A DNA stretch of 64,000 bases, from assembly GCF_014385085.1 (NCBI RefSeq), contig NZ_JACRTD010000006.1, positions 1-64,000 on the forward strand, read 5' to 3'. The translations under genes and the position numbers were made by a program. The notes beneath the pieces were generated by a model. The model had not been told where the DNA came from, made no database searches, and worked only from the letters and a program-made list of their open reading frames with translations. This DNA is from Youxingia wuxianensis. Lineage in GTDB: Bacteria; Bacillota; Clostridia; Oscillospirales; Ruminococcaceae. Shown here piece after piece: positions 1 to 64,000 of this stretch (its first letter is position 1; each line of letters starts with the position of its first letter).

Positions 1-106
1 TCATCGATACCGCGTTGATTACTGGGATGAACACCACTGCTACCACTATTATCAGTGCCGGCGCTATCAGCAGATACGGCCATATCCCGCTCTTCTTCTT
101 CCCCAC
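1..106 (-). CDS. Sugar ABC transporter permease, N-terminal start (cut by window edge)
   Basis: A reading frame begins with GTG at 106 and runs off the left edge. An AGGAGGT ribosome site lies 7-8 bases upstream (114-121). The 35 visible residues start with a basic stretch (GKKKSG) followed by a long hydrophobic segment (WPYLLIAPALIIVVAVVF), the usual cytoplasmic tail and first membrane helix of MalF/UgpA-type sugar permeases. It lies directly downstream of a family 1 solute-binding lipoprotein gene in the same direction, which supports the assignment. The substrate cannot be told from this fragment; the neighbouring iol genes make inositol or a related polyol possible, by inference only. Confidence 0.75.
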   Translation of the reverse strand, partial: MGKKKSGIWPYLLIAPALIIVVAVVFIPVINAVSM

Positions 107-136
107 TGTGGGCCACCTCCTGGATTTCTTAGAAAT

Positions 137-175
137 TTCGGGCTGTAATCCATTGAGAATAAATTACAGCCCGAA
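137..175 (-). terminator. Intercistronic hairpin between binding protein and permease genes
   Basis: Perfect 13-bp inverted repeat (137-149 with 163-175, core CGGGCTGTAAT) with a 13-base loop and only a weak U-rich tail on the minus strand. Hairpins here are common in ABC operons, where they protect the binding-protein message and reduce readthrough into the permease genes; that role is inferred. Confidence 0.6.
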
Positions 176-208
176 AAATTTACCGCTTAATTATGTTTCA
201 AAAGAAAG

Positions 209-1513
209 TTATTTATATAACTCCTCCTGCAGTTTCTTACAAGCTTCTTCTGCAGTGATCTCACCAAGCAGGGCCTGCTGAACTGTCGCCGGCCATACGT
301 TGTTGATCCACTCGGTGGTGGTGTCGAGAACTGGCAGAATGCCTGCGAACGGAGCGCCTTCGATAGAAACTTTCATAAATTTGTTTTCCTGAATTTCAGG
401 AGTTTCACGTACGCTTAAAGAAACTGGAACGTTACCGGTTTCGGTACACCAGGTGAACTGACCTTTGCCAGCTGCCAAGTAAGCGATCCATTCGAACGCC
501 GCTTCTTTATTTTCACAATCAGCGAACATTACGGTTTCAGTATCGCCCATGGAAGTCCAGCGGCCGTCCGGGCTGTTGGGGAACGGGAATGCATCCACGT
601 CGTCGCCCAGGGCCTCAACCATATTGGTGTAGCTGCCGATATGCTGAATTGTCATAGCGTTAACGCCTGACTGGAAGTTCGCCATAATTTCATTAAATCC
701 ATCGTTAGGAGCGGACGGAGGACAATAACCGTTCTGGAACAGATCGATAAAGTCCTGCATACCCTGAATGGATTCTGGGGTGGTCAAATCTTCAAAGCTG
801 CCGCCGCGGGCATGAATGAAGCTGCCCCAAGGCTCCTGGCCGCCTTTGCCGCCGCGCATACCATAGCCGTAAACGCCGTCGCGGGTACAAAGCTTACAAG
901 CTTCCAGGAATTCTTCATAAGTGGTAGGAACTTCGATCCCAGCCGCTTCGAACATGGAAGGACGATAGTATACATACAGCACCTGGGTGTTCCAAGGCAT
1001 CAGATACAGGTTTCCGTCGTTAGTAACACCGCGCAGAGTGTTTAACAGATCCGGATCGATATCGTCTTTCTTCTCCCAAGCGTCAATATAGCTGTCCAGT
1101 GGTTCAAGCAGGTTGTTGGCTACAAAGAGCGGAGTAGAAGTCAGTTTAAATCCAGCAGTATCCGGTGCGCCGCCGCCCATTGCCGCGGTGAACAGGTCTT
1201 CGCTGTACTGGCCGCCGTCCCAAGGATGAACTTCCGCAACAACGGTGATGTTTTTGCCGTTGGTAGCGTTGAAGTCGTCAACCATGCTCTGGAAGATTTC
1301 GATATGTCTGTCGCTGTCCGGCCAGAACCAATGGGTAATGGTAACCGGTGGATACTCTTCGCCGTCGCCGGTATCATCTGCCGGAGCTGCATCGGAGGCC
1401 GGAGCGGAATCCTCGCTAGGGGTATCAGTGGAGTTGTTGGAACAACCAGCCAGCAGGCTCAGGCAAAGGACCAACGCTAATACTAACGCCAATATCTTTT
1501 TCATATTTCTCAT
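209..1513 (-). CDS. ABC transporter family 1 extracellular solute-binding lipoprotein
   Basis: Captures a sugar or polyol outside the membrane and delivers it to the permease encoded next. The 434-residue product has a lipoprotein signal peptide: basic MRNMKK, hydrophobic core, lipobox LLAGC with Cys24 as the lipidated residue, then a Ser/Asp/Ala-rich linker and a typical SBP_bac_1 body with WNTQVLYVYYRP and YEEFLEACK-like segments. AAGGAGG lies 8 bases before the ATG at 1513, so that start is preferred over the ATG at 1504. Expressed from a promoter near 1704-1732 with a leader of about 190 bases. Family assignment is firm; ligand unknown. Confidence 0.9.
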   Translation of the reverse strand: MRNMKKILALVLALVLCLSLLAGCSNNSTDTPSEDSAPASDAAPADDTGDGEEYPPVTITHWFWPDSDRHIEIFQSMVDDFNATNGKNITVVAEVHPWDGGQYSEDLFTAAMGGGAPDTAGFKLTSTPLFVANNLLEPLDSYIDAWEKKDDIDPDLLNTLRGVTNDGNLYLMPWNTQVLYVYYRPSMFEAAGIEVPTTYEEFLEACKLCTRDGVYGYGMRGGKGGQEPWGSFIHARGGSFEDLTTPESIQGMQDFIDLFQNGYCPPSAPNDGFNEIMANFQSGVNAMTIQHIGSYTNMVEALGDDVDAFPFPNSPDGRWTSMGDTETVMFADCENKEAAFEWIAYLAAGKGQFTWCTETGNVPVSLSVRETPEIQENKFMKVSIEGAPFAGILPVLDTTTEWINNVWPATVQQALLGEITAEEACKKLQEELYK

Positions 1514-1703
1514 TCAGTTTTCCTCCTTAATAGATAAACAATTCTGCGTCCCTTAAAAACGAAAAGTTGTCCTTATCGACCTCCCTTATGCTAGTATTTT
1601 CTAATAGACTACGCTGTTTATTAAGCGGTTTTGGGTTTCTAAACATAAGGTGTAACTTAACTATAATACATTTACGATAGAAATTTCAACCATAAATCAA
1701 AAC

Positions 1704-1732
1704 TTTATAGCGAAATCACGAAAATTTGTAAA
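1704..1732 (-). promoter_or_regulatory. Sigma-A-type promoter for the ABC transporter operon
   Basis: Minus strand TTTACA (1732-1727), 17-bp spacer, TATAAA (1709-1704): five of six matches in each box. It would give a leader of about 190 bases before the binding-protein gene. A second weaker option (TTGAAA at 1689-1684 with TATAGT at 1665-1660) lies downstream. Confidence 0.55.
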
Positions 1733-1737
1733 AATTG

Positions 1738-1751
1738 ATCAGACGTCTGAT
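1738..1751. promoter_or_regulatory. 14-bp perfect palindrome, candidate operator
   Basis: ATCAGACGTCTGAT is a perfect palindrome located 5 bases upstream of the -35 box of the transporter promoter. Position fits an activator or an edge-overlapping repressor site. No regulator gene next to it is an obvious match; the nearest is the DeoR-type gene at 4409-5167. Confidence 0.45.
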
Positions 1752-1771
1752 GATTTTTCTATGCTATTACA

Positions 1772-1814
1772 CGAAATGCCCCAGGTGTTTTGCAAAAACA
1801 GATGGAGCATTTCG
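1772..1814 (-). terminator. Hairpin downstream of iolA
   Basis: CGAAATGC (1772-1779) pairs with GCATTTCG (1807-1814), extended by three more pairs after one mismatch. There is no U-run on the minus strand after the stem, so termination is uncertain. Confidence 0.35.
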
Positions 1815-1839
1815 ACCAAATTTTACATACAACTAGGGA

Positions 1840-3357
1840 TCAGATGGTACCATCCCAAGTGCTGACTTTTTCCTTTGTCTTTTCTTCTTCGTCAAACCAC
1901 CGGGTGGTAACGCATTTGGTTTCCGTATAGAAGCGCACGCCGTCTCTGCCCAATGTGTGCAGATCTCCGAAGAAGGATTTCTTATGCCCGGAGAAGGGGA
2001 ATACTCCTACCGGTACCGGAATACCAACGTTTACGCCAACCATTCCGCCGTCGGTACGTTTGGCAAACTCTCTGGCATAATGGCCGTTTTGGGTGAAGAT
2101 GACCGACCCGTTGGCAAATGGGTTGCGATTCATCAGTTCCAAGCCTTCTTCAAAGGTTTTGACACGCTTGAAGCAAAGTACCGGTCCAAACACTTCACAA
2201 TCACCAATCGTCATATCCGGCGTAACCTGATCAAAAATGGTAGGCCCTACATAAAAACCGTCCTCATAGCCGGGAACCTTGCAGTCACGGCCGTCCAGCA
2301 CCAATTTAGCCCCTTCCTGCACGCCTTTTTCGATCCAGTCGGTAACAAACTTGCGATGTTCCGCAGTAACAACCGGTCCCATATCGGTCGTTTTATCGTA
2401 CGCAGGACCAACTTTGATCTTTTTCGCAAGCTCTACTACCGCACTGATCAGTTCATCTGCAATCGACTCCTGTACAACCACTACCGGCAGCGCCATACAT
2501 CTTTCGCCCGCGCAGCCAAAGGAAGCGTTAATGATCCCTGCGGCCGTTCTTTTGATCGGAGCGTCTTCCAGCACCAAAGCGTGGTTTTTCGCTTCGCACA
2601 GGGCCTGAACCCGCTTACCGTTTTTGGCCGCCTCACTGTAGATATGCAGACCAACTTTCGTGGACCCTACAAAGGATACTCCTTTGATATCCTCGTGATT
2701 TAAGAAAATTTCCGCTTCATGACGGGAGCAGGTTACAATATTGATAACCCCGTCGGGCAGCCCGGCTTTCTTGTAGATCTCCGCAAATTTCATGGCGGTC
2801 ATTGGGGTCATGCTGGCGGCCTTCAACACGATAGTATTGCCGCTGGCGATACAAAGAGGGGTCATCCAGCCCATGGGGATCATTGCAGGGAAGTTAAACG
2901 GTATAATTCCTGCAAATACACCCAGAGGCTCCCGATAAAGCACGGTATCATAGCCGGAGGAAGCGTCTCTTAAGGATTCTCCCAGCCCGGCCAATGTAGA
3001 CGGGATATTACATCCCACCTCGGTGCCTTCTTTGGCCTTCAGTACGTCGCCCTGCGCTTCTGCCCAGGCTTTTCCGTTTTCCAGGGCAACGCTGTGGGTC
3101 AGATCGTCCATATTTTCAATAATCAATTCTCTTACTTTGTACAGAATCTGCGCGCGTTTGATCGGGGGGGTGTTGGACCAGCCGGGAAACGCGGCCTTTG
3201 CAGCAGCAATGGCCTGTTCCACCTCATCTACCGTACAGCAAGGTGCTTTCGCAATCACTTCGCCGGTGCTGGGATTATAAACTGGGGTGTATTTTTCTGT
3301 TTTGGACTCCACCCACTGTCCATTTATGTAAGGTTTTAAAATTTGTACTTCACTCAT
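1840..3357 (-). CDS. iolA: Methylmalonate-semialdehyde dehydrogenase (CoA-acylating)
   Basis: Converts malonate semialdehyde (or methylmalonate semialdehyde) with CoA and NAD+ to acetyl-CoA (or propionyl-CoA) and CO2, the last step of myo-inositol breakdown. The 505-residue protein is an aldehyde dehydrogenase of the MmsA branch: PFNFPAM near 153, NAD-binding FVGSTKVG near 229, and the catalytic Cys287 in GCAGERCMA. Length matches the family (about 490-510). It lies 32 bp after iolJ in the same direction, so the two are probably one transcript from the promoter at 4302-4330. Confidence 0.93.
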   Translation of the reverse strand: MSEVQILKPYINGQWVESKTEKYTPVYNPSTGEVIAKAPCCTVDEVEQAIAAAKAAFPGWSNTPPIKRAQILYKVRELIIENMDDLTHSVALENGKAWAEAQGDVLKAKEGTEVGCNIPSTLAGLGESLRDASSGYDTVLYREPLGVFAGIIPFNFPAMIPMGWMTPLCIASGNTIVLKAASMTPMTAMKFAEIYKKAGLPDGVINIVTCSRHEAEIFLNHEDIKGVSFVGSTKVGLHIYSEAAKNGKRVQALCEAKNHALVLEDAPIKRTAAGIINASFGCAGERCMALPVVVVQESIADELISAVVELAKKIKVGPAYDKTTDMGPVVTAEHRKFVTDWIEKGVQEGAKLVLDGRDCKVPGYEDGFYVGPTIFDQVTPDMTIGDCEVFGPVLCFKRVKTFEEGLELMNRNPFANGSVIFTQNGHYAREFAKRTDGGMVGVNVGIPVPVGVFPFSGHKKSFFGDLHTLGRDGVRFYTETKCVTTRWFDEEEKTKEKVSTWDGTI

Positions 3358-3389
3358 AAGTTGATCAACCTCTTTCTAAAATTTTTATA

Positions 3390-4214
3390 TTAATATTTTA
3401 ATAGCTGTATTTTTTGTTTGGCCGCCTGCTGCACTGCCTTCATTGGCTCCTGGAACAGCTTGATGCGGTCAAATTCCTCTGGATTTTCTTCCATACATTT
3501 GCGTAAAGTTCTGCCAAACGCCATACGCAGGCAGGTCCCAATATTGATCTTGCGGGCGCCATACCGGGAAAGTTTGGTTAAGTCCGCGTCCGGAACACCA
3601 GTGGATCCATGAATTACCAGGGGAACCTCTACCGTATTTTTGAGTTTTTCCAAGCGATCAAACTGTAACTTTGCCTCCTGCACCACCATTCGATGCACCG
3701 TACCCACGGAAACCGCCAGACAGTCCACCTGGGTAGCCTGGTAAAAACGAAGGGCCTCTTCCGGTTCCGTATAAATCATTTTTGCCTGGATGCTGGGATC
3801 GGAATAAGCAACCGACCCAATTTCCGCCTCCACCGAAATGTTTTTCGGCCGGGCAAGGGCAATGGTTTTTAAGGTTTTATCCACATTTTCCTCAAAGCTC
3901 AGCTGGGAGCCATCGAACATGACCGAGGTAAATCCCGCGTCTACCGCCTTGGCAATCGACTCCAGATCCACCGAATGATCCAGATGGACATCCACTGGGA
4001 CTTTGGCCTGTTTCGCCAGAGTAGTAAGGATCGGCCCCAGAATGTCCAAAGGCATGTGCCGGGCGGCGTCGCGGTTAACCATGAGTATGACCGGCTCGTT
4101 TACTTCCTCCGCCGCCCGTATCACAGAAACCGCATCCTCATAGCCAAACACATTAAATGCCGCAATAGCATAGTTCCCATGCTGGCTGAACATATCCGTT
4201 AAGTTTACTAACAT
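3390..4214 (-). CDS. iolJ: Class II aldolase, likely 6-phospho-5-dehydro-2-deoxy-D-gluconate aldolase
   Basis: Cleaves 2-deoxy-5-keto-D-gluconate 6-phosphate to dihydroxyacetone phosphate and malonate semialdehyde in inositol catabolism; the fold is shared with fructose-bisphosphate and tagatose-bisphosphate aldolases. Zinc-binding HLDH (about residues 77-80), AEIG and VIHGSTGVPD are visible in 274 residues. The start at 4214 is chosen because GGAGGT lies 7 bases upstream; a longer frame to 4244 has no ribosome site. Being cotranscribed with iolA and beside iolC makes IolJ more likely than a glycolytic aldolase. Confidence 0.85.
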   Translation of the reverse strand: MLVNLTDMFSQHGNYAIAAFNVFGYEDAVSVIRAAEEVNEPVILMVNRDAARHMPLDILGPILTTLAKQAKVPVDVHLDHSVDLESIAKAVDAGFTSVMFDGSQLSFEENVDKTLKTIALARPKNISVEAEIGSVAYSDPSIQAKMIYTEPEEALRFYQATQVDCLAVSVGTVHRMVVQEAKLQFDRLEKLKNTVEVPLVIHGSTGVPDADLTKLSRYGARKINIGTCLRMAFGRTLRKCMEENPEEFDRIKLFQEPMKAVQQAAKQKIQLLKY

Positions 4215-4262
4215 CGCAATACCTCCAAGTGGCAACAAAAACAACCTGTTTGTGTATTTAAT

Positions 4263-4325
4263 GGATATATTTTGGTTATATTTTGATTGTCTTTTAAAAA
4301 CATTATATAAACTACATCAAAATAT
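4263..4325. promoter_or_regulatory. Cluster of TATATTTTGG-type motifs at the iolJ promoter
   Basis: GGATATATTTTGGTTAT at 4263-4279, a second half-match TTATATTTTGATT at 4277-4289 and an inverted copy (ATCAAAATATG, 4316-4326 region) surround the iolJ transcription start. Near-identical motifs occur upstream of iolB (7660-7676) and iolC (5331-5343). Likely operators of the DeoR-type regulator encoded nearby; this is inferred from recurrence and position. Confidence 0.55.
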
Positions 4326-4330
4326 GTCAA
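4302..4330 (-). promoter_or_regulatory. Consensus sigma-A promoter for iolJ-iolA
   Basis: Minus strand TTGACA (4330-4325), 17-bp spacer, TATAAT (4307-4302): perfect consensus. Such a strong promoter next to repeated operator-like motifs suggests control by repression. Confidence 0.8.
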
Positions 4331-4350
4331 TATAAAATGAAAATTTAAAG

Positions 4351-4387
4351 AAAAAAAGGCTGATCGCACAATTGCATCAGCCTTTTC
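4351..4387 (-). terminator. Terminator after the DeoR-type regulator gene
   Basis: AAGGCTGAT and ATCAGCCTT form a 9-10 bp stem (4357-4383) with an 11-base loop, followed on the minus strand by a run of seven T. It can also act rightward because T-run follows on the plus side. Confidence 0.75.
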
Positions 4388-4408
4388 ATAGTTATTTTGT
4401 ACTATTTT

Positions 4409-5167
4409 TTAATCAGCAATTACCAATTCTACTCCGTGCTCCCGGAAATAATCCAGGTATTCCTGGGAGGGGGCCTTGTCCGTAATGATCACGTCCGCAT
4501 CCTCGATCCTGCCGAACGTCATTAAAGACACATCCCCAAATTTACTGCTGTCAATTAACATATAAACCTTATGACAGCGGGAGATAATCGCCTTTTTTAC
4601 CTCGTATTCTCCCTGGGAGGAATTGGTCAGTCCGCTGCCGATGGAAAGGCCGGTAGCAGACATAAACGCCTTTTTAATATTATAACGCTCTAACAAGCGG
4701 GCGGCGTCAGGACCTACGGTAGAATAGGTATTCCGTGCCAGCGCCCCGCCGGTGGAAACTACATGAAAGTCATTGGCATAAATGGATTTTACCACAATTT
4801 CCAGGTTGTTTGTAAACAGGGTGAGCCGTTTTTTCTCACTGAGCTGGTTAAACAAAGTAGTTGCGGTGGTGCCGGAGTCAATAAAAAGAGTATCGTCATT
4901 GTCTATAAATTCCGCCGCTTTTCGAGCGATGCGGTTTTTCATATCCATATTTTTAATATTGCGCTCTTCAAAGGGGATAGTTTCCTGGGTTTTGTTGGAG
5001 GTCACCCCACCGTAAATCTTGTTGACTACGCCTTTAGCAGATAATGTATCCAGGTCTCTGCGAATCGTATTGCGGGAAACATGAAAAACCTCGCACAAAT
5101 TATCTATCGTAACGGTTTTGTGCAAATTGATATAATCTTCAATCTGTTCAATGCGCTTTACTCGCAA
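4409..5167 (-). CDS. DeoR-family transcriptional regulator (probable IolR-like repressor)
   Basis: N-terminal winged helix-turn-helix (VTIDNLCEVFHVS then RNTIRRDLD, DeoR signature) and a C-terminal sugar-phosphate sensor domain with the DSGTT motif near residue 97. Length 252 residues is usual. The start is set at TTG 5167: GGAGGTGA lies 8 bases upstream, and this ribosome site would itself fall inside the coding sequence if the upstream ATG at 5182 were used. It is divergent from iolC and flanked by iol genes, so control of inositol genes by an inositol-derived sugar phosphate is the simplest reading, but not shown. Confidence 0.85.
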   Translation of the reverse strand: MRVKRIEQIEDYINLHKTVTIDNLCEVFHVSRNTIRRDLDTLSAKGVVNKIYGGVTSNKTQETIPFEERNIKNMDMKNRIARKAAEFIDNDDTLFIDSGTTATTLFNQLSEKKRLTLFTNNLEIVVKSIYANDFHVVSTGGALARNTYSTVGPDAARLLERYNIKKAFMSATGLSIGSGLTNSSQGEYEVKKAIISRCHKVYMLIDSSKFGDVSLMTFGRIEDADVIITDKAPSQEYLDYFREHGVELVIAD

Positions 5168-5196
5168 ATGGTTCACCTCCATCCTAGCTATTATTC

Positions 5197-5225
5197 AGTA
5201 TATTATCTTTTGGAAGAAAAATCAA
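5197..5225 (-). promoter_or_regulatory. Promoter for the DeoR-type regulator
   Basis: Minus strand TTGATT (5225-5220), 17-bp spacer, TATACT (5202-5197), about 30 bases before the coding start. Confidence 0.6.
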
Positions 5226-5276
5226 TTCTATTTTCCCTCAAATTTTAATATTTTTGGAGTTTTTCCAGAAAAAACG

Positions 5277-5304
5277 TTGACTTTTATTCGTAATAAACTA
5301 TAAT
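5277..5304 (+). promoter_or_regulatory. Sigma-A promoter for iolC
   Basis: TTGACT (5277-5282), 16-bp spacer, TATAAT (5299-5304). The start point would be about 5311, with the inverted operator-like motif at 5331-5343 about 20 bases downstream. Confidence 0.7.
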
Positions 5305-5330
5305 GTAATTAATATTAACCCAATATTTTT

Positions 5331-5343
5331 CCAAAATATACCC
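5331..5343 (-). promoter_or_regulatory. Operator-like motif in the iolC leader
   Basis: On the minus strand this reads GGGTATATTTTGG, identical over 13 bases to the iolB-upstream motif. A partial second copy (ACCCAATATTTTT) lies just before it at 5318-5330. Proposed target of the divergent DeoR-type regulator. Confidence 0.5.
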
Positions 5344-5374
5344 ATTTCAGTGATGAACAAAGGAGTGTTAGACA

Positions 5375-6394
5375 GTGAAATATGTAGAATTTGACGCTTC
5401 CCGCCCGTTGGATATTATCCCGTTAGGCCGTGCCTGTATCGATTTTAATCCGACTGATATTAACCAGCCTCTTTCCAAAAGCAGCAATTTTATCAAGTAT
5501 GTAGGCGGCTCCCCTGCCAATATCGCGGTGGGCATGGCTCGTTTAGGAAAAAAATCCGGATTTATCGGCAGGGTTTCTGACGATCAGTTCGGCGATTATG
5601 TAATCGATTATTTTAAAAATGACGGAATTGATACTTCTCATATCTTCCGCGCTAAAAACGGCGAGAAACTGGGTCTGACCTTTACGGAAATTCTCAGCCC
5701 CACCGAAAGCAGCATCCTCATGTATCGGGACGCTATCGCCGATCTAACGCTGGACCCGTCGGAAGTGGACGAGGATTACATAAAGTCCGCCAAAGCCCTT
5801 CTGATTTCCGGTACCTCCCTGTGCCAGAGCCCCTCCCGGGAAGCGGCTCTGAAAGCTATGGAGTTGGCGAAGAAAACAAACACTGTCTTAATTTTTGATA
5901 TAGACTATCGTCCTTACAACTGGAAATCCAAGGATGAAATTGCCGTTTACTACTCCACTGTTGGCAAAAACAGCGATATCATCATGGGATCCAAAGAGGA
6001 ATTTAATCTGATGGAAGCTTTGATGGTGGACAAAGAGGAAGACGACGCGGCTACCGCGGCCAGATGGCATAAGTTCGGCGCCAAAATCGTCATCATTAAA
6101 CACGGCAAGCAGGGATCGACCGCTTATACCAATGACGGCCTGTCCTATTCCATCAAGCCGTTCCCTGTGGATTGTCTGAAATCCTTCGGCGGCGGCGACG
6201 GTTATGGTTCCGCTTTCCTGACCGCTTTGATGGAAGGCTGGGAAATGATGGACGCCTTGGAGTTCGGCAGCGCTTCCGCCTCCATGCTGGTATCCGCCCA
6301 CAGCTGTTCCGCGGCTATGCCAAAAATGGAAGAAGTCAAAGAGTTTATCCGCCAAAGCAAAGAAAAGTACGGCGAAATGGTAGCCCGCGGATAA
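5375..6394 (+). CDS. iolC: 5-dehydro-2-deoxygluconokinase
   Basis: Phosphorylates 2-deoxy-5-keto-D-gluconate at C6 with ATP, giving the substrate of the IolJ aldolase. A PfkB/ribokinase protein of 339 residues with GGSPANIAVGMARLG near 44-58 and the ATP/catalytic-base motif GGGDGYGSAF with Asp275; the usual GAGD is GGGD here. Starts with GTG, AAGGAG about 9 bases upstream. Divergent from the DeoR-type gene and convergent with iolB. Assignment rests on family match and the surrounding inositol genes. Confidence 0.9.
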   Translation: MKYVEFDASRPLDIIPLGRACIDFNPTDINQPLSKSSNFIKYVGGSPANIAVGMARLGKKSGFIGRVSDDQFGDYVIDYFKNDGIDTSHIFRAKNGEKLGLTFTEILSPTESSILMYRDAIADLTLDPSEVDEDYIKSAKALLISGTSLCQSPSREAALKAMELAKKTNTVLIFDIDYRPYNWKSKDEIAVYYSTVGKNSDIIMGSKEEFNLMEALMVDKEEDDAATAARWHKFGAKIVIIKHGKQGSTAYTNDGLSYSIKPFPVDCLKSFGGGDGYGSAFLTALMEGWEMMDALEFGSASASMLVSAHSCSAAMPKMEEVKEFIRQSKEKYGEMVARG

Positions 6395-6547
6395 AACGCT
6401 GTCCCTCTCCATCTCCTATGTGCGCGCTTTTCCCGGCAGAGCGCCCACAGGCCCTTTTCAGCCTGTGTTTGCCGCCTCTGGCATGCTAGCTCCTAAAGTG
6501 CGGTAGAAAAATATTTTGTGTATCTCCTGTTTTTTCTGTTTGTATAG

Positions 6548-6582
6548 TAAAGAACCTCCATGCAGAGCATGGAGGTTCTTTA
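6548..6582 (+). terminator. Terminator after iolC
   Basis: Perfect 16-bp stem TAAAGAACCTCCATGC / GCATGGAGGTTCTTTA with a 3-base AGA loop, then TTTAT. Confidence 0.85.
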
Positions 6583-6702
6583 TTTATAGTCCTCTGACGT
6601 ATGGTTCTCTTTGATCGGTGTACTGCAGTCAACTATTCCAGCACCAGACCGCCAAACAAATCGGCCAAGACGCACAGTCCTCTGCGACGGCGTCCAAAGT
6701 TT

Positions 6703-6736
6703 AAAAAAACAGGCCCCAGCCGTGAACCGGGGCCTG
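6703..6736 (-). terminator. Terminator after iolB
   Basis: CAGGCCCC (6710-6717) pairs with GGGGCCTG (6729-6736); on the minus strand it is followed by seven T. Confidence 0.85.
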
Positions 6737-6744
6737 CCGCAATT

Positions 6745-7569
6745 TTAATACTGTCTGATTTTTCCGTCCGGCCAGATAGTGGTGTCCGGATTTCTCAGGT
6801 AATCAAACTCCTCCAGGAAATGAGGGGTAATGTACGGATTATCATCCAGATGGCGGATAACCCACATATACCACAGGGCATGGCCGGGAGTGGCGATCTG
6901 GGGATGGGTTACTCCATCGATAAACACGGTGTCGTTGTTGTGAACCTTCAGCACATTATCGCCCAACTCGCTGAAGCCGTACCCATTAGACGGGTTAATT
7001 TTGTAATAATAAATTTCCGGCTGGGGATGGTCATGGGGCGGGAAGCTGGACCATTTGCCCGGATAATTAATTACTTCTCCTAAAATCAAGTTGGACCAAG
7101 GAGCGTTGCTCTTATCAAAGAAGGTGCGCAGAACACGGGTGCAGGTTTCTTTCATGGTCCCTACGCCCCGATATTCGGTAGGCGTATCCTCTGGAGCAAA
7201 CAGTTTAGGCTCAAATTTAGTCGTGTTTACCGTTCTATGTACAGTCAGCTCGCTGTCCTCGCCAATTCCGGTAATTTTAATTTTAGTTCCTGCCGGAACA
7301 TGCAGAACCCAGGCACCGTCATCAAAGCAGTTTCCTCTGCTGGCAACCTGTTCTTTGCCGCACCAGCTGAACTTCACTTCACCGGAGACCAGCAAGTAGG
7401 CGCATTCCAGGTCTTTCTCTTCTTCAAACACATCGCCTTTTTTCATGCGAAGAGTACCGAAGTCCATGAGCATATCCGAATGGACCCCGTCTATTTCAGC
7501 AATAGAGGTGTATCCGAACGGAATTTCCTTGTCGCCTTTTCTCAGACATTCATTGATATTCTGATTCAT
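6745..7569 (-). CDS. iolB: 5-deoxy-glucuronate isomerase
   Basis: Isomerises 5-deoxy-D-glucuronate to 2-deoxy-5-keto-D-gluconate, the IolC substrate. The 274-residue protein is a bicupin of the KduI/IolB family; the metal-binding segment FPPHDHPQPEIYYYK near residues 175-190 is typical of IolB. GGGGA ribosome site lies about 8 bases before ATG 7569. Encoded convergently to iolC. IolG, IolE and IolD, which act earlier in the pathway, are not in the window. Confidence 0.92.
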   Translation of the reverse strand: MNQNINECLRKGDKEIPFGYTSIAEIDGVHSDMLMDFGTLRMKKGDVFEEEKDLECAYLLVSGEVKFSWCGKEQVASRGNCFDDGAWVLHVPAGTKIKITGIGEDSELTVHRTVNTTKFEPKLFAPEDTPTEYRGVGTMKETCTRVLRTFFDKSNAPWSNLILGEVINYPGKWSSFPPHDHPQPEIYYYKINPSNGYGFSELGDNVLKVHNNDTVFIDGVTHPQIATPGHALWYMWVIRHLDDNPYITPHFLEEFDYLRNPDTTIWPDGKIRQY

Positions 7570-7659
7570 AAAATATTCCCCTTTCTAGCTATTAACTTGT
7601 GCAAACTCAAAATAAAATTGACTTTCGCTCGTAAATTCTCCAAAAATTTAGAAGCTTTT

Positions 7660-7676
7660 GGGTATATTTTGGTTAT
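7660..7676. promoter_or_regulatory. Operator-like motif in the iolB leader
   Basis: GGGTATATTTTGGTTAT (plus-strand reading), 16 of 17 bases shared with the motif at 4263-4279 upstream of iolJ and 13 of 13 with the inverted copy upstream of iolC. It lies between the iolB promoter and its coding start. Confidence 0.55.
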
Positions 7677-7697
7677 TTGCTTGTTTAATATACTCAT

Positions 7698-7726
7698 ATA
7701 TTACCACCGTTCCCTTTTGATGTCAA
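7698..7726 (-). promoter_or_regulatory. Promoter for iolB
   Basis: Minus strand TTGACA (7726-7721), 17-bp spacer, TAATAT (7703-7698). The leader is about 120 bases and contains the operator-like motif. Confidence 0.6.
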
Positions 7727-7793
7727 TTATTTTCCGTCCGCTATTTTGCACTATTATTTCTTCCTGCTTTTAGACATTTTTTTAGCAGACACA

Positions 7794-7828
7794 GAAAAAA
7801 CCGGCGCCTTTTAAAAAAAGGACGCCGG
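7794..7828 (-). terminator. Terminator after spoIVA
   Basis: CCGGCGCCTTTT (7801-7812) pairs with AAAAGGACGCCGG (7816-7828) with a single bulged base; six T follow on the minus strand. Confidence 0.85.
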
Positions 7829-7840
7829 AACTTAAAAATA

Positions 7841-9319
7841 TTAAAGGATGATACAAATAAGACCTGTACAGCCTTCGTTGATAATTCGTTCGATTGTTTC
7901 CTGCAGCTTCATTCTGGCGTCGGATGGCATGCGGTACAGTTTGTTATGCAGCCCTTCGTTTACCAGTTCATGCAGGCTCTTTCCAAAAATATTGCTCTCC
8001 CAAATCTTGCTTGGACTTTCCTCAAATTCACGCAGCAGATACATTACCAGTTCTTCCGACTGTTTTTCGCTTCCCACGATAGGAGAAACTTCCGTTGTAA
8101 TATTGGCGGCCATCATATGGATGGAAGGCGCGGATGCTTTCAGCCGTACGCCGTACCGTCCGCCCTGTTTAACAATTTCCGGCTCCTCCAAAGTCAGCTC
8201 CTCCAAGGACGGCATCACAATGCCGTAGCCGGTGGCCGCCACCTCATCCAAAGCGCATTTTACCTTATCATATTCTTTCTTTATGGCAGCAAGCTCAATC
8301 ATACAAGGCATAAGACCGCTTTCATCTGCAATGTCCAGGCCAGTGGCCTCTCCCAGAATTTTATAAAACAGTCCCCCTTGTACTTCTACGCGGGTTTTCG
8401 CGCTTCCGGAGCCAAGATCAATATTTTCCAGCTCTACCCGGCTGATATACTCACATTCATTCATCGCCATCAGTTTGGTTTTCAACTGGCCGATGTGGGT
8501 GATAGCGGACGCGCTGGTCTGAATGGACTCATACAAGGCCGCCTTCAGCCAGTGAGTGCTTTCCAGGGAGTTGATCCATCCTGGGATTTCCACAGCCACC
8601 TCTCTTACCGGGAACTCAAACAGCACATTAGTCAGGATATTTTTTATATCCTCTTCTCCCAGATCCAGACAGTTGACCGCTACTACCGGCACCTCATATC
8701 TTTCCCGAAGCTCCCCACACAGTTGTTGGGCAGAGGCAGCCGAAGGATCCACACAGTTAAGCAGTACCACAAATGGCTTGTTGATCTGTTTTAATTCGGT
8801 AACTACCCGCAGTTCCGCTTCTTCATATTCTACACGGGGAATTTCGCTGATACTGCCGTCGGTGGTGACCACTAGTCCGATGGTGCTATGTTCGTTGATT
8901 ACCTTTTGAGTTCCGATCTCCGCCGCCATATTAAAAGGAATTTCCTGTTCAAACCAGGGGGTAACCACCATACGGGGCTGTTCATTTTCAATATAGCCTA
9001 AGGAGCTTGGAACAATATAGCCTACGCAATCGATCATTCTCACATTGAAGGATGCATTGTCCGCCAGGGAAATTTTCACCGCTTCTTCGGGAATAAATTT
9101 GGGTTCGGTTGTCATAATAGTACGTCCGGCCGCCGACTGCGGGAGCTCATCGGTAGCCCGTTCCCGTACAAACTCACTGGTGATATTGGGAATGACCAAA
9201 GTTTCCATAAAGCGCTTGATAAATGTAGATTTTCCAGTACGCACCGGTCCTACTACTCCTATGTAAATATCCCCGCCTGTGCGTTTGGCGATATCTTTAT
9301 AAATGGTCTGTGACTCCAT
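7841..9319 (-). CDS. spoIVA: Stage IV sporulation protein A, spore coat basement-layer ATPase
   Basis: Self-assembles, using ATP hydrolysis, into the layer on the outer forespore membrane on which the coat is built; needed also for cortex formation. The 492-residue product equals the Bacillus subtilis length. Walker A GPVRTGKST at 24-32, GDIYIGVVG before it, and the conserved C-terminal end ICIIL are present. Start at the second of two ATG codons (9319) has better spacing from GGGGAG and matches the family N-terminus; 9322 is the alternative. The partner gene spoVM lies upstream at 11085-11168. Confidence 0.95.
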   Translation of the reverse strand: MESQTIYKDIAKRTGGDIYIGVVGPVRTGKSTFIKRFMETLVIPNITSEFVRERATDELPQSAAGRTIMTTEPKFIPEEAVKISLADNASFNVRMIDCVGYIVPSSLGYIENEQPRMVVTPWFEQEIPFNMAAEIGTQKVINEHSTIGLVVTTDGSISEIPRVEYEEAELRVVTELKQINKPFVVLLNCVDPSAASAQQLCGELRERYEVPVVAVNCLDLGEEDIKNILTNVLFEFPVREVAVEIPGWINSLESTHWLKAALYESIQTSASAITHIGQLKTKLMAMNECEYISRVELENIDLGSGSAKTRVEVQGGLFYKILGEATGLDIADESGLMPCMIELAAIKKEYDKVKCALDEVAATGYGIVMPSLEELTLEEPEIVKQGGRYGVRLKASAPSIHMMAANITTEVSPIVGSEKQSEELVMYLLREFEESPSKIWESNIFGKSLHELVNEGLHNKLYRMPSDARMKLQETIERIINEGCTGLICIIL

Positions 9320-9356
9320 CATCTTCTCCCCTTTCGGTAAATCTTAAAGAAGTTCT

Positions 9357-10889
9357 TCATTTCATTGGGATAATCAGCATCTTCGCCGCGCCTAAATCCT
9401 TATCTTCCAGGTGGTTCCCGTCCATAATCGCAGCTACCGAAGTGTTATAGCGTTTAGCAATATCCCATACGCTTTCCTTTTCGGTAGGATAGTACAGATA
9501 AAGCAAATTATCCTGGCGGGATTTACAGCGGCTTTCATCTACCGAAACATCACACAGGACGTTTTTACGGTATTGATTATAAATGCTCCCTTTTATTTTA
9601 ATTGTGCACCGAACCTCAATTTTTTCATGACCGGTCATGGAGAAGGTAGTGGCGTCCACCCGGACCATAGGGCTGAACATAACCGCGTCATAACCTTGGC
9701 TGAGTTGGATTTTATGGGTAAATTCCTGCATTTGGTCATAATAGGCAATCTCATCGTCCTCTTCGTACACAAACATACAGATATTTAGCTTCCCGGAAAC
9801 CACAATACAATCCTTTTCCACCTTTGCCATCACCGAGGACGCAACACACCAGGTATCGATAATTCCTTTCACGTTGGGTGGGAGGTCCAGTGTTTCTTTG
9901 TACATACAATTTTCGTTGGCTATATCTACAAGCTGTAAGAAAGGTACCTGCTTTGACTGCTGTTTACATTCATAACAGGTAGAATAACAATCGCTGCAAG
10001 CTTCTAATTCTACCTTGCGGTGGGCGGTTGCACACGCGTTAATAGCAATTTCCAAAGAAAAAATCCGGTTCTCTCCCTCCGGGTCCCGTTTGGGGGTAAT
10101 CTCCACAGAGCATACATCATACCACACGTTGCACAAACAGTCCTCATCCACATTGTCAATATCGATAATCTGACTCACCGGAAGGGCATATTCCATCATA
10201 TCCAATTTCCTGCTGTCTTCTTCACAGGCATAGATAATCTTAATACTCACTTCCCCTTTGGTGATTACTTTGGAAGTGATCACTTTATAATCCACTACTT
10301 CTGCAGACACGTTATACCGGATTACTCCGCCGATAGGAGATTTTCCATACCCCAGCTCCACTTCTTCCCGGATAGTCAACTGACGGATAACCTGGGGCAG
10401 AATTTTAATGTTTTCCACCCTGTCATGGCATAGCTGCATTCCCATTCCAGTGGCGTCGCATACTACTTCTTCCTCGCCCTGACTGGTTACTTTGATGGCC
10501 ATGGTCACTGCTCCCCGCATGTCTAAACGGCGCTGGCTGACAGCCCGGCAGTTAAAATATTCTACCGATTGGGATACGCATACGGTAGGGGTGATGGGCG
10601 CAGTGCGAAGCTCAATAACCTTGGTATAAGGAATTTTATACTCTGTATGGCGGATACATCTCTCTTCATCCAAATAATAAAGATGGGCCACCGCCATCCC
10701 ATCGATAGCCAGTTTATCCCCATTTACCATACTTGAAAGGATAGACGGCACCACTTCACACCGAAGTATCTTTTGGATATCAGGACAATAATCCGGCAGC
10801 AGTACATCACATTCGATCGGCTGTTCCGCGGTACCGTCATAGATAACTTCGTTTATGCTTACGGTCTGCTTTGCTAAATTCAGTTCCAT
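9357..10889 (-). CDS. SPOCS (DUF3794) domain protein with C-terminal LysM
   Basis: 510 residues with repeated SPOCS/DUF3794 segments (for example EQPIECDVLLPDYCPDIQKI near 22-41 and DLPPNVKGIIDTWC near 343) and a C-terminal LysM-like peptidoglycan-binding module (TEKESVWDIAKRYNTSV ... LIIPMK). Such proteins are found in spore-forming Clostridia and are linked to spore envelope formation; the exact role is unknown. No signal peptide is visible. It lies 37 bp upstream of spoIVA in the same direction, which supports a sporulation role and possible cotranscription. Confidence 0.85.
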   Translation of the reverse strand: MELNLAKQTVSINEVIYDGTAEQPIECDVLLPDYCPDIQKILRCEVVPSILSSMVNGDKLAIDGMAVAHLYYLDEERCIRHTEYKIPYTKVIELRTAPITPTVCVSQSVEYFNCRAVSQRRLDMRGAVTMAIKVTSQGEEEVVCDATGMGMQLCHDRVENIKILPQVIRQLTIREEVELGYGKSPIGGVIRYNVSAEVVDYKVITSKVITKGEVSIKIIYACEEDSRKLDMMEYALPVSQIIDIDNVDEDCLCNVWYDVCSVEITPKRDPEGENRIFSLEIAINACATAHRKVELEACSDCYSTCYECKQQSKQVPFLQLVDIANENCMYKETLDLPPNVKGIIDTWCVASSVMAKVEKDCIVVSGKLNICMFVYEEDDEIAYYDQMQEFTHKIQLSQGYDAVMFSPMVRVDATTFSMTGHEKIEVRCTIKIKGSIYNQYRKNVLCDVSVDESRCKSRQDNLLYLYYPTEKESVWDIAKRYNTSVAAIMDGNHLEDKDLGAAKMLIIPMK

Positions 10890-11035
10890 ATAGCTTACCT
10901 CTCCTCACTGTTTATAATGACTGGCCGGCAGCCAATCTTTGCAGCACGCCGAAGATAAGGGCGATACTTAAAAATTCTTCTACACAAATATATGTCCATT
11001 TCTTCTTTTCTAGCACAGAATTTTGAAAAAGAACA

Positions 11036-11063
11036 AAAAAACAGGACGGATATCTTATCCGTC
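11036..11063 (-). terminator. Terminator after spoVM
   Basis: GGACGGATA / TATCCGTCC stem (11043-11063) with a 3-base loop; the minus strand continues TGTTTTTTTG. Confidence 0.85.
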
Positions 11064-11084
11064 CAAAATTTATTCCGTGTATAT

Positions 11085-11168
11085 TTATGCTGGATCTTTT
11101 TTAATTTTAAAGAAAAAACGAAGAATAGGGGATAAGAACTTCGGACTTTTTACCACGACAATTTTCAT
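11085..11168 (-). CDS. spoVM: Stage V sporulation protein M (27 residues)
   Basis: A 27-residue amphipathic peptide that in spore formers marks the convex outer forespore membrane and anchors SpoIVA. Translation from ATG 11168 begins MKIVVVKSPKFL and ends with a basic stretch KIKKDPA. It has the family pattern MK-hydrophobic-K-x-P-K-F-L with Pro9 in the position that is essential in B. subtilis. AGGTGGT lies 7 bases before the start and a terminator follows directly. The spoIVA gene is about 1.8 kb downstream on the same strand. Too short for most gene finders. Confidence 0.85.
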   Translation of the reverse strand: MKIVVVKSPKFLSPILRFFFKIKKDPA

Positions 11169-11221
11169 ATGACAGACCACCTTTTAAAAAATATAATATG
11201 TTGATATACAAGGTGCGCTTC

Positions 11222-11380
11222 TCATAAAAGCAGCACCCTAATTCCTAATGCAACCAGTCCCAGCCCAGCCATAATCAGTACGATTTTAAGGGAGGTAAAC
11301 AGCGCCAGTACTACGCCAAGCCCAAAGCCTGCGCCAACCATCGCCCAGCAGTTGCAGTCATAAAACTGATGTTTTTTCAT
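11222..11380 (-). CDS. Small hydrophobic protein, 52 residues
   Basis: ATG at 11380 is preceded by AAGGGGG with 10-base spacing and opens a 52-codon frame: MKKHQFYDCNCWAMVGAG, then two hydrophobic stretches separated by a short SLK turn, so probably a small membrane hairpin protein. The N-terminal YDCNCW motif is reminiscent of small uncharacterised proteins of Clostridia. It is 53 bp upstream of spoVM in the same direction, and the region between has no terminator, so the two are probably cotranscribed. Function unknown; a sporulation link is inferred from context only. Confidence 0.65.
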   Translation of the reverse strand: MKKHQFYDCNCWAMVGAGFGLGVVLALFTSLKIVLIMAGLGLVALGIRVLLL

Positions 11381-11483
11381 TGTTTGTCGGCCCCCTTTAT
11401 CTTGCCTATATCCGCTTTAACCTATTATACGTTTTTTTTAAATTTTGGTTACAAACGGTCAAAATACAGATGTACAACAGTTT

Positions 11484-11534
11484 AAAAAGGCCCTTTGCCA
11501 AAACAGGAGTCTGTTTTGGCAAAGGGCCTTTTTT
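11484..11534. terminator. Strong bidirectional terminator
   Basis: 23-bp stem (11484-11506 with 11511-11533) with 4-base loop GAGT, flanked by A-run and T-run. It directly follows the stop codon of the 58-residue gene on the minus strand. Confidence 0.9.
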
Positions 11535-11537
11535 ATA

Positions 11538-11714
11538 TCAAAGATCATCCGCATCCTGTACCGGGACCTCTCCGGGAACAACCGGTTTGCCGGTGTACAT
11601 CCCCTGGGGATCGGTTTCGCTGGGAAGGCGGTCAATTACCTGTTCTACCCTGCGTTCCACCCGGTCTTTTACTTGTTTGGATACTGGGGCGACTTTGCTC
11701 TCTTTCTTTTCCAT
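11538..11714 (-). CDS. Small conserved-looking hypothetical protein, 58 residues
   Basis: Starts MEKKESKVAPVSKQ and contains a charged helix (VKDRVERRVEQVIDRLP) followed by SETDPQGMYTGKP and an acidic end. GGAGG is 10 bases before ATG 11714. It starts 5 bp after the spoVT stop and is followed at once by a strong terminator, so it is the last gene of the spoVT transcript. I do not recognise a family; the context suggests forespore or late sporulation expression. Confidence 0.7.
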   Translation of the reverse strand: MEKKESKVAPVSKQVKDRVERRVEQVIDRLPSETDPQGMYTGKPVVPGEVPVQDADDL

Positions 11715-11719
11715 AAGGC

Positions 11720-12262
11720 TTATTCCTCCATTTGTTTTCCGAGGAAAGCCGCTCCCACTTGTATTAATTTCATCTCTGTATCCGTTGCCGGATTGGGATT
11801 TTCTCCGGCGATAAACATCAGGCTTCCACAAACATCGCCCGCGGCGATAATCGGGGCCTGTACCAAAGCGTACCGGTCCACTCCCTCTACCGGCTGCATT
11901 CTTTTTCCGTCACTTTCTGTAATGGCAAACTGTCTGCGCTGTTCCATCATTTCTTCCAGCGCTGGGGATACCCTGCGTTCCAGAAGTTCTTTTTTAGGGA
12001 TTCCCGCTACGCTTATTACATGGTCCCGGTCGCATACTACCACCGGATAACCGCCCACTTTGCTTAAAACTTCCGCATACTGGGTAGAAAATGAAGAAAG
12101 TTCCCCAATGGGAGAATATTTTTTGAAAATTACCTCGCCGTCGTTATCTGTATATATTTCAAGGGGGTCGCCCTCCCTGATACGCATTGTTCTTCTGATT
12201 TCTTTTGGGATTACCACCCGTCCCAAATCGTCAATGCGCCGTACAATTCCTGTGGCTTTCAT
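11720..12262 (-). CDS. spoVT: Stage V sporulation protein T, AbrB-type regulator
   Basis: Forespore regulator that adjusts sigma-G dependent genes. The N-terminal AbrB swapped-hairpin DNA-binding domain (MKATGIVRRIDDLGRVVIPK, residues 1-20 onward) and a C-terminal GAF-like domain are both present; 180 residues is close to the B. subtilis protein (178). Divergent from the cotJ operon. AGGAGG lies 9-10 bases upstream of ATG 12262. Confidence 0.95.
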   Translation of the reverse strand: MKATGIVRRIDDLGRVVIPKEIRRTMRIREGDPLEIYTDNDGEVIFKKYSPIGELSSFSTQYAEVLSKVGGYPVVVCDRDHVISVAGIPKKELLERRVSPALEEMMEQRRQFAITESDGKRMQPVEGVDRYALVQAPIIAAGDVCGSLMFIAGENPNPATDTEMKLIQVGAAFLGKQMEE

Positions 12263-12589
12263 TAGAATTGTTCCTCCTTATTTCCATTTATGGTGTGTCT
12301 CACCTTTTTGTCGGTACGATTATTATTTACAGACAAAAACTGAATTATGTGGAAGTTTCAAATTGCTTTTACAGGAATGTTTACCCAAATTTTTCTTTTG
12401 CGGTTATTTTTGACAGATCGGGTTTGCTGCCAGACGGAAAATTCTTGTTTTTAAAATAAATAGTTTCATTTGATATTGCAGCTGCGTTTTTCCCCCATTT
12501 AATTTCAAGCACATACCTAAAGATATGAATATAATGATCGTGAGGGGCTTCGCTTCCTCAGAATTCTTTGAGTAAGGAGAATATGATTT
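12263..12589. other. Divergent spoVT / cotJ regulatory region
   Basis: No gene is supported. It should hold the spoVT (forespore) and cotJ (mother-cell) promoters. CATACCTA at 12512-12519 resembles a sigma-E -10 box and TATAAT occurs at 12530-12535, but neither has a convincing partner box, so I do not assign them. Confidence 0.5.
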
Positions 12590-12802
12590 ATGGATTGCAA
12601 AAAAGAAACTCCGGCAGTGTTTATCGCTGTTGAAGAGAACGCAGCATATGCGTGTCCCCAACAGATGGAACTTGCCATGTTCTATACTCCGTGGCAGGAG
12701 TGGTGTTCTGTATACGAGCCTGAAGTTGCCCTTGAAAGAGGCACGGTTTTTCCAGGGTTAGATAAACCTTTCATTGGACAGGAGGCGGTTCCCAATGTGT
12801 GA
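12590..12802 (+). CDS. cotJA: Spore coat protein CotJA
   Basis: Small coat component needed, with CotJC, in the inner coat. The 70-residue product contains the family core MFYTPWQEW near 30-38 and GTVFPGLDKPF near 52-62. GGAG lies 10 bases before ATG 12590. It overlaps cotJB by 8 bp, so the two are translationally coupled. It is the first gene of the cotJABC operon, whose third gene is split (see 13053-13166 and 17505-18419). Confidence 0.9.
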   Translation: MDCKKETPAVFIAVEENAAYACPQQMELAMFYTPWQEWCSVYEPEVALERGTVFPGLDKPFIGQEAVPNV

Positions 12803-13046
12803 GCGTCGTCGTTTATTAAAAGTTATTCAAAATTATGATTTCACCTTATATGACCTGTCCCTATATCTTGACAGCCATCCAAGGTGTAAAAATGCTCTTG
12901 CCTATTATAGTAAGGTAAAACAAGCACGGGATTGTGCAGTAGCAGAATTCGAAAACAAATTTGGTCCCCTCACCCACAGCAGCGCGGCGAATTTAGAGTG
13001 CTGGCAGTGGGTAAAAGGACCGTGGCCATGGGAATTGGAGGCGTAA
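12795..13046 (+). CDS. cotJB: Spore coat protein CotJB
   Basis: 83 residues with the CotJB pattern LYDLSLYLDSHP, a charged helix, ENKFGPLT and the C-terminal WVKGPWPWE. Start at ATG 12795 is chosen because AGGAGG is 9 bases upstream; a longer frame from TTG 12774 has none. cotJC follows after 6 bp. Confidence 0.9.
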   Translation: MCERRRLLKVIQNYDFTLYDLSLYLDSHPRCKNALAYYSKVKQARDCAVAEFENKFGPLTHSSAANLECWQWVKGPWPWELEA

Positions 13047-13052
13047 TACATT

Positions 13053-13166
13053 ATGTGGATATATGAGAAAAAATTAGAATACCCCGTAAAAATTAAAAAT
13101 CCAAATCCCGCTCTGGCGAAGGTAATCATTAGCCAGTTGGGCGGTCCCAATGGTAAAAAGAGATGA
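13053..13166 (+). CDS. cotJC: cotJC, 5' part, interrupted by the intervening element
   Basis: ATG 13053 opens the CotJC N-terminus: MWIYEKKLEYPVKI ... NPALAKVIISQLGGP, which matches the start of CotJC (B. subtilis begins MWVYEKKLQYPVKV). After Pro32 the frame leaves the gene: NGKKR then TGA at 13164-13166. The crossover point is GG at 13143-13144; joining 13053-13147 to 17552 onward continues DGELGAATRYLQQRY in frame and gives a 320-residue protein. In the split state only a 37-residue stub is made. GGAGG is 11 bases upstream of the ATG. Confidence 0.9.
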   Translation: MWIYEKKLEYPVKIKNPNPALAKVIISQLGGPNGKKR

Positions 13167-13168
13167 TT
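13119..13168. other. Left junction of the element (attL-like)
   Basis: The left 25 bases are cotJC coding sequence; the right part (13145-13168) ends in AAAAAGAGATGATT (13155-13168), the inverse complement of AATCATCTCTTTTT at the right junction. Crossover dinucleotide GG at 13143-13144 within GGTCC. Confidence 0.85.
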
Positions 13169-13231
13169 TATATTGAAAAATGCTCTTCCCTGGGATAAAA
13201 TGAGTATATTAACAGGAGGGGGAGAGAGCGA

Positions 13232-13831
13232 ATGACTGCGCGGATCAGACTGGCGACCATACAAGACGCCAAAGAAATACTGAATATCTATCGTCCTTAT
13301 ATCAAGGATACCTGCATTACCTTTGAATATGAGGTTCCATCCCTGGAAGAGTTTACTCAGCGTATTCGGGATATCTCCCGGGAATATCCTTACCTGGTAT
13401 GTGAAATTGACGGCCGCGTGGTGGGATATGCTTACGCCCACCGTCAGCTGGCACGGGCGGCTTACCAGTGGAATGCGGAGTTGTCCGTTTATGTGGACCA
13501 GGCATATGTGGGCCATAAAATCGGCGGCGCTTTGTATGGCGCCCTGCTGGAAATTTTGGCTTGTCAGAACGTTCAAAATGTCTATGGCCTGGTTACTTCC
13601 CCAAACCCTGGCAGCCAGCGTCTGCATGAAAAATTCGGCTTTGGGATCATGGGGGTCTGTAAGGACACGGGCTATAAAAATGGAAAATGGCACGACGTCA
13701 TCTGGTTTGAAAAAAAAATTGGGCCCCACTCTGCCCCGCCGAAGCCGTTTGAGCCTGTAGACGGGCTCGCGGTCTCTCTTATCAAAAGAATAACCGAAAG
13801 TCATGAAAAAATTATAAAAAAACAGCCGTAA
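13232..13831 (+). CDS. GNAT-family N-acetyltransferase (phosphinothricin-acetyltransferase-like)
   Basis: 199 residues; begins TARIRLATIQDAKEILNIY, and has the acetyl-CoA-binding region VGHKIGGALYGALLE near 90-105 and NPGSQRLHEKFGF near 126-138, as in Pat/YwnH enzymes. The protein probably acetylates a small amine or amino-acid analogue; substrate unknown. AGGAGGGGG lies upstream of ATG 13232. It sits inside the cotJC element, in the cotJ direction, only 65 bp past the cotJC stub, so readthrough from the cotJ promoter could express it. A terminator follows at 13931-13969. Confidence 0.85.
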   Translation: MTARIRLATIQDAKEILNIYRPYIKDTCITFEYEVPSLEEFTQRIRDISREYPYLVCEIDGRVVGYAYAHRQLARAAYQWNAELSVYVDQAYVGHKIGGALYGALLEILACQNVQNVYGLVTSPNPGSQRLHEKFGFGIMGVCKDTGYKNGKWHDVIWFEKKIGPHSAPPKPFEPVDGLAVSLIKRITESHEKIIKKQP

Positions 13832-13930
13832 AACCATCCTGCACCTCTGTGGCCAGCGTTCAAAAACCCGGATGTTTTTCCCCGTCATCAGCGGACGTCT
13901 CCCCGCAAGCTGCAGACTGGGGCTGCAAAA

Positions 13931-13969
13931 AGAAGAGGCCTGTAAGCTTTTCGCTTACAGGTCTCTTTT
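13931..13969. terminator. Bidirectional terminator between GNAT and ACT genes
   Basis: AGAGGCCTGTAAGC pairs with GCTTACAGGTCTCT (one G-U pair); A-rich left side and TTTT right side make it work for both convergent genes. Confidence 0.85.
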
Positions 13970-13980
13970 GTACGGTTAAA

Positions 13981-14412
13981 TTACAGCTCGTTAATTTCGC
14001 TCTGGCAGATAAGTTCAATTCCGTTTTCGGTAAGCACTTTTTTAGCTTTCTCATTGTCCTCCACACGAAAGATCATATATGCCAGATCTTTCTTTCTGGT
14101 GATGAAAGCATAAGTGTACTCCAAATTAATATTATTTTCCCCTAAGAGATCCAGTATTTTTACCAGGCTGCCCGGCTCATCAGAAACTGCCGCAGCCAGT
14201 ACGGGAGTGATTGAGAAGATATAGTTTTCTTCTTTTAAGACACAAGCGGTTTTATACGGATCGTCCACAATTACCCGAAGGATCCCAAAATCCGGAGTTT
14301 CTGCAATAGACAGCGCCCGCATATCAATCCGGTTTTTTTCAAGCACCTTGGTAAATCTCGCCAACTGGCCAGGTTTATTCTCTACAAATACGGAGATTTG
14401 CTTCACGGTCAT
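13981..14412 (-). CDS. ACT domain protein
   Basis: 143 residues made of two ACT modules: VKQISVFVENKPGQLARFTK at 3-22 and AAAVSDEPGSLVKILDLLGE near 74-93. ACT domains bind amino acids and often regulate metabolism. The gene follows the PaaK-type ligase by 20 bp on the same strand, a pairing commonly seen in anaerobes, where it is thought to sense aromatic amino acids or their products. Ribosome site AGAGGTG is 7 bases before ATG 14412. Located inside the cotJC element, which is unusual cargo. Confidence 0.88.
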   Translation of the reverse strand: MTVKQISVFVENKPGQLARFTKVLEKNRIDMRALSIAETPDFGILRVIVDDPYKTACVLKEENYIFSITPVLAAAVSDEPGSLVKILDLLGENNINLEYTYAFITRKKDLAYMIFRVEDNEKAKKVLTENGIELICQSEINEL

Positions 14413-14432
14413 AACAGCGCACCTCTTTCCAA

Positions 14433-15734
14433 TTAATACAGTTTCCGGTTGTCGATTACACGCACCGCCTTGCCTTCGCTGCGGGCGATGGTTTTCGGCG
14501 CTACCAAGCGCACTTCCGCATAAATTCCCAGCATTGCCTTCATAGCTTCCACCAGTTCTTTTTCCCGGTTAGAAATCTCACTTAAATTATCCGAGAACAT
14601 TTCCGGCGTCATCTCCACCTGAACCTCTAAGCGGTCGCTGTTGTTGACCCTGCTGACAATAATCTGATAGTTTGCCGGATAACCTTTGTTCAGCAGCACA
14701 GTTTCAATCTGAGACGGGAATACATTGACGCCCTTGACAATGAGCATATCGTCGCTGCGGCCCATAGGCTTGCTCATTTTTACATGGGTTCTTCCGCAGG
14801 AACATTTCTCCCGGTTAAGAACACAAATATCGCGGGTACGGTACCGGAGCAGCGGGAAAGCCTGTTTGGTGATGCTGGTGAACACCAATTCCCCTTTCTC
14901 TCCATCCGGCAGGACCTCCCCTGTGACTGGATTGATAATCTCCGCAATAAAATGGTCTTCATTTACATGCATCCCGGTTTGTTCGCTGCATTCAAAAGAA
15001 ACGCCCGGACCGGAAATTTCAGTAAGGCCATAAATATCGTATGCCTTAATTCCCAATTTATTTTGAATGTCCTGGCGCATTTCTTCGCTCCAAGCTTCCG
15101 CGCCGAAGATCCCCGCTTTTAATTTTATTTTATCCCGAAGTCCTCTTTCCAGGATGCTTTCCGCCAGATAGGCCGCATAAGAAGGAGTACAGCAAAGAAT
15201 GGTGGCTCCTAAATCGGTCATAAACTGAATCTGCCGATCCGTGTTTCCTGAGGACATAGGCAGCGTCAGGGAGCCGACTTTATGAGAACCTCCATTGAGC
15301 CCCGGTCCCCCGGTAAACAGACCGTAACCATAGCATACCTGAACCACATCGTCTGCCGTTCCGCCCGCTGCAACAATCGCTCTGGCGCAGCAGTCATCCC
15401 ACAGATCGATATCATGCTGGGTATAAAAGGCGACCACCCGTTTTCCGGTAGTACCGCTGGTGGATTGGATACGAACGCAGTCGTGAAGCGGAACTGCGAG
15501 CAGGCCATAGGGGTATGCTTCTCTTAAATCGTCCTTTGTAAGAAAGGGGAGTTTATGTAAATCTTCCGTGGACTTAATATCCCCCGGAGTTACCCCTTTC
15601 TGCTCCATCAAGTTCCTGTAATAGGGCACATTATCATACACATGTTTTACTGTTTTTACCAGGCGTTCATCCTGCCAAGCCTTTATCTGCTCCCGAGACG
15701 CACATTCAATCTCGGGACGGAAGTAATTCCCCAT
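14433..15734 (-). CDS. paaK: Phenylacetate-CoA ligase family protein
   Basis: Adenylate-forming enzyme that activates an aryl-acetate with ATP and CoA. 433 residues, normal for the family: N-terminal NYFRPEIECASREQIKAWQ, P-loop-like STSGTTGKRVVAFYTQHD near 91-108, YGLTEISGPGV near 234-244 and the C-terminal GRSDDMLIVKGVNVFPSQI. The start at 15734 gives the family N-terminus and AAGGA is about 10 bases upstream; the frame can be extended to 15788 but the extra residues are not typical. Together with the ACT gene it suggests use or scavenging of aromatic acids from amino-acid fermentation. Lies inside the cotJC element. Confidence 0.9.
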   Translation of the reverse strand: MGNYFRPEIECASREQIKAWQDERLVKTVKHVYDNVPYYRNLMEQKGVTPGDIKSTEDLHKLPFLTKDDLREAYPYGLLAVPLHDCVRIQSTSGTTGKRVVAFYTQHDIDLWDDCCARAIVAAGGTADDVVQVCYGYGLFTGGPGLNGGSHKVGSLTLPMSSGNTDRQIQFMTDLGATILCCTPSYAAYLAESILERGLRDKIKLKAGIFGAEAWSEEMRQDIQNKLGIKAYDIYGLTEISGPGVSFECSEQTGMHVNEDHFIAEIINPVTGEVLPDGEKGELVFTSITKQAFPLLRYRTRDICVLNREKCSCGRTHVKMSKPMGRSDDMLIVKGVNVFPSQIETVLLNKGYPANYQIIVSRVNNSDRLEVQVEMTPEMFSDNLSEISNREKELVEAMKAMLGIYAEVRLVAPKTIARSEGKAVRVIDNRKLY

Positions 15735-15863
15735 GATTATCCATTCCTTTCTTTTATCTGTCCATCCTATTGGATCAGATTTTACCATCTATATCATAAC
15801 ATGTTACGCTTTTCACGTAAATATGGAATATTACAATGTTTTATGGGATTTTTCCTGATTTTT

Positions 15864-17258
15864 TTAAGAATAATAATGAATTTCGATGGTGCCTTTTCTC
15901 CGGTCAAATATTATTTTGGAAACAAAGGCACAAAGCAGTATATTTTTCTCTCTTTCGCTTATTTTCTCCCCGGAAAGAATTTTGATCAGGCTGTCGCTGG
16001 TCTTTTGAATACATTGAACAGGCCAATTTTCATCTCTTTTCCTTTCCTCTGCTTCCGCTTCCAGGCGCTTTATCCTTTGCTGAACTTCCTTCTTTTTTCT
16101 CTGATATTCCTCCAGGGTGTCCACCCCCGCTTCAAAAGCTTCTTCCAGTCTTTTCATCCTTTTACGCTCCTTATCCAAAAAAACAAGCAACGCTTTGTCC
16201 CGGGTTCTCCCCGTGTTTTTTTCAATTTGTATTTTTATAGTTTGCCCCTTTAGATCCTCCTCCAATTGTCTCAACACCACCCGATTGAGTTTTTCCAGCC
16301 GGATGCTGTGGGAAACAGGACACTTTCCCTTGGCATACCGCTGACATTGAAGCGATTGCCCATTGCGTGTAAGTGTCCCGCCGCAGCCGGAACAGCGCAC
16401 CAGTCCCTGAAGCATATAGTCCGCTCTTCTTTCCCCTGTATCCCCAGTGAAAAAATGGGTTCCTTGGATAAGCCGGCTGTGGGCCTCTTCAAAAATTTTC
16501 TGCTCAATAAGCGGGGGATGCCGGCCATCCATGACAATGGGGGCCGCCTCTTTTATTCCCCGGCGCTGTTTCCCCAAATAAACAGGGTTTTGCAAGATAT
16601 AGGCTACGCTTCTGCTTTCAAATAAATTCCCTTTTACCGTTCTCGCTCCCATATTATTTAGTTTCATAGCAATCTGACGGCAGGAAAGTCCCTCTAAAAA
16701 ATCATGGAAAATCATTTGAACCAAGGGGGCGGCCTGCTCGTCAACAACAAATTTCCCTTTTCCCATCACATAACCGAAAGGCGGTTTTGAAACTACCCCG
16801 CCCTGAGAAAATTTTTCATTCATTCCCCGCTTTACTTCCTGGGCCAGATTGATAGAATAATATTCGTCCATCGCCTCCAAAAGGGCTTCTATTAATACTC
16901 CCGTTGGATCTCCCCCAAGCTGCTCTGTGATGGATATTACATCCACGCCGCATTGCTTGCGGAGCATGGATTTATACAGGATGCTGTCCTGCCGGTTTCT
17001 AGCAAAACGTGAAAATTTCCACACTAAAATCACGTCAAACGGCCGGGGCGTTGTTTTCGCCATCCCGATCATTTTCATAAATGCGGGGCGTTTTTCGGCA
17101 CAGCGCCCACTGATACCCTCATCAAGGAAAATATATTCTTCAGGCAAAACAATTTCGTGATCAGCGGCATATTCTAAAATTTTTTTCTTTTGACTCTGAG
17201 GCGAAAATTCAATCTGTTCTTCGGTAGATACCCGGATATAAGCCGCTCCTGTTTTCAT
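15864..17258 (-). CDS. Large serine recombinase of the cotJC element
   Basis: Site-specific recombinase expected to excise (and originally insert) the element. 464 residues: resolvase domain with nucleophile Ser11 in AYIRVSTEEQ, LDEGISG, and VWKFSRFARNR near 80-90; recombinase domain with GGVVSKPPFGYV near 153-164; zinc ribbon CSGCGGTL ... CQRYAKGKC near 289-315; then a long coiled coil (KERKRMKRLEEAFEAGVDTLEEY). Same architecture as SpoIVCA of the B. subtilis skin element. AGGGGG lies about 9 bases before ATG 17258, inside one arm of the 26-bp inverted repeat shared with the divergent small gene. Confidence 0.93.
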   Translation of the reverse strand: MKTGAAYIRVSTEEQIEFSPQSQKKKILEYAADHEIVLPEEYIFLDEGISGRCAEKRPAFMKMIGMAKTTPRPFDVILVWKFSRFARNRQDSILYKSMLRKQCGVDVISITEQLGGDPTGVLIEALLEAMDEYYSINLAQEVKRGMNEKFSQGGVVSKPPFGYVMGKGKFVVDEQAAPLVQMIFHDFLEGLSCRQIAMKLNNMGARTVKGNLFESRSVAYILQNPVYLGKQRRGIKEAAPIVMDGRHPPLIEQKIFEEAHSRLIQGTHFFTGDTGERRADYMLQGLVRCSGCGGTLTRNGQSLQCQRYAKGKCPVSHSIRLEKLNRVVLRQLEEDLKGQTIKIQIEKNTGRTRDKALLVFLDKERKRMKRLEEAFEAGVDTLEEYQRKKKEVQQRIKRLEAEAEERKRDENWPVQCIQKTSDSLIKILSGEKISEREKNILLCAFVSKIIFDRRKGTIEIHYYS

Positions 17259-17264
17259 AGTCCG

Positions 17265-17326
17265 TTCCCCCTTTTAATAAAACTATATTCAATGAAATGG
17301 GAATATAGTTTTATTAAAAGGGGGAA
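17265..17326. repeat. Perfect 26-bp inverted repeat between divergent recombinase and small gene
   Basis: Arms 17265-17290 and 17301-17326 are exact inverse complements, separated by AATGAAATGG. Each arm holds the AAAAGGGGG ribosome site of one of the two divergent genes, plus TATAGT that could be a -10 box. It fills almost the whole 74-bp intergenic space. Either a symmetric divergent promoter-operator giving equal expression of both genes, or an RNA hairpin that controls translation. Confidence 0.85.
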
Positions 17327-17332
17327 TTTTTC

Positions 17333-17521
17333 ATGTCAATCAAAAAGGAATTAGTCGCCCTTCCTTCCAAGCTACACTGCTCTGACGGCTCCGTCTTATT
17401 GATCCAAAAAATGGATCATGAACAAAAGGCAGAATTTATCCGCCTGGCGGAGCATCGACTGAGTAAATACTATTCTCTGCATCCAGCAAAGTGGAGAAAT
17501 CTTCTTGCCGCATTGGATTGA
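17333..17521 (+). CDS. 62-residue element protein, candidate recombination directionality factor
   Basis: ATG 17333 with AAAAGGGGG 8 bases upstream; product MSIKKELVALPSKLHCSDG ... KYYSLHPAKWRNLLAALD, 62 residues, basic and helix-rich in the C-terminal half. I recognise no family. It ends 2 bases before the attP-like arm at 17523 and is divergent from the recombinase with mirrored control sequences. Serine integrases usually need a small partner protein for excision, often encoded next to the integrase, so this is the natural candidate; that is inference without homology support. Confidence 0.65.
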   Translation: MSIKKELVALPSKLHCSDGSVLLIQKMDHEQKAEFIRLAEHRLSKYYSLHPAKWRNLLAALD

Positions 17522-18419
17522 TAATCATCTCTTTTTTCAATTGGGAGGTCCGGATGGAGAATTAGGCGCTGCCACTCGTTATCTTCAGCAGCGTTACAGC
17601 ATGCCTTTCGATCAGGTAAAGGGGATGCTGACCGACATCGGGACAGAAGAACTGGCACATATTGAAATTGTATCGACTATTCTTTATCAACTGACGAAAG
17701 GGATGTCCATTTGTGATATCAAAAAAAGCGGGTTCGACACCTACTTTATTGATCATACCGCCGGAGTATATCCCCAGGCGGCTTCCGGCATGCCTTTCAG
17801 CGCCTCTACCATCCAGGTAACCGGCGATACCATCGCCGACTTAAGCGAGGATTTGGCTGCGGAACAAAAAGCGCGGCTGACATATGATAATATTTTACGT
17901 CTGGCGGATGACCCAGATGTTCGTGATCCGATTAAATTTCTGCGTGAGCGTGAAATCGTTCACTTCCAGAGATTTGGAGACGCCTTAAGAATCACCCAGG
18001 ATCATTTGGATGCTAAAAACTTTTATGCGTTCAATCCATCCTTTGATATGAAGTGCCCACCCAAAGAAAATCCTTGTGCCTGCGCGCCTGCGCCTGCTGC
18101 TACTCTTACCTCTCCAACCTGTGATGTTCCTCAAACAACTGCTGCATGCGGCTGTGTAAGCGAAACGGTCGTCACCCCTGCTTGCGGCTGCGCAGATACT
18201 ACCGTTGTGAGCTCTCCTTGCGGATATCCCTCACAAACATCAGCGTCTGCCTGTGGCTGCGGGATAGACACTACGGTAGTGGTTCCACCCTGCGGATGCA
18301 CGGCAGAAACCCCAGCGGTTCCTTTTGCCAGTGCTCCCCGAAAAAAATCTGCTCCTTATATGCCGTTTACCCCCAATTGTAACTGCAAAAGCGACAAAAG
18401 AGGATGTCCCCGTTACTAA
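17505..18419 (+). CDS. cotJC: cotJC, 3' part: manganese-catalase-like spore coat protein with Cys-rich tail
   Basis: True coding sequence of CotJC resumes at the crossover GG (17547); the frame is open back to TTG 17505 but those residues (PHWIDNHLFF) and the lack of a ribosome site show it is not an independent start. Ferritin-like metal residues of the Mn-catalase family are present: GELGAATRY, TDIGTEELAHIE, AAEQKARLTY and REREIVHFQRF. After about 165 residues comes a roughly 120-residue tail rich in Cys, Pro and Thr with repeated CGC motifs, absent from the 189-residue B. subtilis protein. It needs excision of the element to be joined to its start at 13053. Confidence 0.92.
   Translation: MPHWIDNHLFFQLGGPDGELGAATRYLQQRYSMPFDQVKGMLTDIGTEELAHIEIVSTILYQLTKGMSICDIKKSGFDTYFIDHTAGVYPQAASGMPFSASTIQVTGDTIADLSEDLAAEQKARLTYDNILRLADDPDVRDPIKFLREREIVHFQRFGDALRITQDHLDAKNFYAFNPSFDMKCPPKENPCACAPAPAATLTSPTCDVPQTTAACGCVSETVVTPACGCADTTVVSSPCGYPSQTSASACGCGIDTTVVVPPCGCTAETPAVPFASAPRKKSAPYMPFTPNCNCKSDKRGCPRY
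17523..17572. other. Right junction of the element (attR-like)
   Basis: Left half belongs to the element and begins with AATCATCTCTTTTT (17523-17536); crossover GG at 17547-17548 within GGTCC; right half is cotJC. Joined with 13145-13168 it gives a dyad of 24 pairs with two mismatches around GG. Confidence 0.85.
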
Positions 18420-18439
18420 GACAGACAGAGCACCTATAA

Positions 18440-18484
18440 AATAAGAGGCGGCAAAAGCATTCTGCTTTTGCCGCCTCTTATTCT
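18440..18484. terminator. Bidirectional terminator between cotJC and galM
   Basis: 20-bp stem AATAAGAGGCGGCAAAAGCA with its complement and a 3-base TTC loop, serving both convergent genes. Confidence 0.9.
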
Positions 18485-18493
18485 TACAAAAGA

Positions 18494-19558
18494 CTATTCC
18501 TTTACAGAGAACTCATAGATGGTGGTATAATCCCACAAGTCTCCCGCCCGCAAAATCGGACTGGCCCAGTCCGGATGATTCGCGGCGTCCGGAGCAAATT
18601 GGGTTTCTAAACACAGTCCCGCTCGTTTTTGATAACGGTAGCCGCCCTTACCGATCGTGGAACCGTTGATAAAGTTAGCGGTATAAAACTGCACACACGG
18701 AGAGGTGGTAAAACATCTCATCAGCCTGCCGGTAGCTTCGCAGTACACTTCAGCACAAGGCCCCATAACCTTATCCCCTTTATTGAGCACCCAGTTATGA
18801 TCATACCCTTTTCCGTATATCACCGGAGTATATTGCGCATCAATCCGCTCGCCTACTTTATGGAACTGCTTAAAATCCATCGGCGTACCGTCCACTGCCA
18901 ATACCCGACCGGTAGGAATACTTTCCTCGTCCGCCTCAGTAAAGTAATCGGCATATATTTTTACCTCATGGTCTAAAATATCCCCTGTGTCATGTCCTCT
19001 CAAGTTAAAATATGCGTGATTGGTAAGATTACACAGGGTGTCCTTATCACTTACCGCCTGATAGCGGATAACGATTTCGTTTTTGTCCGTTAAACTATAG
19101 GTGACTGTTACGTCCATATTCCCCGGATAAAATTCCTCCCCATCCGGGCTGTGGTATTTCAGCGTCAGAAAATCCCCCTGCGGAGCGCTCTCTATCTGAC
19201 AATCCCATACCTTTTTATTAAAGCCCACATTCCCTCCGTGAAGATGGTTTCTTCCGTCGTTGCAGTTGAGCTGATAGGACTTTCCATTTAAAGTAAATTT
19301 CCCGCGGCCGATTCTATTTCCGCATCGGCCGATCAGCTGTCCCCGGTACCTGGCGTTATTCACATAATTTTCACCGTCGTACCCCAGCAATACATCCCCC
19401 ATGTTCCCGTCCCGATCCGGAACTCGGATGGACACAATATCTCCCCCGTAAGGGATTACGTCTATCTCCATTCCTTTGCTGTTGGAGAAGGTATACATCG
19501 GCAGATCCTCCCCTGCCGGTCCTTTGCAAAACATCGGTTTTACTGTAATTTTTGTCAT
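18494..19558 (-). CDS. galM: Aldose 1-epimerase (mutarotase)
   Basis: Interconverts alpha and beta anomers of aldohexoses. 354 residues with the GalM features: GRCGNRIGRG near 80, NDGRNHLHGG with the catalytic His, LTNHAYFNLRG near 178 and the C-terminal ETQFAPDAANHP with the catalytic Glu. Start at ATG 19558 has AGGAG 4 bases upstream; the frame can be extended to 19636 but the extra residues are not family-like. No operon partners. Confidence 0.93.
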   Translation of the reverse strand: MTKITVKPMFCKGPAGEDLPMYTFSNSKGMEIDVIPYGGDIVSIRVPDRDGNMGDVLLGYDGENYVNNARYRGQLIGRCGNRIGRGKFTLNGKSYQLNCNDGRNHLHGGNVGFNKKVWDCQIESAPQGDFLTLKYHSPDGEEFYPGNMDVTVTYSLTDKNEIVIRYQAVSDKDTLCNLTNHAYFNLRGHDTGDILDHEVKIYADYFTEADEESIPTGRVLAVDGTPMDFKQFHKVGERIDAQYTPVIYGKGYDHNWVLNKGDKVMGPCAEVYCEATGRLMRCFTTSPCVQFYTANFINGSTIGKGGYRYQKRAGLCLETQFAPDAANHPDWASPILRAGDLWDYTTIYEFSVKE

Positions 19559-20134
19559 CTTACTCCTATCCCTCACTTTGCTGTAATTCCTATAAAAACG
19601 GCAGAGCACAGGTTCTCCTGCGCCGTATGAAATCATTTGTTTTTAGCAAACGCCATCCCCAGCGCCCTCAAGCCCCCATGCCAAATATCCTAGTTGCAAA
19701 CTGAGCGCAGGGGCCATAGAAAACACCAAAACACCTATGCTCAGTAAAAAAGAAGCCGCACCGCTGATCATAAAAAAGCTCCAAGCTGCATCCATTCTTT
19801 TTTTAGCGAAGGCGCCTGCGCAGCAGCGCACCCCTCCGTCAAAAGCAACCCAGGCCACCGCTATAATGATCCCGCCGGCCAAAATCAGCACGGAAATATG
19901 CAAGGGTTTCCACTGCACCGGAAAAATAAAGATAACCGCTCAGGGAAAAACCAACAAATATCTCATCCCACTTGGGAGCATAAAAAAGCAAAAAAACTAA
20001 CCAGAAAGGAGGCCGGGAATAACAGTACAGCGGCCGTTCAATATCTTATATTCGGCACCGCCGGTTGCTCGCCCACCAGTATCTGCGCCATAATAACAAC
20101 CTTCCAAACAGATGGATTTATCCGTTATCCTCGA
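19559..20134. other. Intergenic region with only a possible decayed gene
   Basis: About 575 bases between galM and thiN. Apart from the membrane-like frame at 19643-19918 described separately, I see no gene, terminator or RNA motif that I can support. Confidence 0.5.
19643..19918 (-). pseudogene. Possible decayed small membrane protein gene
   Basis: An open stretch of 91 codons encodes two hydrophobic segments (ISVLILAGGIIIAVAWVAF and SGAASFLLSIGVLVFSMA) around a basic loop, which looks like a real small membrane protein. The only start is a GTG with no ribosome site. Upstream, after an in-frame TGA, the same frame continues to ATG 19969-19967 region (MRYLLVFP), suggesting an N-terminus cut by a stop codon. 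No family recognised. Could also be chance. Confidence 0.3.
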
Positions 20135-20800
20135 TTATACTCCGGCTTGTGCAGGCTTGTCAACCGCCCCTTCTTTTCTTGAGATAATCACAAGCAGCGT
20201 CCCTTTCCTCACGCTGATCCGCGCCGTTTCTTCTAAAAATTCGTTGCTAATTCCCAGCGGGAACTGGGGCGTCAGAGTGTACTCCTCCAAGGGATATTTC
20301 ATTCCATGCAGATTGACCCCTGTACACACTCCGTCCCCGGCGAACACAGAAATATAACTATTTTCCGCTCTCGGCAGCGCGAGGGTATCCTCTTTGATCG
20401 CCGTCGCCCAATTACGATTGGAGCGTATTTCCCCCGAAGCTCCTTTATCCGCCAAAAACACCAGCGACTGCAAATTAGCGACGGTATGATCCAAGCGTCC
20501 TCCAAAACCGCCTACAATTAAAAATTTCCGGTATCCTTTCTCTAGCCCGATTTTCAGTCCCAGCATGGTGTCCGTATCATTTTTTTCCGCAGGCACCGTA
20601 TAGGTTTCCACCCTTGGATCTATTTTTCCCCGATAGGAATCAAAGTCTCCCACCATCAGATCGGGAACAATGTGGAAGTAATCAGCCAGCTGATATCCTG
20701 CGTCGCAGGCAATACAGTAATCCTGCTTTTCTAGCTGAAACTTCACCTTATCGCAGTCCTCCAGCGGACCGCCGGCCAGTATCACGCATTTTTTATTCAT
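20135..20800 (-). CDS. thiN: Thiamine pyrophosphokinase
   Basis: Transfers pyrophosphate from ATP to thiamine, giving thiamine pyrophosphate. 221 residues with CDAGYQLADY, VGDFDSYRG near 51-59, EKNDTDTMLGLKIG near 72-85 and GGFGGRLDHTVANL near 98-111, all characteristic of the TPK catalytic domain. The start overlaps the rsgA stop by 8 bp, so it is coupled to the rsgA-prkC-stp series as in many Firmicutes (rpe, which often lies between, is absent). Confidence 0.93.
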   Translation of the reverse strand: MNKKCVILAGGPLEDCDKVKFQLEKQDYCIACDAGYQLADYFHIVPDLMVGDFDSYRGKIDPRVETYTVPAEKNDTDTMLGLKIGLEKGYRKFLIVGGFGGRLDHTVANLQSLVFLADKGASGEIRSNRNWATAIKEDTLALPRAENSYISVFAGDGVCTGVNLHGMKYPLEEYTLTPQFPLGISNEFLEETARISVRKGTLLVIISRKEGAVDKPAQAGV

Positions 20801-21698
20801 CCGGCTGCCCCTTTCTTACTTCCCACTCTTTAATCTTTTTGGCATCCTCATACATTGTGCAGTAACTTTTGTGACGGGAGGGAGGAATTTCTCCCTGGTT
20901 TACCCCCTGGATCACAGCACATCCCTTTTCCACGGTGTGAGAGCAGCCAGTAAACTGGCATTTCCCCAAATATTTTTTAAATTCCGGAAAACAGTCCTCC
21001 AGTTCTTCCTTGAAAATGATCTCGTACCTTTCCAATTCCACCGCAGAAAATCCCGGCGTATCGGCAATATAACCATCCCCTATAGGATAAAGCTGTACAT
21101 GCCGTGTGGTATGTTTTCCCCTGCCTAATTTCTGGCTGGTTTCGCCGGTGGCAATCGCCAGACGGCTGTCAATTTTATTGAGCAGGCTGGATTTCCCCAC
21201 ACCGGAGTTTCCTGAAAATGCACTGATCCCATGGGACAGCGCGTTTCTAACGGTTTCCACCCATCCATCGCTGCAGATAGAAGCTGTATGTACCTCAATT
21301 CCTACCTTTCGGTAGATCTCTTCCACTTCCGATGGGTCCCCAAGATCGGTTTTGGTAACGATGACCATGGGGGTCATCCCCTTATGGCAGGCGATGGCCA
21401 TCATTTTATCGATTACCAGCAGATTTGGGGCCGGGTCTTTTATACTGACTACAATCACAAACGTATTTACATTCGCCAGCGGCGGGCGTACCAGAGAATT
21501 TTTCCGAGGCAGGATTTCTACTACATAACCCTCTTTTTCTCCGGTAACTTCTATTTTCACAGCATCGCCCACCAGGGGGCTGATTCCGGTCTTGCGGAAC
21601 AGCCCCCTAGCTCTGCATTCATATTCCCTGCCGCCACAGGCGACATAATAAAACCCTCCGGTCGCTTTGGTAATCAGCCCTGTTTTCAACTCTTCCAT
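20793..21698 (-). CDS. rsgA: Ribosome small-subunit biogenesis GTPase RsgA
   Basis: Circularly permuted GTPase acting in late 30S maturation. 301 residues: OB fold at the N-terminus, then motifs in the permuted order TKTDLGD (G4), FSGNSGVGKSSL (G1) and ADTPGF (G3), followed by the zinc-binding CQFTGCSHTVEKGC. Start at ATG 21698 with GGAG 4 bases upstream, directly after the prkC stop; a frame extension to 21755 overlaps prkC and is not family-like. Confidence 0.95.
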   Translation of the reverse strand: MEELKTGLITKATGGFYYVACGGREYECRARGLFRKTGISPLVGDAVKIEVTGEKEGYVVEILPRKNSLVRPPLANVNTFVIVVSIKDPAPNLLVIDKMMAIACHKGMTPMVIVTKTDLGDPSEVEEIYRKVGIEVHTASICSDGWVETVRNALSHGISAFSGNSGVGKSSLLNKIDSRLAIATGETSQKLGRGKHTTRHVQLYPIGDGYIADTPGFSAVELERYEIIFKEELEDCFPEFKKYLGKCQFTGCSHTVEKGCAVIQGVNQGEIPPSRHKSYCTMYEDAKKIKEWEVRKGQPDE

Positions 21699-21699
21699 A

Positions 21700-23661
21700 T
21701 TACTCCGTAAATTCCGACGAATAATCTCCGATCGGCGTATGACCTTTGCGGTCAAAATCTAATTCATACGTTTGATACAGTTCTCCGTCAAAGAAGATGG
21801 CCACATCCGCTTTTCCGCCTTCCCCTTCAAACACCGGCTTCCAGGTTTTGGCCTCCGCCGGAACTAAAGTATCCTTCTGGACCTCTACTCCGTCCAGGGT
21901 AGCGCTCATTTCCACCTGGCGGCCAATCTCCCTGGGCAGGGGGATCATCAGGGTAAGTTTGATCATATTGTCGTCGTCTTCCCCGCTGACCACTACATCA
22001 ATCGCCGAACCTTGAGATACCTGGCTGTCCGGAGCGAAGGACTGTTCAATAATTACGCCTGCCGGCTCATCGCTATCATTGTCATAGGTAATTTTCCCAA
22101 GTTTGAGTTTATAATTATCCCCTAAAAGTTTCTTCGCGTCGTCCAGCTTGATTCCGATCAAATCCGGTACCGTCACCAGTTTTTCTTCTTTTCCCATACT
22201 AACATATACAGTGATCAGGCTTCCAGCAGTCACCTGCGCGCCTTCCCCAGGGTTGGTTTTGACCACGCACCCGGAAGGAATCCCGTCGTCAAAGATAGAC
22301 GTCTCTTCATATACCAACCCATATTCGTCCAGTCGGGCGAATACCTGAGCCGCGTCCTGACCGGAGAAATCCGGCAGCGTCACTGTCTGTTGACCGGTGC
22401 TTACCTTTACTTTGATGATGCTGTCCACCTTTACAGTAGTTCCCTCCTTGGGAGACTGCTCGTAAATAATTCCCTTGGCGTATTCGTCGCTGAACCCAGT
22501 ATCCTCCACCTGAATAGTAAAATCAGAGTACTTCGGTGAAATTTTTACATTATCATATTTCTCCCCTACCAGTGTGGGAACAATCGCGTCATCCACCTTG
22601 ACAAAAGGATTGTTTAAATAAATCATCCATCCGATAAACGCCGCGGTAACGATCACAAACGCGGCGGTAACCCCCGCCAGCACCGGGATGATCGGCGCGC
22701 GCTTTACTTTTTCTTTTTCCTTGGCCTTTTTCTTTTTTCCTTTGGAGCTTCTGGCAGATTGAATCGCCTCGGAATATTTTCTATCGTCGCCGGCATGAGG
22801 CGCGTTTAAATATTTGTATTCAAACAGGATACTGGGATTGCGTTTAAACTCATCAATATCCCGCAGCATCTGCGCCGCTGACTGATAACGTTTGTTCACA
22901 TCCTTTTCCATGGCGTGCATGGTAATCTCTTCCAGCCCCTCCGGAATGGATGGATTGATCGAACGAGGCGTCGGCGCGGTGCTCTGTATTTGCTTTAGCG
23001 CTACGGAAACCGGGCTGTCCGCTTCAAACGGCACCCGTCCGGTCAGCATTTCATAAAGCATTACGCCTACAGAATAAATATCCGTACGGGCGTCGATGGT
23101 ATCTCCGCTGGCCTGTTCCGGACTAATATAATGCACCGAACCAATGGCCTTATCGGTGATCGTATGGGTTTCGCTGCGGGCAAAACGGGCAATACCGAAA
23201 TCGGTGATCTTAATGGTGCCGTCGGACAAAAGCATAATATTCTGGGGTTTAATATCCCGATGGACGATTCCCTTATCATGGGCATGCTGCAGCGCCCGCA
23301 GTATCTGTACGGTAAAATGGACCGCTTCTTTCCATTTCAGAACACCCTGCTGTTCGATATATTCTTTTAAAGTGATCCCGTCGATAAATTCCATGACAAT
23401 CGACTGCATTTTATCGGAAAAGCTCACGTCGTATACCCGCATCACATTTGGGTGATTGAGCACCGCCATAGCTTTGCTTTCATTTTTAAACCGGCGGCGG
23501 AAATCATCGTTCTCCATGTATTCTTCCCGCAATATTTTTACCGCCACAATCCGGTCCTCAATAATATCATAGGCTTTATATACATTAGCCATCCCGCCGA
23601 TACCGATCAATTCCATAATCTCATATCTGCCGTCCAGCTTTTTTCCTAAATATTTATCCAT
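21700..23661 (-). CDS. prkC: Membrane Ser/Thr kinase with PASTA repeats
   Basis: Hanks-type kinase that senses peptidoglycan fragments or lipid II and acts in cell-wall control and spore germination. 653 residues: kinase domain about 12-270 with Lys42, HRDIKPQN at 134-141 and DFG at 154-156; basic juxtamembrane stretch; one membrane helix near 323-349; three extracellular PASTA units about 355-560; and a C-terminal domain with no clear assignment. The paired phosphatase is encoded 21 bp upstream. Confidence 0.95.
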   Translation of the reverse strand: MDKYLGKKLDGRYEIMELIGIGGMANVYKAYDIIEDRIVAVKILREEYMENDDFRRRFKNESKAMAVLNHPNVMRVYDVSFSDKMQSIVMEFIDGITLKEYIEQQGVLKWKEAVHFTVQILRALQHAHDKGIVHRDIKPQNIMLLSDGTIKITDFGIARFARSETHTITDKAIGSVHYISPEQASGDTIDARTDIYSVGVMLYEMLTGRVPFEADSPVSVALKQIQSTAPTPRSINPSIPEGLEEITMHAMEKDVNKRYQSAAQMLRDIDEFKRNPSILFEYKYLNAPHAGDDRKYSEAIQSARSSKGKKKKAKEKEKVKRAPIIPVLAGVTAAFVIVTAAFIGWMIYLNNPFVKVDDAIVPTLVGEKYDNVKISPKYSDFTIQVEDTGFSDEYAKGIIYEQSPKEGTTVKVDSIIKVKVSTGQQTVTLPDFSGQDAAQVFARLDEYGLVYEETSIFDDGIPSGCVVKTNPGEGAQVTAGSLITVYVSMGKEEKLVTVPDLIGIKLDDAKKLLGDNYKLKLGKITYDNDSDEPAGVIIEQSFAPDSQVSQGSAIDVVVSGEDDDNMIKLTLMIPLPREIGRQVEMSATLDGVEVQKDTLVPAEAKTWKPVFEGEGGKADVAIFFDGELYQTYELDFDRKGHTPIGDYSSEFTE

Positions 23662-23682
23662 CCTTCTAAGTCTCCTCCTGTG

Positions 23683-24414
23683 CTATCTGGCAATGACTAC
23701 TGCCGTAATATTGTCCGCGCCGCCGGCCTTATTAGCCTCGTCGATAAGCAAGTAAATGTCCTGCTCGGTAGAGCAGCTGTTGATCAAATCAACATGATCT
23801 TCAATTGCCGCAAAATTATAAAGTCCATCTGAACACAGAAGTAACCTGCCTTTGGTAAAGTTTTGCTCTGTATATTCCACCTCAATTTCGCTGTCCACAC
23901 CGAGCGCCCGGGTAATATAATGGCGTTTTGGATGGCTTTTGGCCTCTTCTTTGGTAATCTCTCCATTGTCCAAAAGAATCTGGACCACCGTATGATCCCG
24001 CGTCAGCGCCTTTATGGTTCCATTCTCCAAAATATGATATGCCCTGCTGTCCCCCGCATGGGCCATAAACAGCATATCTCCCAATACAACGCATACAATC
24101 ACCGTGGTGCCCATTCCCCGCAGCCTTTCATCATTGCATGCCATATCGTACACCACTGCATTAGCCGCGGCGATCGCCGTAGTAATTAAGGATTTTACCG
24201 AGCTTTCTGCCAGCTGGGGGCCCATTCCTCTTTCCAGCGCCTGACTGATAATCTCCACTGCCTTGCTGCTGGCAATATGACCTCCGGATTCTCCGCCCAT
24301 CCCATCGCATAATACGGCATAAGCAGTGGTATCGTCTATTATCTTAAAAGTATACGCGTCCTGGTTAATGGCACGTATTTTCCCTTTGTCCGTACCGCCG
24401 TAAATTTTTATCAA
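23683..24414 (-). CDS. stp: PP2C-family protein phosphatase (Stp1/PrpC type)
   Basis: Removes phosphate from targets of the neighbouring PrkC kinase. 243 residues with the metal-binding motifs GKIRAINQDAY near 11-21, LCDGMGGESGG near 35-45, AHAGDSRAY near 116-124 and GGADNITAV near the C-terminus. The start overlaps the rlmN stop by 4 bp (ATGA). Confidence 0.94.
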   Translation of the reverse strand: MIKIYGGTDKGKIRAINQDAYTFKIIDDTTAYAVLCDGMGGESGGHIASSKAVEIISQALERGMGPQLAESSVKSLITTAIAAANAVVYDMACNDERLRGMGTTVIVCVVLGDMLFMAHAGDSRAYHILENGTIKALTRDHTVVQILLDNGEITKEEAKSHPKRHYITRALGVDSEIEVEYTEQNFTKGRLLLCSDGLYNFAAIEDHVDLINSCSTEQDIYLLIDEANKAGGADNITAVVIAR

Positions 24415-25472
24415 GCTAACTCCTCCTTCTGCGACTGTCTGCGCAACTGTCCACAGGCAGCGCTGATGTCTACGCCCAGCTCCCGGCGCACGGTGACATT
24501 GACGCCTAATTTTTCCAGTTGTTCTTTGAAGCGATCAATTGCTTCCCGACTGCTCCTTTGATATCCGGTTTCATCCACGCTGTTCACCGGGATCAAATTC
24601 ACATGGGCGCCCATTCCTCTCAGCCGGCGGGCCAATTCTCTCGCATTTTGCGGGGAGTCATTCACCCCGTCGATCAGCGCGTATTCAAAGGAAATCCGTC
24701 TTCCGGTTATATCAAAATAGTTTCTGCACGCCTGCAAAAGCCGGTCCATGTTGTACCTCTTGTTAATAGGCATCGACCGATCACGGATCTGGTCATTGGG
24801 CGCGTGCAGAGAAACCGATAAAGTCAGCTGCAGTTTTTTCTGGGCCAGTTCGTCTATTTTATCCGCTAAACCGCAGGTGGACAAAGAAACATGGCGCAAA
24901 CTTAAGTTCAGTCCTTCTTGGGACGAGAGAATGTTCAGAAAGCAAAGCACATTATCAAAGTTATCCAGCGGTTCGCCAATTCCCATCAGCACAATACTGC
25001 TGACCCTCTCTCCACTGTCCGCTTGCGCGGTGTACACCTCATCCAGCATTTCCGAAGGAGTCAGGCCTCTTACCAAACCGCCAATCGTGGAAGCGCAGAA
25101 CTTACAACCCATTCTGCATCCCACCTGAGTAGAGATGCACAAGGAATTGCCGTGCTTATATTTCATCAGCACAGCCTCCACACAATTGCCATCCATAAGC
25201 TCATAAAGATATTTTACCGTACCATCGATTGCAGATACAAGTCTTTTTTTGATATGAATAGCATTTATGTAAAATTTTTCGTCAAGCAGCCGGCGCAAAT
25301 CTGCCGGAAGGTTGCTCATTTCATGAAAACTGCCCACTCTTTTTTCATGGAGCCAGCTATAAATTTGTTTTGCCCGGAATTTTGGCAAAGAAAATTGAGC
25401 CGTAAGGGCGGTTAGCTCCTCCAGCGTAAACGATTTTATATCCTGTTTGTTCTGTGTGGCTTCCAAATTCAC
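24411..25472 (-). CDS. rlmN: 23S rRNA adenine-2503 C2-methyltransferase (dual tRNA)
   Basis: Radical-SAM enzyme methylating A2503 of 23S rRNA and A37 of some tRNAs. 353 residues: [4Fe-4S] motif CRMGCKFCAS near 118-127, IVLMGIGEPLDN near 160-171, LSVSLHAPNDQIRDRSMP near 221, and the C-terminal resolving cysteine in ISAACGQLR. Coupled to rsmB (1-base overlap) and stp. Confidence 0.95.
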   Translation of the reverse strand: MNLEATQNKQDIKSFTLEELTALTAQFSLPKFRAKQIYSWLHEKRVGSFHEMSNLPADLRRLLDEKFYINAIHIKKRLVSAIDGTVKYLYELMDGNCVEAVLMKYKHGNSLCISTQVGCRMGCKFCASTIGGLVRGLTPSEMLDEVYTAQADSGERVSSIVLMGIGEPLDNFDNVLCFLNILSSQEGLNLSLRHVSLSTCGLADKIDELAQKKLQLTLSVSLHAPNDQIRDRSMPINKRYNMDRLLQACRNYFDITGRRISFEYALIDGVNDSPQNARELARRLRGMGAHVNLIPVNSVDETGYQRSSREAIDRFKEQLEKLGVNVTVRRELGVDISAACGQLRRQSQKEELA

Positions 25473-26767
25473 TATTCCTTTCCCCCCGCTTTTTTCAGCC
25501 GCGCCACAAAAAAGCCGTCGGTATCCATCTTTTCTCCGATAAAGCTCTTTTGAAATTCCAGTTGGAATTGGGGCTGTTCCCTTAAAAAGCGCTCTACCAC
25601 CCGCTCGTTTTCCTGGGGAAGCAGCGTACAGGTGGAATATACCAGTATTCCATCCTCCTTGAGATATTGTGAGGAAGTTTTTAGTATTTTATACTGGATT
25701 TCCGGCAGGTTTTCTACCATCTGGGGAGATTTATATTTAATTTCCGGCTTTCTTCGGATAATTCCAAAACCGGAACAGGGGACATCGCACAAAACCCGGT
25801 CAAATTTTCCTAACGCCGGCTCATATACCGCAGCGTCGCCGGCGCCGGCCTTTACAATCGTGATTCCTAAGCGCTGGGCGCCTTTTTCCACCAGCCCCGC
25901 CCGTTTCTCATGAAGATCCCGAGCGAGTATTTCTCCTCTGTTCTCCATCAGCTGGGCAATGGTAAACGTCTTTCCTCCCGGCGCGCAGCACACATCCAAC
26001 GTTCTCTGTCCAGGCTGGGCCTGCAGCGCTTGGGCGCACAGCTGGGAAGATTTGTCCTGCACATGAAAAAGCCCCTCTTTGAACGACGGCAGTTCTTCCA
26101 CGTTAATTCGTCCCAAAACCTCTATACAATTTTTTAACTCTCCGCATATTTCCCCAACGACGCCCTGCTCTTCCAGCAGGATCTTTAGTTTTTCCGGCGT
26201 GGTCTTCAGTGTATTTACCCGCAGATATACCGGCGGTTTTCCAAGGGAGGATGCCAGCAAGCGTTTTGCCGCCTGATCTCCATAGGCCTTGCGCCAGGCG
26301 TCGATCAGCCAGCCGGGACAGGAATATTCCACCTCCCACTGGGCGGTGATATTTCCCTTGACCGGTAAAATCCGTTTTTCATCCCGCAGAAAACTGCGCA
26401 GTACAGCGTTTACAAAACCAGAAGCTTTGAAAACCCCAAGCTTTTTTACCAGCTCCACGCTTTCGCTGACTGCGGCGTAATCATCCACTCCGTCCATATA
26501 CAAAAGCTGATAAATCCCCAGACGAAGAGTTTCCAGCACCACAGGGGAAAGTTTCTCCAGCTTTTGAGAGGAGTGCTGGCGCAAAATATAATCCAGCGTC
26601 AGCTGCCGCTCCAGCACACCATAAAACAAGGCGGACGCAAACGCCCCGTCCCGTGCGGACAGTCCGTTTTGTTTTATCATGGGCTCGAGCACCAAATTGG
26701 AATAAGCATTGGCGGTATGCAGGCGCGCCAGCGCCTGCACCGCCGTTATACGAGCGTTTTTCATCAT
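25472..26767 (-). CDS. rsmB: 16S rRNA cytosine-967 C5-methyltransferase
   Basis: 431 residues: NusB-like N-terminal domain and a SAM-dependent methyltransferase domain with DVCCAPGGKTFTIAQLME near 254-271, DVPCSGFGIIRRKPE near 325 and YSTCTLLPQEN near 380, carrying the two catalytic cysteines. Two adjacent ATG codons (26767, 26764) follow GGGGAA; either may be used. Confidence 0.94.
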   Translation of the reverse strand: MMKNARITAVQALARLHTANAYSNLVLEPMIKQNGLSARDGAFASALFYGVLERQLTLDYILRQHSSQKLEKLSPVVLETLRLGIYQLLYMDGVDDYAAVSESVELVKKLGVFKASGFVNAVLRSFLRDEKRILPVKGNITAQWEVEYSCPGWLIDAWRKAYGDQAAKRLLASSLGKPPVYLRVNTLKTTPEKLKILLEEQGVVGEICGELKNCIEVLGRINVEELPSFKEGLFHVQDKSSQLCAQALQAQPGQRTLDVCCAPGGKTFTIAQLMENRGEILARDLHEKRAGLVEKGAQRLGITIVKAGAGDAAVYEPALGKFDRVLCDVPCSGFGIIRRKPEIKYKSPQMVENLPEIQYKILKTSSQYLKEDGILVYSTCTLLPQENERVVERFLREQPQFQLEFQKSFIGEKMDTDGFFVARLKKAGGKE

Positions 26768-26785
26768 TCTTCCCCGTCAGCTCTA

Positions 26786-27469
26786 TCAGTCTCTTCTTCG
26801 TCCGGAAATCATCACCAGCCGCAGCAGCTGGGCAATGCTTACCAACAGCGCCGCCACATAGGTAAGCGCCGCCGCCTGCAATACCTTTTTGGAACCCCGC
26901 AGTTCTTCTTCCTCCAGAAAATGACTGCCCTCCAGGGTAGCCAGCGCCCGGCGGGAAGCGTTAAATTCCACCGGCAGAGTCACCAGCTGAAATACCGCTA
27001 CCAAAGAAAACAGTAAAAGCCCAATATCGATTAGCGGCCCATAACTTAATATCATTCCCAAAATAATCAGCGGAATAGATAAGGTGGACCCAATATTGGT
27101 CACCGGAATAATTGAGTTTCGGATCACCAGCGGAAAATACTTATGGGCATGCTGCACCGCGTGACCACACTCATGGGCGGCCACCCCCGCGGCAGCCACA
27201 GAGGAGTTGTTAAACACCCCGTCCGACAGCCGTACCACGTTGGTACGGGGATCGTAATGATCGGTTAAATTGCCGGAAATTCGTTCTACCCGTACATTAT
27301 AAAGCCCGTTCTCATCTAAAATCATTCGGGCAACCTGCGCTCCCGTATAACCGCGGGAACTTTTGACCCGGGAATACCTATTAAACGCACCGCTGACTTT
27401 CATCTGCGCCCAAGCGGCGATCAGCAGCGCTGGAACTACCAGTATAAGATAATAGTAGTCAAAAAACAT
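26786..27469 (-). CDS. Membrane zinc metallopeptidase, YugP family
   Basis: 227 residues with an N-terminal hydrophobic segment, the zinc motif AAHECGHAVQHA near 97-108, and several further membrane helices. The family is widespread in Firmicutes with unknown substrate. Located between rsmB and fmt on the same strand, an arrangement often seen in Clostridia. Confidence 0.9.
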   Translation of the reverse strand: MFFDYYYLILVVPALLIAAWAQMKVSGAFNRYSRVKSSRGYTGAQVARMILDENGLYNVRVERISGNLTDHYDPRTNVVRLSDGVFNNSSVAAAGVAAHECGHAVQHAHKYFPLVIRNSIIPVTNIGSTLSIPLIILGMILSYGPLIDIGLLLFSLVAVFQLVTLPVEFNASRRALATLEGSHFLEEEELRGSKKVLQAAALTYVAALLVSIAQLLRLVMISGRRRD

Positions 27470-27498
27470 AATATTCTTCCTTTATATAAAAAATAATG

Positions 27499-28425
27499 CT
27501 ATCTCAAGCCCAATTTTGTTCCTTTTTTTACCGGATGCCCCCGTAAAAAATCACTGGCCAGCATCCGCTTTCCCCCTTCCATCTGAATGGAAAGAAGTTC
27601 TACCGCCCCATCGATACAGCCTATGATGAGGCGTTTATCGTCCAGCACCGTTCCCGGTTCGCCTTGGTATCCTGAAACTTTCACCGCTTGGTGTACTTTC
27701 ATCTTTTTCCCCTCCAGCCAGGTAATCGCCACCGGCCAGGGGGAAAGCCCGCGAATTAAGTTGTGTACCTGCTGGGCAGATTTAGTGAAATCCAGCTTTG
27801 CTATCTCTTTATCCAGCATAGGGGCATAAGTAGCAAGGTCTTCGTCCTGTTTTTCTCTGGGAGCGTTTCCCTGCTCAATCATGCGCAGAGTATCGCTCAG
27901 GCACTGAGCCCCTAAATGGGCCAGGCGGTCGTACAATTCCCCGGAGGTTTCATTTTCACCGATGGAAGTGCAAACTTTCAAAATCATATCCCCTGTATCC
28001 AGTCCCTGCGCCATGTACATCGTGGTTACTCCCGCCAGCTTGTCGCCGTTGATAACGCTCCATTGGATGGGGGCGGCCCCACGGTATTTTGGAAGCAGGG
28101 AGCCATGCACATTGACGCACCCATACCTGGGAAGCTCCAAAATTTCCTTGGGTAAGATTTTTCCGTATGCTACCACCACAATAATATCCGGTAAAAGCTG
28201 CTTTATTATTTCCAGCGCCTGTCCATCCCGTATTTTTTCCGGCTGATAGACTGGAATATTGTGTTCCAGGGCAATCTTTTTTACCGGCGGCGCCGTAAGC
28301 GTCTGCTTCCTTCCCACCGGCTTATCCGGCTGGGTAAATACCCCCGCTATCTGCCGGCCTTCTTCAAGCAGATGCGCCAGGTTCACCGCTGCAAAATCCG
28401 GCGTCCCCATGAAAACAATTCTCAC
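27499..28425 (-). CDS. fmt: Methionyl-tRNA formyltransferase
   Basis: Formylates initiator Met-tRNA with 10-formyl-tetrahydrofolate. 308 residues: MRIVFMGTPDFA start, catalytic NVHGSLLPKYRGAAPIQW near 107-124, MYMAQGLDTGDM near 137. Overlaps def by 4 bp, the classical def-fmt pair. Confidence 0.96.
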   Translation of the reverse strand: MRIVFMGTPDFAAVNLAHLLEEGRQIAGVFTQPDKPVGRKQTLTAPPVKKIALEHNIPVYQPEKIRDGQALEIIKQLLPDIIVVVAYGKILPKEILELPRYGCVNVHGSLLPKYRGAAPIQWSVINGDKLAGVTTMYMAQGLDTGDMILKVCTSIGENETSGELYDRLAHLGAQCLSDTLRMIEQGNAPREKQDEDLATYAPMLDKEIAKLDFTKSAQQVHNLIRGLSPWPVAITWLEGKKMKVHQAVKVSGYQGEPGTVLDDKRLIIGCIDGAVELLSIQMEGGKRMLASDFLRGHPVKKGTKLGLR

Positions 28426-28907
28426 TGGTCCGCCTCCTTTGGTTCTTCCAGCTCATCCGGATCCAACATCCGGTCCGCCTTATCTACGAACAAAACGCCG
28501 TCCAGATGATCCAGCTCATGACATACCGCCACCGCCAGATAATCTTGGGCCTGCAGCGTTTGGTGCACTCCGTCGCGGTCGTCGTATTCCACCGTTACCC
28601 TGCTGGGACGATGGACCATGCCGTATTCTCCCGGTACGGACAGACAGCCTTCCGCGCCGTATTGATCCCCGTCGGTAAAGGTAATCACCGGATTTACCAT
28701 CTCATGAAGGCCCTCGCCCACATCGATCACCACCGCCCTGCGCAGTATTCCCACCTGGGGGGCCGCCAGTCCCACACCGTCGCTGTCCTTCATCGTCTCA
28801 TACATATCATCCAACAGCTGGGCCAGCCGCTTATCAAACGCGGTTACCTCTCTGGCTCTTTTTCGAAGAGTTTCTTCCCCTAACTTTAAAACGTTCCTTA
28901 GCGCCAT
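28422..28907 (-). CDS. def: Peptide deformylase
   Basis: Removes the formyl group from new proteins. 161 residues with the three family motifs GVGLAAPQVG near 45-54, EGCLSVPGEYG near 87 and CHELDHLDG near 129-137 (Cys and two His bind the metal). Confidence 0.96.
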   Translation of the reverse strand: MALRNVLKLGEETLRKRAREVTAFDKRLAQLLDDMYETMKDSDGVGLAAPQVGILRRAVVIDVGEGLHEMVNPVITFTDGDQYGAEGCLSVPGEYGMVHRPSRVTVEYDDRDGVHQTLQAQDYLAVAVCHELDHLDGVLFVDKADRMLDPDELEEPKEADQ

Positions 28908-28925
28908 GTATTGCTATCCTCCTGA

Positions 28926-31379
28926 CTAAATAGAATTTTCATATCTGGGTTCTACCGAAAGGCCAACCCCTTTAAACTCATTTTGAGCGTAATACCAGTC
29001 AGCCGCCTTCCATAAAAGTTCCCGTGTAGTACTATTATAACTGCATTTTATGGCCATACGGTAACGAAATTTACCTGCAATTTTTAATATTTGGCTCTCG
29101 CAGGGCCCCAATACCCGCAAAGGCAGGCTGGGGTACTCGTTCGCCGCAGTTACCGCCAGCTGATCGAGAAACCCTTTTGCCGCACGCTGTACCTGCGAAA
29201 GATTTCCCCCGGAAAAGCCAATCCCCACCATGTCGCAAAAAGGAGGATACAAATGGATTTTCCGGCTTTCAATCTCCTCCTGATAAAAGCCCTCATAATC
29301 CTGCGCCGCCGCCAGAGCAATCACCGGGTTTTCCGGAGTGAAGGTCTGAATATACGCCCGGCCCGCTTTCTCTGCCCGACCACTTCTTCCCACCACTTGG
29401 GTGAAAAGGGAAAACGCCCGCTCAAAACTGCGGTAATCCTGCGCGTACAGGGAAGCGTCGGCAGAAAGCACTCCCACTAAAGTAACATTTGGGAAATCCA
29501 ATCCTTTGGCCACCATCTGCGTCCCAATTATTATATCATATTTTCCTGCGGAAAAATCGGAAAAATACTTTTCATGCGAAAATCTTGACATGGTGGTATC
29601 CATATCCATACGCAGAACCCTGGCGTCCGGGAACAGTTCTTCCAATTCCTGCTCCACCTTTTGGGTACCCGCCCCGGAAAAACGGAGAAATTTACTTCCG
29701 CATACGGGACACTTGGCGTCTATCGGGGCGGTATAGCCGCAATAGTGACACATAAGATGACTGTTGGCGCTGTGGTATGTAAGCGCCACCGAACAATGGG
29801 GACATTCGGCTACTTTGCCGCATACCGAACATTTTACCAAGGTGTTGTATCCCCGCCGGTTCAGAAGCAGGATGGACTGTTCTCCCCGATCCAGATTTTC
29901 CCGGAGCTGACGGATCAATTCCCCGCTTAAACAAGCGCAGCGCGCATCCATCTGCTGGGCCGCCATATCCAGTATATATACATCCGGCAGGCTTGCCGTT
30001 CCATATCGCTCTTTCAAACTAAGCAGATGATATTTTCCTTGTTTTGCCCGGTAAAAACTTTCTACCGAAGGCGTCGCGGAGGCCAACAGCAATAATCCCT
30101 TGTGATACGCCGCCCTTACCCGCGCCACATCTCTAGCGTGAAAACGAGGAGATTTTTCCGATTTATAAGTGCTTTCCTGCTCCTCGTCCATAATAATCAA
30201 TCCAATATCTGAAAGAGGGGCGAACACCGCGCTTCTGGTTCCAACTACAATGTCCGCATCCCCATTTTTAATTCGTTTCCATTCATCCATACGTTCGGAC
30301 ATGGAAAGCGCGCTGTGAAGCACCGCTACCCGCTTGCCAAAATACCGGTGGAACCGTTCAATCGTCTGAGGTGTCAGGGAGATCTCCGGCACCATAACAA
30401 TTACCCCCCGGCCGCCTTGGAGGACATGATCGATCACCTGCAAAAACACTTCGGTTTTTCCGCTTCCTGTCACCCCGTAAAGCAAGGCTGCATTGGCCTT
30501 TTCTTCGTCCGCCAACCGGCAAAGCTCTTCATAGGCCGTCTGCTGCTGCTGGGAAAGATGGATGTTTTTCACATCCTCAGTAGCATATGTCCCTTCGTAA
30601 GGATTGCGGTATACCTCTCGGGTAAAATAACGTACTACTCCATTGGCTTCCAAACGATCCACAACCGTTTTTCCCACCGCCGCAAAATAACAGACCTCCT
30701 TCACCGAAGCCTGCCCGACTTGTAAAAGAAGCTCTACCACCGCTTTTTGTTTCGGGGTGATTTTTACCGCTATGTCCGACAGCTCGTAAATATCCTGAGT
30801 CAGCCGGACCATCACCATTTTTTCATCCAAAATACGACGTTTTACTTCTTGGGAGCGAATTACCGTTCCTTTGCTTACCAAGCTGCGAAGAGCCGGCGCG
30901 TCTGGGGAAATTTGAAGGGCGTTTAGGAGAGTTTGTTCTTTCACCGGTTTTCCTCTGCCCTGTAAATACTCGATAATCTGCAGCTGCTCTCCGGAAAATA
31001 GAGTTGGATCCGTTTGTCCCGCCAATTCCAGCGTGTAGGTCATTGCCACACCGATCCCCGGCGGCAAAAGACAGCGCACCCCGTCAAAATAACTGCAAAA
31101 AGTCGTCTCATGCAGATAATTTACCAAATAAAGCATTTCCTCACTGAGCAGGGGTTCTTCATCCACTATAGAAGCCACTTCTTTCAGCCGGTCGGAAGAG
31201 GTGATATCGCTGATTTCCATTACCAAGCCAAAACGGGGCCGGTTCCCCGCGCCGAACGGTACGACCACCCGGCAGCCCGCTTTTAGCTTTGCCTGCAGAT
31301 TCTGGGGAACCAAATAGGTATAGGGTTTGTCAAAACGCAGCGTCGCATTTTCTACGACAACCTTTGCCGCTTTTACCAC
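28926..31379 (-). CDS. priA: Primosomal replication-restart helicase PriA
   Basis: Recognises stalled forks and reloads the replisome. 817 residues: N-terminal 3'-end binding domain, DEAD-type helicase with LLYGVTGSGKTEV near 303-315 and IIMDEEQE near 392, and an eight-cysteine zinc region (CSVCGKVAECPHC ... CHYCG ... CPVCG) near 520-560. Lies 19 bp upstream of def. Confidence 0.95.
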   Translation of the reverse strand: MVKAAKVVVENATLRFDKPYTYLVPQNLQAKLKAGCRVVVPFGAGNRPRFGLVMEISDITSSDRLKEVASIVDEEPLLSEEMLYLVNYLHETTFCSYFDGVRCLLPPGIGVAMTYTLELAGQTDPTLFSGEQLQIIEYLQGRGKPVKEQTLLNALQISPDAPALRSLVSKGTVIRSQEVKRRILDEKMVMVRLTQDIYELSDIAVKITPKQKAVVELLLQVGQASVKEVCYFAAVGKTVVDRLEANGVVRYFTREVYRNPYEGTYATEDVKNIHLSQQQQTAYEELCRLADEEKANAALLYGVTGSGKTEVFLQVIDHVLQGGRGVIVMVPEISLTPQTIERFHRYFGKRVAVLHSALSMSERMDEWKRIKNGDADIVVGTRSAVFAPLSDIGLIIMDEEQESTYKSEKSPRFHARDVARVRAAYHKGLLLLASATPSVESFYRAKQGKYHLLSLKERYGTASLPDVYILDMAAQQMDARCACLSGELIRQLRENLDRGEQSILLLNRRGYNTLVKCSVCGKVAECPHCSVALTYHSANSHLMCHYCGYTAPIDAKCPVCGSKFLRFSGAGTQKVEQELEELFPDARVLRMDMDTTMSRFSHEKYFSDFSAGKYDIIIGTQMVAKGLDFPNVTLVGVLSADASLYAQDYRSFERAFSLFTQVVGRSGRAEKAGRAYIQTFTPENPVIALAAAQDYEGFYQEEIESRKIHLYPPFCDMVGIGFSGGNLSQVQRAAKGFLDQLAVTAANEYPSLPLRVLGPCESQILKIAGKFRYRMAIKCSYNSTTRELLWKAADWYYAQNEFKGVGLSVEPRYENSI

Positions 31380-31409
31380 ATTCGTTCCCCTTTCCTAATT
31401 TCTTGCCCG

Positions 31410-32606
31410 TCATTTTCCCTGATACATTTCCAGCAGCCGGTTCAAAATATTCTGCGCCACGTCTTCCTTACTCATCAGCGCAAGACGTTCCGCTCCCTGC
31501 AAGGTAAGGATGGTCACCTGATTGGTGTCATGTCCAAAGCCTGCCCCTTGTTCCAGCAGATTGTTAGCCACAATCATATCCACATTTTTCGAATGAAGTT
31601 TAGCTTTGGAGTTTTCCACCAGATCCCTGGTTTCCATGGAAAATCCGCAGATTATCTGGTTTTTCTCCCGGTGGTGACCAATATAGGACAAAATATCCTT
31701 TGTGCGCGTAAGAGGCAGCGCCATATCCTCCTGGGACTTTTTCATTTTATGTTCCCACTGCTCCGCTGGACGATAATCCGCTACTGCGGCGCATTTAATA
31801 ATAATCTGTTGCTGAGGCGCTCTTTTTACCACCTGATCAAACATCTCCTGAGCGCTGACCACCGGCACCATCTGCACCCCGATTACAGGCGCAAGCTCTA
31901 CCTTTCCGGAAACCAGAGTTACCTGAGCGCCCCGCATCCGAGCGGCTTTGGCCAAGGCATATCCCATCTTTCCTGTGGAGTGGTTGCTGATAAAGCGCAC
32001 CGGGTCCATCGCCTCCTGGGTAGGGCCGGCGGTGACCAGCACGCGGATATCCTGCATATCCTTAGGGGATAAAGCGTACTGCACCGCATCAAAAAGTACC
32101 GGCAGTTCAGGCAGTCTTCCCTTTCCCACGTCGCCGCAGGCAAGCAGCCCGTTTTCCGGCTCCAGTACCGTCATCCCCAGTTCCCGCAAAGTCGTAAGAT
32201 TTCTTTGGGTCGCTGGGTTTTCATACATTCCCGTATTCATAGCCGGAGCTATAATCTTAGGACAACGGCAGGCCAGCAGTGTAGTACTGAGCATATCATC
32301 CGCCAGTCCGCAGGCCAATTTCGCAATCATATTGGCGGTCGCAGGCGCCACAATCGCTGCATCCGCCTTTTTCGCCAGTGCTACATGCTGCACATTCCAC
32401 TGAAAATTCCGGTCAAAAGTATCGGTCAGCACTCGGTTATTTGTCAGAGTTTCAAAGGTCAGAGGGGAAACAAATTCCGTAGCGTTTTTCGTCATTATCA
32501 CATGTACCTGAGCGCCGCTTTTCGTAAGATCGCTGGCTAGCTGCGCCGCCTTGTACGTCGCAATTCCGCCTGTTACGCCCAAAAGAACTGTTTTTCCTTC
32601 AAACAC
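31410..32606 (-). CDS. coaBC: Bifunctional phosphopantothenoylcysteine decarboxylase / phosphopantothenate-cysteine ligase
   Basis: Two consecutive steps of coenzyme A synthesis. The N-terminal flavoprotein CoaC half has VTGGIATYKA, the catalytic His in QHVALAKKADA and PAMNTGMYENP; the CoaB half starts near RVLVTAGPTQEAMDPVRF and has KCAAVADYRP. Start set at GTG 32606 because GGAGGG is 8 bases upstream; with the ATG at 32621 that ribosome site would be inside the gene. 398 residues. Confidence 0.93.
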   Translation of the reverse strand: MFEGKTVLLGVTGGIATYKAAQLASDLTKSGAQVHVIMTKNATEFVSPLTFETLTNNRVLTDTFDRNFQWNVQHVALAKKADAAIVAPATANMIAKLACGLADDMLSTTLLACRCPKIIAPAMNTGMYENPATQRNLTTLRELGMTVLEPENGLLACGDVGKGRLPELPVLFDAVQYALSPKDMQDIRVLVTAGPTQEAMDPVRFISNHSTGKMGYALAKAARMRGAQVTLVSGKVELAPVIGVQMVPVVSAQEMFDQVVKRAPQQQIIIKCAAVADYRPAEQWEHKMKKSQEDMALPLTRTKDILSYIGHHREKNQIICGFSMETRDLVENSKAKLHSKNVDMIVANNLLEQGAGFGHDTNQVTILTLQGAERLALMSKEDVAQNILNRLLEMYQGK

Positions 32607-32635
32607 TGAACATCCCTCCATTTTTTCGACAAAAC

Positions 32636-32681
32636 AAACAAAGGCCCTTGCTCCCGGGGTTCCCCCGCAGGAACAGGGCCG
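32636..32681 (-). terminator. Hairpin between rpoZ and coaBC
   Basis: GGCCCT (32643-32648) pairs with AGGGCC (32675-32680), and the loop contains a second stem CGGGG/CCCCG. On the minus strand a T-rich tract follows (TTTGTTTGTTTT). May be a partial terminator in the gmk-rpoZ-coaBC series. Confidence 0.55.
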
Positions 32682-32689
32682 TTTGAACG

Positions 32690-32908
32690 TTAGCGGTAGG
32701 TATCGGAGTTGACATAAACACTATTTACCAGCTTATATTTTCCGCTGGCAAACTCCTCGACTGCTTTCTTAACAGGTTTAGTATCCAAAGATAATTTTTG
32801 CTCCTCCGCTTCCTGAGCAATCTCCCTGGCCCGTTTCGCCACCGCGACCACAAAAGTATAATAATTCTCTCCTGGTTTGAGAATTGACGATAAAGATGGT
32901 CTAAGCAT
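32690..32908 (-). CDS. rpoZ: RNA polymerase omega subunit
   Basis: 72 residues beginning MLRPSLSSILKPGENYY with VVAVAKRAREIAQEAEE, the omega helix that clamps the beta-prime subunit. Start at ATG 32908 (GGAG 7 bases upstream) gives the family length; a longer frame to 32968 is not family-like. Follows gmk by 63 bp as in most Firmicutes. Confidence 0.93.
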   Translation of the reverse strand: MLRPSLSSILKPGENYYTFVVAVAKRAREIAQEAEEQKLSLDTKPVKKAVEEFASGKYKLVNSVYVNSDTYR

Positions 32909-32971
32909 TATTTGTCTCCATTCCGCCGTGTATGTAAGCGGCGCTTTTTGAAGCGGCCGGCACGGCACAAT

Positions 32972-33592
32972 TTATTTTTCAGTAAGGTTTACAAGCTTTT
33001 CGATATATTCCAGCATATACCGGGTTTCACATTTGGCGGCTTCCACCACAGCGCACAGCTGCTTTCTAGCCCGCCCCACATCATCGTTGATGATAATATA
33101 GTCATATTCTTTGGCCTGGGCCAACTCAAATTTCGCCGTGTTCAGACGGGCCTCCATGATCTCTTTCGTTTCCGTTCCCCGGCACAGCAGCCGTTCTTTT
33201 AAAGATTCATACGTAGGCGGCAGAATAAACACCAGCACCGCCTCCGGACAGCTCTTTTTAATTTTCATCGCTCCCTGGACCTCGATCTCCAAAAACACAT
33301 CCTTGCCTTGGGCGCGCATCTTATCCACCGCCGCCTTAGGGGTTCCATAATAGTTCCCGCTGTACTGCGCATATTCCAGCAGTCCATCCGTGTCGATCAG
33401 ATGCTGGAATTCATCCTTGGTAATAAAGCTGTAATGAACTCCGTCGATCTCTCCCGGACGAGGCTGTCTGGTCGTCACCGACACAGAAAGCACCGCATTG
33501 GGGTGATCGTTGAGAAAAGGCCCTAAAATTGTCCCTTTTCCAACACCCGACGGACCGGAATAAACCACTAGCATCCCCGGTTTATTCATCAT
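32972..33592 (-). CDS. gmk: Guanylate kinase
   Basis: Phosphorylates GMP to GDP. 206 residues with P-loop [12 protein letters not shown] near 10-21, [15 protein letters not shown] near 44-58 and FLEIEVQGA near 98. ATG at 33592 or 33589 follows AGGAAGAGG, which is part of the remA acidic tail codons; the genes overlap by 11 bp. An upstream in-frame ATG series inside remA is not plausible. Confidence 0.94.
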
Positions 33593-33848
33593 CCTCTTCC
33601 TCATCGTCGTCATCGTCATCCACCAGACGGTTCGCTACCGTTTCCGGCTGTACCGCGGAAAGAATCACATGGTCGGAATCCGTTATAATGACCGCTCTGG
33701 TACGTCTGCCGTACGTAGCATCCACCAAGGCGCCCTTGTCTCTGGCATCCTGAATAATTCGCTTGATTGGCGCGGATTCCGGGCTGACAATCGCTACCAG
33801 CCGGTTGGCGCACACCATATTGCCGAAACCAATATTGATCAGTTTCAT
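33582..33848 (-). CDS. remA: RemA/DUF370 regulator with acidic tail
   Basis: RemA is a small DNA-binding protein that activates biofilm matrix and osmoprotection genes in B. subtilis; here the role is unknown. 88 residues: conserved [39 protein letters not shown]. The last 12 residues are all Asp or Glu ([12 protein letters not shown]), encoded by a GAT/GAC/GAG run that also supplies the gmk ribosome site. Part of the yicC-remA-gmk-rpoZ series. Confidence 0.93.
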
Positions 33849-33882
33849 AAATCTTCCTCCACCTCATATTCACTTTCTGCCA

Positions 33883-34761
33883 TTACTCAATATTCTGTAT
33901 CTGCTCGCGGATTTTCTCTACGTCGCTTTTTATATCAACCACAACCTTGGCAATCGCCACATCCTGCGCTTTGGAGCCGATTGTGTTTGTTTCGCGGTTA
34001 ATTTCCTGAACCAAAAAATCCAGCTTACGGCCGATGGGTTCTTCGTGAGTTAAAATATCCCGAAACTGAGCGATATGACTGCTCAGGCGGACGGTTTCCT
34101 CATCCACCGCCACTCGATCCGCAAAAATCGCCGCTTCCGTGAGTATTCTGGCGTCATCAATCTGTTTATCCGCCAAAATTTCACACATTTTATCATACAG
34201 CCGCTGACGGTATTCCTCCACCGTTTTTGGGGAGCGCTCCTTTACAATTTCCACCAGCCGTTCAATATTGTCCAGTCTGTTGTGCAGGTCCGCTTTCAGA
34301 CGCCCGCCTTCCACCGCCCGCATGGCAACAAACTTCTCCAGCGCCTGATCCACCACGGTTTTTACCGCGCTCCAGATGATCTCCTCATCCTCCACTGTCT
34401 TGCGCACCGCAAAAATATCCGAAAAACGGGAGAGCACAGATAAGGTAATATCATCTTCCAACCCCAATTTTTCTCCCGTATCCCTCAGCGCGCCCACATA
34501 GGACTTGGCCAGCTCACTGTTAATCTCTACATTGGCGTTGGTCCCCTCAATGGTTACAATAGTGACGCCGACTTCCACCTTTCCCCGAGAAATCTGCGTT
34601 TGGGTATAGGTTTTGAGTTTCTCTTCCAGATATCCATACGCCCGGGGAACCCGGGCGGAAAATTCAAAAAAACGATGGTTTACCGACTTGATCTCGACTG
34701 TGATATCCCTTCCGTCGATCAGCTGCTGGGCCCGGCCATAACCGGTCATGCTCTTTATCAT
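33883..34761 (-). CDS. yicC: YicC-family endoribonuclease
   Basis: 292 residues, the usual length, starting MIKSMTGYGRA with VEIKSVNHRFFEFSARVP and the C-terminal DFLVQEINRETNTIGSKAQD. Members (YicC, YloC) are ribonucleases that cut small or structured RNAs. Start at 34761 fits the family; the frame extends to 34782. Confidence 0.93.
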   Translation of the reverse strand: MIKSMTGYGRAQQLIDGRDITVEIKSVNHRFFEFSARVPRAYGYLEEKLKTYTQTQISRGKVEVGVTIVTIEGTNANVEINSELAKSYVGALRDTGEKLGLEDDITLSVLSRFSDIFAVRKTVEDEEIIWSAVKTVVDQALEKFVAMRAVEGGRLKADLHNRLDNIERLVEIVKERSPKTVEEYRQRLYDKMCEILADKQIDDARILTEAAIFADRVAVDEETVRLSSHIAQFRDILTHEEPIGRKLDFLVQEINRETNTIGSKAQDVAIAKVVVDIKSDVEKIREQIQNIE

Positions 34762-34906
34762 AATAGCGTACCGCCTTCGCATTTTTTGCCAAAATAGACA
34801 AGGCTTATTTGAAATATAATTTTACTCGTTATCACCGATTTTGTCAATCTCCTGCCGGGGGAACTATCCCTTTCCTTTCGCTTTTTCCGACAGCGCCAAA
34901 ACCACG

Positions 34907-36565
34907 TTATTGTATCGCCCGGTAATAGGTCATCCCCCCTGGATAAATGGATACCTGGGGGAAAGCGTTGTTGGATAAAATACGGGCGGCCAGATACGCT
35001 CGGACGCCTACCGCGCAAATAACTACATAGTGTTTTTCCCTTTCCAATTCCCCCAGACGGGAGCGCAGTTCATCCAGCGGAATATTCACCGCCCCCGGAA
35101 TCCTAAATTCAGCATATTCACCAGGGGTGCGCACATCCAGCAAAACCATATTCTCTTCTTTTGTTTCAGTAATATTCCACGGAACAAACTTCACAAGTCC
35201 CCTGCGGGCGTTCTGCGCTACAAATCCCAGCATATTTACAGCGTCTTTGGCCGAAGCAAAAGGAGGCGCGTAGGCAATCTCCAGCCTGGTTAGATCGTCC
35301 ACGCCGCCGCCGAAACGCATGGCAATAGAGAGCGCATCGATCCGTTTATCTACCCCATCCGAGCCTACCGCCTGGCCACCCAGCAGTCTGCCGGTGTCCA
35401 TCTCGTAAATCAGCTTTAAGAACATCTGCTTCGCCCCCGGATAATAGGTGGCGTGGGAGTTTTGAACGATCATTACCGTATCATAATCTTTTCCTTTAAT
35501 CTTGCCCTGTTTTTGCAGCTGTTTTTCATTGTGTCCGGTAGCCGCCGCGCAAAGATCAAACACTTTGGCAATGCTGGTTCCCTGAGTGCCGGCATATTCC
35601 TCCCGCGCTCCCAGAAGATTATCCGCCGCCAGGCGCCCCTGCTTGTTCGCCGGCCCCGCCAGTGGGATCATCGTTCTTTCCCCGTCTACAAAATCCTCTA
35701 CTTCCACCACATCGCCTACGGCAAAAATATCCTGTATCCCTGTGCGCATTCCTGCGTCCACTATAATCCCGCCTCGGGCATTGAGGGCAATGCCGGCGTC
35801 CGCGGCAATTTTACTGTTGGGACGCACGCCGATTGCAAGAATCACCATATCTGTTTCCAGCGCCGCGCCGCTGGCAAGAACAATACGCAGGCCCTCCTGC
35901 GTCTTTTGGAACTCTTTGACCCCATCTCCCAGTAAAAGCGAAACGTTATTTTTTTGAATATTGCTGTGGAGCAGTTTCGCCATTTCATAGTCCAAAGGCG
36001 CCATCACCTGATCCGCCATCTCTACGATAGACACGTCCAATCCCAGGGCATGCAGATTTTCCGCCATCTCCAAACCGATAAAGCCGCCCCCAATGACCGC
36101 TGCCCGCTTGATCGGATGTTCGGCAAGATATTCCTTGATCCGGTCGGTATCGGGCACCGTCCACACCTGAAAAATTCCAGGCAGGTCTATTCCGGGAATC
36201 GGAGGTACAATCGGAGAAGACCCGGTAGCAATTACCAGCTTGTCATAGCTTTCAAAAAATTCCTGCCCGCTGGTCAGATCCCGAATTTTTACCTTTTTTT
36301 CTTGCGGAAGAATTTGAGTGACTTCATGATGAACCTTCACATCCACATTGTATCGTTCTTTCATACGCTGAGGCGTCTGCAAAAGCAGCGCTCTCCGATC
36401 CGGGATCGCCCCTCCGATATGATAGGGCAAGCCGCAGTTTGCATAAGAAATATAGTCGCCTCGTTCAAATATTTTAATTTCACACTCTTCACTGAGTCTT
36501 CTGAGCCGGGCAGCCGCGGAAGCGCCTCCTGCCACACCGCCGATAATGACAATTTTTTCTTTCAT
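34907..36565 (-). CDS. CoA-disulfide reductase-type flavoprotein with C-terminal rhodanese domain
   Basis: FAD/NAD(P)H-dependent oxidoreductase of 552 residues: FAD motif IGGVAGGASAAARLRR near 8-23, redox Cys44 in SYANCGLPYHIGG, NADH motif VIGGGFIGLEMAENL near 156-170, and a rhodanese module from about 460 with VICAVGVRAYLAARI holding the active Cys. Fusions of this kind reduce CoA disulfide, polysulfide or persulfides. Monocistronic with its own promoter at 36682-36710, so probably part of redox or sulfur defence. Confidence 0.88.
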   Translation of the reverse strand: MKEKIVIIGGVAGGASAAARLRRLSEECEIKIFERGDYISYANCGLPYHIGGAIPDRRALLLQTPQRMKERYNVDVKVHHEVTQILPQEKKVKIRDLTSGQEFFESYDKLVIATGSSPIVPPIPGIDLPGIFQVWTVPDTDRIKEYLAEHPIKRAAVIGGGFIGLEMAENLHALGLDVSIVEMADQVMAPLDYEMAKLLHSNIQKNNVSLLLGDGVKEFQKTQEGLRIVLASGAALETDMVILAIGVRPNSKIAADAGIALNARGGIIVDAGMRTGIQDIFAVGDVVEVEDFVDGERTMIPLAGPANKQGRLAADNLLGAREEYAGTQGTSIAKVFDLCAAATGHNEKQLQKQGKIKGKDYDTVMIVQNSHATYYPGAKQMFLKLIYEMDTGRLLGGQAVGSDGVDKRIDALSIAMRFGGGVDDLTRLEIAYAPPFASAKDAVNMLGFVAQNARRGLVKFVPWNITETKEENMVLLDVRTPGEYAEFRIPGAVNIPLDELRSRLGELEREKHYVVICAVGVRAYLAARILSNNAFPQVSIYPGGMTYYRAIQ

Positions 36566-36681
36566 AGCTTCTTCCCCCTAACCTTTTTAACAGGCGACGG
36601 CCGGGACCGTCATCGCCTCATTTTCGTGCCTATTTTGATCATTCATTTCTTATAAGCTTATTATGCTGCTATATTTTTTTA

Positions 36682-36710
36682 ATTATATCATTGGAAAAAA
36701 TGAAAAACAA
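36682..36710 (-). promoter_or_regulatory. Promoter for the CoA-disulfide reductase-like gene
   Basis: Minus strand TTGTTT (36710-36705), 17-bp spacer ending in TGA, TATAAT (36687-36682): an extended -10 promoter about 115 bases before the start codon. Confidence 0.7.
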
Positions 36711-36829
36711 CATCTCCTCCTTTTTTCCTCTATAAATCTGATACAAGGCCCGCCCCTGCCTTCCGCGCCGCTTATACACACCGTTTTCTTTTATTGTTTC
36801 CCAATGGCGCGTACCTTTAAGGGCAAAAT

Positions 36830-36868
36830 AAAAAACGGCACAAGTCCCTGGGACTGTGCCGTTTTTTT
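36830..36868 (-). terminator. Terminator after oadA
   Basis: AACGGCACAAGTCCC pairs with GGGACTGTGCCGTT (one bulged A), flanked by A-run and seven T; active in either direction. Confidence 0.88.
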
Positions 36869-36883
36869 ACCGTTGTTAATTTA

Positions 36884-38287
36884 TCAGACAGGATGAACTT
36901 TGTTTTCCTTGTTAGCGTGTTCCCCGTCTACGCCGTATTTTTTATTTTTACGTTTTTCGAAGAATTTGGGAGCGACTTGCGGGAATTGGGCCATAGTCAG
37001 GATATCTTCTTCCTGCTCCAAATATTCCGGCGGGAACTCCTCGCGGAATTTCTCCAGTTCCGGCTCCAGCAGATCGGCCGGACGGCAATCAATTGGTTCC
37101 TCGTCGCCGATAATCTGTTTACGGAACTGCGGATCGATCGGCGCTGGGGTTTTTCCGTATTCGCCCCGAACCAGCCCGCGGAATTCTTTGGTTACCATCT
37201 TGTAGCGCTCGCCCATAATTACATTGAACACCGCCTGAGTACCTACGATCTGAGAGGTCGGAGTTACCAGAGGAGGATATCCGGAATCTTTACGCACATT
37301 GGGCACTTCGTTGAGCACCGCATCCAACTGATCCTCTTTCCCCGCCTGTTTCAGCTGGGAAACCAGGTTGGACAGCATCCCGCCCGGCACCTGATAAAGC
37401 AGAGTGTTGGCGTCAACGCCCATTACCTTAGGATTAAGAAGGCCGTTGTCCAGATATTTCTGGCGCAGTTTCGCGAAGTGTTCGCGAACCACATTAAGTT
37501 TTTTCAAATCCAAACCGGTGTCATACGGTGTACCCTGAAGCGCCGCCACCATAGATTCCGTAGCCGCATGGGAGGTGCCCAGGGCCAGAGGGGACATGGC
37601 GGTATCGATAATATCAACGCCTGCTTCAATCCCTTTCAATAGGGACATGGAAGCCAGACCGCTGGTGTAATGAGAATGCAGGTCGATGGGAATTTTAACC
37701 GCGCTCTTTAAGGCGCTTACCAGCTGGGTAGCCACTGTGGGGCTGATCAGCCCTGCCATATCCTTAATACAGATGGAATCCGCGCCTGCATTTTCCAACT
37801 GTTTGGCATAATTTACGAAATAATCCACATTGTGTACCGGGCTGGTGGTATAGGAAATCGCCGCCTGCATATGGGCTTTTTCCTTCTTTGTAGCTTTAAT
37901 CGCTGTTTCCAAATTGCGGATATCGTTCAGAGCGTCAAAAATACGGATAATATCAATCCCGTTATCCACCGATTTCTGTACGAAATATTCCACAACATCA
38001 TCCGCATAATGACGATATCCCAGCATATTCTGCCCACGGAAGAGCATCTGTAGTTTGGTGTTCGGCATATTTTTGCGAATTACCCGCAGTCTTTCCCACG
38101 GATCCTCGTCCAAAAAGCGGATACAGGAGTCGAATGTCGCTCCGCCCCATACCTCGCAGGAAAAGTATCCCACTTCATCCATGGCAGGCAGAATGGGAAG
38201 CATATCTTCCAACGACATACGGGTGGCAATCAGAGACTGGTGGGCATCACGGAGCACCGTCTCACAAATTTTAACTTGTTGTGCCAT
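36884..38287 (-). CDS. oadA: Oxaloacetate decarboxylase alpha / transcarboxylase 5S-type subunit
   Basis: Carboxyltransferase that exchanges CO2 between oxaloacetate/pyruvate and biotin. 467 residues: DAHQSLIATRM near 15-25, catalytic metal region HSHYTSGLASMSLLKG with both His, MDTAMSPLA-like DTAMSPLALGTSHAATE near 236. It lacks a fused biotin domain; biotin is carried by the separate protein encoded 15 bp upstream. No membrane OadB subunit gene is near, unlike sodium-pump operons. Confidence 0.9.
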   Translation of the reverse strand: MAQQVKICETVLRDAHQSLIATRMSLEDMLPILPAMDEVGYFSCEVWGGATFDSCIRFLDEDPWERLRVIRKNMPNTKLQMLFRGQNMLGYRHYADDVVEYFVQKSVDNGIDIIRIFDALNDIRNLETAIKATKKEKAHMQAAISYTTSPVHNVDYFVNYAKQLENAGADSICIKDMAGLISPTVATQLVSALKSAVKIPIDLHSHYTSGLASMSLLKGIEAGVDIIDTAMSPLALGTSHAATESMVAALQGTPYDTGLDLKKLNVVREHFAKLRQKYLDNGLLNPKVMGVDANTLLYQVPGGMLSNLVSQLKQAGKEDQLDAVLNEVPNVRKDSGYPPLVTPTSQIVGTQAVFNVIMGERYKMVTKEFRGLVRGEYGKTPAPIDPQFRKQIIGDEEPIDCRPADLLEPELEKFREEFPPEYLEQEEDILTMAQFPQVAPKFFEKRKNKKYGVDGEHANKENKVHPV

Positions 38288-38302
38288 ATCTATTCTCCTT
38301 CC

Positions 38303-38722
38303 TTAGCCGATGGAGATCAACAGATCATTGGAATTAACTGTGTCACCCTTTTTCACATGGATACCAACTACGGTACCTGCTGCCGGCGCAAAAATCTCAT
38401 TTTCCATCTTCATCGCTTCCAAGATAAGCAGAAGTCCATTCTGTTCTACCTTGTCGCCTTCTTTCACCTTGATATCAAGGATATTGCCAGGCATTGGCGC
38501 AGTAACCTTGGTAGCGCCCGCTACCGGAGCCGCAGGGGCCGCCGCTGCAGGAGCAGGAGCCGCCGCGGGAGCTGCTGCAGGAGCGGGAGCCGCAGGGGCC
38601 GCCGCAGGAGCTGCTGCAGGAGCTGCTGCAGGAGCGGGGATAGGAGCCGGAGCACCTGCGCCCAGTTCGTCCACTTGAACATCATAGGATTTGCCGTTAA
38701 CTGTTATATTAAACCTTTTCAT
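38303..38722 (-). CDS. Biotin carboxyl carrier protein
   Basis: 139 residues: short N-terminal segment (KRFNITVNGKSYDVQVDEL), a linker of about 45 residues made almost only of Ala and Pro, and a C-terminal biotinyl domain with the biotinylated Lys in EAMKMENEI near 108-116. The mobile linker lets biotin swing between the two carboxyltransferases encoded on either side. Same strand and tight spacing with both. Confidence 0.93.
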   Translation of the reverse strand: MKRFNITVNGKSYDVQVDELGAGAPAPIPAPAAAPAAAPAAAPAAPAPAAAPAAAPAPAAAAPAAPVAGATKVTAPMPGNILDIKVKEGDKVEQNGLLLILEAMKMENEIFAPAAGTVVGIHVKKGDTVNSNDLLISIG

Positions 38723-38767
38723 TAGGAAAACCTCCTTGTTTATTTCAAATAGTAACCGTCATTAAAA

Positions 38768-40186
38768 TTACATAGGAATATTGGCGTGTTTTTTCGGCAG
38801 GGTAGTTACCCGTTTGCCGCTAAGCATATCCAAAGCGGAAATAATGACTCCCCGGGTGGCCGCCGGATCAATCACATCGTCAATATGACCCTTGGAGGCC
38901 GCCGCCAGCGCGCTGGCTTCCTGGGCCGCATAGTCTGCTTGTACCTGTTCACGGGATTTTTCCTTGGTAATCTTGTCCCCGTACATAAACGCCACCGCGG
39001 TTTTCGGATCCAGCGGACTGATTACCGCGTTCGGCCAGGCTACGGTGTAGTCAGAATTCGCCGCCCGTCCCGCAAAGGAAATAAAGGCGCTGCCATAAGC
39101 TTTGCCTACAATTACAGAAATTTTCGGAGTGGTCGCTTCCGCATATACATGAGCCAGTTTCGCCGCTTCGCGAACACCGCCCTTACGCTGGGCCTCAGCG
39201 GCGCCTGCGAAACCTTTGCAATCCACTAACGTCACTACCGGGATCTGGAAGCTGTCGCACACAGAAACAAAACGCGCGATCTTGGAACATCCGCTGGCGC
39301 AGAGTTCTCCGTCCTTGCTGGCCGCTACAAAGCCTACGGTAGAGCCCGCTACCGTGGCCAGCACTGTGCTGGCGCAGTCCTTGGCAAAATCCGCATGCAG
39401 TTCCAGCGCACTGCCTTCGTCGGCGATATTGGAAATAATATCGTCCAGGCTGGCAGAAGAAATGTCCGCCGCAGCCGCGCTCAACGCTTGGGCCGCGCCT
39501 GCGGTCTCACTGAAGTCAAACATGGGCGGCGCAGAAAGGTTGTTTGCCGGCAGCATAGCGATCAGCTTTCTCGCACTGGCGATAGCGCTGTCGTCGTCCT
39601 TTTCTATCACATGGGCCGCGCCGGATACCGCCGCGTTTTCCGCGGTGCCCGCTCCTTCTCCTGCACAAACTGCCGGAGGCGCCATAAAGAACTGGCCTTT
39701 TTCACTCATAATTACAAAATCCGCAGCGGCGGCGATCATCGCAGCCGGTCCGGCGCACACTCCCAGTACCAAGGAGATCTGCGGCACCACGCCGGAAAGA
39801 TTGTTTGTCCACAATAACATTTCGCCATAAGCGTTTAAAGCTCCCAGTCCGTCGGCCAGATCCGCCCCATTGGAATCATAAATTCCGACTACCGGCGCAC
39901 CTGTCTTAAGCGCCAGATCGTACAGCTTTTTCAGCTTTGTCCCCTGGGCGGTCCCCACCGCGCCGTCTTTTTGTGTGTTGTCCTGGGAGAAAGCGTAAAC
40001 AGGCGATCCCTCAACTAAGCCATATCCTGTAACTACGCCTGTACCGTCGCACTGTGCCCCGGCATATACTCCAACTTCCACAAAAGTATCCGGATCAAAC
40101 AGCTTTGCGATCCGATCTCTGGCGGCAGAGGCTTTCAATACCTGTTCACGGGCAGCGGCAAATGACATTGTCTTGTCCCCACTCAT
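38768..40186 (-). CDS. Acyl-CoA carboxyltransferase (transcarboxylase 12S / MmdA-type)
   Basis: 472 residues of the carboxyl-transferase (crotonase-fold) family, with paired N and C halves: GTGVVTGYGLVEGSPVYAF near 46, GGVREAAKLAHVYAEAT near 330 and GKAYGSAFISFAGR near 356. It moves carboxyl from biotin to an acyl-CoA, or the reverse. With the BCCP and OadA-type subunits it resembles the propionibacterial methylmalonyl-CoA:pyruvate transcarboxylase. The family motifs are less conserved than in MmdA, so the acyl-CoA is uncertain. Start at 40186 has AGGAGG 8 bases upstream. Confidence 0.85.
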   Translation of the reverse strand: MSGDKTMSFAAAREQVLKASAARDRIAKLFDPDTFVEVGVYAGAQCDGTGVVTGYGLVEGSPVYAFSQDNTQKDGAVGTAQGTKLKKLYDLALKTGAPVVGIYDSNGADLADGLGALNAYGEMLLWTNNLSGVVPQISLVLGVCAGPAAMIAAAADFVIMSEKGQFFMAPPAVCAGEGAGTAENAAVSGAAHVIEKDDDSAIASARKLIAMLPANNLSAPPMFDFSETAGAAQALSAAAADISSASLDDIISNIADEGSALELHADFAKDCASTVLATVAGSTVGFVAASKDGELCASGCSKIARFVSVCDSFQIPVVTLVDCKGFAGAAEAQRKGGVREAAKLAHVYAEATTPKISVIVGKAYGSAFISFAGRAANSDYTVAWPNAVISPLDPKTAVAFMYGDKITKEKSREQVQADYAAQEASALAAASKGHIDDVIDPAATRGVIISALDMLSGKRVTTLPKKHANIPM

Positions 40187-40282
40187 GTTGTTTCCTCCTA
40201 TCTCAACCATTATTAACTAAAAAATATCATCCTCGTTCGGACTATCCTTTTTTGAAAAAATATCCAAACGTAACCAGTATCA

Positions 40283-40311
40283 AGTATACACTGATTTTGT
40301 CAAGTTTACAA
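40283..40311 (-). promoter_or_regulatory. Promoter for the transcarboxylase-like operon
   Basis: Minus strand TTGTAA (40311-40306), 17-bp spacer, TATACT (40288-40283). A perfect TTGACA also lies in the spacer and could pair with GATACT downstream. Confidence 0.45.
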
Positions 40312-40361
40312 GAGCTCCTGCAAATTTATTTGATATTTTTTTAACTATTTTTGTAAAATGG

Positions 40362-40394
40362 AAGGACGGCAGGCAAAATTTGCCCGCCGTCCTT
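40362..40394 (-). terminator. Terminator after the 124-residue gene
   Basis: AAGGACGGC / GCCGTCCTT outer stem and GGC/GCC inner stem around AAAATTT; moderately T-rich downstream on the minus strand. Confidence 0.65.
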
Positions 40395-40405
40395 GGCCGC
40401 TGTTG

Positions 40406-40780
40406 TTATTTTACGCAGTTTCTCTTGGAAAAAAAAGCTCCCAGCTCAAACTCTTTCCCAATTTCATATCCCAGTTTGCTCAGGGCCATGGCAATCTCCC
40501 GGCCCAGATTTTCTCCCAGCTTTCCATATACGGCTCCTTGGTTTTTCTGGGCGTTAAACGCCGCGCGGGCCATGCCGTCCACCAGCCCTATATCCAACCG
40601 CCGGCCGGTGTCCGCCCCTTCCAAGACGACGCACTTGTCTTTCTGTGAGAAAGCGGCGGTCGCCAGCACATCTTCCCCGGAAAACGCGCCGTAGGCAAAT
40701 GTATTCTCACCGCTAAGATAAAAGCTTCCGCAAATACGTTGGGCGAGCCTGTCGTCCGCCACTTTTTTTATCATAAACAT
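40406..40780 (-). CDS. Hypothetical protein, 124 residues
   Basis: Starts MFMIKKVADDRLAQRICGSF; mixed alpha/beta composition with DKCVVLEGADTGRRLDIGLVDGMARAAFNAQK in the middle. No signal peptide or membrane helix. I do not recognise a family; the pattern of an N-terminal half resembling small GNAT-like proteins is weak. It is 37 bp downstream of the pseudouridine synthase gene in the same direction and ends at its own terminator, so it is a real gene in that transcript. Confidence 0.7.
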   Translation of the reverse strand: MFMIKKVADDRLAQRICGSFYLSGENTFAYGAFSGEDVLATAAFSQKDKCVVLEGADTGRRLDIGLVDGMARAAFNAQKNQGAVYGKLGENLGREIAMALSKLGYEIGKEFELGAFFSKRNCVK

Positions 40781-40817
40781 TTTATACTCTCCATAATTTT
40801 AGCACTCAACATGATAC

Positions 40818-41555
40818 TTATTTCTTGATGGCGTTACGCAGGGCAATCAGCTCCGCAGGCTTCAGTTCCCGCCACTGCCCCGGCTGGAGCATTCCCAGTT
40901 TTAAGGGGCCTACCGCAGTGCGTTTGAGCCTTGCCACTTCCAGCCCCACCGCCTCGCACATTTTGCGGATTTGACGGTTTCTCCCTTCCTGAATGGAGAT
41001 TTGCAGCACAACCCGGCCTTCCTGCTTTTGCAAAATCAATACAGTGGCCGGCAAGGTCATCTTTCCGTCGATCATGACTCCCGCCGACATCTGGGCGGCC
41101 TGCTCATCCGTAACGTCCGGATGTACAGTAACCCGGTAGGTCTTAGTAATGTGGTTGGAGGGGTGCATCACCGTATTGGCAAAGCTGCCGTCGTTGGTTA
41201 GCAGCAAAAGCCCTTCGCTGTTGCGGTCCAGCCGTCCCACCGGATACACCTTGGCAGGCGCGTCCTCCACCAGATCGGTCACGCATCTGCGCCCCAGCTC
41301 ATCGCTGGTGGTGGTCACATAACCCCGGGGCTTATTCAACATCAGATAAACGTTTCGTTTTTTTCTTTCCAACAGCACCTTTTGTCCGTCGATAGCGATG
41401 ATATCCTTTGCGGGATTTATCGGGTGCCCTAACTGAGCCTTGCGTCCGTTGACAGTGATCCTGCCTTCCCGAATATACTCTTCTGCCTTGCGCCGGGATA
41501 AAACGCCATTGTCAGACAAGACCTTTTGTATTCGTATTCCTTTTACCTGCACCAT
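40818..41555 (-). CDS. RluB/RsuA-family pseudouridine synthase
   Basis: Makes pseudouridine in 23S (RluB type) or 16S rRNA. 245 residues: S4 domain (RIQKVLSDNGVLSRRKAEEYI), catalytic Asp in PVGRLDRNSEGLLLLTNDG near 103-121 and EGRNRQIRKMCEAVG near 200. Start at 41555 has AGAGGAA upstream; it begins 10 bp after the D,D-carboxypeptidase stop, as in the dac-spmAB-rluB region of other Firmicutes. Confidence 0.92.
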   Translation of the reverse strand: MVQVKGIRIQKVLSDNGVLSRRKAEEYIREGRITVNGRKAQLGHPINPAKDIIAIDGQKVLLERKKRNVYLMLNKPRGYVTTTSDELGRRCVTDLVEDAPAKVYPVGRLDRNSEGLLLLTNDGSFANTVMHPSNHITKTYRVTVHPDVTDEQAAQMSAGVMIDGKMTLPATVLILQKQEGRVVLQISIQEGRNRQIRKMCEAVGLEVARLKRTAVGPLKLGMLQPGQWRELKPAELIALRNAIKK

Positions 41556-41565
41556 ATTTTTTCCT

Positions 41566-42762
41566 CTACTCTCTTCTCTCATGGGCAAAAAGCCCGTCTA
41601 GCCACCGCGCCAGCCACCATTTTTCTTTCTGCCTGGCGGGAATGTCTTCCTGTGCTGTCAGCGGCACCTCCCCTATGGGCTGGCCGTCGCTGTAAACTGT
41701 AAAACTGCCGATTGCCTGCCCCTTTCTTACCGGAGCATATAAAAACGGCGCGATCCGCGCCTTGATCTCCAACTGTTCTAATTCCCCGTCCAGCAAGGAT
41801 ACTTGCGCCGGCGGGGAATACACCCCGTTTACCGCTTCCCGTATCCCGCCGGTCACTGGTATTTTTACCGAAGGCAGCCGGGATGTGATGTCCACTGGGG
41901 TGAGTTTTTCAAAATACCGGTCGTACAGCTTAGCGTGTACCTCCCAATCGTCCGGACAGTTCAAGGTCACACAGATTAATTTGCTGCCATCCCGCATAGC
42001 GCAGGAGACCAAGCACCGCCCTGCTTTTTTCGTAAACCCGGTTTTCACCCCCACTGCCCCTTCGTAATTGCGCAAAAGCTTATTGTGGTTGGTAAGCCAG
42101 CGCCGGTAAGGAGGATTTCCATATTCCACCACCGCCTTGCTTTGGGAGCAGATATCCGCAAATCTAGGGTTTTTCAGCGCCTCCTGCGCCAGCAAAGCCA
42201 TATCGTAAGCAGTACTATAATGGTTTTCATGGTTCAAGCCGGAAGGAGTCACAAAATGGGTGTCCTCCATCCCCAGCTGCTGGGCCCGCTGGTTCATTTT
42301 TTGGGCGAATTTTTCCTGACTTCCGGCGATTTTCACCGCCGCTGCATTGGCCCCGTCGTTGCCGGAAGCCAAAAGCATCCCATAGGCCAAAATGGATAAA
42401 GTAACCTTATCCCCCTCGATCAGTCCCATGGAAGATCCTTCTACCTTAATCGCCGTAGGATCTACTACAAAATAACGGTCCAGATCCTCCTGCTCCAACG
42501 TAAGCAGGGCCGTCATAATCTTAGTGGTGCTGGCCATGGGAAGCCTGCCGTTGGCATTTTGAGCAAACAGCACCCGTCCCGTATAGGCGTCGATGACTAC
42601 AGCGCCTTTGGCGTTCACCTGCAGATCCGGCGTATCCGGAATCGTCTGGGCCGAAACCTGCTTTTCTCCAAAGGCCGGCTCCGCCGCCTGGGCCTCTGTC
42701 AGACGCACCCCTACAAACAGCAGCAAAAACGCCACCAGCAAGGCCACCGCTTTTTTCAGCAT
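41566..42762 (-). CDS. D-alanyl-D-alanine carboxypeptidase (DacF/DacB-like)
   Basis: Trims the last D-Ala of peptidoglycan stem peptides outside the membrane. 398 residues: signal peptide (LLVAFLLLFVGVRL, cleavage near AQA), SxxK in ASTTKIMTALL, SGN in LLASGNDGANAAA and KTG in GVKTGFTKKAG, then a C-terminal beta-rich domain. Upstream of the RNA-modifying gene and next to ytfJ, a grouping linked to spore cortex genes. Confidence 0.92.
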   Translation of the reverse strand: MLKKAVALLVAFLLLFVGVRLTEAQAAEPAFGEKQVSAQTIPDTPDLQVNAKGAVVIDAYTGRVLFAQNANGRLPMASTTKIMTALLTLEQEDLDRYFVVDPTAIKVEGSSMGLIEGDKVTLSILAYGMLLASGNDGANAAAVKIAGSQEKFAQKMNQRAQQLGMEDTHFVTPSGLNHENHYSTAYDMALLAQEALKNPRFADICSQSKAVVEYGNPPYRRWLTNHNKLLRNYEGAVGVKTGFTKKAGRCLVSCAMRDGSKLICVTLNCPDDWEVHAKLYDRYFEKLTPVDITSRLPSVKIPVTGGIREAVNGVYSPPAQVSLLDGELEQLEIKARIAPFLYAPVRKGQAIGSFTVYSDGQPIGEVPLTAQEDIPARQKEKWWLARWLDGLFAHERRE

Positions 42763-42833
42763 AACAAATCACCCGCAAAAATTATTCGCGCATCGCTGCA
42801 CAGCTAATTTTATGCGGTGAAACAAGCCCTATA

Positions 42834-43280
42834 TTACAGGTCGATATTGATCTCGGTGGTTCCAATATCCGGGGCTTCCTCTTTTGACCCATCCTGTTTT
42901 TTGTCGCTTTTTCCTTTGGAGAACAAGCCGCTTACCTTATCCACCATATCCGGCATCATGGTTACTATCCGGTCAGCGGTAGTTTTGCTGTCGTTAATCT
43001 GCAGCAGATCAACCTTGCCGTCCTTAATCACAAGGAATGCTAACGGCTGTACAGATACTCCGCCGCCGGCGCCGCCGCCAAACAGGCCGTTGGAGCTGCT
43101 GGTGGGCAGGTCGCTGCCGCCGGAAGCAAAACCAAAGCTCACCTTGGACACTGGAATGATCACCGTGCCGTCCGGGGTAGTAATCGCCTCGCCGATAATG
43201 GTGTCCGCGTCCACCAAGGATCGCAGATTTTGCAGGGAACTGTCCATCAAACCGTTAATTGGGTGCGTACCTTCACTCAT
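42834..43280 (-). CDS. ytfJ: GerW-family sporulation protein YtfJ
   Basis: 148 residues: HPINGLMDSSLQNLRSLVD, GEAITTPDGTVIIPVSKVSFGFASGG and the glycine-rich GLFGGGAGGGVSVQPLAFLVI are signatures of GerW/YtfJ, a forespore protein needed for germination with some germinants. The Asp/Lys-rich C-terminal tail is less conserved. Confidence 0.92.
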   Translation of the reverse strand: MSEGTHPINGLMDSSLQNLRSLVDADTIIGEAITTPDGTVIIPVSKVSFGFASGGSDLPTSSSNGLFGGGAGGGVSVQPLAFLVIKDGKVDLLQINDSKTTADRIVTMMPDMVDKVSGLFSKGKSDKKQDGSKEEAPDIGTTEINIDL

Positions 43281-43345
43281 CGTCTATTCCTCCCGTTTAT
43301 CTGTTAGGGCAGTGTTTTCTGCCGTAGATTTTCTATAAAAAAGCC

Positions 43346-44008
43346 TTAGGTCTTTTGTTTTTGTTCTTCTGAGAGCCTTTGGGCCTGTTTCTCCCGAGAT
43401 TTTCGTTTCATCGTGCGTTTTAGGAAACCTGCCGCCGTTTTCAGCGCCGCCCAAACCGCTACTATTGGTATCAGCCGGCCCTTCACATGAAAGACTACCA
43501 AGCTTTCTCCTGTAACAAAATCCGGCTCGATTGCAATTTCAGGACGCGCCATATTAAGAAAGTTTTCCGCCAAAGCGTAAGATGTATATACAGCGGCGTT
43601 GCACTTCCCGTAGCTGATGGCGGTCTGGGCCGCATCCTCCCGCGCCACCACCAGGTGAAGATAAATTTTATACAATCGGAAGTTGCGTATCAGTATTCCT
43701 GCTCCGCCCTTTACTGACGAAAGCAGATCCACCACCATCCCAAGCTGTTCTGAAAATTCCTTTGGGGATTTTTGCGCCTTGGGTTTTTCTTTTTTGGGCT
43801 TTTTTTGTTTTTTAGGCTTGTTTTCTTCCTGGCCCGGCTTTTTTTCCCGTTTTTTCGCCATCTCCGCAAGGTCCATCTTTAAAAAAAACAGTACCCGGAT
43901 ATAAATGGAAATTTCTTTCCCTGTTTCATATCTCACCGATAAAAATACCGGTATCAGCAGCACAGAAAGAAGGGCGAGGATTCCCAAAAGGATATATACT
44001 GCAATCAT
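43346..44008 (-). CDS. DUF2953 membrane-anchored protein
   Basis: 220 residues: an N-terminal membrane helix (IAVYILLGILALLSVLLIPVF), a very Lys/Pro-rich stretch near 55-85 (KKQKKPKKEKPKAQ) and a C-terminal DUF2953 region. Such proteins lie beside ytfJ and scpAB in many spore-forming Firmicutes; function unknown, sporulation link inferred. Confidence 0.85.
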   Translation of the reverse strand: MIAVYILLGILALLSVLLIPVFLSVRYETGKEISIYIRVLFFLKMDLAEMAKKREKKPGQEENKPKKQKKPKKEKPKAQKSPKEFSEQLGMVVDLLSSVKGGAGILIRNFRLYKIYLHLVVAREDAAQTAISYGKCNAAVYTSYALAENFLNMARPEIAIEPDFVTGESLVVFHVKGRLIPIVAVWAALKTAAGFLKRTMKRKSREKQAQRLSEEQKQKT

Positions 44009-44028
44009 TCCCGCCCCTCCTTAGAAAA

Positions 44029-44619
44029 TTATTCGTTTTCCTTTTCCCACGGATCGTCGAAACCAACCTGTCCCTCCAACACATCGTCGGGAATTTCTGC
44101 GGTTTCCTCCTCCTGGGAGGGCAGTGTAGGCAGCTTGTCCAGCGTCTCCATCCCGAAACAGCGAAGGAAATTCGCAGTCGTGCGGTAAGACAGCGGCCGT
44201 CCCGGCAGCTCCAACCGCCCGGCTTCCTCCACCAGCTGCTTTTCTACCAGGGAATTGATCACACTGGAGCTGTCCACTCCTCGTATCTGCTCCACAAGGC
44301 TTCTGGTCACCGGCTGGTTATAAGCGATAATAGCCAATACCTCCAGCGCCGCCTGGGACAAAGGAGTATTGCGTTTAAGTTCCAGCGCTTCCCGGATGAC
44401 CGGAGCAAACTCGCAGGTAGTACACAGCTGCAGCCTGTCCTCCAAGCGAACCACCTGCAGCGGCATCCCAGCTTCTTCCAGCGCATCCCTGATGTGAGGA
44501 ATATATTTTACTACGGTTTCTTCATCGGCGCCGATAGCCTGGGCAATTCGTTCAATCTCTACCGCTTCCCCGCCGGCAAATAATATAGCCACAATCTGTT
44601 TCTGTGGTAAATCCATCAT
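44029..44619 (-). CDS. scpB: Segregation and condensation protein B
   Basis: Winged-helix partner of Smc-ScpA in chromosome condensation. 196 residues with KQIVAILFAGGEAVEIERIAQ and the conserved LSQAALEVLAIIAYNQPVTR near 93. Start codon ATG 44619 overlaps the scpA stop (TGATG), so the pair is translationally coupled; ATG 44616 or TTG 44622 are alternatives. Confidence 0.94.
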   Translation of the reverse strand: MMDLPQKQIVAILFAGGEAVEIERIAQAIGADEETVVKYIPHIRDALEEAGMPLQVVRLEDRLQLCTTCEFAPVIREALELKRNTPLSQAALEVLAIIAYNQPVTRSLVEQIRGVDSSSVINSLVEKQLVEEAGRLELPGRPLSYRTTANFLRCFGMETLDKLPTLPSQEEETAEIPDDVLEGQVGFDDPWEKENE

Positions 44620-45341
44620 CAATTTTCTTTCCCTTTCCGTCTGCGCTCAAAGTTCACCTGGGTTCCATCGTCGCTGATAGTGATCCGCTTGGCCTTCACC
44701 AGCTCCAGTACCGCCAAAAATGTCGCTACCATCTCGCTGCGGTCCCCCTGGCTGTCCTCAAACAGGCTCAAGTAAGCGGTTCTCCCCGTCCGGTAAAGCT
44801 TTTTAAGTACAAATACCACCCGGGAGGCTACAGAAACCACCCGTCTGGAAACAATTCCGCTAAACGCCTGGGCAGGAGGCGGAAGCCGCCGCCGGCCTTT
44901 TCCAATTGCGTCCTGATAGGCGTTATATAATTCTGCCGGGCTGTGGCTGAGCTTATACACCCTATCCACTGGGATGGGCTCCATTTCCCGGACAAAAGTG
45001 GAGTACATCTGGTTTTGTTCTCCCAGCTTGGCCGCCGCCAGCCTGCATACCTGATACTCCAGCAGCTGTCCCTGCAGTTCTGTCTTCAGGGTTTGCCCTT
45101 CCTCTTCATGTTTGGGCAGCAGCATCACTGTTTTGATATAAACCAGCCGGGACGCCATTTCCAAAAACTCACTGGCTACCTCCAGATCATTTTCTTTCAG
45201 CCGGTTGATATAAGCCATATATTGTTCCAGCAAAAGGGAAATCTGGATATCATAAATATCCAGCTTATGCTTGGAAATTAAAAACAACATCAAATCAAGG
45301 GGGCCCTCAAATTCGGCAACCTTGAAGGAAAGCTTCTCCAT
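44619..45341 (-). CDS. scpA: Segregation and condensation protein A
   Basis: Kleisin that bridges the Smc heads. 240 residues beginning KLSFKVAEFEGPLDLMLFLI, the family start, with ISLLLEQYMAYI and EFLEMASRLVYIKTVMLLP. Its start overlaps the stop of the site-2 protease gene by one base. Confidence 0.94.
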   Translation of the reverse strand: MEKLSFKVAEFEGPLDLMLFLISKHKLDIYDIQISLLLEQYMAYINRLKENDLEVASEFLEMASRLVYIKTVMLLPKHEEEGQTLKTELQGQLLEYQVCRLAAAKLGEQNQMYSTFVREMEPIPVDRVYKLSHSPAELYNAYQDAIGKGRRRLPPPAQAFSGIVSRRVVSVASRVVFVLKKLYRTGRTAYLSLFEDSQGDRSEMVATFLAVLELVKAKRITISDDGTQVNFERRRKGKEN

Positions 45342-46039
45342 TATACGATCATCCTGCCAATTATATCGATAAATCCGGTAGCAAATCCCAAAAACCGATA
45401 GACTATATTGGCAAGCCAGTTCAAAGGCGCGGACAAAACGTTGGTAAACATCAACACCGCAAGCAGGCCTATGAAGATATATTGACGGTACTGGGCAATT
45501 TTATACTCCCATCTGGCGGGAATAAAATAGCTTAGGATATTGTAACCGTCCAGCGGCGGGATTGGCAGCAGATTAAACACCGCCAACGAAATGTTGGTGG
45601 TAATCATAATAGATAAAATCTGCATAACAACAAACACGGCGTTTCCTACCTCTACTCCCAGCGCCTGTACCGCGATAAGAAAAATTTTATAAATACACAG
45701 AATGATAAACGCCAAAATAATATTAGCGCACGGCCCTGCCAGCGAGGTCAGCGCCATTCCGCCGCGCATGGTGACCTTGCGGCTGAAATTGCGGGGATTT
45801 ACCGGCACCGGTTTTGCCCAGCCAAATCCAGTAAACAAAAGCAAAATGGTGCCTAAAGGGTCTAAATGAGCCAACGGATTAAAATCCAGCCGGCCCTGGT
45901 AGCTGGCAGTGTCGTCCCCCAGCTTGTGAGCCACCCATCCGTGAGCGTACTCGTGGATCGGCATAGAGGTTAAAAGTACAATCAGGCGGGCAAATATCAT
46001 AAAAAGAGCGCCCTGCATTCCTGCGGAAAAAAGTCCCAT
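45341..46039 (-). CDS. Site-2 protease family (M50) membrane peptidase
   Basis: 232 residues, about six membrane helices. Zinc motif HEYAHGWVAHKLGD near 29-42, third ligand region NLLPIPPLDGYN near 159-170. Short YwhC/Rip-like members are usually of unknown substrate. It is next to scpA-scpB as in many Clostridia. Confidence 0.92.
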   Translation of the reverse strand: MGLFSAGMQGALFMIFARLIVLLTSMPIHEYAHGWVAHKLGDDTASYQGRLDFNPLAHLDPLGTILLLFTGFGWAKPVPVNPRNFSRKVTMRGGMALTSLAGPCANIILAFIILCIYKIFLIAVQALGVEVGNAVFVVMQILSIMITTNISLAVFNLLPIPPLDGYNILSYFIPARWEYKIAQYRQYIFIGLLAVLMFTNVLSAPLNWLANIVYRFLGFATGFIDIIGRMIV

Positions 46040-46179
46040 GGTTACTCTCCTAACTGAAAATAGCGATAGTTTCGCAGTATAATAGAAACATTATACCTAT
46101 AATATCTTTTAAATACAAGTAAATTTGCCGTATTTTGCTTGTATATTCCCAATTTTATAATTTATTCTTAAAAAACCTC

Positions 46180-46208
46180 TTGCTTTTCTTGTCCAAATCT
46201 GATAGAAT
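46180..46208 (+). promoter_or_regulatory. Promoter for rpmB
   Basis: TTGCTT (46180-46185), 17-bp spacer, TAGAAT (46203-46208); start about 50 bases before the rpmB ATG. Confidence 0.6.
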
Positions 46209-46263
46209 ACTAACGTTGACCCCTAATGAGGTTAAGTTTTTTGTATCGAAGGAGGTGCAGACA

Positions 46264-46452
46264 ATGGCAAAATGCGACATCTGCGGAAAAGGTGTAACTT
46301 TCGGAATTAAGGTTTCCCATTCTCATAGACGTTCTAACCGGACTTGGAAGCCAAATGTACAGCGTGTAAAGGTAATTGTTGACGGCTCTCCTCGCCACAT
46401 CTACGCCTGCACCCGTTGCTTGCGTTCTGATAAAGTTCAAAGAGCTATCTAA
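46264..46452 (+). CDS. rpmB: 50S ribosomal protein L28
   Basis: 62 residues starting AKCDICGKG with a zinc-type four-cysteine arrangement (CDIC ... CTRC). AAGGAGGTG lies 7 bases before ATG 46264. Monocistronic, with its own promoter and terminator. Confidence 0.96.
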   Translation: MAKCDICGKGVTFGIKVSHSHRRSNRTWKPNVQRVKVIVDGSPRHIYACTRCLRSDKVQRAI

Positions 46453-46474
46453 TTTTCCGTGATAGAACATCCTT

Positions 46475-46507
46475 AAACGGCAGGCATGGGCTTGCCGTTT
46501 TTTGTTT
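46475..46507 (+). terminator. Terminator after rpmB
   Basis: AAACGGCAGGC / GCTTGCCGTTT stem (one G-U pair) followed by a T-run. Confidence 0.88.
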
Positions 46508-46584
46508 TTTCTGTTGTAGCGGCTTTCACTTCATCTGGGGGGAGGATATCCCAGCAGAAAAAATTTATATGCAAGGGCGGTTGA

Positions 46585-46692
46585 CCCCAGCAACTTGAAT
46601 TTCCTTTCCTGATTATCTACTATTATGGAAAGAAAGATCCCAACGCCGCCAGAATGGTTTATTTTGACGGTGAATTTACAAAATATAATTAA
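46585..46692 (+). pseudogene. Possible 3' remnant of a lost gene
   Basis: An open frame without start codon (after TGA at 46582-46584) encodes 35 residues ending YYYGKKDPNAARMVYFDGEF and five more, which looks more like protein than random sequence. No ribosome site; no family recognised. May be chance. Confidence 0.25.
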
Positions 46693-46698
46693 ATATAA

Positions 46699-46728
46699 AT
46701 AAAAAACAGCCCTTTAGGGCTGTTTTTT
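46699..46728 (-). terminator. Terminator overlapping the gpsA stop
   Basis: AAAAAACAGCCCT / AGGGCTGTTTTTT perfect stem with 3-4 base loop; the minus-strand stop codon TAA lies in its first arm. Confidence 0.88.
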
Positions 46729-47740
46729 ATTTACTTAACAGCCAGATCACTTCTGATTCATGGCGTTTTGGGCGCTGCATCAAATTTTGAATGGCCTGCT
46801 GCGGCTTTTTGTCCTCATACAGCACCTCATAGACCTGCTGGATAATAGGCATTTCCACATTTCTCTTTTTGGAAAGCTCATAAGCACATTTGGAGCTGGT
46901 GTATCCCTCTACCGTCATGCCCACTTCATCAATGGCCTGCAGAGCGGTTTTCCCCTGGCCGATCAAAATGCCCGCCCGACGGTTCCGGGAATGCATACTG
47001 GTACAGGTGACAATCAAATCTCCGATGCCGGACAATCCGGCAAAGGTTTCGTTCTGGGCGCCCATCGCTACTCCCAAGCGGGCAATTTCTGTAATTCCCC
47101 GGGTCATCAGAGCCGCCTTGGCGTTGTCTCCCAACTGCAGCCCATCGCTGATCCCTGCCGCCAGAGCAATGACATTTTTCAGCGCCCCGCCCAGTTCTAC
47201 CCCCATAACGTCGTCGTTAACATAAATTCGGAAGGCAGGGTTCATTAAAATATCCTGAACAAATTCTGCGGCGCCTCTGTTCCTGGAGGCCGCCACCACC
47301 GTGGTGGGCACCCCCCGCGCAACCTCTTCTGCGTGGGACGGTCCAGAAATAATAACATTGCTGTTCCCCGGCAGCTCCTCTTCCATCACCTGGGAAAGGG
47401 TGCGCAGGGTATCCTTTTCAAAGCCTTTTGCCACGCAGGCGATCACAGATTTCGATCCGATCTTTTCCTTAATGGACGCGCACACCCCCCGCACCGCAAA
47501 AGACGGGGTAGCAGCAATGATCAGCTCGCTCTCCAATTTTTCCGGCAGCTGCCAGGTCATTTTTATGGTTTCCGGGATATGGATTCCCGGCAGGAGTTTT
47601 TTATGCTCCCGCTGAACGCTTAACGTCTCAATCTCCTGCTGAAACGGGGAGTACAAGGTTACCTGGTGGCCATACTTTTCACACATTACAGCCAGCGAGG
47701 TCCCGAATCCCCCCGCGCCCAGAATAAATATCTCCGCCAT
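46727..47740 (-). CDS. gpsA: NAD(P)H-dependent glycerol-3-phosphate dehydrogenase
   Basis: Makes sn-glycerol 3-phosphate for phospholipids from dihydroxyacetone phosphate. 337 residues with IFILGAGGFGTSLA near 3-16, the catalytic Lys in GGALKNVIALAAGISDGL near 185 and MHSRNRRAG. Start at 47740 matches the family; the frame extends to 47797 but would overlap plsY. Forms a phospholipid module with plsY. Confidence 0.94.
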   Translation of the reverse strand: MAEIFILGAGGFGTSLAVMCEKYGHQVTLYSPFQQEIETLSVQREHKKLLPGIHIPETIKMTWQLPEKLESELIIAATPSFAVRGVCASIKEKIGSKSVIACVAKGFEKDTLRTLSQVMEEELPGNSNVIISGPSHAEEVARGVPTTVVAASRNRGAAEFVQDILMNPAFRIYVNDDVMGVELGGALKNVIALAAGISDGLQLGDNAKAALMTRGITEIARLGVAMGAQNETFAGLSGIGDLIVTCTSMHSRNRRAGILIGQGKTALQAIDEVGMTVEGYTSSKCAYELSKKRNVEMPIIQQVYEVLYEDKKPQQAIQNLMQRPKRHESEVIWLLSK

Positions 47741-47762
47741 AACAGGTCTACACGCCCTTTCT

Positions 47763-48407
47763 TTATTTTTTCTCGCCAAAACGGTATTCCGTCCCATTTC
47801 GCAGCCGCTGGATATTTTCCCGGTGGGCGTATGCCCCCATCGCGCTGATCATCAGCGCAAAAATGACGTTGGACACCACCGGCGCCCCCTGCGCCCTGCT
47901 TACAAAATATGTAAAAATAGGGAACAGGATATAGCCGATCAGCACTGTCAATGAAACAATTTTCACAATAAGCACAAAAGGCAGAAGCAACACCACAAGC
48001 ATTAAAAACACCCATGGATTAAGTATCAATATGACTCCTAAGCTAGTCAATACCCCTTTTCCGCCTTTGAATTTAAAAAAGACCGGATAAAGATGGCCCA
48101 AAATGACACACAGCCCGGCGATATATCCGCCGTCTGACTGGGTAATCCCTGCCATCTGATATAAAAGCCTTCCCAAGGCCACAGCTACTAACGCCTTGCC
48201 AAAGTCGCCCACTGCGGTGAGTACGGCCAGCTTTTTTCCATAATTACGCAATATATTGGTCATGCCTGCGTTGCCGCTGCCAAAATTTCTGATATCTTCT
48301 TTTTCAAATGTCCTGGAAATAATGACAGCAAAGCTGACGCTCCCTATCAAATAAGAAATTATCGCCACCAGGGCGGACATTCCTAAAAAATCGGCGGTCA
48401 ACTGCAT
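47763..48407 (-). CDS. plsY: Acyl-phosphate glycerol-3-phosphate acyltransferase
   Basis: First acylation in phospholipid synthesis. 214 residues, multi-helix membrane protein; GSGNAGMTNILRNYGK near 41-56 and FKFKGGKGVLTSLGV near 109-123 are the PlsY motifs. Order der-plsY-gpsA is common in Firmicutes. Confidence 0.94.
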   Translation of the reverse strand: MQLTADFLGMSALVAIISYLIGSVSFAVIISRTFEKEDIRNFGSGNAGMTNILRNYGKKLAVLTAVGDFGKALVAVALGRLLYQMAGITQSDGGYIAGLCVILGHLYPVFFKFKGGKGVLTSLGVILILNPWVFLMLVVLLLPFVLIVKIVSLTVLIGYILFPIFTYFVSRAQGAPVVSNVIFALMISAMGAYAHRENIQRLRNGTEYRFGEKK

Positions 48408-48472
48408 CCTTTTTCACTCCTGCACGTACGCATTTCTTCTCACTCACAGACTAACAGAAAAAGCAATTAAAA

Positions 48473-49798
48473 TCAAACCTTATCTCCCCGTTCCCGGACG
48501 ATAATCTTTATCGGCGTACCTTCCAGCCCGAAAGTTTCCCTGATTTGATTTTCCAGATACCGCTGGTAAGAAAAATGGAACAACTCTTTCTTATTGCAGA
48601 AAAATACAAACGCCGGCGGCCGGGTTGACGCCTGAGTACAATAATAAATCTTAAGCCGTTTGCCTTTGTCCGTAGGGGGCTGGACTCTGGCGGTAGCATA
48701 GGAGAGCAGATCGTTAAGCCGCCCAGTAGAAATACGCATAGCGTTTTGCTCGTTTACATAGTTAATCAGCTCAAACAGCTTCTCCAGCCGCTGTCCAGTT
48801 TTTGCGGAGATAAAAATAAACGGAGCGTAGGCCATAAAAGAAAAATCATTTTCTAGCCTTTTGCGAAATTCCTGCATGGTTTTTCCGTCTTTTTCCACCG
48901 CATCCCATTTATTGACCGCAATAATGCAGCCTTTTCCCTGTTCATGGGCGTAACCCGCTACCTTGCTGTCCTGTTCGGTAAAGCCTACAGTAGCGTCGAT
49001 CATAATCACACATACTTGGCTGCGGTCCACCGCCATATAGGCGCGCAGGACGCTGTAGCGCTCAATCTGCTCCTCTACGCGGGATTTTCTGCGAATTCCC
49101 GCCGTATCAATAAACACATATTTCCCGAAGCGATTCTCAATTACCGTATCCGTAGCATCCCGGGTGGTGCCTGCAACATCCGATACAATTACCCTCTCTT
49201 CCCCGGCAATCCGGTTGATAAGGGAGGATTTTCCCACATTGGGCTTGCCGATAACCGCTACTTTGACGTATTCCTCATCGTAGCCGTCGGTTTTCTCAAA
49301 ATCAATATATTCAAAACACGCATCCAGCAAATCGCCGGTGCCATGTCCATGGGTAGAGGAAACCGCGATGGGATCCCCCAACCCTAAATTGTAAAATTCA
49401 TAGAACTCTGGGCTGGGCGCCCCCAGCCGGTCGCTTTTGTTTACGCACAGCACCACCGGCTTCCCGCTTTTGAGCAGCATAGCGGCCACGTCCTGGTCGT
49501 TGGCGGTGACTCCGGACTGGATATCCACTACCAGTACGATCACGTCCGCCGCCTCGATTGCCAGCTGCGCCTGACGGCGCATCTGAGAAAGGATCGCGTC
49601 GTCGCTGTGGGGTTCAATACCGCCGGTATCCACCAGCATCACCTTTTTATTGCGCCACTCACATTCAAAATAAATCCGGTCCCTGGTAACTCCCGGCGTA
49701 TCCTCTACAATACTTATTCTTTGTCCCACCAATTTATTAAACAAGGTGGATTTTCCTACATTCGGCCGTCCTACAATAGCAATCAACGGTTTTGCCAT
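48473..49798 (-). CDS. der: Ribosome-assembly GTPase Der (EngA)
   Basis: Two tandem GTPase domains and a KH-like C-terminus, for 50S assembly. 441 residues: G1 motifs GRPNVGKSTLFNKL near 8-21 and GKPNVGKSSLINRI near 180, DTGGIEP and DTAGIRRKSR. Start at ATG 49798 with GGGAG upstream. Confidence 0.96.
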   Translation of the reverse strand: MAKPLIAIVGRPNVGKSTLFNKLVGQRISIVEDTPGVTRDRIYFECEWRNKKVMLVDTGGIEPHSDDAILSQMRRQAQLAIEAADVIVLVVDIQSGVTANDQDVAAMLLKSGKPVVLCVNKSDRLGAPSPEFYEFYNLGLGDPIAVSSTHGHGTGDLLDACFEYIDFEKTDGYDEEYVKVAVIGKPNVGKSSLINRIAGEERVIVSDVAGTTRDATDTVIENRFGKYVFIDTAGIRRKSRVEEQIERYSVLRAYMAVDRSQVCVIMIDATVGFTEQDSKVAGYAHEQGKGCIIAVNKWDAVEKDGKTMQEFRKRLENDFSFMAYAPFIFISAKTGQRLEKLFELINYVNEQNAMRISTGRLNDLLSYATARVQPPTDKGKRLKIYYCTQASTRPPAFVFFCNKKELFHFSYQRYLENQIRETFGLEGTPIKIIVRERGDKV

Positions 49799-49803
49799 GG
49801 GAA

Positions 49804-51111
49804 TCACTCCCTTCCTGTCATAGCGTTATATAACATAAACCCATCGTTGTCCACCGTTTTTACCGGCACACCCAATTGGGATTCAATGTCTTTGATTGTG
49901 TAGTTATCCAGGAACCTGTCCTGTTCATGACGCAGCATCACCGAGGGAAGCAGCAGCTTATTTCCCAGCCGCTTTCCCCAAAGCTGGGCGACAATATCCC
50001 GCCCAGTCACCAGCCCTGCCACGGTGATATTTTCTCCGAAAAATCGATTGACTATTCCCCAGACCTCAATCTTTACCCCTGGGTGCTTTGCCATCACCAT
50101 TTCGGAAAGGCTTCGTATCAGGCCGTACGCCCCCACCCCGGTAGCGATGGTAAACTCCCCTTTGCAGCCGGATTCTTCATCCAGGCGCAAGGCGCTTTCA
50201 AACTCGTCCTTTAATAAAGCGATCAGCCCTACCCCATTCTCAAGCTGACTGAACTCCCCGTAATACTCAGCCGGCGGGATCGGCCGCTGGGCTTTGAGGA
50301 AAAACTCATCCGAAGGATATGCCACCCGCTCCCCGTACTTCTTTTCCATACGTGCGGCAAACGCGTCAATCACATCAATGGTCTGCCCCGCATTCTCTTT
50401 TTCATAAGCGCGCAGAGGAAAAAGTCCCTCCCTATAGCGGGTCAGGCCCACCGGCACGCAGGCGATGCTCTGCAAATTAGGGTACAGCCGGCCCAAATCC
50501 TCCAGCGTTTTTTCCAGCGCCGGCCCGTCGTTAATGCCAGGGCACAGCACCAGTTGGGTATTGACTTTGATTCTCCCATCGCACAGCCGCTTTAGGTATT
50601 CCAGAGATGACGCGGCCCTGGGATTTGCCATCATCTTTACCCGCAGGGCAGGATCGGTGGTATGGACGGAAATATTTACCGGAGATATACGCATTTTAAT
50701 AATACGGCTGATCTCTTCATCCGTCAAGTTGGTTAAGGTAATATAGTTTCCGAATAAAAAGGACATCCGGCTGTCGTCGTCCTTAACATACAGAGTTTCA
50801 CGCATCCCCTTGGGCATCTGATCCACAAAGCAAAAGATACATTTATTTTTGCAGGTATGCTGCTTGTCCATCAGGTAGGTTTCAAACTCCAGCCCAATAT
50901 CGTCATATTCGCCTTTTTTTATCCGTGCGGAATACGCCGTCCCCTTTCCATCCACAAGGTCCAGCGTAATCTTTGTTTCCGTAATATAAAACCGGTAATC
51001 CAGCACATCGGCAATGCTGTTTCCATTGACCCGAAGCAGAGTATCCCCCGCCTTTATTCCCGCTTTTTCCCCATAGGAATGAGGGTCTACCGATTGGATA
51101 ACAACAGGCAT
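49804..51111 (-). CDS. DUF512 protein with PDZ and radical-SAM-like domain
   Basis: 435 residues: N-terminal PDZ (DPHSYGEKAGIKAGDTLLRV), iron-sulfur motif CKNKCIFCFVDQMP near 86-99 with the CxxxCxxC spacing, and the DUF512 C-terminal region. Function in the family is unknown; it is regularly next to der. Start at ATG 51111 follows GGGAGGAG. It is 5 bp upstream of der. Confidence 0.9.
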   Translation of the reverse strand: MPVVIQSVDPHSYGEKAGIKAGDTLLRVNGNSIADVLDYRFYITETKITLDLVDGKGTAYSARIKKGEYDDIGLEFETYLMDKQHTCKNKCIFCFVDQMPKGMRETLYVKDDDSRMSFLFGNYITLTNLTDEEISRIIKMRISPVNISVHTTDPALRVKMMANPRAASSLEYLKRLCDGRIKVNTQLVLCPGINDGPALEKTLEDLGRLYPNLQSIACVPVGLTRYREGLFPLRAYEKENAGQTIDVIDAFAARMEKKYGERVAYPSDEFFLKAQRPIPPAEYYGEFSQLENGVGLIALLKDEFESALRLDEESGCKGEFTIATGVGAYGLIRSLSEMVMAKHPGVKIEVWGIVNRFFGENITVAGLVTGRDIVAQLWGKRLGNKLLLPSVMLRHEQDRFLDNYTIKDIESQLGVPVKTVDNDGFMLYNAMTGRE

Positions 51112-51178
51112 GATCTCCTCCCGCAAAAAAAACAGAGGCGGAATTGTTATTCCCCCTCTGTATAGTCATATACTAAGA

Positions 51179-51361
51179 TCAAGCTTCTACTTTGATAATT
51201 TCTTTACCTTTGTAGAAACCACAGTTGCCGCAAACTCTATGAGGAGTTTTTAACTCGCCGCACTGTGGGCATTTAGAAAATGCAGGTGCTTGTAGCTTCC
51301 AAACATTGGAGCGTCTTTTATTTTTGCGCGCTTTTGACGATTTTCTCTTTGGTACTGCCAT
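51179..51361 (-). CDS. rpmF: 50S ribosomal protein L32
   Basis: 60 residues: [17 protein letters not shown] start and the zinc-binding CPQCGE ... CGNCGFYKG. Follows the DUF177 protein gene as usual in bacteria. Confidence 0.96.
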
Positions 51362-51427
51362 TCTCAGGCACCTCCCTCAAATTTTTATAGTCATGACACC
51401 TCGCGCCCCGCGCGGGCGCCACATTTT

Positions 51428-51886
51428 TTACTCTTCCAGAAGCTTTTTGAGCATCGCCAGCCGCGGATCCTCCTCCTTGAGAGAGCAGCCGCAGTCGCCG
51501 TCGTTCAAATTAGCTCCGCACTTGGGGCAAAGCCCCCTGCAGTCATCCTTACATACGATTAAAGTGGGGAGTTCGAGGAGAATATCGGAGGTCGCGAGCT
51601 CTGCCAAATCAAGCTCTCCTTCCGGTACTACTATAAACTCATCGTTGTCCTCACGGTTTAGGGATAAAACCACCGTATGGGCGAATTTCATATGATATGG
51701 ACGGTGGATTGCCTGCAGACAGCGGTCACACACCGTATCCACACAAAAATCCGCCGAATAACTGAGCGTTACAATTCCCGAACGATTTTCCGCCTTCCCG
51801 CTGAGCTTCACCGGCTGGGGAAAAAGACGGCTGCCAAAACGGGTCACATCGCTCAGATCAATTTCCCCCGAAAAATCAAGGGACAT
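51428..51886 (-). CDS. DUF177 (YceD-like) protein
   Basis: 152 residues from ATG 51886. YceD-family proteins are linked to 23S rRNA accumulation and lie before rpmF. Zinc-type pairs CDRC and CPKCGA ... CGC are visible. The family N-terminus normally reads like DLSKLFDNEG before this point, and exactly these residues are encoded upstream in frame (51925-51887), but with no ATG, GTG or TTG. A GGAGG at about 51934-51938 is 8 bases before an ATA codon at 51925, so translation may start there at a non-standard codon, giving 165 residues. Confidence 0.85.
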   Translation of the reverse strand: MSLDFSGEIDLSDVTRFGSRLFPQPVKLSGKAENRSGIVTLSYSADFCVDTVCDRCLQAIHRPYHMKFAHTVVLSLNREDNDEFIVVPEGELDLAELATSDILLELPTLIVCKDDCRGLCPKCGANLNDGDCGCSLKEEDPRLAMLKKLLEE

Positions 51887-52032
51887 CCCCTCGTTGTCAA
51901 ACAGTTTGGAGAGATCTGCTTTTATAGTCCCCGCCTCCGTTCGCAGCAGATAAAGGTATCATTGCATAAAAGGACGCAACAATCCCCCTGCAAATGTCAC
52001 GAAGTATATTATATCTGTTTTCCTGCCCTATG

Positions 52033-52377
52033 TCAATATGTTTTGCCATAAATATTGGCGGTATCCAGCATTCCCTGCATGTAGGCGTTCACCTTTTCCC
52101 TCTGGAGAAGGGACAGCTTTTTATATAGATATAAATGGTTCGTCTCTTCCTCTGTCAAAGGCTGTGCAGGATACTGTTTTGTTTTGCATCTGCCTGAAAG
52201 ATAGTCCATGCTGACATTAAAGTAGTCGCAGATAATATTGATTACCCCAATATCCGGTATCCGATCCCCTGTTTCATAAGAACTGATAGTGGCCTGAGAC
52301 AAATTAAGCTCCATTCCCAGCTGTTCCTGACTAAGACGCTTTTCCCTGCGAAGCTGTTTTAAGCGAGGACCTATCAT
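52033..52377 (-). CDS. XRE-family transcriptional regulator
   Basis: 114 residues with an N-terminal helix-turn-helix (LKQLRREKRLSQEQLGMEL then SQATISSYETGDRIPD) and a C-terminal helical part. Targets unknown. Repeats of TTGTAATAA upstream (52393-52425) suggest autoregulation. Start at ATG 52377 fits the family; GTG 52389 is an alternative. Confidence 0.88.
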   Translation of the reverse strand: MIGPRLKQLRREKRLSQEQLGMELNLSQATISSYETGDRIPDIGVINIICDYFNVSMDYLSGRCKTKQYPAQPLTEEETNHLYLYKKLSLLQREKVNAYMQGMLDTANIYGKTY

Positions 52378-52392
52378 AATAATTATCACCTC

Positions 52393-52426
52393 TTGTAATA
52401 ATCTTATTGCAAAAGGTTGTAATAAT
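52393..52426. promoter_or_regulatory. Repeated TTGTAATAA sites upstream of the XRE gene
   Basis: TTGTAATAA (52393-52401) forms an inverted repeat with TTATTGCAA (52404-52412) and recurs directly at 52417-52425, 24 bases apart. Candidate autoregulatory operators. Confidence 0.45.
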
Positions 52427-52533
52427 TAATCGATTTTGTTATAAGCATATTTGTCTATGTGATATTTTCCCAATTTTTAGCCGCATCCGTAAAAATCCAG
52501 TACCTGCGTGCGGACCCTTCTTTTTCGTGCGCT

Positions 52534-52564
52534 AAAACAGCCGCCCGAGGGGCGGCTGTTTTTC
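52534..52564 (-). terminator. Terminator after the P-loop gene
   Basis: AAAACAGCCGCCC / GGGCGGCTGTTTT with a 3-base loop; T-runs on both sides. Confidence 0.82.
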
Positions 52565-52581
52565 TTTCTCTATTTGTAAAC

Positions 52582-52992
52582 TTAGATAATATACTGATGA
52601 ATTCTTTCCGGCAAATCCGTTTTGTCACAGGACACTGTAAAGGTCATAGTCGCACCATTATCCTCAGTGATCGCAACCAACTTATCAATCATCTTCGCGA
52701 AAGCCTCAAAATCTTTGCCGCCTACTTTGAACGTAGCGTCCACAAACACTTCCGTAATATCGTAGTTGCCGGCGAACAACCCGCAGAAAAATCCGTAAAA
52801 GGCGTCAAAGCCGGTAACCGCATAATGATCGATGTCTACCAATCTTGCCTGATGGCTGATATCATAAGTGAGCACATTGCCTTTTTCAACGCACACTACG
52901 TTTCCTTTCGTAGTTTTAACCGCATCGTTCACCATGTTGATCAGAGTCTTGGTTTTGCCGGAACCCTTATTGCCAACGATCAGCTTTATCAT
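52582..52992 (-). CDS. Small P-loop ATP-binding protein
   Basis: 136 residues: Walker A IVGNKGSGKTKTLI near 4-17 and a Walker B-like EVFVDATF near 81. It looks like a minimal ATPase of the type often annotated twitching-motility or hypothetical in Clostridia. Start at ATG 52992 has GGGAGG about 7 bases upstream. No function can be assigned. Confidence 0.75.
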   Translation of the reverse strand: MIKLIVGNKGSGKTKTLINMVNDAVKTTKGNVVCVEKGNVLTYDISHQARLVDIDHYAVTGFDAFYGFFCGLFAGNYDITEVFVDATFKVGGKDFEAFAKMIDKLVAITEDNGATMTFTVSCDKTDLPERIHQYII

Positions 52993-53043
52993 GTGAATTC
53001 CTCCCAAAAGTTTTATTTTTTCGCCCATAGGGCGACATAAGCC

Positions 53044-54381
53044 TTATTTCAGTTTTGCTTCCAAATCCGCTTTCTGGTCCTCGTAACCAGGTTTACCCAA
53101 AAGGGCGAACATATTCTTTTTATAGCTTTCCACTCCTGGCTGGTTAAAGGGATTTACCGCCAGCAGATAGCCGCTGATAGCGCAGGCTTTTTCAAAGAAA
53201 TAAACCATATAGCCAAATTCAGACGCATCAATCTGAGGAACTTCCAAAATAATATTAGGAACGCCGCCCTGAGTATGGGCAAGCACAGTCCCCTGCATGG
53301 CCTTTTCATTGACCACAGACATGTTCTGTTCCGCTAAGAAATTCAGCCCGTCAAAGTTCGCGGGATCCGACTGGATATAGAAATCCTTTTTCGGTTTTTT
53401 AATCTCCACCACGGTTTCAAACATCAGCCGGCGGCCTTCCTGAATAAACTGCCCCATAGAATGCAGGTCGGTAGAAAACACTACCGACGCCGGCAGCAGC
53501 CCTTTGCCATCCTTGCCTTCGCTTTCCCCAAACAGCTGTTTAAACCACTCGTTCATCATAGTAAACGCCGGCTCATAGCTGACAAGCAGCTCCACCGATT
53601 TTCCTTTTCGGTACAGAATATTGCGCAGAGCGGCATAACGATAGCAGTCGTTTTTCGCCATATCCGGATCGGAAAAATCCTCCATCGCCTGAGCTGCCCC
53701 AGCCATCACCTGATCCAAATCGATGCCCGCTACCGCCATGGGAAGCAAACCCACCGCAGTAAGGACAGAATACCGTCCGCCTACGTCGTCCGGGATGACG
53801 AAGGTTTCATACCCTTCTTTATCGCTTAATTGTTTCAAGGTGCCTTTCGCTTTATCCGTTGTGGCATAGATACGGCCTTTGGCCCCTTCTTTGCCATACT
53901 TTTTCTCCAACATATCCCGGAATACCCGAAACGCCAAAGCAGGCTCTGTGGTTGTACCGGATTTGGAGATGATGTTTACCGAAACATCCCGTCCTTCACA
54001 CAATTCCACAATAGTGTTCAGATAGTCAGCGCTGATATTATTGCCGGCAAAATAAATGTCCGGGGTGTCTTTTTTCTTGTTGTTATAAAAAGGAGAACAA
54101 AGCAGTTCTATTGCCGCTCTCGCCCCCAGATAGGACCCGCCGATGCCGATGACTACCAGAATATCGCTGTCCGACTGGATTTTTTTCGCGGCGGCCTTGA
54201 TCCGGGAAAATTCTTCTTTATCATAGTCCCGAGGAAGGGTTGTCCAGCCTAAAAAGTCATTTCCAAGCCCTGTTCCTTCAGTAAGCGTTTTATGTGCGGC
54301 GGCCACCTGCGGTTCGATCGCAGCCAGCTCATGATCGCTGACAAACTCTTTCATATGCTTTGTATTCAGCGTTATTGCCAC
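53044..54381 (-). CDS. pgi: Glucose-6-phosphate isomerase
   Basis: Interconverts glucose 6-phosphate and fructose 6-phosphate. 445 residues, bacterial short form: [17 protein letters not shown] near 77-93, [14 protein letters not shown] near 138-151 and the catalytic Lys in the C-terminal [14 protein letters not shown]. Lies 51 bp upstream of the P-loop gene. Confidence 0.96.
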
Positions 54382-54563
54382 ATCTCATCATCCTTTCCTG
54401 CTAACCACTTTTACAATTCTATAAGCAACCTGCTTATGTATCGCTCTTTCTCATCTCAATTTCTTATTCACATTGTAACTTATTTACCTATCTATTTCAA
54501 GTCGGCTTTGTTAAAAAAGTGTATTTTTACTTTTGCTGCAAAATGTCCGGAAGTTTTCCTATT

Positions 54564-54600
54564 GAGGGCGCCCCGGCGCTTATCTGCGCCGGGCGCCCTC
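54564..54600 (-). terminator. GC-rich hairpin after the second D,D-carboxypeptidase gene
   Basis: GAGGGCGCCC-C-GGCGC pairs with GCGCCGGGCGCCCTC (one bulged C) and 6-base loop. T-run downstream on the minus strand is short (AATAGG), so efficiency is uncertain. Confidence 0.65.
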
Positions 54601-54605
54601 GCCGT

Positions 54606-55784
54606 TTACATTTGAATCAGATACCCCAGAAGCTGTTTTAACGCATTAAAAAAAGTCATTTTTTCAATAGTCTGGGCGGCTACCAGATCGTATTCGTCAA
54701 TTTTACTCCCCGCTACATGCACCACTACCTTACCCAGAAGCTGGCCTTTTTCTACCGGCGCCTGGACGTCCTCCACCAAAGTAACCTCCTGCTGTACGCT
54801 GTCTTTGTCCGCGGCGCGCACAATCACTGACGCCGGCGGCAGGCTCTGGACCTCTACTTGAGTATTGACGCCGCCCCGCACTTTTACCGGCTGCAGTTCC
54901 TCCAGCGGCGGCAGCTCAACCCGGGTGTAGTTGGCAAACCCGTAATCCAGCAGGCCCCTGGCGGAGGCGAACCGGTCGTTGCTGGTGGCGCTTCCCAAAG
55001 TAACCGCCACTAAGGACATCCCTTTGCGGGTGGCGGTGGCCGCCAGACAGCTTCCCGCTCCATCGGTAGTGCCGGTTTTCAGCCCGGTGCAGCCATCGTA
55101 AAAGCGCACCAGTTTGTTGGTGTTGACAAGCTGAGTTTTCCCATCCCGCAGTTCGCTCATCCATACGCTGCTGTATTCTTTAATCAAGTCATGTTTTATT
55201 AATTCCCGGGACATAAGCGCGATATCCCTGGCAGTGGAAACATGACCTTCGGCGTCCAGACCGGTGGCATTTTTAAATACGGTATTTTCCATACCAAGTT
55301 CCTGCGCCCTGGCGTTCATCATTTCTACAAAAGCTTCCTCGCTGCCTGCAATCAGCTCTCCCAAAGCGACGGACGCGTCGTTGGCGCTGGAAATAGCGGT
55401 CGCTTTGATCAGGTCGTCCACCGACATCTGTTCCCCCGGCTCAAACCAGATTTGAGAGCCGCCCATGGAGGCGGCGTGAGGGGAACAGGTCACCAGGTCA
55501 TTTAGGGTAATCTGATGGTTGTCGATAGCCTCCATCACCAAAAGAAGGGTCATAATTTTTGTGATCGACGCCGGCGGCAGCTGAATATCCGCATCCTTTT
55601 CAAACAATATCCTGCCGCTGTCCTGTTCCATCAGGATAGCGGATTTTGCAGGAAGGCTGTCGTCCACCGGCGCCGCCGTCTCCAACGCTGTAAAATCCGG
55701 CTCATCCTCCGCCCAAGCGGTGGTAAAACACGTACCCAGCAATATTGCCAGACACAGAATAAACGCTAATACACGTCTGGTCAT
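54606..55784 (-). CDS. D-alanyl-D-alanine carboxypeptidase, second copy
   Basis: 392 residues: signal peptide (RRVLAFILCLAILLGTCFTTAWA), SxxK in PASITKIMTLLL, SxN in SSANDASVALG and KTG in GLKTGTTDGAG, then a beta-rich C-terminal domain. Paralogue of the gene at 41566-42762 but clearly diverged. One of the two probably serves sporulation, the other vegetative wall trimming; which is which cannot be told. Confidence 0.92.
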   Translation of the reverse strand: MTRRVLAFILCLAILLGTCFTTAWAEDEPDFTALETAAPVDDSLPAKSAILMEQDSGRILFEKDADIQLPPASITKIMTLLLVMEAIDNHQITLNDLVTCSPHAASMGGSQIWFEPGEQMSVDDLIKATAISSANDASVALGELIAGSEEAFVEMMNARAQELGMENTVFKNATGLDAEGHVSTARDIALMSRELIKHDLIKEYSSVWMSELRDGKTQLVNTNKLVRFYDGCTGLKTGTTDGAGSCLAATATRKGMSLVAVTLGSATSNDRFASARGLLDYGFANYTRVELPPLEELQPVKVRGGVNTQVEVQSLPPASVIVRAADKDSVQQEVTLVEDVQAPVEKGQLLGKVVVHVAGSKIDEYDLVAAQTIEKMTFFNALKQLLGYLIQM

Positions 55785-55856
55785 ACCTACACCTCTTCAT
55801 ATTTAAAGATACTATATGTGTATGCCGGGTTTATCCAGAAAATTATTAAGCCATAA

Positions 55857-55889
55857 AAAAAGACGGACACGGCAAATGCCGTGTCCGTC
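55857..55889 (-). terminator. Terminator after the HPr-like gene
   Basis: GACGGACACGGCA / TGCCGTGTCCGTC 13-bp stem with AA loop; seven T follow on the minus strand. Confidence 0.9.
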
Positions 55890-55908
55890 GAAACCGTTTA
55901 AACGAATA

Positions 55909-56139
55909 TTACGCAACTACAAATTTTTTAATCTCATCCATGAATTTATCGCAGTCATCAGAATGGATTTCCACTTTAATGGGTTTGGACAGATCCAAGC
56001 TGAAGATGCCCATGATGGATTTTGCGTCTACCGCGTATCTGCCGGAGATCAGATCTACATCAAAATCATACCGGGACACAGTATTTACAAACTCTTTTAC
56101 GTCGTTAATAGTTTCCAGTTTCATGTTTACAGTTTTCAT
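55909..56139 (-). CDS. HPr-like protein without the catalytic histidine (Crh-like)
   Basis: 76 residues of HPr fold: the regulatory segment VDAKSIMGIFSLDL matches the Ser46 region of HPr (NAKSIMG), so HPr kinase could phosphorylate it. The His15 region (normally HARPA) is instead ETINDVKEF, with no His, so phosphotransfer in the sugar PTS is excluded. That combination is typical of Crh-type carbon-catabolite co-regulators. AAGGAGG is 8 bases before ATG 56139; promoter at 56196-56224 and terminator after it make it monocistronic. Confidence 0.85.
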   Translation of the reverse strand: MKTVNMKLETINDVKEFVNTVSRYDFDVDLISGRYAVDAKSIMGIFSLDLSKPIKVEIHSDDCDKFMDEIKKFVVA

Positions 56140-56195
56140 AATAATGTCCTCCTTTACTAGACATATTGCTTTTTTAATACTTTCACTACAATATT

Positions 56196-56224
56196 AATAT
56201 AACAGCGCCGTTTATTTAAGTCAA
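56196..56224 (-). promoter_or_regulatory. Promoter for the HPr-like gene
   Basis: Minus strand TTGACT (56224-56219), 17-bp spacer, TATATT (56201-56196). Confidence 0.65.
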
Positions 56225-56341
56225 CTGCTAATTGTAATTGTTTTCAAAATTTATTATAATATGTGTAAAATGAAGATTTTACTCATTTTTCTTTGTGCAA
56301 TTTTCACATGGTTGTTGAATTAATTTTATATGGAGTGTACA

Positions 56342-57631
56342 ATGAGAGTAGCTTTTTTTACCCTAGGGTGCAAGGTAAACCAGTATGAAACTCAAATTTT
56401 ATCCCAATTATTCGCCGACGACGGATACGACGTGGTCTCCCATACCGAGCCGGCGGATGTTTATATCCTCAACTCCTGTACAGTGACCTCCACCGGAGAT
56501 AAAAAAACCCGCCAGATGCTCCGTCGTTTTAAATCCCAAAATCCCGGAGCGGTGGTGGCTCTCACCGGCTGTTTTCCCCAGGCGTTTCCCGACGCGGCCG
56601 AACGTCTGCCGGAAGCGGATGTGATCACCGGTTCCTCCAATCGGGCCCGCCTGCCGGAAGCGGTGAAAAGGCGCCTCGCCACAGGAGAGCGGGTGATTGA
56701 TATTTCCCCGCACCAACAAGGGGAGGGATTTGAACACATGTCAATGAAGAAGTTTTCAGAGCGTACCCGCGCTTTCGTCAAAATTGAGGATGGCTGTGAG
56801 CGGTACTGTTCTTACTGCATTATCCCTAAAGCCCGGGGGCCGGTGCGCTCCAAACCATTGACTGATCTCAGGGAGGAACTCCATAATCTGGCCCGTGCCT
56901 CTTATCAGGAAGTGGTGCTGGTGGGGGTCAATCTTTCCTGCTACGGCGCAGAGCTGGGGATACGCCTGATCGACGCGGTGGAGCTCGCCTGTTCTATCGA
57001 TGGTATCCAGCGGGTACGTTTAGGGTCGCTGGAACCGGAGCTGCTCAGCGAGGAAGATATCCAGCGTATGGCTGCCCAGCCCAAGGTTTGCCCTCAGTTC
57101 CATCTTTCCCTGCAAAGCGGCTGTGATGAAACCCTCAAGCGAATGAACCGTCATTATACCACACGGGAATATGAATCTATTGTACGAAGCCTGCGCAAAA
57201 ATTTTAAAAACTGCGCGATCACTACGGATATTATGGTTGGGTTTCCCAAGGAAACCGAAGAGGAATTCCAACAGTCCATGGCCTTCGCCAGCAAGATCGC
57301 TTTTCCCAAGGTCCATGTATTCGCCTATTCCCCCCGGGAGGGCACCCGGGCGGCGGCAATGCCCGGACAGATATCCAAGGGAGAAAAAGAGGAGCGCAGT
57401 GCCCGGATGATTGCCCTGACGCAGGAAGTACGAAAGAATTTTTTACAGTCCCAGGTGGGACAAACTGTCTCCGTGCTGTTTGAAAGGGAGCTGGCTCCCC
57501 ATGTTTTTGAGGGATATTCGGAAAATTATACCCCTGTTCATCTTTCTTCCCCAGAAGATCTTCACGGCAAAATTTTGCCGGTAAAGATTATATCCGCCCA
57601 ATCGGATTGGTGTACAGGTCAGTTGATGTGA
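56342..57631 (+). CDS. mtaB: tRNA t6A37 methylthiotransferase MtaB
   Basis: Radical-SAM enzyme converting t6A37 to ms2t6A37 in tRNAs reading ANN codons. 429 residues: UPF0004 domain with FFTLGCKVNQYET near 4-16 and LNSCTVT and LTGCFPQ (cluster cysteines), radical-SAM CSYCIIPKARG near 157 and a C-terminal TRAM domain. Start at ATG 56342 follows GGAG; ATG 56330 is upstream in frame. Confidence 0.95.
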   Translation: MRVAFFTLGCKVNQYETQILSQLFADDGYDVVSHTEPADVYILNSCTVTSTGDKKTRQMLRRFKSQNPGAVVALTGCFPQAFPDAAERLPEADVITGSSNRARLPEAVKRRLATGERVIDISPHQQGEGFEHMSMKKFSERTRAFVKIEDGCERYCSYCIIPKARGPVRSKPLTDLREELHNLARASYQEVVLVGVNLSCYGAELGIRLIDAVELACSIDGIQRVRLGSLEPELLSEEDIQRMAAQPKVCPQFHLSLQSGCDETLKRMNRHYTTREYESIVRSLRKNFKNCAITTDIMVGFPKETEEEFQQSMAFASKIAFPKVHVFAYSPREGTRAAAMPGQISKGEKEERSARMIALTQEVRKNFLQSQVGQTVSVLFERELAPHVFEGYSENYTPVHLSSPEDLHGKILPVKIISAQSDWCTGQLM

Positions 57632-57649
57632 AAATAAAAGAAAGAGGTA

Positions 57650-60600
57650 ATGAGCGTGAGCGTGTATCGAATTTATGTGGAGAAAAAGCCCCCTTATGCG
57701 GTAGAGGCAGCTGGGGTGCTCAGCGATCTGAGAACTGCTTTAATGTTGGAGTGCGTCACCGGCGTGCGGGTGATCAATCGGTATGATGTGGAAAATATCG
57801 CCCGGGAGGATTTTGACAACGCCCGGGGGACGATTTTTTCTGAACCACAGGTGGATCTCACCTACGATGAGCTGCCTTCTATTCCCCATGGCCAGCGGAT
57901 TTTCGCTGTAGAATACCTGCCGGGACAGTTTGACCAGCGGGCGGACAGCTGCGCCCAATGTATTTCTCTTTCTACTGCCAAAGACCAGCCTACTGTGCGT
58001 ACAGCGAAAATTTTTATTTTGGATGGACAAATCAGCGATGAAACTCTGGAGCAGATTAAACATTATCTCATCAACCCGGTGGAAAGCCGGGAGGCTTCGC
58101 TGGAGATGCTCTCTACCCTGCAGACCAATTATACCATTCCCACCACTGTAGAAATCTTGGAAGGGTTTATCCAGTTGGACGATGCCGCTTTGGAAAAATT
58201 TGTGTCCGACTATGGCCTTGCCATGGATAAAGACGATATTAAATTCTGTCAAAATTATTTTAAAAAGGAAGAAAAGCGGGATCCTACCATTACAGAAATT
58301 CGAATGATTGATACCTATTGGTCGGATCATTGCCGCCATACCACCTTTCTGACCAACATAAAAAATGTAGAGATTGAACCGCCTTACATAAAAGAAAGTT
58401 TTCATCATTATCTTTCCCTGCGGGAAAAGCTGTATGCGGGCAAGGACAAGCCCATGACCCTGATGGACCTGGCGGTAATTGGTGCGAAGGCCCTGAAAGC
58501 GGAAGGATATTTGCACGATCTGGACGAATCCGAAGAGATCAACGCCTGCTCGGTGAAAATCCCAGTGGATGTCGACGGCCGGGAAGAGCAGTGGCTTTTG
58601 ATGTTTAAAAATGAAACCCACAATCATCCTACGGAAATTGAACCGTTCGGTGGAGCAGCCACCTGTCTGGGAGGCGCTATCCGCGATCCTCTATCCGGAA
58701 GAAGCTATGTCTACCAAGCCATGCGGGTCACTGGCGCGGCAGACCCTACCCTTCCCATCGAGCAAACCATAAAAGGCAAGCTTCCTCAGCGCAAAATCGT
58801 CACTACCGCCGCCAACGGCTATTCCTCGTACGGAAACCAAATCGGGCTGGCTACGGGACATGTTGCGGAGGTGTACCATCCTGGTTATGTGGCCAAACGC
58901 TTGGAGATTGGCGCGGTATTGGGGGCGGCTCCGGCAGAAAATGTTGTTCGGGAATGCCCGGATCCCGGGGATATTGTTATCCTTCTTGGGGGGCGTACCG
59001 GCCGGGATGGCTGCGGCGGCGCCACCGGTTCCTCCAAATCCCATACCCTGCAGAGTTTGGAAAGCTGCGGGGCGGAAGTGCAGAAGGGGAACGCCCCGGT
59101 AGAGCGCAAACTGCAAAGACTGTTCCGTAATCCCCAGGTCACCCGGCTGATCCGCCGCTGCAACGACTTCGGCGCGGGGGGGGTATCAGTAGCAATCGGT
59201 GAGCTGGCGGACGGCTTGCGGATCAATCTGGACGCGGTTCCCAAAAAATACGACGGACTGGACGGTACGGAACTTGCCATTAGTGAATCCCAGGAGAGGA
59301 TGGCGGTGGTCGTTTCCCAAAAAAATGCGGAAAAGTTTATCAACTTTGCCCACGAGGAAAATCTGGAAGCTACGGTTGTTGCCCAGGTAACCCAGCAGCC
59401 CCGTCTGGTGATGGAATGGAATGGAAAGGAAATTGTCAACCTGTCCCGTACTTTCTTAAATTCCAACGGCGCCGCCAAATATACGGATATCAAAATCACT
59501 TCCCCTTCTCCGGCCGTGTCCTGCACGGTGGAGACTTCTTCTGGAGAGCAGCAAAAAATCTGGGAAGAAATGCTCAGCAATTTAAATGTTTGTTCCCAAA
59601 AGGGATTGGTAGAGCGTTTTGACGCTACTATCGGAGCAGGAAGCGTATTCATGCCTTACGGAGGAAAAACCCAGCTTTCCCCAGCTCAGGCTATGGCGGC
59701 AAAGATCCCGGTTCTGGGAGGCGAAACCACCACCTGTTCCCTGATGGGCTGGGGATTTAACCCGGATGTCTCCCAGCACAGCCCTTACCATGGCGCTATG
59801 CTGGCGGTGGTGGAATCCGTAGCAAAAATTGTGGCGGCCGGCGGCAGTTACAAAAAGTGTTGGCTTACCTTCCAGGAATATTTTAAACGCACCAAAAACG
59901 ACCCGGCCCGCTGGGGTCAGCCTATGGCGGCGCTTTTGGGAGCGCTGGAAGCCCAGCTGCAGCTGAAAATCGCCTCTATCGGCGGGAAAGATTCCATGTC
60001 CGGCAGCTTTGAGGACATCGATGTGCCTCCTACTCTGGTATCCTTTGCGGTATCTGTCGCCAAGACGGACAAGGTGGTCTCCACCGAGTTTAAAAAAGCC
60101 GGCAGCAAAGTGTATCTTCTGGTCCCGGAATATGACGAAAATTATCTTCCTCGCTTTGACAGCGTTAAGAAAGTCTTTGACGAGATGGAGCGGCTGATTG
60201 CTTCCGGCAAGGTAACTGCCTGCTGGACCTTCGGCTACCATCAGATATACGAGGCTGTGGCCAAGATGTGCTTCGGCAACCGGTTAGGGTTTGTGTTTGA
60301 CGATCTGCCGGCGGCTTTCGGCGTCTCCGGAGAAAAAATGTACGGCGGGTTCCTGTTTGAAACTGAGGAAGAAGTGAAAACTGCCGCCGCTTTGATCGGT
60401 CATACGATCCCGGAATATGTAGTAAAATTGGCGGGAGAAACTGTCGATTTAGATGCCGTTCAGTATAAATGGGAAGAAAAATTACAAAAAGTATTCCCAT
60501 ATCTGCTGGAGCCGGAGAAAAAAGAGGTTCCGGTATATTCCTATGAAGCAAAAGAGCGGGTATCGCCTGCCGTAAAATTTTCTAAGCCCCGGGTGCTTAT

Positions 60601-61384
60601 TCCCGTATTCCCCGGGACAAACTGTGAATATGACACCGCCCGGGCGTTTACCCGGGCCGGCGCTGAGGCAAAGGTATTTGTCGTGCGCAATCTGTCTGCT
60701 TCGGACATTGCCCAGTCGGTGGATGCCTTTGCCGAACAAATCAAAAAATCTCAGATGATCGCTCTGCCGGGGGGCTTCTCCGGCGGGGACGAGCCGGATG
60801 GCTCCGGCAAATTTATCACCGCTTTCCTGCGCAATCCTAAGATTAAAGACGCGGTGCATGAACTGCTGAAAAACCGTGATGGACTGATGTGCGGTATCTG
60901 CAATGGTTTCCAGGCGCTGATTAAACTGGGGCTGGTGCCTTATGGCGAGATCCGGGATATGGATGAAACCTGCGCTACTTTGACTTATAATACCATCGGC
61001 CGTCACCAGTCCTGTCTGGTACGCACCCGGATTTCTTCCAACCAGTCTCCCTGGCTGATGAATATGCAGGTAGGGGATATCCATACTGTGCCCATTTCCC
61101 ACGGAGAAGGCCGGTTTGTGGCTCCACAAGCTTTAATTCGCCAGTTGGCAGCCAACGGACAGATCGCTACTCAATATGTAGACTTAGAAGGGACGCCTTC
61201 CCTGGATATCCGTTATAATCCCAACAATTCTTTTGATGCAATCGAAGGCATCACCTCTCCGGACGGGCGGGTTTTCGGCAAGATGGCTCACTGCGAGCGC
61301 TACGGCGAAGATATCTATCGGAATGTGCAAGGGGCGAAGATCCAAGATATTTTCAAAGGCGCCGTAGATTATTTTACTAAGTAA
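57650..61384 (+). CDS. purL: Phosphoribosylformylglycinamidine synthase, single-chain
   Basis: Purine synthesis step 4, FGAR plus glutamine and ATP to FGAM. 1244 residues: PurS-like N-terminus, two synthase halves (DTYWSDHCRHTTF near 222, KNETHNHPTEIEPFGGAAT near 322, GGKDSMSGSF near 780) and a C-terminal glutaminase with Cys1084 in CGICNGFQ and the His/Glu near the end. ATG 57650 is very close to AGAGG; GTG 57656 (8-base spacing) may be the real start. Starts 18 bp after mtaB. Confidence 0.95.
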   Translation: MSVSVYRIYVEKKPPYAVEAAGVLSDLRTALMLECVTGVRVINRYDVENIAREDFDNARGTIFSEPQVDLTYDELPSIPHGQRIFAVEYLPGQFDQRADSCAQCISLSTAKDQPTVRTAKIFILDGQISDETLEQIKHYLINPVESREASLEMLSTLQTNYTIPTTVEILEGFIQLDDAALEKFVSDYGLAMDKDDIKFCQNYFKKEEKRDPTITEIRMIDTYWSDHCRHTTFLTNIKNVEIEPPYIKESFHHYLSLREKLYAGKDKPMTLMDLAVIGAKALKAEGYLHDLDESEEINACSVKIPVDVDGREEQWLLMFKNETHNHPTEIEPFGGAATCLGGAIRDPLSGRSYVYQAMRVTGAADPTLPIEQTIKGKLPQRKIVTTAANGYSSYGNQIGLATGHVAEVYHPGYVAKRLEIGAVLGAAPAENVVRECPDPGDIVILLGGRTGRDGCGGATGSSKSHTLQSLESCGAEVQKGNAPVERKLQRLFRNPQVTRLIRRCNDFGAGGVSVAIGELADGLRINLDAVPKKYDGLDGTELAISESQERMAVVVSQKNAEKFINFAHEENLEATVVAQVTQQPRLVMEWNGKEIVNLSRTFLNSNGAAKYTDIKITSPSPAVSCTVETSSGEQQKIWEEMLSNLNVCSQKGLVERFDATIGAGSVFMPYGGKTQLSPAQAMAAKIPVLGGETTTCSLMGWGFNPDVSQHSPYHGAMLAVVESVAKIVAAGGSYKKCWLTFQEYFKRTKNDPARWGQPMAALLGALEAQLQLKIASIGGKDSMSGSFEDIDVPPTLVSFAVSVAKTDKVVSTEFKKAGSKVYLLVPEYDENYLPRFDSVKKVFDEMERLIASGKVTACWTFGYHQIYEAVAKMCFGNRLGFVFDDLPAAFGVSGEKMYGGFLFETEEEVKTAAALIGHTIPEYVVKLAGETVDLDAVQYKWEEKLQKVFPYLLEPEKKEVPVYSYEAKERVSPAVKFSKPRVLIPVFPGTNCEYDTARAFTRAGAEAKVFVVRNLSASDIAQSVDAFAEQIKKSQMIALPGGFSGGDEPDGSGKFITAFLRNPKIKDAVHELLKNRDGLMCGICNGFQALIKLGLVPYGEIRDMDETCATLTYNTIGRHQSCLVRTRISSNQSPWLMNMQVGDIHTVPISHGEGRFVAPQALIRQLAANGQIATQYVDLEGTPSLDIRYNPNNSFDAIEGITSPDGRVFGKMAHCERYGEDIYRNVQGAKIQDIFKGAVDYFTK

Positions 61385-61401
61385 CAAAGCTGGCGGTTGG
61401 C

Positions 61402-62109
61402 ATGGCAGAAAAGAAAAAAGGCGCGCCTATAATTCTAATCATCTTCATCGCACTTATTTTTATAGGCGCTTTTAGCTGGCTGGTCTGGCGGTATTATCCT
61501 GATATCGCCGGCCTGACCGAGCCGGAGAATATGGCGGCGTTTAAAGAAAAACTTCATTCTTTTGGAGTTTGGGGGATCTTTTTCTTGCTGGGAATACAAA
61601 TTCTTCAGGTTATTTCCGGTATCATTCCCGCTTTGCCTATTCAGGTGGCGGCAGGCGTCATTTACGGTCCGGTGGGGGGAACCTTCTTATGTATCACCGG
61701 TATTTTTATAGGCAGCGCTCTGGTATTTCTAACCGTGAAGAAATTCGGGCAGCCGGTGGTGGACCGAATGTTTCCCAAGGAAAAACAGGAGAAGCTCAGC
61801 TTTTTGCATCACGCGGACCGGCTGAATATCATCGTGTTCCTCCTTTATCTGCTCCCGGCTATGCCCAAGGACGTGCTTACCTATCTGGCCGCCCTCACCC
61901 CGCTGAATTTGCAGCGGTTTTTGGGGATCACCATCATCGCCCGCATCCCGGTGCTGCTGGGCACCTGTTTTGCGGCCAGCGCAGTGATGCAGGGCAATTA
62001 TCTAAGCGCGGCCGGGGTGTCTTGTATTTCCGGCGCACTGGGAATAGTGTGTATGGTAAACAGCAAGAAAATTTTAGAAAAACTCAAATCTTTGCGGAAA
62101 AAGAAATAA
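61402..62109 (+). CDS. TVP38/TMEM64-family membrane protein
   Basis: 235 residues, about six hydrophobic helices; conserved GIQILQVISGIIPALPIQVAAG and GPVGGTFLCITGIFIGSAL segments of the VTT/DedA-like fold. DedA-type proteins are lipid scramblases or transporters; no substrate here. Follows purL by 17 bp, probably cotranscribed; terminator 62107-62146. Confidence 0.88.
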   Translation: MAEKKKGAPIILIIFIALIFIGAFSWLVWRYYPDIAGLTEPENMAAFKEKLHSFGVWGIFFLLGIQILQVISGIIPALPIQVAAGVIYGPVGGTFLCITGIFIGSALVFLTVKKFGQPVVDRMFPKEKQEKLSFLHHADRLNIIVFLLYLLPAMPKDVLTYLAALTPLNLQRFLGITIIARIPVLLGTCFAASAVMQGNYLSAAGVSCISGALGIVCMVNSKKILEKLKSLRKKK

Positions 62110-62146
62110 AAAAGACCGTCCGGAGAACCCGGACGGTCTTTTTTAT
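62107..62146. terminator. Bidirectional terminator
   Basis: AAAAAGACCGTCCGG / CCGGACGGTCTTTTT stem with a 4-base loop, between convergent genes. Confidence 0.9.
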
Positions 62147-62149
62147 GTA

Positions 62150-62827
62150 TTATTTTAAATTAGCCTTTAAGGGTACAATCTGCTGATAAAGCGCGCGGTA
62201 CAGGGGCGGTATCACCTTATCCTGATGGTATCTTCCGAAGAACCACTGTTTATATCGTACGCTCCCTGCCACCTCATCCAAGAAAGCGTTGAGATGATTG
62301 GTGTGGAAGCTTTCCATATCAAGAAAGCCGCAGATCGTAGCGGAAGCTTCGTGGGTGATAATATAATCCACCACATTCCCCTGTTTATTTAAATTTCCTC
62401 GGGCATAGGCCATCTCCTCCTGGGAGGGAAGCTCCTGGGCCCACCAAGTGATTCCCTGCGTGCGGTCATCCACATCCGCAGTTTCCCCGCCGCCGAATAC
62501 AAATATCGTATCGGATTCGATGGTATAAATCTCTCCCCGCAGCAGCTGCATACATTTGCCGTCCACCTGCCGGGCCTTTCCGCCACAGAAATCTACAACC
62601 GGCCGTTGCGCCAGCAAATCCAGATTGTCATGGGTTCCTTCACAAAAAAGCACCTGGTATTTACGCTTTCCCAGCCAGCGTAATATCTTCTGTTCCTTTT
62701 TACTGCCGTCCCAAACAAACCCAAAGTCTCCGCACACAATCAATACATCGTTTTTCTTCAGCTTTTTAATCTCTTTGGATTTGAAACGTCCTATATCGCC
62801 ATGAGTATCTCCGGTAACATAAATCAT
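62150..62827 (-). CDS. Metallophosphoesterase
   Basis: 225 residues: metal-binding YVTGDTHGD near 3-11, CGDFGFVW near 32, EGTHDN (in place of GNHD) near 63 and late ITHEAS and FFGRYHQD. Calcineurin-like phosphoesterases of this size in Clostridia are of unknown substrate. The GNHD motif is GTHD here. Confidence 0.85.
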   Translation of the reverse strand: MIYVTGDTHGDIGRFKSKEIKKLKKNDVLIVCGDFGFVWDGSKKEQKILRWLGKRKYQVLFCEGTHDNLDLLAQRPVVDFCGGKARQVDGKCMQLLRGEIYTIESDTIFVFGGGETADVDDRTQGITWWAQELPSQEEMAYARGNLNKQGNVVDYIITHEASATICGFLDMESFHTNHLNAFLDEVAGSVRYKQWFFGRYHQDKVIPPLYRALYQQIVPLKANLK

Positions 62828-62852
62828 ATTTTTCCCTCTGCAACGTTTTATT

Positions 62853-64000
62853 TCAGCTGTTTGTCGCCAGTTGGATGGCTCTTTCCAGATCAGCGATCAA
62901 ATCCTTCGGATCCTCTAGCCCAATGGACAGCCGGACAGTTTCCGGGGTGATTCCCGAGGCGGCCAGCTGTTGGTCTGAAAGCTGGCTGTGAGTGGTAGAG
63001 GCCGGATGACTGATCAGAGAGCGCACATCCCCTACATTGGTTACGTGCAGGATCAGCTGCAGGGAATCGATCAGTTTTGCCCCGGTTTCCCTGCCTCCAT
63101 GCAATCCGAAAGTAAACACGCTGCCCGCTCCTTTGGGACAATATTTTTTTACCCGATCATAGTATTTGCTGGATGGCAGTCCGGGATAATGGACAAACTT
63201 AACTTTAGGATTGCTTTCCAGATATTGGGCCACTTCCAATGCGTTATCGCAATGCTTTTGAATACGCAGGGACAGGGTTTCAATCCCCTGCAGAATCATA
63301 AACGCATTAAACGGGGAACAGCAGGCTCCCAAATCTCTGAGCATCATGGTACGCAGACGGGTGATGAACCCAGCGTTTCCACAGTCCCTGCCAAAGACTA
63401 CCCCATGGTAGCTTACGTCCGGCTCGTTATAAAGAGGATACCTTGGATTCCCCAAAAAATTGAAGTTGCCGCTGTCGGTGACAATCCCACACATGGAAGT
63501 CCCATGGCCTCCCAAAAATTTCGTAGCGGAATGAATCACTAAATCTGCGCCGTATTCAATGGGTTTGATCAGATACGGGGTGGTAAAGGTGGAATCCGCA
63601 ATCATTACAATCCCATGTTTATGAGCGATCTGAGCGATCTTTTCAATATCCGCCACATTGGCGTTGGGGTTCCCGATTACCTCTACAAAAAATGCCTTGG
63701 TTTTGTCGGTAACCGCCGCTTCCCAAGCATCCAAATCGTCCGGGTCTACAAATTTCACCTTGATTCCAATCCGCTCTAGGGTCACGCCCATCATATTGAT
63801 CGCTCCGCCGTAAATGCAGATCGAGGAGACAATTTCATCCCCAGCCTGGGCCAGATTTAAAAAGGTATTAAACATCACTGCGTGTCCGGAAGCCATAGCC
63901 AGCGCGCCTATTCCTCCGTCCAGCGCGGCCACCCTGCGTTCCAGCGCGTCGACGGTAGGATTGGAAAGACGGGTATAAATATTCCCCGGCTCTTCCAGGC
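62853..64000 (-). CDS. O-acetylhomoserine sulfhydrylase / Cys-Met metabolism PLP enzyme, cut by window edge
   Basis: The frame continues through the right window end; visible part begins LEEPGNIYTRLSNPTVDALERRV, so about 50-60 N-terminal residues are missing and the apparent ATG at 63932 is internal. The PLP lysine is in VIHSATKFLGGHGTSMCG and GQATA-like and C-terminal SHPASTTHSQLSDQQL residues fit the MetY class rather than cystathionine lyase. It makes homocysteine from O-acetylhomoserine and sulfide, or related. Confidence 0.9.
   Translation of the reverse strand, partial: LEEPGNIYTRLSNPTVDALERRVAALDGGIGALAMASGHAVMFNTFLNLAQAGDEIVSSICIYGGAINMMGVTLERIGIKVKFVDPDDLDAWEAAVTDKTKAFFVEVIGNPNANVADIEKIAQIAHKHGIVMIADSTFTTPYLIKPIEYGADLVIHSATKFLGGHGTSMCGIVTDSGNFNFLGNPRYPLYNEPDVSYHGVVFGRDCGNAGFITRLRTMMLRDLGACCSPFNAFMILQGIETLSLRIQKHCDNALEVAQYLESNPKVKFVHYPGLPSSKYYDRVKKYCPKGAGSVFTFGLHGGRETGAKLIDSLQLILHVTNVGDVRSLISHPASTTHSQLSDQQLAASGITPETVRLSIGLEDPKDLIADLERAIQLATNS

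What the first reader, a model, noticed from the sequence alone, without database searches (positions are those of the whole stretch)
13053..18419. cotJC is split by a 4.4-kb recombinase element and would be rebuilt exactly by excision
Seen: the N-terminus of CotJC (13053-13147) and its continuation (17547-18419) are separated by 4,404 bp; both edges contain CAxTTGGGxGGTCC in the same frame (Gln-Leu-Gly-Gly-Pro), and joining at GG gives LGGPDGELGAATRYLQQRY, the expected CotJC sequence. The element carries a large serine recombinase. Known: in Bacillus and Clostridium, skin-type elements split sigK, spoVFB, spsM and gerE and are excised in the mother cell. Inference: the same strategy at cotJC, a manganese-catalase-like coat gene. 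I do not know of a described cotJC element.
Basis: partly seen in the sequence, partly recalled or inferred. Interest (0 to 1): 0.95.

Follow-up and report, generated by a model that had tools for sequence, protein, structure and literature searches.

The report
Spore-coat gene cut by excisable elements
In a bacterium related to Anaerotruncus, the spore-coat gene cotJC is cut in two by a 4.4-kb element that carries its own DNA recombinase and is predicted to be cut out precisely, likely only in the cell that builds the spore; the same gene is cut at the same or other fixed points in dozens of related bacteria, in some into three or four pieces.

Summary
Confirmed and enlarged. cotJC (cotJABC operon) is split by 4,404 bp (13145-17548). 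Joining at the shared GG (13143-44 / 17547-48) gives an open 320-codon CotJC. Joining the element's ends gives a near-perfect dyad around the same GG (22 of 24 positions), the layout of a serine-integrase attP. The element encodes a serine recombinase, a 62-aa orphan ORF (candidate directionality factor) and three metabolic genes.

The split recurs. In 33 related genomes the junction at this site uses the same dinucleotide (codon 31). Other elements use codons 62, 65, 136 and 175, and one more near 56; some genomes hold cotJC in three or four pieces. Close relatives of the window's recombinase were found in 28 of 297 genomes, all with cotJC cut here (one weakly shown). Eight split pairs show dN/dS 0.00-0.05, so the gene is probably still used and must be rebuilt. 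Two control sporulation genes show no such splits in the rows listed.

Excision and its timing were not observed. Skin-type excision is known; cotJC as a many-site target was not found in ten paper searches. Ruminiclostridium cellulolyticum is the place to test it.

The parts
12590..12802 (+). cotJA
   Evidence: Pfam CotJA, E 4e-17
12774..13046 (+). cotJB (start codon not settled)
   Evidence: Pfam CotJB, E 3e-29
13053..13144 (+). 5' piece of cotJC (residues 1-30 and first two bases of codon 31); as it stands it reads on into the element and stops after 37 codons
   Evidence: Pfam Mn_catalase positions 1-34; join
13119..13168 (+). attL; crossover GG at 13143-13144
   Evidence: (I2)
13145..17548 (+). 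the intervening element, 4,404 bp
13232..13831 (+). GNAT acetyltransferase; best NCBIfam model ArsN1 family B, below its cut-off
13981..14412 (-). paired ACT-domain protein
   Evidence: Pfam ACT_8
14433..15788 (-). phenylacetate-CoA-ligase-like protein
   Evidence: Pfam; NCBIfam PaaK below its cut-off
15864..17258 (-). serine recombinase, 464 aa (Resolvase, Recombinase, zinc ribbon)
   Evidence: tree; reverse test
17265..17326 (.). 26-bp perfect inverted repeat between the recombinase and the divergent 62-aa ORF; possible shared control region (inferred)
   Evidence: I1; DNA fold z-score -10
17333..17521 (+). 62-aa ORF without known relatives; candidate recombination directionality factor (inferred from size, place and lack of relatives)
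   Evidence: only a 98%-identical copy found among about 5.8 billion proteins; no Pfam, NCBIfam or PHROG family
17523..17572 (+). attR; crossover GG at 17547-17548
   Evidence: (I2)
17549..18419 (+). 3' piece of cotJC (from the third base of codon 31 to the stop)
   Evidence: Pfam Mn_catalase positions 31-197; join

Best explanation
cotJC is interrupted at codon 31 by a 4,404-bp serine-recombinase element that is predicted to be excised at a GG dinucleotide, likely only in the sporulating mother cell, which would rebuild the coat gene exactly. Proposed working: the 464-aa recombinase would act on attL and attR, probably licensed by the 62-aa ORF as directionality factor; the circle would carry attP and be lost with the dying mother cell, while the forespore keeps the split gene and the element. 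Shown: the split, the exact in-frame rejoining, the attP-type dyad, the recombinase, the same crossover in related genomes, and purifying selection on split genes of relatives. Inferred: that excision occurs, when it occurs, and what the 62-aa ORF does.
For: Exact in-frame join. Circle dyad 22/24, absent from the joined gene. Same dinucleotide in 34 of 34 site-A junctions; dyad mean 17.3 with own ends, 11.6 with ends swapped between genomes. Window-type recombinase in 28 of 297 genomes, all 28 with a cotJC boundary at codon 31 (one, G209, weak); in 24 of 28 a cotJC piece lies in the fetched flanks. dN/dS 0.000-0.049 in the 8 of 66 pairs with dS < 2; collinear site-A elements in six of those genomes. 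Intact gene in relatives. Homologues cotCB and cotD of C. difficile are listed in the sigma-K regulon (PMC3789822, passages).
Against: No joined gene or circle was seen: exact junction patterns gave 0 hits in the viral collection, and no reads or sporulating culture were available. The 62-aa ORF has no known relative. Promoter motifs for sigma-E or sigma-K upstream of recombinases were inconclusive. G354 and G544 also hold an intact cotJC, and many split genomes hold a full-length relative of about 40% identity, so rebuilding may not be needed in each. A few split genes have stops inside their matches (G148, G082, G201, G037), which may mean decay. Two site-A dyads are weak (12 and 13 of 24, G581 and G466).
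Confidence: 0.85

Rival explanations
1. A mobile element uses a conserved stretch of cotJC as its integration site. The coat gene is dispensable and broken for good, and is restored only if the element happens to leave.
For: Disruption of cotCB or cotD in C. difficile does not affect spore yield (PMC9542656, passages). Serine integrases often use conserved genes as targets (general knowledge). Some split genomes keep an intact copy or a 40% relative, and a few split genes carry stops.
Against: Split pairs show dN/dS 0.000-0.049, including 20 synonymous and 0 non-synonymous changes between G502 and G543, whose site-A elements are collinear. Elements of 2.6-5 kb with no recognised transfer genes look resident, not freshly mobile.
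Confidence: 0.1
2. The element flips in and out during growth (phase variation), so that a part of the vegetative population always has an intact cotJC.
For: Excised yin element of yabG was detected at all time points in culture (PMC10747680, passages). The orphan ORF's control is unknown.
Against: The genomes examined were assembled with the element in place, also on contigs of 3.6-4.8 Mb. A coat protein is of use only in sporulation (general knowledge).
Confidence: 0.04
3. Assembly artefact.
For: Many comparison genomes are metagenome bins, and pieces on separate contigs can reflect assembly breaks.
Against: Near-identical recombinase and ORF on a 95-kb contig of a public assembly. Splits lie inside contigs of 3.6-4.8 Mb in G438, G502, G327, G664 and G577. 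Identical crossover in 34 of 34 cases.
Confidence: 0.01

Closest known systems
skin element of sigK (B. subtilis, C. difficile; PMC5025042, passages)
   Same: Splits a mother-cell sporulation gene; large serine recombinase; a small orphan protein (CD1234, 72 aa) is the directionality factor under sigma-E and SpoIIID; excision rebuilds the gene.
   Different: Target is a coat enzyme, not a sigma factor; 4.4 kb against a 19-gene element; no phage gene recognised in the window's element; excision and factor not tested here.
gin element of gerE (B. cereus ATCC10987; PMC5595907, passages)
   Same: Non-prophage intervening element with a serine recombinase; att sites with an inverted repeat around a short core; rebuilt in sporulation.
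   Different: 28.6 kb with three recombinases in one gene; here one recombinase per small element, several fixed sites in one gene, and many species.
vfbin (spoVFB), SP-beta (spsM), yin (yabG) (PMC10747680, passages; PMC4191935 seen in search listing only)
   Same: Elements inside sporulation genes that are excised.
   Different: Prophages or prophage-like, each known from one target site; none in cotJC.
Interruption elements of heterocyst-forming cyanobacteria (PMC4874684, passages)
   Same: Many genes rebuilt by element-borne serine or tyrosine recombinases during differentiation of a terminal cell.
   Different: Other phylum and other cell type; 22 ortholog groups hit there, against one gene hit at six fixed sites here.
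phi027 prophage of C. difficile beside cotG, a CotJC homologue (PMC12122855 and PMC11222575, passages)
   Same: Mobile element next to a manganese-catalase coat gene.
   Different: Reported as adjacent to the gene (cotG lies downstream of attR), not as splitting it.

Membership tests
Sporulation gene-intervening elements (skin/gin kind) | Lies inside the coding sequence of a sporulation gene whose halves rejoin in frame | tested here: met
Sporulation gene-intervening elements (skin/gin kind) | Encodes a site-specific (serine) recombinase | tested here: met
Sporulation gene-intervening elements (skin/gin kind) | att sites with a shared core and an attP dyad around a central dinucleotide | tested here: met
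Sporulation gene-intervening elements (skin/gin kind) | Directionality factor encoded in the element | tested here: inconclusive
   62-aa orphan ORF beside attR; no relative or family
Sporulation gene-intervening elements (skin/gin kind) | Excised, with a circle, during sporulation in the mother cell | not testable with these tools
   needs cultures; exact junctions not found in the viral collection
Prophage-like intervening elements (skin, SP-beta, vfbin, yin) | Phage structural or lysis genes | tested here: not met
   none among the window element's genes by Pfam or NCBIfam; some relatives at the same site carry endolysin or tail-type genes
Large serine integrase (Resolvase, Recombinase, zinc ribbon) | Three-domain layout | tested here: met

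The most novel reading that the evidence does not exclude
cotJC of Clostridia is a serially assembled and sometimes scrambled gene: six fixed integrase sites with site-linked recombinase lineages, up to four separated pieces including an ~18-nt micro-exon, and in some genomes pieces in inverted or swapped order that only inversion or circle formation could rejoin, all to be reassembled in the mother cell in each sporulation.
Probability: 0.55. Interest if true: 0.96.

Novelty: new variant of a known kind. Interest (0 to 1): 0.92.

Why it matters
It would add a coat gene to the few sporulation genes known to be rebuilt by DNA excision, and suggests that the phenomenon is common in Clostridia. 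One gene hit at six fixed points by several recombinase lineages, often at more than one point at once, lets one ask how such elements evolve, why hosts keep them, and whether several excisions can be coordinated in one cell. It also means that automatic annotation is likely to miss or truncate cotJC in many genomes, and it supplies many recombinases with att sites that can be read off directly. The split in Ruminiclostridium cellulolyticum makes it directly testable.

Tried and rejected
Own-genome search: no genome is held. Viral collection: exact circle and joined junctions gave 0 hits each. Promoter motifs upstream of 28 recombinases (the window's and 27 of the 28 loci): one of five motifs, CATA[CT]A, was in 9 of 28 against 3.6 expected (3 of 300 shuffles), the fuller sigma-E and sigma-K patterns in 1 and 0 of 28; inconclusive and chosen after the fact. 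attP beside the nearest phage integrase (49.8% identical): best dyad 15/24 at another dinucleotide, 13 at GG or CC. Four of 60 junctions failed my single-crossover model (G502, G543, G327, G664 at the second gap, dyad 8-10): G502 and G543 are explained by a further element near codon 56; G327 shares that left boundary but the micro-exon pattern was not found in it; G664 has a codon-62-type left end and a right-end recombinase in the codon-65 clade and is unresolved. The codon-56 crossover was read by eye, not scored. Considered and rejected: assembly artefact; plain gene death; an intein or intron (dyad and recombinase point to DNA-level excision). Ten paper searches, six of them with cotJC as a term, listed no cotJC element; the library holds open-licence papers only, and I saw passages of nine papers and listings of the rest.

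Full report
1. The window. cotJA, cotJB and the start of cotJC lie in order at 12590-13166. cotJC stops after 37 codons; its continuation starts at 17547. The two Pfam Mn_catalase matches are consecutive (profile 1-34 and 31-197). Joining at GG gives a 320-codon open frame. The element is 13145-17548, 4,404 bp. spoIVA- and spoVT-like genes lie upstream (named from recall of their sequences; used as controls below).

2. The ends are att sites. The two element ends are inverted repeats (I2). Joined as in a circle they form a 22/24 dyad around GG, while the rebuilt gene does not. Background in an unrelated 7.4-kb stretch: mean 6.3 of 24, with 1 of 7,365 positions at 15 or more. Crossing over at GG keeps codon 31 a glycine codon.

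3. Content. A serine recombinase (464 aa), a 62-aa orphan ORF divergent from it across a 26-bp perfect inverted repeat, and GNAT, ACT-pair and phenylacetate-CoA-ligase-like genes. No phage gene was recognised. The orphan ORF resembles the C. difficile skin directionality factor only in being small and without relatives (PMC5025042, passages).

4. Empty sites. A scan of the species genomes with joined CotJC kept the best 80 loci: 79 match residues 1 to 196 or 197, one (L008) ends at a contig end. In L001 and L008 the DNA alignment to the window breaks at both element edges; in L003 it ends at the left edge but resumes 55 bp inside the right piece; L002 aligned only to the right piece.

5. Recurrence. 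Of 297 genomes of the family of L001's genome, 199 have a match. By my reading of the rows: of the 150 genomes with the better matches, 105 have a full-length cotJC, 43 a match that starts or ends at a recurrent interior boundary, and 2 are cut by contig ends. The other 49 were searched again: 42 show pieces with such boundaries, 2 are full-length, 2 show only a distant relative, 3 are unclear. So about 85 of 199 look split and 107 intact. Many are bins, so single cases may be assembly breaks; the junction test below does not rest on this tally. In a class-level sample (391 genomes, 221 with a match at E <= 1e-30) the same boundaries recur. Missing 5' pieces were sought in 42 and 20 split genomes.

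6. Junctions. Sixty junctions in the window and 48 genomes were tested by requiring one reading-frame position on both sides and scoring the circle dyad. Codon 31 GG: 34 of 34, dyad 12-23. Second region: 15 of 19, at codon 62 GG (7) or codon 65 GA (8), dyad 13-20. Codon 136 GA: 2 of 2 (14, 17). Codon 175 GA: 5 of 5 (11-19). Four failed. Each accepted crossover is the first two bases of a Gly or Glu codon. Swapping ends between genomes lowers the codon-31 dyad from 17.3 to 11.6; 3% of swapped pairs reach 17.3, as elements share half-site motifs. From recall, codons 65 and 136 correspond to manganese-ligand glutamates.

7. Several elements in one gene. G198: codons 65 and 175 on one contig. G246: codons 31 and 62 on one contig. 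G438, in one 4.07-Mb contig: codon 31 (4.7 kb) and codon 62 (10.6 kb). G502 and G543: a further element near codon 56, leaving a micro-exon of about 18 nt far from its neighbours. G480 (5.5-Mb contig), G108 and G015 have pieces in inverted orientation; in G153 the order is swapped.

8. Recombinase and site. A tree of 66 recombinases (52 from cotJC elements, 14 of unknown place) gives codon-175, codon-65 and codon-62 clades and two codon-31 clades; one codon-31 row (L139) is a long stray branch, deep forks are weak, and the program warned of long branches meeting. The 14 of unknown place fall in the window's clade, so that clade's exclusiveness is not shown by the tree. Reverse test: 28 of 297 genomes have a recombinase close to the window's (E <= 1e-80; at most five candidates per genome were scored in most). 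All 28 show a cotJC boundary at codon 31 or 37 (G209's is weak), and none is among the 107 intact. In 24 of 28 a cotJC piece lies in the fetched flanks; G153's is 2.2 kb away; G119, G209 and G222 show none there, the last two close to contig ends.

9. Selection. Of 66 pairs of 12 split genomes, 8 have dS < 2; their dN/dS is 0.000-0.049 over 171 codons from three stretches. The codon-31 elements of G438, G502, G543 and G664 align end to end at 85-94%, those of G466 and G581 at 90%, so those splits are probably shared by descent; for the pair G241/G085 this was not tested. Against this, G148, G082, G201 and G037 have stops inside their matches, and G354 and G544 also hold an intact copy.

10. 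Controls. SpoVT and SpoIVA of the window were searched in the same 297 genomes. In the listed rows SpoIVA always starts at residue 7 or before and reaches the end; ten genomes have two SpoIVA matches and were not looked at further. SpoVT has nine matches starting at residues 6-28, the larger offsets mostly in long open frames. Rows beyond the listing limit (274 and 250 genomes matched, about 150 rows shown) were not seen.

11. Timing. Not tested. cotCB and cotD of C. difficile are listed in the sigma-K regulon (PMC3789822, passages). An element lost in the mother cell and kept in the spore fits both the assembled split genomes and the constraint. The promoter scan was inconclusive.

12. Cargo and origin. 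Codon-31 elements of relatives carry endolysin-type amidases, a tail-type gene, a superoxide dismutase or a dockerin-bearing GH44 enzyme: probably reduced prophages that gained host genes (inference).

13. Names.

14. Place among known systems. It works like skin, gin, vfbin, SP-beta and yin; by the features tested it belongs to the non-prophage (gin-like) side of that kind, with excision untested. New, as far as ten paper searches show: cotJC as target, several fixed sites in one gene, site-linked recombinase clades, and genes in three or four pieces.

Noticed in passing
G480:C1:225389-225487 (-) and 452992-453489 (+); G108:C83; G015:C23: cotJC pieces in inverted orientation; an inversion, not an excision, would rejoin them. 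G480 lies on one 5.5-Mb contig.
   Followed up: partly
G153:C1:1313657-1325625 (L166): cotJC pieces in swapped order, 11 kb apart; recombination would put the rebuilt gene on the circle.
   Followed up: partly
G502:C1:1586249-1586275; G543:C39:42485-42511: Micro-exon of about 18 nt of cotJC between two elements, tens of kb from the preceding piece in G502.
   Followed up: partly
L144:11893-14475 (G438, matched to R. cellulolyticum): The codon-31 element carries a dockerin-bearing GH44 glycoside hydrolase, a cellulosome-type enzyme inside a coat gene.
   Followed up: no
L131:16004-16630 (G581); similar ORF in G466: An Fe/Mn superoxide dismutase gene lies inside the element that splits a manganese-catalase gene.
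   Followed up: no
L095:2733-3473; L096:2220-3200 and 4253-5650; L135:2898-3803: Endolysin-type amidases and a tail-type protein in small codon-31 elements, pointing to prophage origin.
   Followed up: partly
G327:C1:3121973-3122167: A second manganese-catalase-like gene (40% identical match) lies between the codon-57 and codon-62 pieces of the split cotJC, so inside the intervening DNA.
   Followed up: no
L132, L138, L141, L144, L171-L174 against the window-type clade: Two distant recombinase clades use the same dinucleotide at codon 31.
   Followed up: partly
window 17265-17326: 26-bp perfect inverted repeat that fills the space between the recombinase and the divergent 62-aa ORF.
   Followed up: no
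PQ006094.1 (L223): A circular phage genome from woodrat faeces encodes an integrase 49.8% identical to the window's recombinase; no attP-like dyad at GG was found beside it.
   Followed up: yes
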